DNA of 42,901 nt from an uncultured Bacilli bacterium. GTDB lineage: Bacteria > Bacillota_I > Bacilli_A > RF39 > UBA660. The notes beneath the pieces are model-generated. The model did not search any database. It had not been told where the DNA came from and saw nothing but the letters and a program-made list of their open reading frames with translations. The DNA lies in contig CALVRA010000008.1 in NCBI GenBank assembly GCA_944358415.1, positions 1-42,901 of the forward strand, in the 5' to 3' direction. The translations under genes and the position numbers were made by a program. Positions 1 to 42,901 of the stretch are shown in pieces; positions within the stretch are counted from its first letter, which is position 1; each line of letters opens with the position of its first letter.

Positions 1-13
1 ATATTTTCCTCCT
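1..13 (-). promoter_or_regulatory. Shine-Dalgarno of a gene starting just off the left edge
   Basis: Read on the minus strand, positions 13 to 7 give AGGAGGA, followed by AAATAT at the window edge. The spacing would put a start codon across the left boundary, so a further minus-strand gene probably begins there. No coding sequence of it lies in the window. The proS terminator at 72-97 lies between it and proS. Confidence 0.5.
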
Positions 14-71
14 TTTTACTCCTACATATATTAATATACGACAAAAATAATGTTTTTCTTTTTTCTATATG

Positions 72-97
72 AAAAAAGTTCAAATAAATGAACTTTT
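72..97 (-). terminator. Rho-independent terminator of proS
   Basis: On the minus strand the stem AAAGTTCA / TGAACTTT closes a short AT loop and is followed by a run of T. It overlaps the proS stop codon at 96-98. Confidence 0.75.
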
Positions 98-1781
98 ATA
101 CATACTTTTTAATCTCTTTTATAATATCATCTTTAGAAATCTCAGTATCAATCTTACCATCTCTTGATTTTAACTCTAAAATACCATCTATAGCTTTTCT
201 TCCAATAGTCACTCTATAAGGAACGCCTAAAAGTTCCATATCTTTAAACTTAACTCCAGCTCTTTCATCCCTATCATCAAATAAAACATCAATTCCTTCT
301 TTATTAAACTCATCATATAAATCATTGGCAACACACATTTGCTTTTCATCTTTAGCATTTATAACCGTAATACAAACAGTAAATGGTGCGACCGAAACTG
401 GCCATACTAAACCTTTCTCATCTGCTTTTTGTTCAGCAATTGCCGCCATACACCTTGCTACTCCAATTCCGTAGCACCCCATATAAACTGGTTTTAACTT
501 GTTTTCTTTATCCAAATAATTTAAACCTAAAGCTAAAGAATATTTCGTACCAAGTTTAAAAGTATTACCAATTTCAATACCTTTTTTAAAGTAAATATGA
601 CCATCACAACATGGACAAACATCACCTTCGCAAATATTAACAATATCACCTTGCATATAAACTTCAAAATCACTCAAGTTTACATTTTTATAATGATATC
701 CATCTTTATTAGCTCCGCAAATAAAATTAATCATATTTGCAACCTCATTATCAATAACAATCTTTACATTTACGCCTATTGGACCTAAAGATCCAAATGA
801 AGCAGAAGTAACCATCTTAAGATCTTCTTCACTTGCCATTAAAACCTCACTGACATTTAATAACTTGCGAAGCTTTGTCTCATTTAATTCTCTATCTCCA
901 TTTATTAAAGCAAATATAATTTCATCATCAGTTTTATAAACAAGTGTTTTCACAGTTTTTGAAGCAGGAATAGAAAGAAAATTACAAACATCTTCAATAC
1001 TTTTAACACCTTTAGTTTCTATAAGCTCCAATTCCTGTTTTTCTTCTTTTTCAAATTTTCTAGCTTTAACTTGAGCAACTTCAATATTAGAGCCAAATGA
1101 ACATTTATCACACATAACTAAAACATCTTCACCAATATCTGTAACCGCTTGAAACTCTTCAGATAAATCTCCACCCATAACTCCAGTATCCGCACGAACA
1201 ATTCTATAATCAATGCCCATTCTATCAAAAGAATTTTTATAAGCTTCAACCATCTTCTGATAACTAACTTCTCCAGCCTCACTATCAATATCAAAGCTAT
1301 ATGCATCTTTCATCGTAAATTCTCTCGTTCTAATTAAACCAAAGCGTGGTCTAGCCTCATCCCTAAATTTATCTTGAATCTGATAAATATTAAAAGGCAT
1401 ATCCCTATATGATTTAATTTTTTCTGAAGCAGCCATTACAAATAACTCTTCATGTGTTGGACCTAGACAAAACTCACGATCATTTCTATCATCTAACTTA
1501 AACATATCAGAACCAAAAGAATCATAACGATGTGATTTATGAAAAATATCACTAGGAATCAAAGCCGGCATCAATACTTCATTTGCCCCTGCCTTATCCA
1601 TCTCCTCTCTAATAATATTTTCAATTTTTCTTTTAACCCTAAGACCCATAGGCATAAACATATAAACCCCACTAGCTTCTTTCTTAACCATGCCACTTCT
1701 TACTAATAAATTACCACTCAATGAGTCCTCATCTTTAATATCATCTCTAATTGTGTAAAAAAAACTGTTACTTAATTTCAT
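96..1781 (-). CDS. proS: Prolyl-tRNA synthetase
   Basis: Class II aminoacyl-tRNA synthetase that charges tRNA-Pro in the cytosol. At about 561 residues it is the long bacterial (ProS type 1) form. Class II motif 2 is visible around FRDEARPRFGLIRTREFTMKD and motif 3 near the C-terminus (GCYGIGVARCMAAIAEQ). The segment between them carries a YbaK-like editing insertion (about residues 225-400), followed by the anticodon-binding domain. The open frame extends six codons further upstream, but a GGAGGG ribosome site sits just before the ATG at 1781 (MKLSNSFF), which is the better start. The upstream leader is a T-box with a Pro specifier, which independently supports the assignment. Transcribed alone, with its own promoter and terminator. 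Confidence 0.97.
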   Translation of the reverse strand: MKLSNSFFYTIRDDIKDEDSLSGNLLVRSGMVKKEASGVYMFMPMGLRVKRKIENIIREEMDKAGANEVLMPALIPSDIFHKSHRYDSFGSDMFKLDDRNDREFCLGPTHEELFVMAASEKIKSYRDMPFNIYQIQDKFRDEARPRFGLIRTREFTMKDAYSFDIDSEAGEVSYQKMVEAYKNSFDRMGIDYRIVRADTGVMGGDLSEEFQAVTDIGEDVLVMCDKCSFGSNIEVAQVKARKFEKEEKQELELIETKGVKSIEDVCNFLSIPASKTVKTLVYKTDDEIIFALINGDRELNETKLRKLLNVSEVLMASEEDLKMVTSASFGSLGPIGVNVKIVIDNEVANMINFICGANKDGYHYKNVNLSDFEVYMQGDIVNICEGDVCPCCDGHIYFKKGIEIGNTFKLGTKYSLALGLNYLDKENKLKPVYMGCYGIGVARCMAAIAEQKADEKGLVWPVSVAPFTVCITVINAKDEKQMCVANDLYDEFNKEGIDVLFDDRDERAGVKFKDMELLGVPYRVTIGRKAIDGILELKSRDGKIDTEISKDDIIKEIKKYV

Positions 1782-1799
1782 AAAAATCCCTCCTAACAA

Positions 1800-1992
1800 A
1801 AAAAGGATAGTACCTAAGGAGTGCCTAAAAGCACGGTACCATCCTTTAATTAACTTAATTTAAGATAACGGTTTTACCCGGAAGCTATTAACTTCTCTCA
1901 GAAAGTAGGAATTAAATACTATCATAACTTGCTCTCACCATCCAAGCTCGCTTTCTATGAGGAAATATTTAATATTCTTTCGTCAACAATTT
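1800..1992 (-). promoter_or_regulatory. T-box leader riboswitch, proline specifier
   Basis: On the minus strand the conserved T-box segment appears as AAAGGATGGTACCGTGC. It is followed by GGCAC...GGTACTATCC and a T-run, giving the expected antiterminator/terminator alternative just before proS. Stem I can be drawn with GAAAG near 1980 pairing to CTTTC near 1907. The internal loop between them carries CCT followed by A, a Pro codon in the specifier position. Uncharged tRNA-Pro would favour read-through. The T-box motif is clear; the exact stem I pairing is a hand fold. Confidence 0.9.
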
Positions 1993-2000
1993 ATACATAA

Positions 2001-2029
2001 ATATTAGCACATAACCATATAAAAGTCAA
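2001..2029 (-). promoter_or_regulatory. Sigma-A promoter of the proS T-box transcript
   Basis: Minus strand: -35 TTGACT (2029-2024), 17-bp spacer, -10 TAATAT (2006-2001). Transcription would start a few bases before the T-box leader. It lies immediately after the stop of the upstream PH-domain gene. Confidence 0.8.
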
Positions 2030-2031
2030 AA

Positions 2032-2424
2032 CTAAATTTTCGTATTCATCATTTTTTTATAAATAACTTTAAGCTTTTCCTTTTTTAAATGATTCATTTC
2101 AATAAAGTTAATATGTAATTGATATCCACTATCAAAACTAAATAATAACTCTACCTTACCATGTTTAAAATTAATTGCACTACTAGAAATAGATGTATAA
2201 GGAAACATATGAATTTTTTTATAAGCAACTCCAAGTGCATCTCTATCAAATAAAATCATTCGTTTATCAGTAAAAACAACATAATCTTTACTATTTTTAT
2301 AACTACCTATTATACTCTCCTTACTACTAACATACTCCTTAGTATAACCTGGTAAATCATCTTCATCAATTTCTTTTTTAAAATCAAAATATTTGGATAA
2401 CTCCTTAAACTTAATATATGCCAT
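2032..2424 (-). CDS. Bacterial PH-domain protein (YokE/bPH_1-like)
   Basis: A 130-residue protein with no membrane segment. The core reads like the bacterial pleckstrin-homology fold: VVFTDKRMILFDRD, then GVAYKKIHMFPYTSISS, then beta-strand-rich sequence and a C-terminal helix (about residues 48-125). This TDKR...PYSSI pattern is typical of the bPH_1 family seen in Firmicutes proteins of unknown role. The start at 2424 follows AGGTGA with about seven bases of spacing. It sits between the terminator of the giant surface-protein gene and the proS promoter, so it is probably a single-gene unit. The molecular role is unknown. Confidence 0.75.
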   Translation of the reverse strand: MAYIKFKELSKYFDFKKEIDEDDLPGYTKEYVSSKESIIGSYKNSKDYVVFTDKRMILFDRDALGVAYKKIHMFPYTSISSSAINFKHGKVELLFSFDSGYQLHINFIEMNHLKKEKLKVIYKKMMNTKI

Positions 2425-2453
2425 ATCTTAATCACCTATCACCATTTTAAACT

Positions 2454-2482
2454 AAAAAAGGAATTTTTTCAATTCCTTTTTT
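2454..2482 (-). terminator. Terminator of the giant Ig-like surface protein gene
   Basis: Minus strand: AAGGAATT, short A-rich loop, AATTCCTT, then T-run, starting seven bases after the stop at 2489. A-rich sequence on the other side makes it potentially bidirectional. Confidence 0.8.
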
Positions 2483-2488
2483 ACATTA

Positions 2489-3236
2489 TTACTTAACCAC
2501 ATTAAATCTATAAGTAGCAACATTACCCAAATTATCAGTAACTACAACTGTATTCTCTCCATCTTTGAATGTATAAGCATGACCGTCATTAATATCTACA
2601 TAAATTCCTGTATGAGAAAGTTGTGTTCCATTAATAACAACACTTGCTATTCCATTTTTGTCATGAAGTTTTAAATTTAATTTCCCATAAACTCCATTAT
2701 TTTCAATTGTTCCACTATTTAAACTATAAGTTGGAGCTGTTTTATCAACATTAAATCTATAAGTAGCAACATTACCCAAATTATCAGTAACTACAACTGT
2801 ATTCTCTCCATCTTTGAATGTATAAGCATGACCGTCATTAATATCTACATAAATTCCTGTATGAGAAAGTTGTGTTCCATTAATAACAACACTTGCTATT
2901 CCATTTTTGTCATGAAGTTTTAAATTTAATTTCCCATAAACTCCATTATTTTCAATTGTTCCACTATTTAAACTATAAGTTGGGACTGTTTTATCAACAA
3001 TAAATGTATAAGTAACAGTATTACCTGCTGTATCAGTAACTACAACTGTATTCTCTCCATCTTTAAATGTATAAGCATGGCCATCATTAATATCTACATA
3101 AATTCCTGTATGAGAAAGTTGTGTTCCATTAATAACAACACTTGCTATTCCATTTTCGTCATGAAGTTTTAAATTTAATTTTCCATAAACTCCATTATTT
3201 TCAATTGTTCCGTCATTAAAAGAATAAGTTGGCATT
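2489..3236 (-). repeat. Three tandem 249-bp (83-aa) coding repeats
   Basis: The segment recurs at exactly 249-bp spacing (matching anchors at 2533, 2782 and 3031). The two copies nearest the 3' end of the gene are almost identical in DNA, including synonymous positions, while the third is more diverged. That indicates recent duplication or gene conversion. Each unit carries GVYGKLNLKLHD, GIASVVINGTQLSHTGIY and GENTVVVTD. Confidence 0.9.
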
Positions 3237-6200
3237 TTAGTATCTACTTTAATATTAATTGTAGTTTTGTGATTCTTTTTATCTATAGCAGTTATTTTAT
3301 AACTACCTGCATTTTTTACTACATAACCATTTTCTACTTCTTTTGTTTTATCATTCTCTTTTGAATACACTGTAATTTTTTTCAAAGTAGCATCTTCTAC
3401 TTGAATGGTAGCAGGATTATAAACTCCTCCGTCTTCTAAACCAATAAACACAGGAGCTTTTGTGTCACGAATTGCAACAATTCTAGTATCTTTTGCTGAA
3501 TTTCCAGCTTTGTCATAAGCAGTATAAGTTATTTTATATTCACCTAATTTAGTAGTATCAAGAACATCAACGTCTTTCCAATTACTAGAACCTTCAGCTA
3601 AAAATCTATAAGAAATTTTAACTAAATGAGTAACATCTTTATCAACTACATCATAAGCAGAATAACCTTTTTCAATATAGTCTTCTCCTGCTTCTAGATA
3701 ATATTTATTAGGATCAACAACTTTAATTTCAGGTGCTACTTTATCAATTCTCTTAACTTCAAAATTAACTGTAGTTGAATTCCCTGCTTTATCCTTAATT
3801 ACAACAGAATATTTACCATTTGCAGAATATGTTTTTGTAAATTCATGTTCTTTATTTGTTTCTACTTCTGTCCATCCTTCTGGCTTATAAATTGCTTCAT
3901 TACTTATCAAAGTAACAATTACATCTTTATTTGTAGATTTATCATTGTTAGACTTTGTTATAATTGCTGTTGGAGCAATCTTATCAATTCTCTTAACTTC
4001 AAAATTAACTGTAGTTGAATTTCCTGCTTTATCCTTAATTACAACAGAATATTTGCCATTTGCAGAATATGTTTTTGTAAATTCATATCCTTTATTTGTT
4101 TCTACTTCTGTCCATCCTTCTGGTGTATAAATCGCTTCATCACTAATTAAAGTAACAATTACATCTTTATTTGTAGACTTATCATTATTTGATTTAACTA
4201 CTTTTACTTTTGGTGCAGTTTTATCAAAATAAACTACATGACCATTTGATGGTTTATTAATATCAGCATATTTATTTCCAGCCTTGTCTTGAATGTTAGT
4301 GACTAACATTGTAATTTCACCATCAGTCATTTTTGTATTTTCATCGATAGTATATCTAATTGAATAACCATATTCACCATTGTCATATGCTCTTTCAGTA
4401 ACATCTGCTACTTCATATTTTTTGCCATCATTAATTAAAGTAAATGTTGGCATTTCCTTTAATTGTTCATTAAATCTAACATAAGAGTAAATAGTGTCTC
4501 CAATTTTTGCATAGAAATATTTTTGCTCATTAGCATCACCATCTACTAAAATATTAGCCGCTTTTAACACTGGTTTTGTGTTATCTAATGTAACACTAGG
4601 ATATGTCTTACTATTAACATCAGCTTGAGTTAATAAAGTACCAACATTTCCAACTTTATCAGTATATCCATAAACTTCAAATGGGATAATTCCATCAGCT
4701 AAATTCATCTCATCAGTAATTTTAATATCTGCATAATACGCATAACTATTATCCTTTGGACGTGAACTAGCTTCACGATAAGTAGCTTTATACTCCTTAC
4801 CACCTAATTTAACTGTAGGTTCAGTACCTAATTTTTCTTCAAAATAAACTAATACACGAACAGTTCCACCATTTTTAATATAAAGTTTTCCTGTTTCATC
4901 TTTGTATTCATCAATATCAGTAATACCTAATGACTTAACAACAGGTGCAGATTCATCATAAGTTACTTGACCATATTTCTTAGTAGAAGTAACATCATCA
5001 TTATCTAATGTTAAAGTATTACCTGCTTTATCTTTAATATTTGTAATTGTAAATGGAATTTCTTTTCCATCTTCTAATTTTGCAACTGTGTTATCAATCT
5101 TAAGATCAATTACACATACATAGCCATAATCTTCTTGACTACATTTTCTAGCTGTCGCACTTTGACCATTTCCAATCGTAAGAACTGGAAGTTCAGTTAA
5201 TTCTTCTTTACTATTAACTTCAACTCTCAAAGTTTGACCATTTCTAATAGTCTGACGATTGTTTTCATCAGAAACATTTAAAACATAAACCCATTTAGGT
5301 GTTTCAACTTTTGTATCAATCGTAAATGTAAGTTCTGCTTTCTTATTATAAGCAGCATCAGTCACTCTAATAAAGTAAGTACCATCTTTATCAAATGTAG
5401 CACCTGATTCAAATGAATACCATTTACCTTCATATAAATATTTTGCATCTTGAATCTTAACCTCATCGATAGTAACTGTTACAGCATGATTGTAAAGTCC
5501 ACCATCTTCTACACCCTTGATAACAGGCATTGTTTTGTCAATTGTAAATGTCAAAGTTGTTTCATTAAATGCAGCATCTACTGCAGTTATAACATAAGTA
5601 CCTTCTTCAGTAAATTTACCTGTATAATCTACTTCAGTACCATCTTTTGTTACCTTAATAGTAACATCGTTGTCATCTTTGATTGTAAGTTCAACATCTT
5701 TTCTTGTAAAACTATTATTATCAATACCTTTGATAACTGGACTATCATTATCATTTAATATCTTATTAACAGTTTCTAAACGGCCTACTAAATTATCTTT
5801 AGCATCGCCATTTTTTAAATCGTTGACTAACTCTTCTACTTTTTCTTTATCACGGAAATCAATTGAATCTAAAATTCCGTTTCGATCAGTAGAATCAGCC
5901 ACCATAGTTTCTAATCTACTAACTAAAGATGTAACATCAATAATATCTTGAACATCATTAAGACGATCTGTTAAAGCATCTTTTTGTTCTTGATTAGTCA
6001 CTTTTTTTACAAGCTCTGTTGCTTTATCAACATCAGCTTGGCTTAGAGAAGATTCTGCAGTTTCAACTGCCTTTAATGCATCAGCATAATAATCAATTGT
6101 ACTGCCACCATTTCCACCATTACCAGTAGTTGTATTGCCACCATTATTACCGTTACCACCAGTCACACCATTGGTGCCACCAGTTATAGTTGTATTTCTA

Positions 6201-6463
6201 ACATTTCTAGCTGCTCTTTGGTTATCAGTAGCTTGACCATTATTTTGACCATCTGATTCACCAGTTACTAGAGTTTCACTATCAGAAACATCACCGTCAT
6301 CTTTAGTAGATTCCCCATCACCTTTAGAATCGATTTCCTCTCTACCACTTGGCTCGCGTCCTTCAAATTTTTCCTCATTGTCAGGATTTGCGAAAACAAA
6401 CGATCCTAAACCAATAAGCAAAAATAGAAGTATAGCGATAAGTCCTATTTTCTTCTTATCCAT
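2489..6463 (-). CDS. Giant secreted Ig-like repeat surface protein
   Basis: About 1,324 residues, presumably outside the cell. The N-terminus is a signal peptide or signal anchor (MDKKK, hydrophobic IGLIAILLFLLIGLGSFVFA). Next come an acidic Ser/Asp/Glu linker, a Gly/Asn/Thr-rich linker (about residues 90-125), an alpha-helical segment rich in Asp, Val and Leu (about 125-240), and a long series of bacterial Ig-like domains. Many of these end with D-K/D-T-x-P or AYDKAGNS-type signatures (HYR/DUF5011-like). Two 80-residue and three 83-residue tandem repeats occupy the C-terminal half. No LPXTG-type sorting signal and no C-terminal membrane span is seen, so retention at the surface would rely on an uncleaved N-terminal anchor or another mechanism. 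A GTG lies nine bases upstream, but AAGGAG is correctly spaced for the ATG at 6463. Role in adhesion is inference from architecture only. Confidence 0.85.
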   Translation of the reverse strand: MDKKKIGLIAILLFLLIGLGSFVFANPDNEEKFEGREPSGREEIDSKGDGESTKDDGDVSDSETLVTGESDGQNNGQATDNQRAARNVRNTTITGGTNGVTGGNGNNGGNTTTGNGGNGGSTIDYYADALKAVETAESSLSQADVDKATELVKKVTNQEQKDALTDRLNDVQDIIDVTSLVSRLETMVADSTDRNGILDSIDFRDKEKVEELVNDLKNGDAKDNLVGRLETVNKILNDNDSPVIKGIDNNSFTRKDVELTIKDDNDVTIKVTKDGTEVDYTGKFTEEGTYVITAVDAAFNETTLTFTIDKTMPVIKGVEDGGLYNHAVTVTIDEVKIQDAKYLYEGKWYSFESGATFDKDGTYFIRVTDAAYNKKAELTFTIDTKVETPKWVYVLNVSDENNRQTIRNGQTLRVEVNSKEELTELPVLTIGNGQSATARKCSQEDYGYVCVIDLKIDNTVAKLEDGKEIPFTITNIKDKAGNTLTLDNDDVTSTKKYGQVTYDESAPVVKSLGITDIDEYKDETGKLYIKNGGTVRVLVYFEEKLGTEPTVKLGGKEYKATYREASSRPKDNSYAYYADIKITDEMNLADGIIPFEVYGYTDKVGNVGTLLTQADVNSKTYPSVTLDNTKPVLKAANILVDGDANEQKYFYAKIGDTIYSYVRFNEQLKEMPTFTLINDGKKYEVADVTERAYDNGEYGYSIRYTIDENTKMTDGEITMLVTNIQDKAGNKYADINKPSNGHVVYFDKTAPKVKVVKSNNDKSTNKDVIVTLISDEAIYTPEGWTEVETNKGYEFTKTYSANGKYSVVIKDKAGNSTTVNFEVKRIDKIAPTAIITKSNNDKSTNKDVIVTLISNEAIYKPEGWTEVETNKEHEFTKTYSANGKYSVVIKDKAGNSTTVNFEVKRIDKVAPEIKVVDPNKYYLEAGEDYIEKGYSAYDVVDKDVTHLVKISYRFLAEGSSNWKDVDVLDTTKLGEYKITYTAYDKAGNSAKDTRIVAIRDTKAPVFIGLEDGGVYNPATIQVEDATLKKITVYSKENDKTKEVENGYVVKNAGSYKITAIDKKNHKTTINIKVDTKMPTYSFNDGTIENNGVYGKLNLKLHDENGIASVVINGTQLSHTGIYVDINDGHAYTFKDGENTVVVTDTAGNTVTYTFIVDKTVPTYSLNSGTIENNGVYGKLNLKLHDKNGIASVVINGTQLSHTGIYVDINDGHAYTFKDGENTVVVTDNLGNVATYRFNVDKTAPTYSLNSGTIENNGVYGKLNLKLHDKNGIASVVINGTQLSHTGIYVDINDGHAYTFKDGENTVVVTDNLGNVATYRFNVVK
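3735..4214 (-). repeat. Two tandem 240-bp (80-aa) coding repeats
   Basis: Two neighbouring units 240 bp apart (anchors at 3781 and 4021), each encoding SNNDKSTNKDVIVTLIS...EGWTEVETNK...ANGKYSVVIKDKAGNS. Differences are few and mostly single bases, so this is a second, independent expansion within the same gene. Confidence 0.9.
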
Positions 6464-6486
6464 ACAATCCACTCCTTCACACCCAT

Positions 6487-6514
6487 ATTATATCATTAAA
6501 ATCTAAAATTGCAA
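6487..6514 (-). promoter_or_regulatory. Promoter of the giant surface protein gene
   Basis: Minus strand: -35 TTGCAA (6514-6509), 16-bp spacer, -10 TATAAT (6492-6487), about 24 bases before the ATG. Confidence 0.7.
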
Positions 6515-6550
6515 CAAAAATTCACCTTTTTTTAACAAAAATATCACAAA

Positions 6551-6580
6551 AAAATGCTTAAAAATTAGCTTTAAGCATTT
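6551..6580 (-). terminator. Terminator of lepB
   Basis: Minus strand: AAATGCTTAAA, short loop, TTTAAGCATTT, then a T-run. It directly follows the lepB stop codon. Confidence 0.75.
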
Positions 6581-7104
6581 TAAAACAAACTAATAGCTGT
6601 AATTGGCCAAAATCTAACCGCAATTTCCCCAATTACATCACTTTTTTTAACCAAACCAATCTTCCTACTATCCAAAGAATTATCCCTATTATCCCCAAGT
6701 ACAAAATACATATCATCAGGAATTTTTGAATAACCTAAATCAGTTAGTTCAAAATCACTCACACTGACATCTTTTAAATAATCCTCAACATAATAATATC
6801 CATCTATATAAACCTTATTATCCTTAATAGATACATATTCACCAGGTAAACCAATCACTCTCTTAATCAAATATTTTGTATCTTCATAAGTAAAAGCAAT
6901 AATATCACCTCTTTTAATATTTGAAAAATGATATTTTGCCTTATTTAAAACTAAAACCTCTTGATTTTCTAAAGTCGGAGACATTGAATCACCAACTACC
7001 TGTGTTACTGAAACTCCGTAAACCATAACGCATATAAACACACAAATAATTAAAATAAACTTAAATGAATCCTTTAAAAATTCTTTTATTGTTAACCAAT
7101 CCAT
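6580..7104 (-). CDS. lepB: Signal peptidase I
   Basis: Membrane-bound serine protease (S26) that removes signal peptides from secreted proteins. The single N-terminal membrane span (about residues 12-33) is followed by GDSMSPTL with catalytic Ser40, KRVIGLPGE with catalytic Lys81, and the conserved GDNRDNSLDSR box. At 174 residues it has the size of the Gram-positive SipS type. The start at 7104 follows AGGAGG. It lies upstream of the large secreted protein but is separated from it by its own terminator, so co-transcription is unlikely. Confidence 0.95.
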   Translation of the reverse strand: MDWLTIKEFLKDSFKFILIICVFICVMVYGVSVTQVVGDSMSPTLENQEVLVLNKAKYHFSNIKRGDIIAFTYEDTKYLIKRVIGLPGEYVSIKDNKVYIDGYYYVEDYLKDVSVSDFELTDLGYSKIPDDMYFVLGDNRDNSLDSRKIGLVKKSDVIGEIAVRFWPITAISLF

Positions 7105-7130
7105 AAGGTATGCCTCCTATACTTACCTCA

Positions 7131-7159
7131 AATATAACACACTTCGCTCACAAAATCAA
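7131..7159 (-). promoter_or_regulatory. Promoter of lepB
   Basis: Minus strand: -35 TTGATT (7159-7154), 17-bp spacer, -10 TATATT (7136-7131). The -35 overlaps the last codons of the preceding gene. Confidence 0.65.
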
Positions 7160-7638
7160 TCTCTTACCCACTTCATCTTTACAATTTCATTAACATTCAA
7201 ATAAATAACCTTATCATCACATATAAAAGATACATCCTCAGTTTCATTTGCTATAAACGCCTCTAAAATATATCCTTTATATACACTTCCATCTTTCAAA
7301 TTCACACATACTTTCCTATCTAAAAAACTATTTACCATCATCGCTTTACTAACAACTTCTTTAGGAATTTCATACATCTCAGTTGGTAAATATTTTGAAG
7401 GTACCTTATACATTGTAATTAATTTTCTACTAGTCTTAGACAAAATATAAATATAACCTTTATATACTTTTACACGTGCCCCTCTATCTTTACTGCACAA
7501 ATACCTATAAAAATCGCCTCTATACATATTAGGCGTTTTTCCATCTCTAGAAACCCTTTTAACAAAAACTGCTTTCCGTTCATTTATTTCAATTCTCTCT
7601 TTGACTCTACGTTTACCATGATATGTTAACTGCTTCAT
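7156..7638 (-). CDS. Unknown protein: DUF4258-like N-terminus plus Sm-like C-terminus
   Basis: I do not recognise this 160-residue basic protein as a named family. The first half has the layout of DUF4258-type small domains: TYHGKRRVKER, a K/R-rich middle, then KVYKGYIYILSKTSRKLITMYKVP, where one would expect a 'his-arg-arg ... iiTvy' pattern. The last 50 residues (VCVNLKDGSVYKGYILEAF...DDKVIYLNVNEIVKM) resemble the strand pattern of Sm/LSm folds (L-x-D-G-x-x-x-x-G). Both resemblances are weak and by eye. AGAGGT precedes the ATG at 7638, and an extended -10 lies just upstream. A role in RNA binding or RNA processing would be inference. Confidence 0.5.
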   Translation of the reverse strand: MKQLTYHGKRRVKERIEINERKAVFVKRVSRDGKTPNMYRGDFYRYLCSKDRGARVKVYKGYIYILSKTSRKLITMYKVPSKYLPTEMYEIPKEVVSKAMMVNSFLDRKVCVNLKDGSVYKGYILEAFIANETEDVSFICDDKVIYLNVNEIVKMKWVRD

Positions 7639-7656
7639 TTCACTACCTCTAAACAG

Positions 7657-7665
7657 ATTATAACA
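7657..7665 (-). promoter_or_regulatory. Extended -10 promoter of the 7156-7638 gene
   Basis: Minus strand TGTTATAAT (7665-7657), an extended -10. No good -35 is visible. It directly follows the terminator of the upstream transporter gene. Confidence 0.5.
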
Positions 7666-7687
7666 AAAAATAGCTATAAAAGCTATT
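7665..7687 (-). terminator. Terminator of the rel-dtd-transporter unit
   Basis: Minus strand: AATAGCT, five-base loop, AGCTATT, then T-run. It overlaps the stop codon of the AI-2E-type transporter gene. Confidence 0.7.
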
Positions 7688-8750
7688 ATCTTTGTAATTT
7701 ATATTTTCTTTGCCTATTCATATTCATAATATCTCTTTTAAAATACTTAAATGTAGAAATCAATATAATAGCCACAGGTAGTGCAATCACAATACCAAGT
7801 ACTCCAAATAATATCCCACCTGCAAAAACAGAAATAATCACCACAAGTGGATGAACCTTATTACTATTGCCATACACAAAAGGATTAATCACATAACCAT
7901 CAACCGCTGAAAATACTAAAAACACAATACATGTTTTAATAAAAAGGGCTGGACTAATCACAAAAGCCGTAATTGCAGCAACTATATTTGTAAAAATCCC
8001 CCCAAAATACGGAATTAAATTACCAAAAGCTGCTAAAGTACCAAGCATTAAAGCATTTGGATGACCTATCAAAGTATAAACAATTGTATATTCAAAAAAC
8101 GAAATAACCACAATCTTCATAAAACCTAAAATATATCTTCGCATCTCATCATCAATCAAAGCTACATAATTATAAAGTTTTTTAGATTTATGACGCAAAA
8201 ATTCCTTTACAAAATTTCTTATTTTGTCCATATCTGCTAAAAAATAAATAAAAGAAGCTAAAATAATAAATATCTTTGAAATATAGTCAATAGAAACACC
8301 AATAAAACTAAGCGCACCATTAGAAATATAAGTTCCAAGCTTTTCTAAAGTATTATTAAAACTAGTAGATAATGTATTTTGAATATCTTTAAAATCAATA
8401 TTATAATCAAAACTAATTTCTTTCAAAAATGAAATAATTCCATTAAATAAACTAGTAAGCTGACTCATAATAGTTGGCGTAATTAAAGCAATTATTAAAC
8501 AAAATACTCCAAAAAATGAACCAACAACTAAAAACAAAGCCAAACCCTTAGGGACATTTTTATCAGTAAGTTTCTTAACCACTGGATAAAAAGCATAAGC
8601 TATGGCAAAAGCTATTAAAAAAGGTAAAATAATATTGAAAATTAAACTAACTGTCCCAAACCAAAAATCTCTTGTCTGATAAATTAAATAAACTGCTAAA
8701 ACAACTAATACAAAATTAATTAATTTAAAATCTATCCTATTTTTTATCAA
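7686..8750 (-). CDS. AI-2E/PerM-family membrane transporter
   Basis: About 354 residues with several hydrophobic spans: two near the N-terminus, one or two after a long extracytoplasmic loop, and a bundle of four at the C-terminus. The family signature is seen in GNLIPYFGGIFTN and in GYVINPFVYGNSNKVHPLVVIISV...GGILFGVLGIVIALPVA. Members are membrane exporters or antiporters with poorly defined substrates (AI-2 in one case). The frame opens with a GTG at 8759, but AAAGGTGA is well placed for the TTG at 8750, inside the 3' end of dtd. The start is therefore uncertain by three codons. It is translationally coupled to dtd. Confidence 0.88.
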   Translation of the reverse strand: MIKNRIDFKLINFVLVVLAVYLIYQTRDFWFGTVSLIFNIILPFLIAFAIAYAFYPVVKKLTDKNVPKGLALFLVVGSFFGVFCLIIALITPTIMSQLTSLFNGIISFLKEISFDYNIDFKDIQNTLSTSFNNTLEKLGTYISNGALSFIGVSIDYISKIFIILASFIYFLADMDKIRNFVKEFLRHKSKKLYNYVALIDDEMRRYILGFMKIVVISFFEYTIVYTLIGHPNALMLGTLAAFGNLIPYFGGIFTNIVAAITAFVISPALFIKTCIVFLVFSAVDGYVINPFVYGNSNKVHPLVVIISVFAGGILFGVLGIVIALPVAIILISTFKYFKRDIMNMNRQRKYKLQR

Positions 8751-9192
8751 TATTATCACCTTTTTCTAATAAAATTGTCACTGGACCATCATTTTGAATA
8801 TCTACAAGCATTTCAGCTCCAAACACGCCTTCTTCAACATGCACAAACTCACGCATTCTCTCATTAAATATTTTATATAATTCTATAGCTTTTATACCAT
8901 TAAGTGCTTTCACATAACTTGGTCTATTTCCTTTTTTACAATCTGCATAAAGCGTAAACTGAGAAATACTTAAAATAGAGCCTCCTACATCTAAAATAGA
9001 TCTATTCATAATCCCATTTTCATCATCAAAAATACGCAAATGAATAACCTTATTAATCAAATAATCTATAATAGCTATATTATCACCCTCAGTAAAACTA
9101 ACAAACAAAACTAAACCTTTATCAATTTTACCAACTATCTCTCCTAAAACAGATACTTTAGACTTTAAACTTCTTTGAACTAAAATTCTCAT
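8737..9192 (-). CDS. dtd: D-aminoacyl-tRNA deacylase
   Basis: Cytosolic proofreading enzyme that hydrolyses D-amino acids from mischarged tRNA. The two active-site signatures are intact: SQFTLYADCKKGNRPSYVKA (family SQFTLYAD...GxRPSF) and NDGPVTILLE (the cross-subunit GP motif; family NxGPVT). The 151-residue length is normal. The ATG overlaps the TGA stop of rel by four bases (ATGA), the usual rel-dtd arrangement in Firmicutes. Confidence 0.96.
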   Translation of the reverse strand: MRILVQRSLKSKVSVLGEIVGKIDKGLVLFVSFTEGDNIAIIDYLINKVIHLRIFDDENGIMNRSILDVGGSILSISQFTLYADCKKGNRPSYVKALNGIKAIELYKIFNERMREFVHVEEGVFGAEMLVDIQNDGPVTILLEKGDNIDKK

Positions 9193-11354
9193 TTTATCAG
9201 CCTTTCTACTTCAGTAACTTCAGAAATCATTTTAATATCGTTCATAAGTTTTAAAAGCTGATTTTTATCATTAACCAAAACTGTCATTTCTATAACCTCA
9301 TCTTCTTTAGAACGATGAGAACTAAACTGTCTTACTGGAATGTCATTATTAGCTGCTTTTGAAATAATACTAATAAGTGCATTATTAAGTCCATTAACTC
9401 TAACTAAAATATTTGTCGGAAGCTTACTTTGCTTTTGATTCCACTTAACTTCAATGAGTCTCTCATCAAGTGAAGCTACATTAGGACATAGCATTCTATG
9501 AACAGTAACTCCATAACCTTTAGTAATATAACCAACAATCCTATCACCAATTACTGGATTACAGCACGAAGCCAAATTAACTTTAATATCATCTATTCCT
9601 GCAATTGAAACCAAACTATTATTAACACTTTGCTTATTACTGCCTTTAGTAACCTTTTCAATAATTTTATCATCTTTACTAACTTCTTTTTTCAAATAAT
9701 TATCCATTACTGTATTTACAGTTAATTTACCACTACCTAAATTACCATAAAGCTCATTTAAAGAATTACATTTCAAATCACTAAGTAACTTCTTAATCTT
9801 CTCATCATCAAAAAACTCATCATTACTAATCTTTTGTCTTCGTAATTCCTTACTTAATAAATCTTCACCTTTCTTTAAATTTTCTTCTTTATTAGCTCTA
9901 TTAAAAAATGCCTTAATTTTATTTTTAGCTTGTGTAGTTCTAACAATATTAAGCCACTCTCTACTAGGACCAGATGAATTATTATTTGTAATAATCTTAA
10001 CAATATCGTCACTGTGAAGCTCATAATCCAAAGGAACCATATGTGAATTAACAATCGCTCCAGTTGCCTTATCACCAACATTACTATGAACTCTATAAGC
10101 AAAATCAATCGGCGTTGAACCACTAGGAAGTTCTATAACGTCACCAAGTGGCGTAAATACATAAATCGTATTTTGAAAAACCTCTTTTTTAACTGTATCT
10201 ACAAACTCTTCTGGGTTATCTTGCTCTTTTTTCAAATCCATAATAGCCCTAAAAAATTGTAACTTTTGTTCCATCTCATTTTGCATCACTGCCTTAACAG
10301 AACCTTTCTCCTTATAAGACCAGTGAGAAGCAATACCATACTCAGCTACCCTATCCATTTCATAAGTTCTAATTTGAATCTCGTATAACTGTCCATCAAC
10401 GCCAAAAACCGTTGTATGTAAAGACTGATACATATTTGTCTTAGGCATTGCAATATAGTCTTTAAATCTCTTAGGTTTAGGTCTAAATTTAGAATGAATA
10501 ATACCCAAAGCCTGATAACAATCTTGCTCCGTATCAACAAGTATTCTAAGGGCAAGTAAATCATATATATCACTAAATCTTTTACCCTTTTCTAACTTTT
10601 TATAAATACTATAAATACTCTTAGATCTTCCTTTTATTTCATGTTTAATATCGTGCTTATATAAAAGTTCAGATACACTCTCAATCATTTTAGCCACACT
10701 GTTATCTCTCTCAGTTTTCGTCGCATTTAATTTTTCAACAATATCATAATACTCATCTGGCTTTAAGTATCTTAAACAAAACTCTTCCAAATCTTGTTTA
10801 ATACTATTGATACCAAGTCTATCCGCAATTGGTGTCAAAATATCTAAAGTTTCCCTAGCTGTTGCTTTTTGTTTTTTCTCACTATGAACAAATAATGTCT
10901 GCATATTATTAAGCCTATCTGCAAGTTTTATAATAATAACCCTAACATCTTCAGATAAACCAACCAATATCTTCCTTTGATTGTTAATTAAAGCCTCAGT
11001 TGTTCCAGATAAATTAAGTTTATTAATCTTCGTCACTCCATCCACCAAAACTGCAATATTATGACCAAATCTTTCCTCAATCTCGTCAGAAGAAACATTA
11101 CAATCCTCAACCACATCATGAAGCAAAGCGGCCGATAAAGTCTCAAAATCCGCATTAGTTCTTGTTAAAATATAAGCCACATTCAAAGGATGTATTATAT
11201 AAGGCTCACCAGTTAGCCTTTTTTGTTCAAAATGTTTCTCATAAGCAAACTGATAAGCCTTATCAATAATCTCAAGTTCATTTTTATCAGTAATATAAGT
11301 TTTAATTTTATCCATTAATTTTTGAATAGTTAAATCTTTTATATGCTTACTCAT
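9189..11354 (-). CDS. rel: Bifunctional (p)ppGpp synthetase/hydrolase
   Basis: Stringent-response enzyme of the long RelA/SpoT type, 721 residues. The N-terminal HD hydrolase domain has His55 and His79-Asp80 (ALLHDVVED). The synthetase domain follows, with DIYDLLALRI and RFKDYIAMPKTNMYQSLHT. The RFKD (not EFDD) motif is that of bifunctional enzymes. A TGS domain (IYVFTPLGDVIELPSGSTPIDFAY), a helical/Cys-containing region (NLASCCNPVIGDRIVGY) and a C-terminal ACT domain complete the standard order. The start follows AAGGTGAT. Upstream comN is 12 bases away and dtd overlaps downstream. Confidence 0.97.
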   Translation of the reverse strand: MSKHIKDLTIQKLMDKIKTYITDKNELEIIDKAYQFAYEKHFEQKRLTGEPYIIHPLNVAYILTRTNADFETLSAALLHDVVEDCNVSSDEIEERFGHNIAVLVDGVTKINKLNLSGTTEALINNQRKILVGLSEDVRVIIIKLADRLNNMQTLFVHSEKKQKATARETLDILTPIADRLGINSIKQDLEEFCLRYLKPDEYYDIVEKLNATKTERDNSVAKMIESVSELLYKHDIKHEIKGRSKSIYSIYKKLEKGKRFSDIYDLLALRILVDTEQDCYQALGIIHSKFRPKPKRFKDYIAMPKTNMYQSLHTTVFGVDGQLYEIQIRTYEMDRVAEYGIASHWSYKEKGSVKAVMQNEMEQKLQFFRAIMDLKKEQDNPEEFVDTVKKEVFQNTIYVFTPLGDVIELPSGSTPIDFAYRVHSNVGDKATGAIVNSHMVPLDYELHSDDIVKIITNNNSSGPSREWLNIVRTTQAKNKIKAFFNRANKEENLKKGEDLLSKELRRQKISNDEFFDDEKIKKLLSDLKCNSLNELYGNLGSGKLTVNTVMDNYLKKEVSKDDKIIEKVTKGSNKQSVNNSLVSIAGIDDIKVNLASCCNPVIGDRIVGYITKGYGVTVHRMLCPNVASLDERLIEVKWNQKQSKLPTNILVRVNGLNNALISIISKAANNDIPVRQFSSHRSKEDEVIEMTVLVNDKNQLLKLMNDIKMISEVTEVERLIK

Positions 11355-11366
11355 ATAATCACCTTC

Positions 11367-11639
11367 TTAAAAATCCAAATATACTTTTCTGTTTTTTTCA
11401 TTAATTTTATCCTTAAAATATCCATCAATAAGTACATTATCTGCATTTAAAATATCACTAACCATATCACTAAGCATCAGATCATGGCCGCTTTTCCATT
11501 TAGTTTCCTTTAAATAATTCCAAATATCCTCTGGCTTCAAATAACCATAACCATTTGCCGAAAGCTCACTCATCTTTGCATTCAAAGCAGGCCTTAATCT
11601 ATTATAAAGTTCCTCTAAAGAATTAAATTCTAAATTCAT
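11367..11639 (-). CDS. comN: ComN-like post-transcriptional regulator
   Basis: A 90-residue protein with the ComN/YrzD pattern: LYNRLRPALNAKMSELSANG, YLKPEDIWNYLKETKWK, LSDMVSDILNADN. In Bacillus subtilis ComN acts post-transcriptionally on the comE competence mRNA and is recruited by DivIVA; that role is known there, not shown here. In Bacillus comN (yrzD) lies next to spoVB and not far from rel, and the same neighbours occur here, supporting the call. It heads the comN-rel-dtd-transporter unit. The start is preceded by AAGGGG. Confidence 0.85.
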   Translation of the reverse strand: MNLEFNSLEELYNRLRPALNAKMSELSANGYGYLKPEDIWNYLKETKWKSGHDLMLSDMVSDILNADNVLIDGYFKDKINEKNRKVYLDF

Positions 11640-11660
11640 ATTCTCATCCCCTTATCAATA

Positions 11661-11689
11661 ATTATATATTAAATTTGTTTAATTTTAAA
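11661..11689 (-). promoter_or_regulatory. Promoter of the comN-rel operon
   Basis: Minus strand: -35-like TTTAAA (11689-11684), 17-bp spacer, -10 TATAAT (11666-11661). The -35 is poor, so confidence is moderate. Confidence 0.5.
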
Positions 11690-11699
11690 GTACCTAAAT

Positions 11700-11728
11700 T
11701 TGCATTCCATTAAAAAAAATGATATTAT
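11700..11728 (+). promoter_or_regulatory. Promoter of the 11752 gene
   Basis: Plus strand: -35 TTGCAT (11700-11705), 17-bp spacer, -10 TATTAT (11723-11728). Divergent from the comN promoter about 11 bp away. Confidence 0.65.
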
Positions 11729-11751
11729 TATAACCCATAAGGAGTGATTTT

Positions 11752-12150
11752 ATGTTTAATATTGAAATTAATAATAACCAATATATCGTTTATGGTGAAA
11801 ACGAATTTGCATTTATGGGCAACTTAGCTACACCAATTATGAGCGTGCCCGAATATTTTGATTTAGAATTTGTTGCCGGAAATAAACCAGCATTCAAATT
11901 AACCAACAATACACCATTAATAATTAATACAGATACGTTAATTGATCAAAACCCATTTACCTACTCTACTAATGTAAATTATTCATCAATATACCCTTTA
12001 GATATAGAAGAATATGAAATATTATATACCCTTTACCAAAAAGAAATGGAAAAAAATCCTGATGAAGATTATCAAATGCAAATGCAAATAAAAAATGATA
12101 TAGAAAATGCGAAAAAATTAATCAAAACAACTAAAAAAGATTGTAAATAA
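11752..12150 (+). CDS. Unknown 132-aa cytosolic protein
   Basis: I do not recognise this family. It is acidic, has no membrane span or signal peptide, and starts with alternating polar and hydrophobic residues suggestive of beta strands (MFNIEINNNQYIVYGENEF). It ends in a charged helix rich in Glu, Gln and Lys. AAGGAG is well spaced before the ATG and the promoter is good, so it is very likely expressed. A terminator overlaps its stop. It precedes the SpoVB-type flippase on the same strand. Confidence 0.65.
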   Translation: MFNIEINNNQYIVYGENEFAFMGNLATPIMSVPEYFDLEFVAGNKPAFKLTNNTPLIINTDTLIDQNPFTYSTNVNYSSIYPLDIEEYEILYTLYQKEMEKNPDEDYQMQMQIKNDIENAKKLIKTTKKDCK

Positions 12151-12164
12151 ACAGTCTTTTTTTT
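12137..12164 (+). terminator. Terminator of the 11752 gene
   Basis: AAGATTGT and ACAGTCTT form an eight-pair stem (one G-U) with an AAATAA loop, followed by eight T. It overlaps the stop codon and ends 14 bases before the next start. Confidence 0.75.
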
Positions 12165-12177
12165 CATATATTTTAAT

Positions 12178-13473
12178 ATGAAAAAAAACGTCTTCTTAAA
12201 ATCAGTAATATTACTTTTAATTGGTGGCTTTCTAACTAAAATAATCAGTATGTTTATAAAAATAGTTTTAGCAAGATTAATCGGCACCGAAGGAATGGGA
12301 ATATATATGTTAATATCCCCAACTTTCGTCATGCTTATGGCCCTTGCTCAACTAGGTTTTCCTGTCGCCATATCTAAACTTGTCGCCGAAGATACCAAAA
12401 ATAACAAAAACCTCGTTTTCTCAGTCATACCAATATCCCTAGCATTAAACATCATCATAATCATATTACTTTTTTTAACTGCTGGTTTTATCTCACACAA
12501 CCTTTTAAATGAAGATAGATGTTACTGGGCTATCATCTGTATTGGTTTTGTTTTACCATTCATCAGTATTTCTAGTATTTTAAGAGGATATTTTTTTGGA
12601 AAACAAAAAATGCTTCCCCATGTTTTATCAAATGTCACTGAAGATTTTGTAAGACTTATTGCCATCATCATTGGTATACCCATATTTTTAAAATTAGGAT
12701 TACAATATGCTGTTGCTTTCATTGTTTTAACAAATGTTATAAGCGAACTTACCTCAATCTTTGTTTTATTTTTCTTCATCCCTAAAAATTTTAAACTAAC
12801 CAAAAAAGATATTAAACCAGATAAAACTAATATTAAAGAAGTAATGTCAATTGGAATTCCAACAACCATGAGTAGAATAATAGGATCTATTGGAGCTTTC
12901 TTTGAACCAATAATTTTAACCTTTGGCCTTATAAAAAGTGGCTATACCAATAATTTCATAGTAAACGAATATGGTATCATAAACGGTTATGTTATGCCTC
13001 TAATTTTACTTCCTTCTTTTTTCACAGGAGCCATATCAAGTGCCTTAATTCCAAATATATCTAAAGCTCACTCTCAAAAACATTATAAATATGTTTGGAA
13101 TAAAATAAAACTAGCCATATTTATCTCTTTACTAATAGGAATTCCTGCTACTCTCATCTTTGAATTAATACCAAATATTCCAATGAAACTAATTTACAAC
13201 ACCACCGTCGGTATAGATTACATCAAAGTTCTTGCTCCTATTGCCCTTCTTCATTATGTTCAAGCACCCCTAACCGCTTCACTTCAAGCTATGGGTAAAG
13301 CCAAAGAAGCTATGCATGGTACCTTAATTGGTACCATCATCAGAACCATCTTTCTATTAATTCTCTGTTTTTCACAAATTGGACTTTGGGCTTTAGTATG
13401 GAGTGCAGGACTTAATATAATAATTGTCACTCTTCATCAATATAAACATGTTAAAAAAGCATTAAAAATATAA
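12178..13473 (+). CDS. SpoVB/MurJ-like polysaccharide flippase (MOP superfamily)
   Basis: A 431-residue multi-span membrane protein of the MATE/MOP fold. The N-terminus (FLKSVILLLIGGFLTKIISMFIKIVLARLIGTEGMGIY) is the classic SpoVB opening with the R-x-IG-x-EG-x-G-x-Y motif. Twelve or more hydrophobic spans follow. SpoVB relatives move lipid-linked cell-wall precursors; the exact substrate here is not determinable. The length is short for SpoVB (about 500), so the last one or two helices may be missing. There is no purine-rich ribosome site before the ATG: the preceding bases are the T-run of a terminator and TATATTTTAAT. How it is expressed is therefore unclear. Its place beside comN matches Bacillus. 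Confidence 0.85.
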   Translation: MKKNVFLKSVILLLIGGFLTKIISMFIKIVLARLIGTEGMGIYMLISPTFVMLMALAQLGFPVAISKLVAEDTKNNKNLVFSVIPISLALNIIIIILLFLTAGFISHNLLNEDRCYWAIICIGFVLPFISISSILRGYFFGKQKMLPHVLSNVTEDFVRLIAIIIGIPIFLKLGLQYAVAFIVLTNVISELTSIFVLFFFIPKNFKLTKKDIKPDKTNIKEVMSIGIPTTMSRIIGSIGAFFEPIILTFGLIKSGYTNNFIVNEYGIINGYVMPLILLPSFFTGAISSALIPNISKAHSQKHYKYVWNKIKLAIFISLLIGIPATLIFELIPNIPMKLIYNTTVGIDYIKVLAPIALLHYVQAPLTASLQAMGKAKEAMHGTLIGTIIRTIFLLILCFSQIGLWALVWSAGLNIIIVTLHQYKHVKKALKI

Positions 13474-13813
13474 ATTATTTAATATCATTTATTATTAAAA
13501 TCCATATAAGGCATAGATTAGTTAAAATCAAAAGCTTATCATTTACCTATATAATTCTTTATTGTCATTATAAAACTGATTAATTATATCTTAATTATCG
13601 CTAAACACACACCTAATTTTTTATCTACCTTTTAAATTAGCACACACTAAATCACTATTTATAATACTTGATGAACTAAGACAATTTATACCGAATAGTG
13701 AAAATAAATAATTTCCTCGAACTATTAATTCATCATCAGAACAAAAAAACTTTTTTAAGAACAAATATTTTTTAATTATTTAAAATTTATTTTTGCAAAG
13801 CAAATTCCTAGTA
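13474..13813. other. Gene-free AT-rich intergenic stretch
   Basis: About 340 bases between the convergent ends of the flippase and PFOR genes. I see no open frame with a ribosome site, no tRNA-like or hairpin structure of note, and no repeat. It may be decayed sequence. Confidence 0.5.
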
Positions 13814-13841
13814 TATAAAAAAATAGTCATAAATTGACTAC
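13814..13841 (-). terminator. Terminator of the PFOR operon
   Basis: Minus strand: TAGTCA, ATTTA loop, TGACTA, then a T-run, directly after the PFOR stop codon. Confidence 0.75.
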
Positions 13842-13843
13842 TT

Positions 13844-16800
13844 TTATTGTTTGACTAAACTTTTATAATATTCAAATCTTTTCATAGCTTCTTCTTTATT
13901 AATTTTAAGTAACTCATCCGCCTTATCTGGATTTACATTTTTAAGCATACTATATCTAGTTTGACTATTCAAAAACTCTTCATATAAATCAAAATTAGGA
14001 TTAGGACTATCTAAATTAAACTTTTCTCCGTCATATCTAAATATTGGAAAATATCCACATTTAGTAGCCAAGGATTCCTCTTCTATAGAACAGCCCATAC
14101 CCTTTTTATTTCCGTGAGAAATACAAGGACAATAAGCAATTATAATAGATGGACCATCATGTTTTATTGCTTCATTAAAAGCCTTAATACACTGCATCAT
14201 ATTAGCACCCATTGATACATGAGCTACATAAGTATTTGGATAAGCCATCGCAATTCTCGCTAAGTCTTTTTTATAATTCTTCTTGCCAGCAGCGGCAAAC
14301 TCAGCCACCATACCAAAAGGTGTTGCCTTAGATGCCTGACCTCCAGTATTTGAATAAACTTCCGTATTTAAAACCAAAATGTTAATATTATTTCCAGAAG
14401 AAAGCACGTGATCAATACCACCAAAACCTATATCATAAGCCCAGCCATCTCCACCAATTGCCCAAACATCTTTAGAAACAATATAATTTTTAATTGATTT
14501 TAACTTAGGATGCTTCTCATAATCTATTTTTTCATAAACCTCTTTCGTAATTTCATAATTATTAGAATTTTTAAGCCATTTATCAAAAAGCTCATCATCA
14601 TTTTCCAGCATATACTCGCGAACTAAATTTTTACCATACTCATACCCCATAAGCATACCATAGCCAAATTCTGCATTATCCTCAAACAAACTATTTGCCC
14701 AAGGAACACTATAAGGTAAATTAGGAAGTTCCCCTCCATAAATAGATGAACACCCTGTCGCATTCGCAATCACCAAATTAGAAGAAAGTTGTGTCAAAAG
14801 CTTAATATAAGCCGTCTCACCACACCCTGCACACGCTCCATGAAAAGAAAACTTAGGTTTCATAAGCTGACTACCTTTAATTGTATTTTTACTAAAATTA
14901 TTTTTCTCACTCACATTACTTACCAAATAATCAAATATCATATCATTTTTACTATCACTTAACTTTTGATAAGCTAAAGCCTTGTTGCCTTTTAAACCAG
15001 GACATATATTGATACACACTCCACATCCAGTACAATTTTTTGCTGAAATACCAATAATATAATAAAATCCACTCGCTCCACTAGCTTTTTTACACCTTTC
15101 CTTAACAAACAAAGGCGCCTCATTATATTCTTCTTCACTAAGTAAAAACGGTCTAATAACTCCATGAGGACAAACTAAACTACACATACTACACTGTATA
15201 CAATTTTCATTTATCCAAAAAGGTACAAACTCTGCAATATTCTGCATCTCAGGTTCCTTATGCTCAAATGAACCATCAGAAAAATCATTAAAAGCTGATA
15301 CTGAAAGTTCATTACCTTTTCTATGAACTAAAGCCTCATAAACATTGTTAGAAGGAAATTCTAATTTTGCTTCCACATCATCTAACTCTATCTTCTCCAA
15401 CTTAACATCTCTTAAAGCAGAAAGATTATTTAAAGCAACACTTTCACTTTTAACCCCAAACTTTTTCATAATATAATCTTCTAATTTCTGTGTAGCTTTT
15501 TCTTCATTAACCAAATCCAAAAGTTTAAAAATAGCTTTTTCCATAATCATACTTATCTTCATACCTAAATTATGCTTTCTTGCCACCTTAAAAGCATCTA
15601 TTTTATAAACAGCTATATTTTTATCTTTTAAAAACTTTTTATAAGGATTTAATATATTTAAAAACTCACTGTTATCTAAAGAACTATTAATAAGTAAAGT
15701 TCCACCATCTTTTAAAGAAGTTACCGCATCAAAAATATTTAAATAATTATCCTTAGAAATAACAATAAGCTCAGGATTATGTACAAAATATGTTGAATGA
15801 ATAGGTTTATCAGAAAACCTTAAATGACTAACTGTCACCCCACCAGATTTTTTAGAATCATACTCAAAATAACCTTGAATATATTTATCTTCACCAATAA
15901 TACTAAGTAAACTTTTACTGCAGCTCACCATTCCATCACTACCGTAACCATAAACTAAAACCTCAGTATTATCCGTCACATTAATATTCTCAAAGTCCAA
16001 AGATAAATGGGTCACATCATCCTTAATTCCTATAGTAAATTCATCTTTTGGATTATCAAGCATATCATAAATACTCTTAATCATTCCAGGTGTTGTATCC
16101 TTACTAGAAAGTCCATATCTACCATGACAAATAGAAATATTTTTATCTTTAAGCGCACTTACCACATCTAAATATAATGGTTCGCCTTCACTTCCAGCTT
16201 CCTTAGTTCTATCTAAAACTGCTATTTTGCACGCACTAATAGGAAGTTCATCAATTAAATGAGAAGCGCTGAAAGGCCTATATAAATGTACCTCTACAAG
16301 ACCAATTTCCTCATCTGTATAATCGATATATTCCCTTATTGTCTCACAAATAGACCCCATCGCAATAATAACTTTGCTAGCTTTTGAAGAGCCATAATAA
16401 TTAAAAGGTTTATAGTTAGTTCCTGTAAGTTCATTAACTTTTTTCATATATGTGCAGACACTTTTTAAAGCATTATCATAATAAATATTTCTACTTTCAG
16501 CTTCCTGAAAATAAATATCTCCATTTTGATTAGTACCTCTCGTAACTGGATTTTCATTACTCAAAGCTCTTTTTCTAAAAGTCTCTAACTTATCATAAGG
16601 AACTAACTTTCTTATATCATCTTCATCTAATATATTAATTTTATTAAGTTCATGACTTGTTCTAAAACCATCAAAAAAATGTAAAAAAGGTAAACTACTA
16701 TCTAAAGAAGCTAAATGACTAACCAAAGCTAAATTATAAGCATCTTGAACTGAAGAAGAAGCCATCATACAAAAACCAGTTGCCCTAGTCGCATAAATGT

Positions 16801-17179
16801 CTTGATGATCTCCAAAAATACTAAGTGCATGCGTAGCTAAACTCCTAGCTGCCACATGCATCACAAAAGGAAAACACTCTCCGGCAATTTTATACATATT
16901 AGGTATCATCAAAAGTAAACCTTGGCTTGCTGTATAAGTTGAAGCTAAACTACCTGCCTCCAAAGCACCATGCACAAGACCAATAGCTCCTGCTTCACTT
17001 TGCATCTCTATCACTTTAGGCACACTACCAAAAATATTTTTTTTATAAGAAGAGGCCCATCTATCAATTAACTCTGGCATTGGACTAGAAGGTGTAATTG
17101 GATATATTCCAGCAATTTCAGTAAACAAATACGAAGCCTGCACGCAAGCTTCATTACCATCACAAATTATTTTCTTCAT
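13844..17179 (-). CDS. nifJ: Pyruvate:ferredoxin (flavodoxin) oxidoreductase, homodimeric
   Basis: Converts pyruvate and CoA to acetyl-CoA and CO2, passing electrons to ferredoxin: a central anaerobic enzyme. All domains are on one chain of about 1,111 residues. The N-terminal pyruvate/TPP-binding domain has GIYPITPSSPMPE and QSEAGAIGLVHGALEAG. It is followed by the CoA-binding and gamma domains. The two-cluster ferredoxin domain has CIQCSMCSLVCPHG and CTGCGVCINICPG. The C-terminal TPP domain has GACAGCGE, NATGCSSIYGG and GGDGWAYDIGFGG with NTEVYSNTGGQ. Cysteines for three Fe4S4 clusters appear present. The frame opens with TTG, but GGGGGA is placed for the ATG at 17179. It is the last gene of the rlmN-prpC-prkC-rsgA-rpe operon, 12 bases after the rpe::pilin fusion. 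Confidence 0.97.
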   Translation of the reverse strand: MKKIICDGNEACVQASYLFTEIAGIYPITPSSPMPELIDRWASSYKKNIFGSVPKVIEMQSEAGAIGLVHGALEAGSLASTYTASQGLLLMIPNMYKIAGECFPFVMHVAARSLATHALSIFGDHQDIYATRATGFCMMASSSVQDAYNLALVSHLASLDSSLPFLHFFDGFRTSHELNKINILDEDDIRKLVPYDKLETFRKRALSNENPVTRGTNQNGDIYFQEAESRNIYYDNALKSVCTYMKKVNELTGTNYKPFNYYGSSKASKVIIAMGSICETIREYIDYTDEEIGLVEVHLYRPFSASHLIDELPISACKIAVLDRTKEAGSEGEPLYLDVVSALKDKNISICHGRYGLSSKDTTPGMIKSIYDMLDNPKDEFTIGIKDDVTHLSLDFENINVTDNTEVLVYGYGSDGMVSCSKSLLSIIGEDKYIQGYFEYDSKKSGGVTVSHLRFSDKPIHSTYFVHNPELIVISKDNYLNIFDAVTSLKDGGTLLINSSLDNSEFLNILNPYKKFLKDKNIAVYKIDAFKVARKHNLGMKISMIMEKAIFKLLDLVNEEKATQKLEDYIMKKFGVKSESVALNNLSALRDVKLEKIELDDVEAKLEFPSNNVYEALVHRKGNELSVSAFNDFSDGSFEHKEPEMQNIAEFVPFWINENCIQCSMCSLVCPHGVIRPFLLSEEEYNEAPLFVKERCKKASGASGFYYIIGISAKNCTGCGVCINICPGLKGNKALAYQKLSDSKNDMIFDYLVSNVSEKNNFSKNTIKGSQLMKPKFSFHGACAGCGETAYIKLLTQLSSNLVIANATGCSSIYGGELPNLPYSVPWANSLFEDNAEFGYGMLMGYEYGKNLVREYMLENDDELFDKWLKNSNNYEITKEVYEKIDYEKHPKLKSIKNYIVSKDVWAIGGDGWAYDIGFGGIDHVLSSGNNINILVLNTEVYSNTGGQASKATPFGMVAEFAAAGKKNYKKDLARIAMAYPNTYVAHVSMGANMMQCIKAFNEAIKHDGPSIIIAYCPCISHGNKKGMGCSIEEESLATKCGYFPIFRYDGEKFNLDSPNPNFDLYEEFLNSQTRYSMLKNVNPDKADELLKINKEEAMKRFEYYKSLVKQ

Positions 17180-17191
17180 CAAAAATCCCCC

Positions 17192-18229
17192 TTACTTATG
17201 ACAGTCCTCATCAGGATTCGCAAACTCCACTTCATATTTAAAATTTGTGCCATTATTTGTGCTTATTACTACATCAACATTTGAATCAATATAAAGTTTT
17301 TCTGTCATTGGATTAGTAAAATTATCTTCAACATAGCCACCTTTTATCTCTATTCCATCTATATTACCACCATCGTGCAAAACCTGGACACTTATTCGCC
17401 TCTCACCACTACTAGGAAGTAACTCAGGATAATCAATAGTTGCCGTCTTTGCCGACTCAATCAAATTAGTTCTCTGTGTCACACAAGTATCATATCTTCC
17501 TTCTCTTAAATTACTATCAATAGCCGTTGCAGCAATTAATCCCAAAATACTTAAAATAACAATAACTCCAAGTAACTCCGCCAAAGTAAAACCATTTCTA
17601 AGTACTTTTTTTAACTTATAAACCATACTTTGATAATTTTCACTACTAGTAATAAAAGAGCCTACAACTACTATATCTGCATTTTTAACTAAATTAACCG
17701 TCGAATCATTAATACCACCATCAACTTCCAACAAATAATTTAATCCATTATCTTGTCTATATTTTATAAGTTTATCAAGCTTATCCGTAATATCTATAAA
17801 CTTCTGACCACCAGCTCCTGCCTGAACACTCATTATTAAAACTAAATCAACCTTATCCAAATAAGGATAAATATCTTCTACTTTAGTCCCTGGATTAATT
17901 GCAATTCCTACATTAATACCCTTACTATGAATGTAATTAATATAATAAATAACATCATTGCAGCCCTCAAAATGAAAAGTAATATATAAAGGTTTAAATA
18001 AAGCCACCTCATCAATATACTTTTTAATATCTTTCACCATCAAATGTATATCAACTGGTTTTTTAATACTTGTAACAACATCTTTCATCTCTAAAACCGA
18101 ACGTGTCGCTTTTTCTGTAAACTTTCCATCCATTACATCATAATGAATTAAATCTGTAACCTTTTCAAGTTCTTTTATCCTCTTATTATCATCTTGAATT
18201 TTCAAAAAAGAGCCTGCAATTTTAACCAT
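17192..18229 (-). CDS. rpe: Ribulose-phosphate 3-epimerase fused to a class III type IV prepilin
   Basis: One uninterrupted 345-residue frame holds two unrelated modules. Residues 1-210 are a complete RPE barrel (interconverts ribulose-5-P and xylulose-5-P): HYDVMDG with ligands His29 and Asp31, HLMV with His62, INPGT, LEVDGGIN with catalytic Asp170, and VVVGSF. The usual NPGFGGQ loop reads QAGAGGQ. Residues 211-345 are a prepilin: RNG/FTLAELLGVIVILSILGLIAATAI, with the Gly213-Phe214 cleavage point and Glu at +5, a hydrophobic helix, then a soluble domain with two cysteines. A GTG lies nine bases upstream, but GAGGTG fits the ATG at 18229 (MVKIAGSF). The gene follows rsgA, exactly where Bacillus has rpe. 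A weak internal start (ATG of MVYKLKKVLRNG) might allow separate pilin translation. Whether the fusion is cleaved is unknown. Confidence 0.9.
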   Translation of the reverse strand: MVKIAGSFLKIQDDNKRIKELEKVTDLIHYDVMDGKFTEKATRSVLEMKDVVTSIKKPVDIHLMVKDIKKYIDEVALFKPLYITFHFEGCNDVIYYINYIHSKGINVGIAINPGTKVEDIYPYLDKVDLVLIMSVQAGAGGQKFIDITDKLDKLIKYRQDNGLNYLLEVDGGINDSTVNLVKNADIVVVGSFITSSENYQSMVYKLKKVLRNGFTLAELLGVIVILSILGLIAATAIDSNLREGRYDTCVTQRTNLIESAKTATIDYPELLPSSGERRISVQVLHDGGNIDGIEIKGGYVEDNFTNPMTEKLYIDSNVDVVISTNNGTNFKYEVEFANPDEDCHK

Positions 18230-18234
18230 TTTTC

Positions 18235-19062
18235 TCACCTCAAAAAATTAATATAATTATCATATCTACTTTTCAAAATTGTTCCATCTAAAACCTTTTC
18301 TTTAACCATACATTTCTTCTCATGTATATGAAAGCAATCTCTAAACTGGCATTCATCTCTATATAAATTAAATTCTATAAAATTATCTCTAATATCTTCT
18401 TTACTCATAGATGAAAAATCTAAAGCTGAAAATCCTGGAGTATCTGCCACTAAACCTCCACATACTTCTATTAACTCCGTATGTCTGGTTGTATGTTTTC
18501 CTCTATTTAAAGCAAGTGAAATTTCTCCAGTTTTCAAATTTAAATCAGGTTTTATTCTATTAAGTAAAGTACTTTTACCAGCTCCACTTTGCCCAGTAAA
18601 CACACATACTTTTCCCTTAAAATTGTTTTTAATTAAATTGATTTCACTATTCATATAAACATCATAACCAATTTTTTTATAATAATCAATTATAACTTCT
18701 GTTTTTATTCTTTCATCATCATTAAGTAAATCACTTTTAGTAAATATAATAATAGGCTTAACCCTATTATACTCACAAATCACCAAAAATTTGTCGAGTA
18801 AATTAGACGAAAATAAAGGTTCTTTCAAACTAGTAATTATAAAAGCAATATCCACATTCGCAATAGCTGGCCTATATAATTCACTTCTCCTAGGTAAAAT
18901 ATCTAAAATATATTTATTTTCTAAATCAAATATCACATCATCGCCCACAATGGGTGAAAGGCCAAGTTTTCTAAATTTTCCCCTAGCCTTACACACAAAA
19001 ATTCCATCCTCACTTTTAACCGTATAATCATTACTAATTTGTTTAATAATTTTACCTTTCAT
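18235..19062 (-). CDS. rsgA: Ribosome small-subunit-dependent GTPase A
   Basis: Circularly permuted GTPase that checks late 30S subunit maturation. An N-terminal OB domain is followed by the permuted G motifs: TKSD (G4), GQSGAGKST (G1), a G2 region with GKHTTRHTEL, and ADTPGFSAL (G3). The C-terminal zinc knuckle has the Cys-x4-Cys-x-His-x5-Cys ligands in ECQFRDCFHIHEKKC. Length (275) is normal. It sits between prkC and rpe, as in Bacillus, and ends five bases before the rpe start. Confidence 0.96.
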   Translation of the reverse strand: MKGKIIKQISNDYTVKSEDGIFVCKARGKFRKLGLSPIVGDDVIFDLENKYILDILPRRSELYRPAIANVDIAFIITSLKEPLFSSNLLDKFLVICEYNRVKPIIIFTKSDLLNDDERIKTEVIIDYYKKIGYDVYMNSEINLIKNNFKGKVCVFTGQSGAGKSTLLNRIKPDLNLKTGEISLALNRGKHTTRHTELIEVCGGLVADTPGFSALDFSSMSKEDIRDNFIEFNLYRDECQFRDCFHIHEKKCMVKEKVLDGTILKSRYDNYINFLR

Positions 19063-20787
19063 CTATTCAATATCTCCAGTATCTTGTGTTTCTGTATTAG
19101 TATTCTCAGCTGGTTCCTTCTCTGGATTTTTAACAACTTTAATTCTAAGATCAGCGCCCTCGCTTACTTTCGCACCTGCTTGTCTATTTTGATAAATAAC
19201 CGCTCCATTAGAATTACTCGCATCTTCAACATAAGTTACATCCAAAGAAAGTCCATTTTCATCACAAAACTTCTTAACATCTTCTTCAGTGTAAGTACCA
19301 TCTGTAAAATTAGGATAACTTACATAAATATTTGGAATTTCAAAAGTAATCGTATCTCCCTCGCCAAGCTTAACTCCAGCTTCTACATCTTGTGATAAAA
19401 TAGTATTTTCCTTAACATTCTCATCTTTAGAAACATCTTTATAATCACTTAAAACTCTAATTCCAGCTTCCTCTAACTCTTGTTTAACCTTCTCAAAATC
19501 TTTACCTGTATAATCTTCAATTTCTATTTTCTCAGAACCACTAGAAACAATAAGTGAAATCTCAGATCCTTCTTTTAAACTCTCACCAATCTCAGGATCA
19601 GTTCCAATAACTTTACCCTCTTCCACTTCATCGCTGGCCTCTTTTTTCTTCTTACCTAAAACCTCAAATCCTTTGTCCTCTAAAGTACTTTCAGCTTGCT
19701 TAACTGTCATACCTTGAACATCTGGGATTTCAATATCTGGTTTATCAGAAATCTTTGGCCAAATAATAAATACAAAAAGCAAAGCAAAAATAAGCACTCC
19801 AACAATTGAACCAATAATAATCAAAGCCTTATTCATCCTTTTATCTTTTTTATCTTCTTCCTTAACCGCATTACGTGCAGCTCTTCCTTGTTTCACACTA
19901 GATTTATCATCATCAAAACCTTTTTCACGGTATTTATATATAACCTTAGGTTCATTAAATCTATCTTTATCTAAAGCCGTTTCCAAATCTTCATGCATCT
20001 CCCATGCTGATTCATATCTATTTTTAGGATTTTTAGCTGCTGCCCTTAAAATAATATTTTCAATAGACTGAGGCATCTCAGGATCATATTCACAAATACT
20101 TGGTATTTCCTCATTCATGTGTTTAATAGCCACTTCTACTGGATTATCACCTTTAAAAGGTACATGACCAGTCACAAGTTCATACATCAAAATTCCAAGT
20201 GAATAAATATCACTTTTAATAGTAGCTGCTCCACCATTAGCTTGCTCAGGAGGTATATAATAAACCGTTCCCATTACACTATTAGTCTGTGTAAATTCAC
20301 CAGCATTTAAAGCTACCGCAATACCAAAATCCATTATCTTAACTCTACCATCTTCTAAAATAATAACATTTTGAGGTTTAATATCACGATGAATAATATA
20401 ACTCTCATGTGCATGAGCCACCGCACTTGTAAGCTGAAGCATAATATCTTGAACCTCTGGTAAAGTAAGTGCACCTCTTTTTTTAATTAGCTGTTTTAAA
20501 GTAAGCCCTTGAACATATTCCATAACAATAAAATATTTACCATTATCCTCACCAACATCATAAACTTCAACAATATTAGGGTCATTTAAACTACTAGCCG
20601 AAATAGCTTCTCTTTGAAAACGTCTTACAAACTTTTCATCCTCAGCTAAATCACCTCTCAAAATTTTAACCGCAACTTTTCTATCTAAAATGGTATCTAA
20701 AGCCAAATAAACATTAGCCATACCACCCTCACCAATAGCCCTAATAATTTCATAACGGTCATTAATTAACTGTCCTCTTGTTATCAT
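19063..20787 (-). CDS. prkC: Ser/Thr protein kinase with PASTA domains
   Basis: Membrane kinase that senses peptidoglycan fragments and phosphorylates cell-wall and division proteins. The cytosolic kinase (about residues 10-270) has GEGGMANVY, AVKIL lysine, HRDIKPQN and DFGIA. A single membrane span (about 320-345, IIGSIVGVLIFALLFVFIIW) leads to three extracellular PASTA repeats (for example DVQGMTVKQAESTLEDKGF). A Thr/Glu-rich tail follows. At 574 residues it is slightly shorter than B. subtilis PrkC. The ATG overlaps the TGA of prpC. Confidence 0.96.
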   Translation of the reverse strand: MITRGQLINDRYEIIRAIGEGGMANVYLALDTILDRKVAVKILRGDLAEDEKFVRRFQREAISASSLNDPNIVEVYDVGEDNGKYFIVMEYVQGLTLKQLIKKRGALTLPEVQDIMLQLTSAVAHAHESYIIHRDIKPQNVIILEDGRVKIMDFGIAVALNAGEFTQTNSVMGTVYYIPPEQANGGAATIKSDIYSLGILMYELVTGHVPFKGDNPVEVAIKHMNEEIPSICEYDPEMPQSIENIILRAAAKNPKNRYESAWEMHEDLETALDKDRFNEPKVIYKYREKGFDDDKSSVKQGRAARNAVKEEDKKDKRMNKALIIIGSIVGVLIFALLFVFIIWPKISDKPDIEIPDVQGMTVKQAESTLEDKGFEVLGKKKKEASDEVEEGKVIGTDPEIGESLKEGSEISLIVSSGSEKIEIEDYTGKDFEKVKQELEEAGIRVLSDYKDVSKDENVKENTILSQDVEAGVKLGEGDTITFEIPNIYVSYPNFTDGTYTEEDVKKFCDENGLSLDVTYVEDASNSNGAVIYQNRQAGAKVSEGADLRIKVVKNPEKEPAENTNTETQDTGDIE

Positions 20788-21521
20788 TTTTCTTCCCCCT
20801 TCTCTAAATAAGCAACCGAAATATTATCAGTTCCACCTCTATTATTTGCTTTATTAATTAGTTTCTGCACTTTCGCATCAATATCTATATCACTATCTAA
20901 AACTGTTTCAATTTGTTTTTCATCAAGCATATTAGTAAGTCCATCACTACAAAGAAGTATTGCCTCAACATCTCTTTCAACATCAAAAACATCCATCTCC
21001 ACTGTAATATTTGCTCCAAGCGCTCTCATCAAAACATTTTTTCTAGGATGATCTTTAGCCTCTTCTTCTGTAATCTCTCCAGATTTCACAAGCAAATTAA
21101 CCAAAGTATGATCACTAGTAATTTTATATAACTTCTTATCTTTAATTACAAAACCTGAAGAATCACCAATATTTCCAAATAATAAATAATCTTTAGTAAG
21201 CAAAGCTATCACAATTGTCGTTCCCATTCCAACACTCTCAGGATTATCTTCTGTATACTTATATAAAAGCATATTAGCCTCACTAACAACTTCTTTCAAA
21301 AAATTAATAGCTTCTTCCTTATCACCAACTTTAATACTATCCGCAAACCTTTTACTAATATGAGTAATTGCAATAGAAGAAGCAATCTCACCACCTTTAT
21401 GGCCACCCATACCATCAGCTACTGCCATTAAAATCTCTTCAGACTCATTTTTTATAATTGTTACACTATCTTCATTATGATCCCTAACTTGACCAGGATC
21501 AGTCAAATATGCAAATTCCAT
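20784..21521 (-). CDS. prpC: PP2C-type Ser/Thr phosphatase
   Basis: Metal-dependent phosphatase that reverses PrkC phosphorylation. Key residues are seen in DPGQVRDHNEDS, AVADGMGGHKGGEIAS, GDSSGFV, SDHTLV and LLCSDGLTNML, with the terminal GGTDNISV motif. The 245-residue length is typical. Overlaps at both ends (rlmN stop and prkC start) imply translational coupling. Confidence 0.96.
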   Translation of the reverse strand: MEFAYLTDPGQVRDHNEDSVTIIKNESEEILMAVADGMGGHKGGEIASSIAITHISKRFADSIKVGDKEEAINFLKEVVSEANMLLYKYTEDNPESVGMGTTIVIALLTKDYLLFGNIGDSSGFVIKDKKLYKITSDHTLVNLLVKSGEITEEEAKDHPRKNVLMRALGANITVEMDVFDVERDVEAILLCSDGLTNMLDEKQIETVLDSDIDIDAKVQKLINKANNRGGTDNISVAYLEKGEEK

Positions 21522-22543
21522 TATTTCCCCTCCTCAAAATTACTGCGTAATTGTCCACAAGCCGCACTTACTTCACTGCCAAACTCCCTGCGTACTGTCA
21601 CATTTATTTTGTTTTTCTTAAGTATATCATAAAAATGCATAATCTTATCTCTATCAGTTTTCTTAAACTCTATATGACTTGTTTCATTATATGGAATTAA
21701 ATTGACATAAGCCATCATTCCTTTAAGTAAAAAAGCCAGTTCTAAAGCACATTCATCACTATCATTAATATCTTTAAGCATAATATATTCAAAAGTAACC
21801 TTTCTATTATTTACCTTTAAATAATCTCTAACTGCATTCATTACTTCTTTTAAAGGATAAACTTTATTAATCTTCATAATCTTATTTCTAATCTCATCAT
21901 TAGGTGCGTGCAGACTAATAGCTAAATTAACCTGCCTTTTTTCTTTTGTAAATTTCCTAATCTTAGGAACAATTCCACAAGTTGAAACCGTAATATGTCT
22001 AGCTCCAATAGCTATACCAAAATCACTATTAATAATATCTATAAACTTCATAACGTTGTCATAATTATCAAAAGGCTCACCAATTCCCATTAAAACTACA
22101 TGTGAAATTCTAATCTTTAAATCCTCTTCCACCTTTAATATTTGTAAAACCATTTCATAAGCCTCTAAATTACGCACTTTTTTTAGTCTTCCACTTTCAC
22201 AAAAAGCACATCCCATATTACAGCCCACCTGAGTAGAAACACATAAACTGTTGCCATAATCATGATTCATTAAAACCGCTTCCACTTTAGATAAATCGCT
22301 TAACTCAAATAAATATTTATGAACATCTTTTCCATTTTGAACTTTTAAAACTTTAATATCTTCCATACTAAAATCTTTTTTTAATCTATCTATCACACTT
22401 TTTTTAATATTACTCATCTCATCAAAAGAAGAAACTCTTTTCTTATAAAGCCAATCATATACCTGAATAGCTTTAAACTTCTTTTCACCAATGTCTAAAA
22501 AATAATTTTCTAAATCTTTAAGTGTCATCCCATATATGTTCAT
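21521..22543 (-). CDS. rlmN: 23S rRNA (A2503-C2)/tRNA (A37-C2) methyltransferase
   Basis: Radical SAM enzyme that methylates C2 of adenosine in 23S rRNA and some tRNAs. The CxxxCxxC cluster motif is GCNMGCAFCESG. Other hallmarks are VLMGIGEPFDNYDNV, HITVSTCGIVPKI, LAISLHAPND, and the near-C-terminal catalytic cysteine region (VSAACGQL). The 340-residue length is normal. First gene of the rlmN-to-PFOR operon. Confidence 0.96.
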   Translation of the reverse strand: MNIYGMTLKDLENYFLDIGEKKFKAIQVYDWLYKKRVSSFDEMSNIKKSVIDRLKKDFSMEDIKVLKVQNGKDVHKYLFELSDLSKVEAVLMNHDYGNSLCVSTQVGCNMGCAFCESGRLKKVRNLEAYEMVLQILKVEEDLKIRISHVVLMGIGEPFDNYDNVMKFIDIINSDFGIAIGARHITVSTCGIVPKIRKFTKEKRQVNLAISLHAPNDEIRNKIMKINKVYPLKEVMNAVRDYLKVNNRKVTFEYIMLKDINDSDECALELAFLLKGMMAYVNLIPYNETSHIEFKKTDRDKIMHFYDILKKNKINVTVRREFGSEVSAACGQLRSNFEEGK

Positions 22544-22552
22544 AAATTCTCA

Positions 22553-22643
22553 CCTTATCTTTAATTATATCAAAAAAAATAATAGAACACCATTTTTTTA
22601 ATATAAGTTCTATTATTTTATCTTTTAAAAACTCTATTTGACA
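22553..22643. repeat. Left copy of a ~80-bp direct repeat flanking the HipA-like gene
   Basis: Aligns with 24128-24203 from TTAATTATATC through AATAATAGAACACC and GTTCTATTATTTT to TAAAAACTCTATTT-ACAA, with a few small indels. The right copy carries the secG terminator and last secG codons, so this left copy looks like a duplicated secG 3' end. Confidence 0.7.
22572..22617 (-). terminator. Terminator downstream of the HipA-like gene
   Basis: Minus strand: AATAATAGAAC and GTTCTATTATT form an 11-pair stem followed by eight T. It is part of the duplicated repeat segment. Confidence 0.75.
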
Positions 22644-22653
22644 ATCTATTTAC

Positions 22654-22755
22654 CTATTCTACAAGCTCTTTTATATTATAAGTTTTGTATTCAATAAGAT
22701 TTTCAAATAATAAATTTATAATGCGTTGACCATTAACACTAAAAAAAACCAAATC
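22654..22755 (-). pseudogene. In-frame coding-like remnant after the HipA-like gene
   Basis: Immediately after the TAA of the HipA-like gene, the same frame continues for 33 codons to a TAG and reads like protein: VNGQRIINLLFENLIEY and then KTYNIKELVE. There is no ribosome site or start. It could be the tail of a partly deleted neighbouring gene (helix-turn-helix or Fic-like C-terminus), or the true C-terminus if the TAA is a mutation. I cannot name the parent family. Confidence 0.4.
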
Positions 22756-23946
22756 TTAACCTTCTTCAATTAATTTTTTTAATTTATTTATTTGCCTTTG
22801 TAATAATGCACATAATCTATATATTCTTTTATCAGAAATATGTGTTATGTACTGATATTTATGAAGCAAATTATAAAAATACTCTGGAAGATCATCTAAT
22901 TTAGATATATCTATTCTTTTTATATTCCTTACAACTTTAATAATCTCATCAAATGGTTTTACCTCATAGAAAAGTCTTCCATGCCCTGATATAATTACTT
23001 CTTCTTCATCATAATATGGAATATTTAAAGCCATACCATTATCAAAGATAGGTGCGACATCTAGCCATTTTAAAGTATTGACATCTCTTATAATACCAAA
23101 ATTATTTAAATGCCTATCTTCATTCATAATAAGAAAATCTAAAATATACATATTTTCTACCTTTTCTCTAGCATCAATAATTCCATTTTCTTCTAATTTT
23201 TTAATATACTCTTCAAAGTCTTCTACACTATCATATCTTTTCATATCATTTATTATTTGGTGAGCAGTAATAAATTCTGTATCTTTAGTTATAAAACAAG
23301 GGCATTTAGACACTACAGTATCTTTATAAACATCTAAAGTATAAGAAACATGATTAAATCCTAATCTATCACATATCTCACTTCCTAAAACTTCATTAAA
23401 TGGTTGTAATATTTCATTTTTATATCCTGATTTAAGTAAATATCTTATACCATCCTCAATAATCCATGCTTTTTTAAGCATTCCATCTGTAGTATTGTTA
23501 GGTGTTTTAAGAGAAGTTTCTTTTTTTATTACCTTACTATTAAGTGAAAGTGATGCTTCTAAAAACTCAGCATAATCAAAATCATGATCAAAAAAATTAA
23601 TATCATCATATTTTATATCACTGTTAAATGGCTTTAACCAATATTGATCTGATAAAGATAAACCAAAGGCTTTATCTAATAATTCAGTTGGAGCACTTAT
23701 ATCTAGCCTATGTAATAACAAATCTAATTTATCTCGCCAAGAAGGAATCCCTCTTCCTCTAAACCACTCAGATAAATTTGTTCTAAAAGGTACATTATTT
23801 ATATCATCTTTAATATAAAATCTTTTCAAGATATAAGGAGCATATTCTATATTATATACATCTAATACTTTCAAAAAAACACCATTAGCAGTATCATATT
23901 CAGCAGCCAATATCTCAATATTTTTATTCATTAAAAGACACCTCAT
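22756..23946 (-). CDS. HipA-like protein kinase
   Basis: A 396-residue protein with the HipA/CtkA kinase fold. An ATP-lysine segment reads DGIRYLLKSG. It is followed by NEVLGSEICDRLGFNHV, the catalytic loop FLIMNEDRHLNNFGIIRD (family N-x-DRH-x-x-N) and the metal-binding motif WLDVAPIFDNGMAL. Kinases of this type occur as toxins of toxin-antitoxin systems or as stand-alone effectors. No HipB-like antitoxin gene is next to it. Two starts are possible: ATG at 23946 (AAGGTG, four-base spacing) and ATG at 23931 (GAGGTG, seven-base spacing). I prefer 23946 because MRCLLMNKN resembles relatives. The gene is flanked by a direct repeat and interrupts no operon, suggesting later arrival. Targets are unknown. 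Confidence 0.82.
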   Translation of the reverse strand: MRCLLMNKNIEILAAEYDTANGVFLKVLDVYNIEYAPYILKRFYIKDDINNVPFRTNLSEWFRGRGIPSWRDKLDLLLHRLDISAPTELLDKAFGLSLSDQYWLKPFNSDIKYDDINFFDHDFDYAEFLEASLSLNSKVIKKETSLKTPNNTTDGMLKKAWIIEDGIRYLLKSGYKNEILQPFNEVLGSEICDRLGFNHVSYTLDVYKDTVVSKCPCFITKDTEFITAHQIINDMKRYDSVEDFEEYIKKLEENGIIDAREKVENMYILDFLIMNEDRHLNNFGIIRDVNTLKWLDVAPIFDNGMALNIPYYDEEEVIISGHGRLFYEVKPFDEIIKVVRNIKRIDISKLDDLPEYFYNLLHKYQYITHISDKRIYRLCALLQRQINKLKKLIEEG

Positions 23947-23977
23947 AAAGCACCTTCTTCCTAATATGATATGTATT

Positions 23978-23986
23978 ATTATAGCA
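23978..23986 (-). promoter_or_regulatory. Extended -10 promoter of the HipA-like gene
   Basis: Minus strand TGCTATAAT (23986-23978), with a weak TGAATT 16 bases upstream of the TATAAT. Confidence 0.6.
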
Positions 23987-24127
23987 CATTCCCTTATATA
24001 ATTCATTAATATCGCTTAAATTTATAGTGAATTCCTCTTATTTTTTCTTAGCTTATAAATATCTTATCAATTGGATTTACTAATAAATTTATACTTGTCA
24101 GGTGGCAACCAATTTATTTTATCCTCT

Positions 24128-24203
24128 TTACAATTAATTATATCCAAAAAATAATAGAACACCCTTTTTAAGTTCTATTATTTTAAAAACTCTATTTTAC
24201 AAA
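24128..24203. repeat. Right copy of the direct repeat flanking the HipA-like gene
   Basis: Matches 22553-22643. This copy is probably the original because it contains the secG terminator and the last codons of secG. Confidence 0.7.
24145..24182 (-). terminator. Terminator of secG
   Basis: Minus strand: AATAATAGAAC, short loop, GTTCTATTATT, then T-rich sequence, just downstream of the secG stop. Confidence 0.75.
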
Positions 24204-24410
24204 ATTCATTATTATACAAATGACAAAGAAAATAACCCCTAGTAAAGCTGTTAATCTAGTTATAAAAAGCTCACTACCTCTTTCCTTACGGTTCGCAAAT
24301 AATTCATCATTCCCACCTAAAATATTACTAGATGGACTTACTGCTTTACCACTTTGTAAAAGCACAATCGCAATTAATAAAATAGATACAATAATTAAAA
24401 GTATTTTCAT
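24192..24410 (-). CDS. secG: Preprotein translocase subunit SecG
   Basis: Small subunit of the SecYEG channel, 72 residues with two membrane helices: ILLIIVSILLIAIVLLQSGK (the LLQSGK motif is diagnostic) and TALLGVIFFVICIIMNF. The loop between them holds the typical Gly/Ser/Asn-rich and RKERGSELFITRLT sequences. GGAGGG precedes the ATG. Confidence 0.93.
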   Translation of the reverse strand: MKILLIIVSILLIAIVLLQSGKAVSPSSNILGGNDELFANRKERGSELFITRLTALLGVIFFVICIIMNFVK

Positions 24411-24456
24411 AGTATCCCTCCGACTTCTAATAATTTACCATAATTTAAAGGAAAAA

Positions 24457-25248
24457 TCAACTATCCACTACCTTTTTTATAATAAAATGCTTAACCACTT
24501 TATCATTATCTCTATTTTTTAAATAAAAATATCCAAACACATTAAAAATTAAAGCTCCAATAAAATTAACAATAAGATCCATCATCGTATCATTAAGACC
24601 TATATCTAAATAACCATTAAAATAAGCTATTTCTCTACCATTTTTATCATACAAAATAGTATGATCAATACCATTAATCTTAACTACATTATTGTCCTTC
24701 AAAGGATCTAAACTAACCGTATTTATATCATAAACATACTCATCTTTCTGCATATCAAAAAGTACTATCTTATCCATACCATACTCAAAAAACTCCCAAA
24801 AAACGCCAATTGTCATCGAAAAACAAAAAGAAAATAAACATAAAAATATTGGCGATAAATATATACTTTTTAAATTCTTATTCAAAATATCAAATAAAGA
24901 AAAACCAATAGCCGCCATTAAAAAACCATTTAACGTGTGTAATATAGTATCCCAAAAAGGAATAATCCCATAAAAATTATTTATCTCCCCTAATATCTCA
25001 GCCGCAAAAACAAAGCACATAATAACAATTTCCATCACGTTAGGCATATCAATTTTTAAATGGTGCTCGATAATAAAAGGTAAAAATAATAATATTAATG
25101 ATAAAACACATATACTAACACTATCAAAATCGCCTCTAAATAAATGAATAATCAAACATAAAATTATCAAACCTCTAAGAAAAAAATAAACAAAAGACTT
25201 TAGCTTATCCTTCTTTAATTCTTGTCTAAATTTTCTAACAAACTTCAT
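24457..25248 (-). CDS. YjdF-like integral membrane protein (DUF2238-type)
   Basis: A 263-residue protein with about six membrane spans. Conserved-looking acidic/aromatic motifs lie at membrane edges: FWDTILHTLNGFLMAAIGF, GVFWEFFEYGMDK and LNDTMMDLIVNFIGAL. This set is that of the YjdF/DUF2238 family, whose function is not established. A roughly 60-residue soluble loop (about 170-225) is longer than expected. It follows rpoZ in the same direction with a weak hairpin between them. Confidence 0.72.
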   Translation of the reverse strand: MKFVRKFRQELKKDKLKSFVYFFLRGLIILCLIIHLFRGDFDSVSICVLSLILLFLPFIIEHHLKIDMPNVMEIVIMCFVFAAEILGEINNFYGIIPFWDTILHTLNGFLMAAIGFSLFDILNKNLKSIYLSPIFLCLFSFCFSMTIGVFWEFFEYGMDKIVLFDMQKDEYVYDINTVSLDPLKDNNVVKINGIDHTILYDKNGREIAYFNGYLDIGLNDTMMDLIVNFIGALIFNVFGYFYLKNRDNDKVVKHFIIKKVVDS

Positions 25249-25260
25249 AAAACATCACCA

Positions 25261-25282
25261 AAAAAGAGCTCAAAAAACTCTT
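25261..25282 (-). terminator. Weak hairpin between rpoZ and the YjdF-like gene
   Basis: Minus strand: AAGAG, loop, CTCTT, then T-rich sequence overlapping the rpoZ stop. A short stem, so termination may be partial. Confidence 0.45.
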
Positions 25283-25481
25283 AATCTTTCTTTATCTTAA
25301 TTAAACCATTATTAATTTCTTCTAAAGCCCTGCCAATATTTTTAGCTGACTTATACTCATTTTCTTTCATTTGAAAAAAACCAGTCTCATCCATTTCCTT
25401 GGCTCTTTTAGAAGCTATATTAACAAGTAAATACTTTGATTCAATTTTTTGTAATAATGCATCTATTGATGGATATATCAT
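25281..25481 (-). CDS. rpoZ: RNA polymerase omega subunit
   Basis: Small core-assembly subunit, 66 residues. The omega signature is clear: YPSIDALLQKIESKYLLVNI, then ASKRAKEM, then SAKNIGRALEEI. AGGAGGGG precedes the ATG. It is not next to gmk or priA here, so the usual Firmicutes neighbourhood is lost. Confidence 0.92.
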   Translation of the reverse strand: MIYPSIDALLQKIESKYLLVNIASKRAKEMDETGFFQMKENEYKSAKNIGRALEEINNGLIKIKKD

Positions 25482-25500
25482 AACTACCCCTCCTAATTAA

Positions 25501-25529
25501 ACTATATAACATCTTTTTATAAAATACAA
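25501..25529 (-). promoter_or_regulatory. Promoter of rpoZ
   Basis: Minus strand: -35 TTGTAT (25529-25524), 17-bp spacer, -10 TATAGT (25506-25501). Confidence 0.5.
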
Positions 25530-25550
25530 CAAAAGCGCCAAAATTTGACA

Positions 25551-27359
25551 TTATTTAACAGTTTGCCTCAAGCCCTCTAAAACCGCAAACATCGCATAAG
25601 TATCCTGCCTACAGTACTCAACTAACTTTTGATATTTATGTTTATAATCTAAAGGAAGCATCTTAGGAAAAGATGCATAAGTAACCATTGCCTCTACTCC
25701 ATTACCAACTTCCATACCTTTATAAGTCAAATCAGAAAATAAAGGTAAAACCTTTTTAATTGAAAATGACCCATCCATATCCGGATGATAATAATTAAAC
25801 ATCTTAGCTTCTTCCTTAGAATAACCTAAAGACTCATATAAAGAAGTTTTTCCTTTAACAATATTCATTAAATCAAAAACATTATCTCTAATTTTAAGTA
25901 ATTTATCACGGTAACAAGGAAATATATAAGCAAGTTCCTTAAGCCTCGATTTTTCAAACGAATCATTATACACCAGCACCATTGCCTCATCTGGAATTAA
26001 CTCACAAAGCATTTTAACCAAATCTAGCCTGTGATCCAAATGATCTGTAGCTAAATAACCAAAGTGGTCCTTAACTAAATCACAAACTCCCTTTTCTTTT
26101 TCAATGTGAAGTGAAAACTGAAAAACTGATTGACTATAAGGTCTTTCACCTTTATACCTAGGAAGTGGACAAGGAAAAGTTTCAAAATCTAAATGATAAA
26201 GAGGATACTTAATTAAACTAATTCCATCTTTTACCTTAGAAAAATTAATATAAGGCTTCCCACTAACCACGCACTCTCTTTGAATCTTATTTTTTTCTCT
26301 ATTAAGCATATCTATAGGAATATCAAGCATACTAACCTTTCCCGAATTAATCAAATCGAAAACATCATACTTAACATTACCATTTTTAAAACCAAAATTA
26401 TTGTTCATATAACTTAAAATAGAATGTTTTTCTGGCAAAATATCAAAACAAATCTTCTTCCACTTGCACCCTTCACAAAACTTTCCTATATCGCACCTAG
26501 AGCCATCTAAATCATCAATATATTTCTTAACTCTTTGACTATCTAAATATATCTTATCCATCAAATCCAAAGTAATACTAGTAACATCAATATAACAAAT
26601 AATATCCTCACCATTTATCGTTTTATAAATAGCTTCACCATTTTCATACTCTCCATCAAATACATACTTACTATTTAAAATAGCCAAATAATAATGTACA
26701 TTTTTCATATTATTATGACTTTTCATATCATTTTCTATAATAAATCTTTGAACCGCAATATCATAAATATATTTTCCTACTGAACTATACCTATCATACA
26801 ATTTACTTTTATTTCTCTCATAAACTTTCAAAGGCATATAATCTTCTATATTTAAATTCAAATCCTCAAGTAAATAATATATTCCATCATCACCCTTTTT
26901 AAAAATAGAATTTTCCTTACTACCTAAATCTAAATATTTCTTATTAGTCGTTGCCTTAACTTCAATAACATTAATTCCATCCTCATTTTCATTATAAATA
27001 TCCACATAACATAAATAGCGAATATTATCTATAACCGCATCAAAACTCTCTTGATTATACGTACTTTTAGAAAATTTAAAATTACCTTTAAAATATTTAG
27101 AGGCAATCTCACCAGCTAAGATTTCCACTTTATTATAATAAGGCATCATCGTCTCTAAATGTTCATTCTTACCATCTATCAAATCCACTCCATCATCATA
27201 CATAGAGCCAAGTAACTCGCCTATTTTTTCAAGTTCTTCTTCTTTTTTATAATCACCAATAGATATCATACTATCTAACTTTTCTTTTTTAAGATCATCT
27301 AAAGCCACATATCTTGGACACCTAGAATAATTAATAAATTTTGTTTTTGTAATTGCCAT
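25551..27359 (-). CDS. DUF2779 protein with Cas4/RecB-like nuclease N-terminus
   Basis: About 602 residues. The N-terminus (MAITKTKFINYSRCPRYVALD) and the later DAVIDNIRYLCYVDIYN...INVIEVKATT fit the PD-(D/E)xK nuclease core. Cysteines at CPRY and at CDIGKFCEGCKWKKIC could bind an Fe-S cluster as in Cas4-type enzymes. The C-terminal DUF2779 part begins HLDFETFPCPLPRYKGERPYSQ and continues with VYNDSFEKSRLKELA and YCRQDTYAMFAVLEGL, a DEDD-exonuclease-like arrangement of acidic residues. The function of DUF2779 proteins is not established. GGGTGA is placed for the ATG at 27359 rather than the one at 27371. Probably a single-gene unit. Confidence 0.8.
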   Translation of the reverse strand: MAITKTKFINYSRCPRYVALDDLKKEKLDSMISIGDYKKEEELEKIGELLGSMYDDGVDLIDGKNEHLETMMPYYNKVEILAGEIASKYFKGNFKFSKSTYNQESFDAVIDNIRYLCYVDIYNENEDGINVIEVKATTNKKYLDLGSKENSIFKKGDDGIYYLLEDLNLNIEDYMPLKVYERNKSKLYDRYSSVGKYIYDIAVQRFIIENDMKSHNNMKNVHYYLAILNSKYVFDGEYENGEAIYKTINGEDIICYIDVTSITLDLMDKIYLDSQRVKKYIDDLDGSRCDIGKFCEGCKWKKICFDILPEKHSILSYMNNNFGFKNGNVKYDVFDLINSGKVSMLDIPIDMLNREKNKIQRECVVSGKPYINFSKVKDGISLIKYPLYHLDFETFPCPLPRYKGERPYSQSVFQFSLHIEKEKGVCDLVKDHFGYLATDHLDHRLDLVKMLCELIPDEAMVLVYNDSFEKSRLKELAYIFPCYRDKLLKIRDNVFDLMNIVKGKTSLYESLGYSKEEAKMFNYYHPDMDGSFSIKKVLPLFSDLTYKGMEVGNGVEAMVTYASFPKMLPLDYKHKYQKLVEYCRQDTYAMFAVLEGLRQTVK

Positions 27360-27384
27360 AAAATCACCCATAATAATTATACAT

Positions 27385-27407
27385 CAAAAAAAGTGCCTAA
27401 GCACTTT
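27385..27407 (-). terminator. Terminator of the NPKTSD surface protein gene
   Basis: Minus strand: AAAGTGC, TTAG loop, GCACTTT, then T-run, right after the stop at 27412. Confidence 0.85.
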
Positions 27408-27411
27408 CAAA

Positions 27412-28311
27412 TTAAGCTAATTTTTTCTTAGCTACAAAAGCTAAAACTACACTAACAGCTAAAGCACCAAATACTAAGATAATTCCATCAGAAGTTTTAG
27501 GATTTTCTACTTCATCTTTAACTTCGTCTTTTTTATCTTCATCTTTTGTAGGCTCTTCTGGTACTACAGGCTCTTCAGTATTAACAGTAACTTCTGTACC
27601 TTCTAAAAGTTCATTAGATTCAAAAGCAACTGTTCCATCAGTATTTTTAACTGTTATCTTATTACCTACTAAATCAATAGTTTGAATAGTATCTAAAGTA
27701 TTTTCAACAGTAATAGTTTTATCAGCTGTAATTTGAGCAGTATCAACTTCTAATGGAGCACCTGTTTGATTTTTTACTTCAAATTTTCCATCCATAACTA
27801 AAGTAGGAACACCAGTAACCTCACTACCAATACCAAATTCAATACCTTTAGTATTACTATCCATAACTAAATCTTTAACAGTTACAGTACCACCATTAAT
27901 ACTAATTGCACCATATCCACAGTTTTTAATAACAACGCCATTTAAAACAACATGTCCACCATTATATGCTTGAGCACCATATTTTGGAGCACCATCTAAA
28001 ACAACGTCATTAAGTGTTACTGTGCTAGTAAATCTTGCAGCAATAATACTTTTATTAGGTCCTGGCCAAGCAGTATCCGCATTTTCCATAGGTTTAATAG
28101 TATGTCCATTACCAAAAATAGTAACATCTTTATCAGTTTCTAGTGGTGCATCAATAACAATATCACCAGTTAAAGAATAAACACCACCATTATCCATAGC
28201 AGCTTTTAAACCTGCATAATCGCTAACTGGTGTAGGTTCTTCTGCTTTTACCCCCATAAATGGAATAACCATAAATGCGCATACAAACAAGCTTAATAAT
28301 ACTTTTTTCAT
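27412..28311 (-). CDS. Sortase-anchored beta-helix surface protein (NPKTSD)
   Basis: About 299 residues, exported and probably wall-attached. The signal peptide is MKKVLLSLFVCAFMVIPFMGVKA. Residues about 30-210 are Gly/Val/Asn/Thr-rich short strands (for example LNDVVLDGAPKYG, GGHVVLNGVVIKN, GGTVTVKDLVMDS), as in right-handed beta-helix folds. A Pro/Glu/Lys/Asp stalk follows (about 230-268). The C-terminus is a sorting signal: NPKTSD, hydrophobic span, KKKLA. An NPxT-type motif is what class B sortases recognise, and a class B sortase gene lies divergently 120 bp away. The frame opens at a TTG, but GGGAGA serves the ATG at 28311. Ligand or substrate is unknown. Confidence 0.85.
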   Translation of the reverse strand: MKKVLLSLFVCAFMVIPFMGVKAEEPTPVSDYAGLKAAMDNGGVYSLTGDIVIDAPLETDKDVTIFGNGHTIKPMENADTAWPGPNKSIIAARFTSTVTLNDVVLDGAPKYGAQAYNGGHVVLNGVVIKNCGYGAISINGGTVTVKDLVMDSNTKGIEFGIGSEVTGVPTLVMDGKFEVKNQTGAPLEVDTAQITADKTITVENTLDTIQTIDLVGNKITVKNTDGTVAFESNELLEGTEVTVNTEEPVVPEEPTKDEDKKDEVKDEVENPKTSDGIILVFGALAVSVVLAFVAKKKLA

Positions 28312-28349
28312 AATTTCTCCCTTTCTAAGCAAGTCTCCTCGCTATTATA

Positions 28350-28378
28350 ATTATAACAAACGAATAAACTAAAAACAA
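28350..28378 (-). promoter_or_regulatory. Promoter of the NPKTSD surface protein gene
   Basis: Minus strand: -35 TTGTTT (28378-28373), 17-bp spacer, -10 TATAAT (28355-28350). Confidence 0.7.
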
Positions 28379-28396
28379 GCTATTTCATCCAAATTA

Positions 28397-28405
28397 TGTT
28401 ATAAT
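28397..28405 (+). promoter_or_regulatory. Extended -10 promoter of the sortase gene
   Basis: Plus strand TGTTATAAT ending at 28405, 24 bases before the ATG. No clear -35. It is back to back with the substrate promoter. Confidence 0.55.
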
Positions 28406-28428
28406 AATGTAAGCTAGGTGGTGATGAA

Positions 28429-29277
28429 ATGCATAAAAATGGCCGCATAACAAGAAGAGAATATCAAAAAAGAAAAAGAAGAAAAAAAGTCATCTGGACT
28501 GCCATTCTTATATTAAGTATCCTAATAGTTATACTATGTATAATCAAAATATTTTTCTGGAATAAAGATAATCAAACAATAGATAAAATTGAAAAAGATA
28601 TAAATACTAAAAAAATTGTCAAAGAAACAAAAAGTGAAACAGCTCAAAATATAAATCCACCTAAAAATAAAGACGATGATTACTGGTATTATATAAACAT
28701 GGATATGATGAGTGTCGATTTTAATGATTTAAAGCAAAAAAATAGTGATACCGTTGGTTTCATCAAAGTAAATGGCACCAATGTCAATTATCCAATAGTT
28801 CAGTCTAATGATAATTCATACTATTTAAAACATGCCTTCGATAAATCTAAAAATTCAGCTGGATGGGTTTTTGCCGATTACCGAAATGACATGATAAATT
28901 TTGATAAAAATACTGTTATCTATGGCCATAGTAGATCTAATCAAACTGTCTTTGGAAGTTTAAAAAAAGTCTTAAATAAATCATGGTATGGTAATAAAGA
29001 TAATCATATAATAAAACTCTCAACTCCTACCGAAAACACCTTATGGCAAATAGTCAGTATCTATACTATTAAACCAGAAAGTTATTATATTACTACTAAA
29101 TTTTCTGATTCTCAGTTTAAAACATTTACTCAAACTATAAAAAATAGAAGTCAAATAAATTTTAGTGGTACCATAAATGAAAATGATAAAATTCTGACTC
29201 TATCAACCTGTGAAGACGTTGCCGGCAACACCAGACTAGTAATACATGCCAAACTAATAAAATTAGAGCAAAGATAA
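28429..29277 (+). CDS. srtB: Class B sortase
   Basis: Membrane-anchored transpeptidase that attaches surface proteins to the cell wall. It has a basic cytosolic start, one membrane span (about residues 22-44), a linker, and the sortase barrel. Catalytic residues are His167 (VIYGHSRSN), Cys261 (LTLSTC) and Arg269 (NTRLVIHAKL). DDDYWYYINM and NVNYPIVQSNDN, upstream of the barrel, are typical of class B. AGGTGG precedes the ATG. The likely client is the adjacent divergent NPKTSD protein. The giant Ig-like protein in this window has no sorting signal. Confidence 0.93.
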   Translation: MHKNGRITRREYQKRKRRKKVIWTAILILSILIVILCIIKIFFWNKDNQTIDKIEKDINTKKIVKETKSETAQNINPPKNKDDDYWYYINMDMMSVDFNDLKQKNSDTVGFIKVNGTNVNYPIVQSNDNSYYLKHAFDKSKNSAGWVFADYRNDMINFDKNTVIYGHSRSNQTVFGSLKKVLNKSWYGNKDNHIIKLSTPTENTLWQIVSIYTIKPESYYITTKFSDSQFKTFTQTIKNRSQINFSGTINENDKILTLSTCEDVAGNTRLVIHAKLIKLEQR

Positions 29278-29303
29278 AATAGTGCAATAACGCACTATTT
29301 TTT
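29277..29303 (+). terminator. Terminator of srtB
   Basis: AAATAGTGC, AATAAC loop, GCACTATTT, then T-run. It overlaps the end of the convergent repeat-protein gene. Confidence 0.85.
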
Positions 29304-31994
29304 AACTTTACACTTTTGTTTAATTTTCAAATATTTTTCAGGATTTTTTTCTAGTTCTTCCATTATCTCATCATCAATAATCAAACACTCTGGGCAAGTA
29401 TTTTCAGGAAGCTTTAAGCCTTCCGCACTTGATAAAAAACTTAAATCAATATTTCTTCCTACGTAATCAGGAAGTTCAACTCCAAATGCGCTTATTAAAT
29501 TATTTAAATATAAATTACCACCTACATTTTCAGGTAACTTTAATTTCTTTGCCATTATTAAACTACTTAAATCTAAATCTTCTTCTACACATTCTGGTAA
29601 TTCTAGTTTATCTACCCTTTCTAAACTACTTAAATCTAAAGTGCCACCAACACTTTTTGGAAAAATTAAACCTTCTGTATATTTTGCACTACTTAAATCT
29701 AAATTACCACCTACATTTTCAGGTAACTTTAAGCCTTCGGCAACTTTCAAACTTTCTAAATTTAAATCTCCATCTACATTTTCCGGAAGTTTCAATCCCT
29801 CAGAGCTCATTAAACCATTTAAATATAAAGAGCCCAACATATCTTCAGGAAACCTTAATCCTTCCGCATTTCTTAAACTACTTAAATCTAAATAGTTATA
29901 TATTAATTCAGGCAATTCTAAACCCTTAATATCTCTCAAACTTTTTAAATCAAGTTCATCAACACTTTCAGGAAATTCTAGTCCTTCCGCACTAACTATA
30001 TTATCTAAAAATATTCCTCTTGCAGTTTTAGGTAATATTAAATTTTTAAAACTTTTTAAATTTTCTAAACGAAGATTCCCAACAATGTCAGGAAACTTTA
30101 AATCTTCGGCAACTTCCAAGCTTCCTAACATTAAATCACTTCTCACTTCTTGTGGAAATTCTAATCTTTTCGCATTTACTAAACTACCTAAGTATAAACT
30201 ACCTACTACATATTCAGGCAATTTTAAATTATCTATATATTCTACACTATTTAAATTCAAAACACCACTTATATAATTAGGTAATTTTAATCCATCTACA
30301 TTTTTAAGACTGTTTAATTCTAAACTGCCATTTATAACTTCTGGAAATTCTATTTTTTCTAAACTTTCAACGTTTCTAAGTCGAAGAAGACCATTTACCA
30401 CTTTTGGAAATCTCAATTCTTTTACTTGCTTCAAACTACCTAAATCAATATTCCCTCCTATATATTCAGGCAATTTTAAATTTAAAGCACATACTAAGTC
30501 ACTTAAATATAAACTACCTCCTACATATTCAGGAAGTTTTAAACCTTCAGAATTTATTAAATTTCTTAAATCAAGATTTCCTCCTATGTGTTTTGGCAAC
30601 TTTAAACCTCTTTTATTCACAAAATCTGCCAAATGAAATGGTAAAACTATATTTCCACTAAAATATTTTAATCTTCCTAAATCAATATCTATATCATTAA
30701 TTTCTAGATTATCATATATAAAAACAACAACATCCTCATTATAAATATCTTTTATATTATCACTAACTTGATTTTCTCTACACTCAAACATACAAGCATA
30801 ATCTTTTTTTAAATTTCTCTTACTTTTTATCTCTTCTATTCTAGGATCTTTCTCATAACCAAATCCTTCTATTTTATCATCTATTTCATATAAAAATCTT
30901 AATTCCTCTTTAGTTAAATCATATCCTCTTTGTACTTTATTATCTATCGTTGTTAAAAATTGCATATCATATTCTTTTTTTCTATATTTATCTCTATCTG
31001 GAAACTCTTCTAACTTTTTATCTAATATTGGCATCATCTCTGGTTCCATATTTTGATTACTAGCTATTCCCCTAATTTCACCTATTTTATTATGTCCATC
31101 CATTCTAATAGCTATCCTTGGTACTTTTGCTTCTCCATTTTCATCTAATGTATAATATACATAAAAATCGCCATTTTCTAACTGCATAGACGCAAAGTTC
31201 TCTCCTGCTGCTGTACACCATCCTGTATAATATCCTTGTAAACTATCCCTTAATATATGATAATCTGAACCTTGTTCATACTTTATCCATTTTCCTAAAG
31301 TAGTATTGTTTTGCTTTTCTCCTTTGTTCATAATCATTTTAATGGAATACTCATATAAAGTTTTAAAATTTCCACTTCCTAAAGCACTTCTTATCTCAGT
31401 ATCTCCTTTTTTATCTTTTATATATTCTTCCATTAGTTTTAATGTATTAAATATTGCTTCTCTTTCAACTGGTGGGAATGGATATACTGTATGTTTATCT
31501 CTTTTTGAAAACTTACTTGTTTCTTTATTATATTTTCCTAATTGTTGTAAGCCTTGAAACACCCAGTATTTTTCCCACATTTCATAACTTTCACTTTCCT
31601 CATCAAATAAGAAATACTCTATCCATTGATCTAATGACTCTTTTTGATCAGAAATTATTTGTTTTATTAGCATTTCCTTTCTTTCTGAAGTTATTTCTAT
31701 ATTTCCATATCCTCTTTCTCTCATTATCCTTTTTTCATGTTCAAAATAACTCTCAGGTATATCCTCAGGTTTTATCACATAAAGATTATAATAAAAGTAT
31801 TTAAGTATTTTTAAATCATTTTCATTTTTACTTAAAGCTACCTTTTTATGTATTTTTTCTAATCTATCAAAATAGTTTAATATTTTATCTCTTTTTTTAT
31901 CTGATTCACTCATCCCATACATCGCGCTTTTTGACATATGAAGATTTTTATATAGTTTAGTTATTATATCTATCCACATATTTCTTCCATTCAT
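29295..31994 (-). CDS. Solenoid protein with ~20 leucine-rich-like 22-residue repeats
   Basis: About 899 residues, no signal peptide, so likely cytosolic. The first ~270 residues are charged and helical. A compact module (about 270-330) reads GYYTGWCTAAGENFASM, NGDFYVYYTLDENG, PRIAIRMDG and GEIRGIASNQNMEPEM. It recalls domains that precede such repeats in other gut Bacillota proteins, but I cannot name it. Residues about 455-880 are roughly 20 units of the form GLKLPE-x-VGG-LDLSSL-xx-AE, with LP or FP recurring every 21-22 residues. The C-terminus is basic. GTG at 32003 is possible, but AAAGGTGA fits the ATG at 31994. Function unknown; the repeats suggest a binding scaffold. Confidence 0.75.
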   Translation of the reverse strand: MNGRNMWIDIITKLYKNLHMSKSAMYGMSESDKKRDKILNYFDRLEKIHKKVALSKNENDLKILKYFYYNLYVIKPEDIPESYFEHEKRIMRERGYGNIEITSERKEMLIKQIISDQKESLDQWIEYFLFDEESESYEMWEKYWVFQGLQQLGKYNKETSKFSKRDKHTVYPFPPVEREAIFNTLKLMEEYIKDKKGDTEIRSALGSGNFKTLYEYSIKMIMNKGEKQNNTTLGKWIKYEQGSDYHILRDSLQGYYTGWCTAAGENFASMQLENGDFYVYYTLDENGEAKVPRIAIRMDGHNKIGEIRGIASNQNMEPEMMPILDKKLEEFPDRDKYRKKEYDMQFLTTIDNKVQRGYDLTKEELRFLYEIDDKIEGFGYEKDPRIEEIKSKRNLKKDYACMFECRENQVSDNIKDIYNEDVVVFIYDNLEINDIDIDLGRLKYFSGNIVLPFHLADFVNKRGLKLPKHIGGNLDLRNLINSEGLKLPEYVGGSLYLSDLVCALNLKLPEYIGGNIDLGSLKQVKELRFPKVVNGLLRLRNVESLEKIEFPEVINGSLELNSLKNVDGLKLPNYISGVLNLNSVEYIDNLKLPEYVVGSLYLGSLVNAKRLEFPQEVRSDLMLGSLEVAEDLKFPDIVGNLRLENLKSFKNLILPKTARGIFLDNIVSAEGLEFPESVDELDLKSLRDIKGLELPELIYNYLDLSSLRNAEGLRFPEDMLGSLYLNGLMSSEGLKLPENVDGDLNLESLKVAEGLKLPENVGGNLDLSSAKYTEGLIFPKSVGGTLDLSSLERVDKLELPECVEEDLDLSSLIMAKKLKLPENVGGNLYLNNLISAFGVELPDYVGRNIDLSFLSSAEGLKLPENTCPECLIIDDEIMEELEKNPEKYLKIKQKCKVKK
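29390..30690 (-). repeat. Array of ~20 degenerate 63-66-bp coding repeats
   Basis: Each unit encodes a variant of LKLPEYVGGNLYLSSLVNAEG. The unit is 21-22 codons, diverged at DNA level, so the array is old rather than recently expanded. It produces long open frames on the opposite strand that are not genes. Confidence 0.85.
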
Positions 31995-32050
31995 TAAAAT
32001 CACCTTTCAAATAATATACAACAAAATAGCAAAATTTTCTAGAAAAAAAC

Positions 32051-32076
32051 AAAAAAAAGCTTAAAAACTTAAGCTT
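32051..32076 (-). terminator. Terminator of the 32069-32701 gene
   Basis: Minus strand: AAGCTTAA, loop, TTAAGCTT, then eight T, overlapping the stop codon. Confidence 0.8.
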
Positions 32077-32701
32077 GATCATAATTTATATGAATCGTAA
32101 TTTCTTTACTAAATTTTTCATCATGTGTGCCGCTACCATTATATTTTATACTAAACTTCATTTTTCTTTTTTCCTTAGAATCTAATCTATCACCTTCAGC
32201 AATATTTTCTACTTTATAAGTAATAACATCATTTTCAATTACTTCTGGCACTACATTAATACTAGCAACCACAACATCTAATTCACCTTTATTTTCAATC
32301 AAAAGTTCATAAACTATTTCTTCACCAGGTTCAGTAAATGTTACATTAAATGTAGCAATATCCTTATCAAAACTATAACTACCTGTCGCAAGTCCTTTAT
32401 TAGTACTTATATCTTGCATATCAACAAACTGAATATCCCAAACTCCCTCTTTTTGATACTGTTTATTGTTTGAAGCTAATGGCTGTGCAAAAACTGCATA
32501 CCACATAAGTAAAAGTGCTGCAAGTGCAACCAATAATATAACAACCCAATTAGTTGTCTTCTTAGACCATTTCACATGGCGATCTTTAGCATCAAGAATC
32601 TCATCCGCATGAGGTTCCCATAATTCCAAAACTTCTATTTCATCTTCTTTGTTATTATCCTCAATTTTAAACTTATCATCCATGTTATAATTATTATCCA
32701 T
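32069..32701 (-). CDS. Single-span membrane protein with extracellular beta domain
   Basis: A 210-residue protein. An acidic cytosolic tail of about 48 residues precedes one strong membrane span (TNWVVILLVALAALLLMWYAVF). The extracellular part looks like a beta-sandwich: ATFNVTFTEPGEEIVYELLIENKGELDVVV, then KMKFSIKYNG, then SKEITIHINYDQ. The PGE...Y-x-x-x-IxNxG-x-x pattern resembles domains found in secreted fibre or Ig-like proteins. I do not recognise a named family. It has its own promoter and terminator. Confidence 0.65.
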   Translation of the reverse strand: MDNNYNMDDKFKIEDNNKEDEIEVLELWEPHADEILDAKDRHVKWSKKTTNWVVILLVALAALLLMWYAVFAQPLASNNKQYQKEGVWDIQFVDMQDISTNKGLATGSYSFDKDIATFNVTFTEPGEEIVYELLIENKGELDVVVASINVVPEVIENDVITYKVENIAEGDRLDSKEKRKMKFSIKYNGSGTHDEKFSKEITIHINYDQA

Positions 32702-32734
32702 AAACTATCATTCCTTACCGTCTACTCTAAACCT

Positions 32735-32763
32735 AGTATATCATAAAGATTACCTTTAAGCAA
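32735..32763 (-). promoter_or_regulatory. Promoter of the 32069-32701 gene
   Basis: Minus strand: -35 TTGCTT (32763-32758), 17-bp spacer, -10 TATACT (32740-32735). Confidence 0.6.
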
Positions 32764-32811
32764 TAACATAATTTAAAAATAAAAACATAAACTTTACTAA
32801 AAGGAGGAATT

Positions 32812-34675
<1,864 letters not shown>

Positions 34676-34714
34676 AATTAATATATTAACCAAAAACCAA
34701 ACAAAAATCAATGC

Positions 34715-34933
34715 TTACATATACTTTTGCATTGATTTCATCATTTGATTAACTTGTTTTTGGCTAGGAGTTCTTCCCATACCACTCATCATTGCTTTAA
34801 TCATTTCTTCATTAATTGGTGGATTTTCCTTAAGTTGTTTCTTCATAATTTTTTTGGCTATTAAAAACCCTATAATAACTCCAACAATCAAACCACCAAG
34901 TACTTTTAACAAATCTAATAAAAATGCACCCAT
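34715..34933 (-). CDS. yneF: YneF-family (UPF0154) small membrane protein
   Basis: A 72-residue protein with one N-terminal membrane span ([25 protein letters not shown]) and a cytosolic tail ([32 protein letters not shown]). The NPPI-x-E-x-M-I-x-x-MM-x-x-MG-x-x-PS pattern is diagnostic of YneF. The frame is open 17 codons further up, but GAGGAGG sits eight bases before the ATG at 34933. In Bacillus yneF lies in the lexA-yneA region, as here. Function unknown. Confidence 0.9.
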
Positions 34934-34999
34934 ATAATCTGCCTCCTCATAAGATATTTTACTAAAAAATATCATTAATCGCAAGGCTTATTAAAACAT

Positions 35000-35134
35000 T
35001 TACGCATTTAAAGTTATTTTTTCCATATCATTTTGGGTATGACTTACCGCCGAATTTTCCGACGCACTAATATAACTTACTCCTAAAACCATTACAACTA
35101 AAGCAATAACTGCCTTGCACTTTAAAATTTCCAT
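35000..35134 (-). CDS. 44-aa SOS-regulated membrane peptide divergent from lexA
   Basis: A small gene below usual length cut-offs. The peptide starts MEILKCKAVIALVVMVLGVS, one membrane span with two Lys in front, and continues with a short Ser/Asn-rich polar tail ending ITLNA. The start is supported by GGAGGT seven bases before the ATG. The promoter is near perfect (TTGACA, 17, TATGAT), with a LexA box filling its spacer. In Bacillus the gene divergent from lexA is yneA, an SOS division inhibitor. This one lacks a LysM domain, so it is a positional rather than sequence match; small SOS division inhibitors elsewhere (SosA, SidA) are also single-span peptides. The inhibitor role is inference. 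Confidence 0.8.
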   Translation of the reverse strand: MEILKCKAVIALVVMVLGVSYISASENSAVSHTQNDMEKITLNA

Positions 35135-35160
35135 TTTTCATACCTCCCTTTAACATAACA

Positions 35161-35189
35161 ATCATATCACGAACAAACATTCGTGTCAA
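35161..35189 (-). promoter_or_regulatory. Promoter of the SOS peptide gene
   Basis: Minus strand: -35 TTGACA (35189-35184), 17-bp spacer, -10 TATGAT (35166-35161). The spacer is largely occupied by LexA box 1. Confidence 0.85.
35168..35185. promoter_or_regulatory. LexA operator, box 1
   Basis: CACGAACAAACATTCGTG: a palindrome matching the Gram-positive SOS box CGAAC-N4-GTTCG with one change (ATTCG). It lies inside the promoter of the SOS peptide. Confidence 0.88.
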
Positions 35190-35198
35190 TACATTTTT

Positions 35199-35212
35199 CA
35201 AACAAATGTTTG
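35199..35212. promoter_or_regulatory. LexA operator, box 2
   Basis: CAAACAAATGTTTG: a perfect palindrome of the same class, overlapping the lexA -35. It is expected to mediate lexA autorepression. Confidence 0.8.
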
Positions 35213-35238
35213 ACTAAAAATAAAATATGTGTTAAAAT
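35210..35238 (+). promoter_or_regulatory. Promoter of lexA
   Basis: Plus strand: -35 TTGACT (35210-35215), 17-bp spacer, -10 TAAAAT (35233-35238). Confidence 0.85.
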
Positions 35239-35264
35239 ATGTATAGAAAAATAAGGAGGAAAAA

Positions 35265-35882
35265 ATGGAAAAATTAACTCGTAGACAAGTTGATGTTTTA
35301 AATTATATTAAATCATACATTGTTTCTCATGGATACCCACCAACAGTAAGAGAAATAGGTAAAGCCCTAGATATCTCTTCACCGGCCACTATTCATGCTC
35401 ACTTAAATAATCTAGAAAAAAAAGGCTTCATAAAAAAAGAAAACTCTAAAAATAGAGCTATTGAATTACTCGTTAAAAATGAATTTGAACCTGAAAACGA
35501 ACTAGTTGCCGAAGTACCACTACTTGGTAAAATAACTGCTGGTTCCCCAATCGAAGCCATTGAAATGCCAAATGAATTTTTTGCCATTCCAGCTTATTTA
35601 CTCCCAAAAGGAAAAGAAGTCTTTACCCTAAAAGTTGATGGAACTAGTATGATAAACGCTGGAATTCTAGATGGCGACATCGTAATCGTTGAAAGAAAAA
35701 ATACTGCTCGAAATGGTGAAATTGTCGTTGCTATGACTGATGAAAATGAAGTTACATTAAAAACTTTTTACAAAGAAGATGGTCACTTCCGTCTTCAACC
35801 AGAAAATGACACTATGGACCCTATAATCTTAAACAATGTTACCATCTTAGGTAAAGCTATTGGCCTATATAGAAAAATATAA
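35265..35882 (+). CDS. lexA: LexA repressor
   Basis: SOS master repressor, 205 residues. The winged helix-turn-helix (PPTVREIGKALDISSPATIHAHLNNL) is followed by the self-cleavage domain, with the Ala92-Gly93 scissile bond (KITAGSP), Ser128 (DGTSM) and Lys166 (VTLKTF). All catalytic residues are intact. AAGGAGGA precedes the ATG. Two LexA boxes upstream control it and the divergent small gene. Confidence 0.97.
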   Translation: MEKLTRRQVDVLNYIKSYIVSHGYPPTVREIGKALDISSPATIHAHLNNLEKKGFIKKENSKNRAIELLVKNEFEPENELVAEVPLLGKITAGSPIEAIEMPNEFFAIPAYLLPKGKEVFTLKVDGTSMINAGILDGDIVIVERKNTARNGEIVVAMTDENEVTLKTFYKEDGHFRLQPENDTMDPIILNNVTILGKAIGLYRKI

Positions 35883-35910
35883 CATACTTTAATTAGTATG
35901 TTATTTTTTA
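35879..35910. terminator. Bidirectional terminator between lexA and the pilin cluster
   Basis: ATAACATACT, TTAATT loop, AGTATGTTAT, flanked by T-rich sequence downstream on the plus strand and A-rich sequence on the other side. It serves lexA and possibly the convergent Ig-like gene. Confidence 0.75.
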
Positions 35911-36728
35911 TAATAAGTACTAGACAGCTTATATTTCCCATTTTCCAAAACTAATGCAATCACATTACCAGAAACATCTAAACTTTCACTAATACTTGCC
36001 TCTTTAAAACTTTTGCCATTATCTAAACTATACATATAAGTATAATTATCCCCACTAGGATAATTAATAATTAACTCATCCTTTTCTAAAAATTCTATCC
36101 CAGGAATAACTTTAATCAATCTTTTTTTTACAGTCTCATTACCACTTTTATCTTTTGCTCTGCATGAAATCACATAATTTCCTGGCTCATCCTTTAAATT
36201 ATTATCACACTTTAAACTAACCTTACCAGAATTATCAGTAACAATAACTCCCTCATATACATCATATTCCAAAACCTCATTAGTAAAAATACTAACCGTA
36301 TCTGGCATCACCAATCGTGGCTTTTTATTATCATAAACAATAACCACCCTTGAAGCTTCTTTTAACTCTACGTCATTAGATACTTCGTATTTCACTGTAT
36401 AATAACCAGATTTTTCCGTATCTATTCCACTCACTTGACGACCATCTTTAAAATAAGAAATAGCTATTCCATCTGATATATTTTTGCCATCATCATACGC
36501 TTTAGCGCCAAGTTCTTTATATTTATTCATCTCACCTACATATACCAAAAAATCGCCATTTAATCTTAAAGTAAAATCATCTTTTTTAACATTTTCATTT
36601 TGTAAAATTTCTTTAGCTTCATCCCTATTCAAATAATTAAATATTTTAATTCCAATAAGTAAAATAATAAAAAATATAATAACTAAAGTTAAAAAGCCAA
36701 CCACTTGACCTCTAGTATATCCATTCAT
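35901..36728 (-). CDS. Membrane-anchored Ig-like protein of the prepilin cluster
   Basis: A 275-residue protein with a short N-terminus and a membrane span (VVGFLTLVIIFFIILLIGIKIF), then an extracellular region. One DUF5011/HYR-like Ig domain ends in DEPGNYVISCRAKDKSGNE; a second beta-rich segment has YTYMYSLDNGKSFKEA. No prepilin cleavage motif is present. It starts four bases after the pilin gene upstream, so it belongs to a three-gene operon with the two prepilins and may be a surface partner of the pilus. Similar Ig-like modules occur in the giant protein at 2489-6463. Confidence 0.7.
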   Translation of the reverse strand: MNGYTRGQVVGFLTLVIIFFIILLIGIKIFNYLNRDEAKEILQNENVKKDDFTLRLNGDFLVYVGEMNKYKELGAKAYDDGKNISDGIAISYFKDGRQVSGIDTEKSGYYTVKYEVSNDVELKEASRVVIVYDNKKPRLVMPDTVSIFTNEVLEYDVYEGVIVTDNSGKVSLKCDNNLKDEPGNYVISCRAKDKSGNETVKKRLIKVIPGIEFLEKDELIINYPSGDNYTYMYSLDNGKSFKEASISESLDVSGNVIALVLENGKYKLSSTYYKK

Positions 36729-36731
36729 AAA

Positions 36732-37163
36732 TTATTCCTCTATACTATCAAGCACACACTCATCCGCATTAGTAATATCTTCATCAACAACTGCCGACTT
36801 TGAAGAAGCACTTTTAACCACACAAATATGAGCCTCATTACTCCATAAAGCTAAAGTAACCTTGCCATTATCATCAATTTTTAGCTCACCAGCATCCGGT
36901 AAATCACCATCAGTTTTAAGTAAATTTTTCACATCATCTGAACTAGTCTTATAATTAATTAAAAGTGTTGGATCTTCATTCAAAGCTTGCCTTTCAGCTT
37001 GATACGTTCCAGCCGATACAACAAGACCATGAGCCGCACTAATAAAAGCTTTTTCCCTAGAAGAATTAATTATTCCAAGCGCCAAAGGTGTTGTAATTAA
37101 TGCTATAATTGCAATAATAGAAATAACCGCTAATAACTCAATCAAAGTAAAACCCTTTTTCAT
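36732..37163 (-). CDS. Class III type IV prepilin
   Basis: A 143-residue pilin precursor starting MKKG/FTLIELLAVISIIAIIALITTPLA: short basic leader, Gly-Phe cleavage site, Glu at +5 and hydrophobic assembly helix. The soluble part has two cysteines (HICVV and DECVL) near the C-terminus. The open frame extends 18 codons upstream into the previous gene, but GAGGAGG fits the ATG at 37163, one base after the previous stop. Part of the prepilin-prepilin-Ig operon. No assembly ATPase is nearby. Confidence 0.88.
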   Translation of the reverse strand: MKKGFTLIELLAVISIIAIIALITTPLALGIINSSREKAFISAAHGLVVSAGTYQAERQALNEDPTLLINYKTSSDDVKNLLKTDGDLPDAGELKIDDNGKVTLALWSNEAHICVVKSASSKSAVVDEDITNADECVLDSIEE

Positions 37164-37164
37164 C

Positions 37165-37521
37165 CTATTCCTCCTCAACACTATACAAATATTCCGCTTC
37201 CCCTTTTTTCTCCACACAAACCTTTGTCAAAGCTGAAAACGGTTTATCAGTCTTTGGATTTTTAATATCAAGTGGTAAATACCCTTCATTTTGTAAATCT
37301 TCTAAAGTCTTACAAGCTATAACACCTTCCATATCTGGCATCTCGTCTAAATGCTTAGTATAATAATCTTCTGCTCCCTTTTTTAACTGCTCAATCTGCG
37401 TTTCATATAAATCATCTCTACCACTATCTAAAGAACGATTAATAGCTGGAACCGTAATTAAAGCAATAACTCCAAGTATCGCAATCACCCCAAGTAATTC
37501 TGCTAAAGTAAATCCTTTCAT
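37165..37521 (-). CDS. Class III type IV prepilin
   Basis: A 118-residue precursor starting MKG/FTLAELLGVIAILGVIALITVPAI. The nine residues GFTLAELLG and the following GVI are identical to the pilin part of the rpe fusion, so the two are probably related. The soluble part has two cysteines (IACKT and VCVEK), likely a disulfide. First gene of the three-gene cluster. Confidence 0.88.
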   Translation of the reverse strand: MKGFTLAELLGVIAILGVIALITVPAINRSLDSGRDDLYETQIEQLKKGAEDYYTKHLDEMPDMEGVIACKTLEDLQNEGYLPLDIKNPKTDKPFSALTKVCVEKKGEAEYLYSVEEE

Positions 37522-37565
37522 ACCATCACCTACTATAAATTATACAGCAATTTCCAAACAAATAA

Positions 37566-37596
37566 AATAAAAAGTAACTATTTTCATAATTACTTT
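37566..37596 (-). terminator. Terminator of nusB-xseA-xseB
   Basis: Minus strand: AAAGTAA, 12-base loop, TTACTTT, then T-rich sequence, overlapping the xseB stop. Confidence 0.6.
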
Positions 37597-37808
37597 ACTT
37601 CAAAATCTTCTAAATTACCATTTTCTGTGACAATTTTATTAACTTTAGTTTCAATATCTTTAAGTTCACTATCACATTCTTTTACAAGTTTCATCGCCTC
37701 AGTATATTTTTTAATAGACTCATCTAAAGAAACCTCACCGTTTTCTAAAACTTCAATAATATTTTCAAGTTCTTTTATCTTATCTTCAAACTTTTTCTCT
37801 TTTGCCAT
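37590..37808 (-). CDS. xseB: Exodeoxyribonuclease VII small subunit
   Basis: A 72-residue, highly charged helical hairpin: FEDKIKELENIIEVLENGEVSLDESIKKYTEAMKLV is the XseB signature (LE-x-IV-x-x-LE-x-G-x-xxLEESL). It starts one base after xseA ends and forms the multi-subunit stalk with it. Confidence 0.93.
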   Translation of the reverse strand: MAKEKKFEDKIKELENIIEVLENGEVSLDESIKKYTEAMKLVKECDSELKDIETKVNKIVTENGNLEDFEVK

Positions 37809-37809
37809 T

Positions 37810-39081
37810 TTACTTATCCTCCCTAACTTCTAAAACACTAGTTTTTAAAACTCCATCATTTAATTTAATATCTAATAAATCATCTTTTTTTACCTCTTTA
37901 ATACTCTTCAAAGCTTTTTCATTTAAATAAGTAATACTATAACCTCGCGCTAAAATATTAAGGGGATTCAAAAGATTTAACTTATCAATAATATTTTTTA
38001 CCTCGTTAATCTTATCTTTATAAAGTAAATAAGGATTTTCAAGTACATAACTTTTTTTTAACTTTGCCATTTCATTCTTATACTTCTCTACCTTACCAAG
38101 CATTATATCATTAAGTTTATCGCCCATCAAAAATAAACTTTGCTTCTTATTTTCAAACATAATTTGCGGATTCTTTATCACAAAAGAATTTTTCACCGAT
38201 TCTAAATATAACTTCAAATAATTTACTTTTTTTAAAATACTTTCATTAAGTCTAATTCCAAGCTGGTCTATATGCTTTTTTAAATCACTCATATTAGGAA
38301 CTGCCAGTTCAGCCGCTGCCGTTGGTGTAGGTGCCCTCAAATCAGCCACAAAATCAGCTATTGTAAAATCAACTTCATGTCCAACCGCACTAATAACTGG
38401 AACTTTAGAATTATAAATAGCCCTAGCTACAATTTCCTCATTAAAAGGCCATAAATCTTCAATAGATCCACCACCACGGCCCACAATAAGCACATCTAAA
38501 TCATAATTTTGTGCTCTTTCAATATTGCGCACAATATCATCTTTCGCATTCTCACCTTGTACTAAAGTTGGAAATAATATAGTCTCACAAATTGGAAATC
38601 TTCTTTTAATCGTTGTCATTATATCTCTAATTGCCGCACCAGTACTAGCTGTAATAATACCAACTCTTTTCGGAATCTTTGGTATTTTTCTTTTATGTGC
38701 TTCATCAAATAAACCTTCAGATTTTAGCTTTTTCTTTAACTGTTCAAATGCAATATATAAATTACCTACTCCATCTTCAAGCATCTCATCAACATATATT
38801 TGATAACTTCCCATTGCCTCATATACACTAATTCTACCAGTCACTAAAACTTTCATTCCATCTACTGGCTTAAATAAAACCTTACTTGCATTACTTCTAA
38901 ACATAATTGCATTAATTTTACTAGACTCATCTTTCAAAGAAAAATAAAAATGCCCAGTAGTATGCGCTTTAAAATTAGAAATTTCCCCTCTTAAAAAAAC
39001 TGTCTGCAAATTTTCATCAACATCAAACTTTGCTTTCAAATAACGAGTAATTGCACTAACAGATAAATACCTATCTTCCAC
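37810..39081 (-). CDS. xseA: Exodeoxyribonuclease VII large subunit
   Basis: Catalytic subunit of ExoVII, which degrades single-stranded DNA from both ends. It is 423 residues long. The N-terminal OB-fold has VFLRGEISNFKAHTTGHFYFSLKD. The nuclease core has RVGIITASTGAAIRDI, VGRGGGSIEDLWPFNEE and SAVGHEVDFTIADFVADLRAPTPTAAAE. A long coiled-coil segment follows. The start is GTG at 39081, preceded by AAAGGTG inside the nusB end. Confidence 0.96.
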   Translation of the reverse strand: MEDRYLSVSAITRYLKAKFDVDENLQTVFLRGEISNFKAHTTGHFYFSLKDESSKINAIMFRSNASKVLFKPVDGMKVLVTGRISVYEAMGSYQIYVDEMLEDGVGNLYIAFEQLKKKLKSEGLFDEAHKRKIPKIPKRVGIITASTGAAIRDIMTTIKRRFPICETILFPTLVQGENAKDDIVRNIERAQNYDLDVLIVGRGGGSIEDLWPFNEEIVARAIYNSKVPVISAVGHEVDFTIADFVADLRAPTPTAAAELAVPNMSDLKKHIDQLGIRLNESILKKVNYLKLYLESVKNSFVIKNPQIMFENKKQSLFLMGDKLNDIMLGKVEKYKNEMAKLKKSYVLENPYLLYKDKINEVKNIIDKLNLLNPLNILARGYSITYLNEKALKSIKEVKKDDLLDIKLNDGVLKTSVLEVREDK

Positions 39082-39485
39082 TACTGCACCTTTTCATGAT
39101 AAATCTTATCTAAAACTCCATTTATCATCTTTCTAACACTATCATCACTATAATTTTTAGCAAGTTCAACAGCTTCATTAATTGCTACTACATCTGGAGT
39201 ATCAGTATAAAGAAGTTCAAAAATTCCCATTCTAAGTATCGCAATATCAGTATTTCCAAGCCTATCAATTGTCCATCCATCTAAATATTTATTAGCCAAT
39301 TTATCGATTTCATTTTTATAAGTTAAAACACCATAAACAATTTCTTTAATATATTCACTATCAATTAAAGAAACTTCCGCAATTACATCATCTACATTAT
39401 ATTCAATATGCATCCTATCATATACAATTATTTGATATAAAATAGTCATACATTTTCGTCTAAGTTCACTTCTATTTTCAGCCAT
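39081..39485 (-). CDS. nusB: Transcription antitermination factor NusB
   Basis: Helical factor that works with S10/NusE on rRNA transcription, 134 residues. Diagnostic stretches are [37 protein letters not shown], and [16 protein letters not shown] with the GVLDKI end. The frame is open seven codons further up, but AAAGGAG serves the ATG at 39485. folD, usually between nusB and xseA in Bacillus, is absent. Confidence 0.94.
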
Positions 39486-39518
39486 CAAACCCACTCCTTT
39501 CCACAAATTCTCTTTTCA

Positions 39519-39546
39519 ATTATAACACACATAAACTATATTACAA
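39519..39546 (-). promoter_or_regulatory. Promoter of nusB-xseA-xseB
   Basis: Minus strand: -35 TTGTAA (39546-39541), 16-bp spacer, extended -10 TGTTATAAT (TATAAT at 39524-39519). It overlaps the end of the mTERF-like gene. Confidence 0.65.
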
Positions 39547-40608
39547 ATACCTTTTTTTCAAATCATCATTACTAACTCCAAATTTCTTAGTAAACTCACG
39601 ATTAGATAAAACCAAATAATTAAATCCTTTATTATCTAAAACTATTCTATTTTCTTTAAAAAAATTTAATCTAGATAAACTTAACCTCACACTTTGAAAT
39701 AAATAACTTGGCCTTTGTATAAGACTCTTTTCTAAAGAAAACTGCCTCAAAATTTCTAATTTTTCACTCAAACTATCCAAAGAATAATTAAATACCACTG
39801 GTACTCTCACCGTAATTGAAATAATATCACTAATAGAATAACCTCTTTTTAAAAAGAAATCAAAAGTATTTTTAATCTTTTCTAAACTTAAAACATATAA
39901 AACTGGATTAATTCCTGTGATCTTATTAATCTCATTTTCATTATAACCAAGACTTTTTAATAAATTTCTTTTTTCTTCAAGTAAATTAATATCCATAACC
40001 ATAATATTAGAATTTCTTTCAATCATTTTTTTAATTCTTAAAATATCATAACCTTTTGAAATAAAATAAGCCAAGTGTTTTTGTAAATTATAAAGATTAA
40101 CCGTATAAATAAAAGGTGTATCTTTCATAATTTTATTAATTTCCTTATCATTAAAACCTAAATCTTTAAAAAAATTTCTTTTTTCAGTTAAATTTTCCAT
40201 AGAAATACTAAATAAACTTGGAAGCCCTACAGTCAATTTATGAATATCTTTTTTGGAATAGCCATAACTCTTAAGCAACTCTAGTTTACTTAAAATATAA
40301 TCCTCACTCACTGTAAGTAACTGTGGTAATCTAAGTGTCATTTTGTAAACTTCTTCTTTTGAATATCCCAAACAATCTAAAAAGCCAAAACGATTCTTAA
40401 GCGTTTTGGATGAATAATTAAACATGGTAGGATTCAAAACAGTCATCGAAATTATATCATTATCACTATAATTCATTTTCCTAAAAAAATCAAAAGTATT
40501 AATAATCTTACCTTCTAAATTATCTAAACTATATCTACCTACCGCATAACTATTTAAAATTTTCTCTTGTTTTTTATCATCATAACCAAAATCATCTAAT
40601 ATTTTCAT
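39541..40608 (-). CDS. mTERF-like helical repeat protein
   Basis: A 355-residue, basic, all-helical protein with no membrane span. Residues about 33-290 are seven to eight tandem units of 34-36 residues with the pattern K-x-x-F(L)L-x-x-LGYS-x-x-(E/D)I-x-K(M/I)-x-x-x-x-P-x-(L/I)(F/L)-x-x-(S/V)-x-x-x-L. Examples are LDCLGYSKEEVYKMTLRLPQ, LKSLGYNENEINKITGINPV and FLKRGYSISDIISITVRVPV. This is the mTERF repeat layout, whose superhelices bind nucleic acid in mitochondria and plastids. It starts two bases after the membrane-protein gene upstream and lies just before nusB. A nucleic-acid role is inference. The alternative is an unrelated helical repeat (for example PPR/HAT-like), but the P-x-L and LGYS spacing favours mTERF. 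Confidence 0.72.
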   Translation of the reverse strand: MKILDDFGYDDKKQEKILNSYAVGRYSLDNLEGKIINTFDFFRKMNYSDNDIISMTVLNPTMFNYSSKTLKNRFGFLDCLGYSKEEVYKMTLRLPQLLTVSEDYILSKLELLKSYGYSKKDIHKLTVGLPSLFSISMENLTEKRNFFKDLGFNDKEINKIMKDTPFIYTVNLYNLQKHLAYFISKGYDILRIKKMIERNSNIMVMDINLLEEKRNLLKSLGYNENEINKITGINPVLYVLSLEKIKNTFDFFLKRGYSISDIISITVRVPVVFNYSLDSLSEKLEILRQFSLEKSLIQRPSYLFQSVRLSLSRLNFFKENRIVLDNKGFNYLVLSNREFTKKFGVSNDDLKKRYL

Positions 40609-40610
40609 AA

Positions 40611-40985
40611 TTAATCACCTTTTAAATAATCTTTAAGTGAAAATAAATACCAAAAATGAACATAAATATATAAAATAATAAATATTGTCCAGCCTAAAAT
40701 AGGCACAATTAAACTAACAATCCAAATATAAGGAAGAACATAAATTTCCTCACCAGGGACCTTTAATTTTGAACTAACTAAACAACCAACTTTTATATTA
40801 AAAATTAAAAACATCACAAGTCCAGGAAAAATGCCTAATATAAAACCTAAAAACCAATAATACCATCTATGATACCAAGCATCTTTATCATATAAATCCA
40901 TTTTATAAGCAATATAAAAAGTAAAAAGACCAAAAGTTAAAAAATTTAAAATAACATATACCCAAAAATATTTTTTACTAAGCAC
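40611..40985 (-). CDS. Four-span membrane protein (DUF4234-like)
   Basis: About 124 residues with four hydrophobic spans. The opening (YFWVYVILNFLTFGLFTFYIAYKM) resembles DUF4234, whose members start with a similar 'lnFlTfGiF' helix; function unknown. The frame reads from a TTG at 41012, but AAGGAGAG is spaced for the GTG at 40985 (MLSKKYFW). It is probably co-transcribed with the mTERF-like gene two bases downstream. Confidence 0.62.
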   Translation of the reverse strand: MLSKKYFWVYVILNFLTFGLFTFYIAYKMDLYDKDAWYHRWYYWFLGFILGIFPGLVMFLIFNIKVGCLVSSKLKVPGEEIYVLPYIWIVSLIVPILGWTIFIILYIYVHFWYLFSLKDYLKGD

Positions 40986-41010
40986 TATATCTCTCTCCTT
41001 CACAAAGGTC

Positions 41011-41034
41011 AAAAAAAAGATAATAAATTATCTT
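41011..41034 (-). terminator. Terminator of the Flp-type pilin gene
   Basis: Minus strand: AAGATAAT, short loop, ATTATCTT, then T-run, overlapping the pilin stop. Confidence 0.7.
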
Positions 41035-41224
41035 ATTGGCAAGAACCCTCGCCTGGCTTAGACCCTTCGACATACTCTTTGTCAATAAGCTTACAAGATG
41101 TTTTTGTCATAGAGTCTTGAAGATAGCCCCCTAATAATTTAACTAAACTAACAACTATAACGCTGACAACCGCTATAATTAGTAAATATTCTACTAGGGC
41201 TTGACCTTTATTATTTATTTTCAT
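41033..41224 (-). CDS. Flp/Fap-type pilin
   Basis: A 63-residue protein: MKINNKGQALVEYLLIIAVV, continuing with VSVIVVSLVKLLGGYLQ and a short tail with two cysteines (SCKLID and GSCQ). The NKGQALVEYLL motif with Glu after the cleavage region is that of Tad/Flp pilins. The open frame runs 46 codons further up through repeat DNA, but GGAGGG precedes the ATG at 41224 and a strong promoter lies between them, so the long form is wrong. No tad genes are in the window. Confidence 0.83.
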   Translation of the reverse strand: MKINNKGQALVEYLLIIAVVSVIVVSLVKLLGGYLQDSMTKTSCKLIDKEYVEGSKPGEGSCQ

Positions 41225-41258
41225 AACACCCTCCACAAAAATATCATACTTTATTCTA

Positions 41259-41287
41259 ATTATAATTTCTTTTACAAAAAAAATCAA
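41259..41287 (-). promoter_or_regulatory. Promoter of the Flp-type pilin gene
   Basis: Minus strand: -35 TTGATT (41287-41282), 17-bp spacer, -10 TATAAT (41264-41259), about 35 bases before the ATG. Confidence 0.75.
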
Positions 41288-41314
41288 CCCCATTAGCAAA
41301 AAACAAACAAATAT

Positions 41315-41391
41315 ATAATTTACTTTTCTTGTATATAATTTACTTTTATTTTGCTTGTACATAATTTACTTTTCTTGTATATAATTTAATC
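41315..41391. repeat. Direct repeats upstream of the Flp-type pilin promoter
   Basis: ATAATTTACTTTTCTTGTAT occurs at 41315-41334 and again, identically, at 41361-41380. A variant with six extra bases lies at 41335-41360, and a fourth partial copy (ATAATTTAATC) follows. Spacing is 20, 26 and 20 bp. They start about 28 bp upstream of the -35. Confidence 0.8.
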
Positions 41392-41447
41392 ATCTTTCAA
41401 TAATTTTGCTTAATTACCTAAATAAAAAGACAAAAAACTTAAAAATG

Positions 41448-41456
41448 TGCTAATAT
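41448..41456 (+). promoter_or_regulatory. Extended -10 promoter of the DUF192 gene
   Basis: Plus strand TGCTAATAT ending at 41456, 16 bases before the chosen ATG. No good -35. Confidence 0.5.
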
Positions 41457-41472
41457 AAAAATGGTGACAATT

Positions 41473-41766
41473 ATGAAAATAATAGAAGCAAAAACATTTT
41501 TACAAAAATTAAAAGGTCTTATGTTTAAAAAAGAATTCAACTATATATTAAAATTAAAAACAAATGGCATTCATACATTCTTTATGAAAACAAATATTGA
41601 CGTTATTTTAACAGATAAAAATAATAAAATATTATATATTTATAAAAATCTAAAGCCTAATAAAATAATACTCCCTAAAAAAAATGTCAAATACACCTAT
41701 GAAATGCCAGTAAATTTTATTCACAAAAAAATTGGTGATAATTTATATAAAGAAAAAAACAAGTAA
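41473..41766 (+). CDS. DUF192 family protein
   Basis: About 97 residues with the DUF192 core: LKGLMFKKEFN, then IHTFFMKTNIDVILTDKNNKIL, then PKKNVKYTYEMP. The family is a small beta-barrel of unknown biochemical function, often exported or next to pilus or secretion genes. No signal peptide is seen here. ATG at 41461 is possible, but GGTGA fits the ATG at 41473, and the first ATG would lie only a few bases after transcription start. It is divergent from the Flp-type pilin and shares its intergenic repeats. Confidence 0.8.
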   Translation: MKIIEAKTFLQKLKGLMFKKEFNYILKLKTNGIHTFFMKTNIDVILTDKNNKILYIYKNLKPNKIILPKKNVKYTYEMPVNFIHKKIGDNLYKEKNK

Positions 41767-41780
41767 TTAAAATTACTCAT
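41759..41780. terminator. Weak bidirectional hairpin between DUF192 and rpmA
   Basis: AGTAATT, AAA, AATTACT with T-rich flanks on both strands, between the convergent DUF192 and rpmA stops. Confidence 0.45.
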
Positions 41781-41786
41781 TTTATA

Positions 41787-42071
41787 TTATTCTGGATAAA
41801 CACTCACTTGTTTACGGCTACGTCCTAAACGTTCAAACTTCACACGGCCTTGTATCTTCGCAAATAAAGTATCATCTTTACCAATACCAACATTCACACC
41901 TGGATAAATTCTTGTACCTCTTTGACGATATAAAATAGAACCACCTGTCACAACTTCTCCATCAGCTGCTTTCGCACCTAGTCGCTTAGATTCACTATCA
42001 CGTCCGTTTTTAGTTGAACCTTGACCTTTTTTATGGGCAAATAATTGAATATTTAACTTTAATAATTCCAT
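41787..42071 (-). CDS. rpmA: Ribosomal protein bL27 with cleavable N-terminus
   Basis: 94 residues; L27 lines the peptidyl-transferase centre. [20 protein letters not shown] is the L27 signature. It is preceded by the Firmicutes-type extension LKLNIQLFA, which the Prp protease removes between Ala and His in species studied. The prp gene is directly upstream, matching that biology. Confidence 0.97.
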
Positions 42072-42074
42072 AAA

Positions 42075-42371
42075 CTACACCTCCTCGTATATTTTTATGT
42101 TCTTACTGTATTTTTTCTCTAACTCTTTTAACAAGCTAGTCATGTTTAAAATAAGCAAACGTGTTTCACGGCTATCTTTCAAAATATTAATCGAAACACC
42201 ATCAGATAAAACCTCATAACTAATAGCTTTATCATCAAGTCTTAAAATCCCATTTATACTAGTAATAACAATTGAACTTACAGCCGCACAAACAATATCC
42301 TTGCCATAATCATCAAACATCGCATGACCACTGATTAAAATATTTTTCTTAGAAATTTCGACTTTAATCAT
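42075..42371 (-). CDS. prp: Ribosomal-processing cysteine protease Prp
   Basis: 98 residues. The catalytic His16 is in SGHAMFD and Cys28 in GKDIVCAAVSS, the characteristic GHA...DIVCAAVS pair. It cleaves the N-terminal extension of L27. The order rplU-prp-rpmA with a one-base overlap at rplU is the standard Firmicutes arrangement. Confidence 0.95.
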   Translation of the reverse strand: MIKVEISKKNILISGHAMFDDYGKDIVCAAVSSIVITSINGILRLDDKAISYEVLSDGVSINILKDSRETRLLILNMTSLLKELEKKYSKNIKIYEEV

Positions 42372-42670
42372 TAAGCCACTAACTTAGTAATTTCAAGCTT
42401 TGTATATGGTTGACGATGTCCTTGAGTTCGGCGATATTTTTTCTTTTGTTTATACTTGTAAACTTTAACTTTTTTACCTTTACCATGTTTTAATACTTTC
42501 GCTTCTACTTTCGCACCTTTCACATAAGGATTACCTAAAGTAGATCCAATCATTAAAACATTTTCAAATGTAACTTTACTATCCGCATCCGCATTTAACT
42601 TTTCAGTATATAAAATGCTTCCCTCTTCAACGTAATATTGTTTTCCTCCAGTTTCAATAACTGCTTTCAT
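42371..42670 (-). CDS. rplU: Ribosomal protein bL21
   Basis: 99 residues: [20 protein letters not shown] at the start, [26 protein letters not shown] at the end, both typical of L21. AAAGGAGG precedes the ATG. First gene of the rplU-prp-rpmA operon. Confidence 0.97.
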
Positions 42671-42770
42671 ACTTTTAACCTCCTTTTAAACTAAGACTCG
42701 CCATTAAGGTAAGATAAATCTTTTAAAACCTTTTCTGCGCGGTTGTAGATGGAGCTCTACACATCTACAA
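42671..42770 (-). ncRNA. Ribosomal protein L21 leader RNA
   Basis: Minus strand: TGTAGATG and CATCTACA form a hairpin. It is followed by CCGCGCAGAAAAGG and, nearer the gene, ACCTTAATGGCGAGTCTTAG, which is the conserved L21-leader end. It is expected to mediate autogenous control of the operon. Confidence 0.7.
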
Positions 42771-42799
42771 ATTTTATCACAATCTCTTCCTAAAGTCAA
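42771..42799 (-). promoter_or_regulatory. Promoter of the rplU operon
   Basis: Minus strand: -35 TTGACT (42799-42794), 17-bp spacer, -10 TAAAAT (42776-42771). Confidence 0.8.
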
Positions 42800-42831
42800 A
42801 CCTTTTTTTAAGCATAAACCGTTCAGTATGA

Positions 42832-42876
42832 TTAATTTGTGATAATGTCTTAAGTGTTAATTTGCGAAAATGTCCT
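42832..42876. repeat. Two imperfect 20-bp direct repeats at the right edge
   Basis: TTAATTTGTGATAATGTCT (42832-42850) and TTAATTTGCGAAAATGTCCT (42857-42876), 25 bp apart. Multiple short repeats of this kind occur at the ends of some insertion sequences; no transposase is inside the window. Confidence 0.5.
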
Positions 42877-42901
42877 AGTAGTAATATTATATGTCACCGA
42901 G

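Follow-up and report, generated by a model that had tools for sequence, protein, structure and literature searches.

Can a complete metabolic enzyme serve as the leader of a prepilin, and what would then become of the joint product? The question is raised by a gene in the window (the whole 42,901-nucleotide stretch of DNA analysed here), which is contig C8 of a 1.2-Mb MAG (G000) that is 76% complete. In the initial annotation the gene was described as a complete ribulose-phosphate 3-epimerase (RPE) joined in frame to a complete prepilin, and this description holds: there is a single open frame, both halves have profile matches and 23 further genomes are alike.

The two modules of the fusion gene

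The fusion CDS lies at 17195..18229 on the minus strand (345 aa), with its stop codon at 17192-17194; the ORF list of the window gives the frame as 17192-18238 (-), without an internal stop. Its start is likely the ATG at 18229, with a candidate Shine-Dalgarno (SD) site read from the sequence, GAGGTGAG (18234..18241, minus), just 5' of it and within the end of rsgA. The gene was said to occupy the normal rpe position, and the surroundings agree. A PP2C phosphatase gene (prpC), prkC and rsgA precede it (ORF list; rsgA at 18235..19062, minus, by PF03193, E 8.5e-54), and prpC-prkC-rsgA-rpe is the usual rpe position in Firmicutes. Across the 45 stretches that we fetched, covering 44 genomes, rsgA adjoins rpe in 43. 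On the downstream side is an ORF of 1112 aa (13844..17182, minus; ORF list) that by sequence reading resembles pyruvate:ferredoxin oxidoreductase.

The RPE module (residues 1-212; 17594..18229, minus) matches PF00834 at E 6e-45 (153.5 bits against a cut-off of 21.1) and exceeds the cut-off of the RPE subfamily model NF004076 (184 vs 165 bits); it falls below the equivalog cut-off of TIGR01163 (rpe; 158 vs 212.6 bits). It is divergent, yet it is the sole rpe found in the genome and it stands in the rpe position. The catalytic residues S7, H29, D31, H62 and D170 are intact and are identical in 42/42 relatives, as are G190 and S191 of the phosphate-site motif. With the Streptococcus pyogenes RPE (PDB 2fli; PF00834) the fusion shares the whole barrel (TMt of the modelled barrel up to 0.93), the catalytic residues and a position after rsgA that is also usual for rpe. 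It differs from an ordinary PF00834 enzyme in having no stop codon, in continuing into the prepilin and in ending in a new, invariant basic stretch.

A single RPE is found in 43 of the 44 genomes of the genus (G020 has a second, distant and weak match) and, because of this, the RPE half is probably needed. No second rpe was found in the 76% complete MAG of the window, and the idea that the fused copy is dispensable owing to another rpe was rejected on both counts. The dN/dS values of the RPE halves in fused pairs are 0.15-0.28.

The mature pilin module (residues 214-345; 17195..17590, minus) matches PF07963 at E 2e-4, just above its cut-off, and is above the cut-off of the pilin domain TIGR02532. 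It has the class III motif, with Gly/Ala at -1, a hydrophobic stretch and Glu at +5. The predicted prepilin-peptidase site, G213|F214 (17588..17593, minus), and E218 (+5), which belongs to the hydrophobic N-terminal half of the pilin helix (17522..17590, minus), are where the initial annotation had put them. The first conserved cysteine, C249 (17483..17485, minus), has an identical position in 42/42 pilins, and a cysteine near the pilin-domain end, here C343 (17201..17203, minus), is likewise present in 42/42. The head terminates 2 residues past C343; the extra domain is N-terminal and there is none at the C-terminus.

A profile of the pilin half matches Streptococcus sanguinis PilE1 (E 1.6e-6). 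In structural searches with the pilin alone, Foldseek gave no match under E 0.3, and a second aligner ranked pseudopilins and pilins highest, as weak matches (Z 5 or less). An AlphaFold2 run on the 24 fused sequences (mean pLDDT 92, pTM 0.64) places a full RPE barrel, closed by helix 199-210, before a 5-residue break of lower confidence at 211-215, i.e. at the cleavage site. Then come a single helix of the pilin (216-266) and its beta head, a lollipop-like arrangement whose structural matches are the weak ones above. The model thus predicts two separately folded domains hinged at the cut site. Class III prepilins (PilE1, PDB 8pfb; ComGC/GspG-like) have the Gly|Phe motif, Glu +5, long helix and Cys-paired head in common with the fusion; they differ in having a short hydrophilic leader where the fusion has a complete, folded 212-aa enzyme.

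The pilin half had also been called close to the product of the gene at 37165..37521 (minus), a pilin with a 2-aa leader (MKGFTLAELL). The two are paralogous (36% identity, E 9e-8), but the closeness is not special: at least three further pilins encoded by this genome are better matches (41, 37 and 38%). None of the other pilins of this genome is a similar fusion. Besides the fusion there are ~17 GFxxxE pilin-like genes, many for such a small genome (1.2 Mb), scattered over the contigs singly or in pairs, with leaders of 2-6 aa and mostly GGTGA-type SD sites. Elsewhere in the window, two tandem pilin genes (36732-37521) lie near a lexA-like gene and directly upstream of the gene for an Ig-like surface protein (35901-36728), and a 902-aa ORF (29295-32003) has no Pfam match. 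A weak, sub-threshold Flp/Fap pilin match (41033-41362), together with a second ATPase with two PF00482 matches on contig C12 (about 15-18 kb), suggests an additional Tad-like system.

Fused and split loci across the genus

We searched 44 genomes of the genus for RPE and fetched the DNA around each; both halves were readable in 42. The search for the same fusion in relatives, which had been proposed as a check, found an uninterrupted RPE-pilin frame in 24 of the 42 (49-80% identity). In the remaining 18 the genes are split: rpe ends in a stop, and a distinct pilin gene follows whose own start most often overlaps or touches that stop. The start/stop overlap of split loci is ATGA or AATGAATAA, and the pilin SD site is inside the end of rpe; in the split locus of G014 the pilin GF codons are 93 bases beyond the rpe stop. 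The closest relatives of the window are all fused, with no stop or frameshift between the modules, and separate genes occur only in more distant species of the genus. The refuting test on relatives set out in the initial annotation thus went in favour of the fusion.

All of the genomes compared are MAGs. A sequencing or assembly indel might have joined two separate genes on paper, as split relatives exist and a single indel is sufficient to merge the frames. Such an artefact, like a chance opening of the frame, is excluded by a frame that is open in 24 separate genomes, by synonymous changes across the junction and by a new junction sequence that is conserved. The fusion is confirmed as real and conserved.

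At 17 loci of other genera (some of them short downstream) we found no pilin motif after rpe, from which it follows that the pilin joined the rpe operon within this genus. That the pilin is the appended part, as first proposed, is also borne out by the relatives that have both genes adjacent. No fusion outside the genus was found among 385 genomes of the order, a set that includes some of the genus; beyond the order the search was a shallow one, via class-level relatives and a pattern scan.

Some split species have an rpe-linked pilin with a large C-terminal extension (loci L140, L145 and L158; genomes G033, G015 and G434), with a frame of up to 787 aa in G033 and of 486 aa with LDLSxFDTSxVT repeats in G434. 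Such sequences suggest a modular pilin resembling an adhesin; the fused pilins, unlike these extended ones, are short.

In a tree of RPE (junction excluded) and RsgA, with outgroups, the fused species fall into five groups. The first is a 16-species clade that contains the window (support 100/99). Fused G001 is the sister of split G008, and fused G004+G268 the sister of split G012; the other fused groups are G005+G022+G025+G035, with weak support for the inclusion of G005, and G369. Under rooted parsimony the ancestor is split and the fusion is gained five times, and a single ancestral fusion with one fused clade was rejected (p-AU 0.0001). There were thus about five independent fusions; fewer gains with several reversions are less likely, as a reversion would need to restore the stop codon, the start codon and the SD site. 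The junctions themselves differ, as expected of separate fusion events: the large clade has LRN|GF, G001 NYMK|GF, G004 KKAL|GF, G022 IFMNK|GF and G369 KSK|AF.

A short start/stop overlap is common to the split relatives and to translationally coupled overlapping gene pairs (PMC10666635). The fused genomes differ from such pairs: the overlap is lost, and small indels at the rpe stop/pilin start have merged the frames about five times. For the large clade, a deletion of length 3n+1 in an AATGAATAAAAAAGG overlap would produce its ..AATGG.. and leave the old ATG out of frame. In the window an out-of-frame ATG lies inside AATGGT (17593..17595, minus) and, by reference to the NATGAATAA overlaps of split relatives, is probably a relic of the former pilin start codon.

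The pilin start and the junction

Over the 35 bases that precede the cleavage site, the mean energy of the anti-SD duplex is -7.9 kcal/mol in split genomes vs -2.7 in fused ones. The 16-species clade has no conserved in-frame pilin start codon. At codon -11, two members (the window and G003) have an in-frame ATG and the other 14 have Gln, with no SD site before the ATG; it was therefore rejected as a separate pilin start in the window's gene. With neither a start codon nor an SD site conserved, the pilin of this clade is apparently made only as the fusion. In G022, G025 and G035, an ATG survives in frame, 3-5 codons ahead of the Gly and with strong SD pairing (-7.4 to -8.1), so that a separate pilin may also be made, besides the fusion. 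These three, fused with ATG and SD site kept, form a graded series with G005, in which both are lost. Since fused and split sisters coexist with such intermediates that keep the start site, the route by which overlapping genes become a processed polyprotein can be traced base by base.

The same observations bear on whether expression is dual, i.e. whether a short pilin is initiated inside the rpe frame, which would make the fusion a by-product and the short form the source of most pilin. The start sites kept by G022, G025 and G035 favour this, as does the codon -11 ATG of the window and G003, but that codon is confined to 2/16 species of the clade, is not accompanied by an SD site and stands where SD pairing has been largely lost. 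As a general account dual expression is very unlikely; it may apply to G022, G025 and G035, and not to the window.

The junction KLKKVLRN (residues 205-212; 17594..17617, minus) is a basic stretch preceding the cleavage site, and in the 16-species clade 7 of the 8 positions of KLKKxLRN before the Gly are invariant, vs 30% of positions in the remaining RPE, where only active-site windows match this invariance. The codons of the junction Lys, Leu, Arg, Asn and Gly vary synonymously in the clade, so the constraint acts on the protein. The net charge of the last eight residues before the Gly is +4 in the large clade (the window included), +1 to +2 in the other fused genomes and 0.7 on average at the ends of split RPEs; the p-value computed for this comparison does not take relatedness into account.

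On the other side of the junction, all 24 fused genomes have Phe at +1; the -1 residue is Gly in 23/24 and Ala in 1/24, and prepilin leaders reportedly always have one of these two as their last residue (PMC10191384). Glu +5 is found in 42/42 pilins, fused and split. The dN/dS of the pilin half is 0.09-0.27 in fused pairs vs 0.07-0.27 in split pairs, and hence the pilin is not decaying. The machinery is also encoded: a bifunctional-type prepilin peptidase is found in 42/44 genomes, including every fused one and G000 itself, in which it has CxxC pairs and GGGD. G000 also has PilB-type ATPase and PilC-type genes. Prepilin peptidases of this type cut at the cytosolic side, near the membrane (PMC10191384), and this is the side on which the RPE would be.

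Fate and meaning of the fused product

The RPE had been proposed to take the place of the short prepilin leader. The fusion indeed has 212 residues before G213, vs 2-6 for the remaining pilins of G000, and lacks a short hydrophilic leader, an arrangement that is conserved in relatives. Leader length is known to vary, and the S. sanguinis major pilins have been described with very long leaders (PMC10191384).

We think it probable that the gene encodes a naturally evolved two-in-one precursor in which the RPE is a 212-residue leader cut off by the prepilin peptidase, giving RPE and pilin 1:1. The ribosome would complete the RPE first, and the pilin helix emerging behind it would target the chain to the membrane, leaving the RPE in the cytosol. 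Once the membrane peptidase had cut after G213, the RPE would be free, soluble and active, carrying a short basic tail, and the remaining, normal pilin would assemble into a pilus, with the two outputs in a 1:1 ratio. What counts against processing is that prepilin peptidases are not known to act on a folded domain of 23 kDa directly before their cut site. RPEs of this family are dimers or hexamers, and such oligomers could hinder access of the peptidase.

If the fusion were never cut, the pilin part would be a mere membrane anchor and the RPE would be permanently tethered at the inner face. The uncut topology does put the RPE at the membrane on the cytosolic side, and the RPE is intact and the sole copy in 43/44 genomes. 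However, an anchor needs no Gly/Ala at -1, no Glu at +5, no long helix and no Cys-paired head, all of which are kept in fused as in split pilins, and the dN/dS of fused pilins is similar to that of split ones. We regard a permanent tether as quite unlikely. Cleavage is the better supported reading, because purifying selection maintains Gly/Ala at -1, Phe at +1, Glu at +5 and the basic stretch ahead of the site.

Cleavage by the peptidase also offers the simplest evolutionary reading: the fusion is nearly harmless, and easy to tolerate, because processing undoes it and the peptidase re-splits the product. A selected benefit is possible, e.g. a fixed stoichiometry. A more elaborate selected function, in which processing couples the amount, timing or place of RPE to pilus production and a membrane-held pool of RPE is released on demand, seems unlikely.

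Modular pilins such as S. sanguinis PilB and PilC also join a domain foreign to pilus biology to a pilin, but their extra domains are grafted C-terminally and displayed outside the cell (PMC10191384, PMC9934059), whereas the graft here sits at the N-terminus, in the cytosol, on the segment that prepilins usually lose. In the open-licence papers searched, we found no report of an RPE-pilin or of any prepilin with an enzyme as leader. Prepilins themselves are known; the new aspect is a prepilin with a whole enzyme as its leader.

Prepilin leaders are usually treated as short, throw-away peptides, and here an essential-type enzyme occupies that place instead, in 24 species and with about five origins. 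This suggests that prepilin peptidases can cut fusions to cytosolic domains in general, and that bacteria can obtain two products, a metabolic enzyme and a surface-appendage subunit, from one precursor. In this genus of Bacilli, uncultured and with small genomes, an enzyme of central sugar metabolism and a pilus subunit are encoded as one protein that is probably cut in two.
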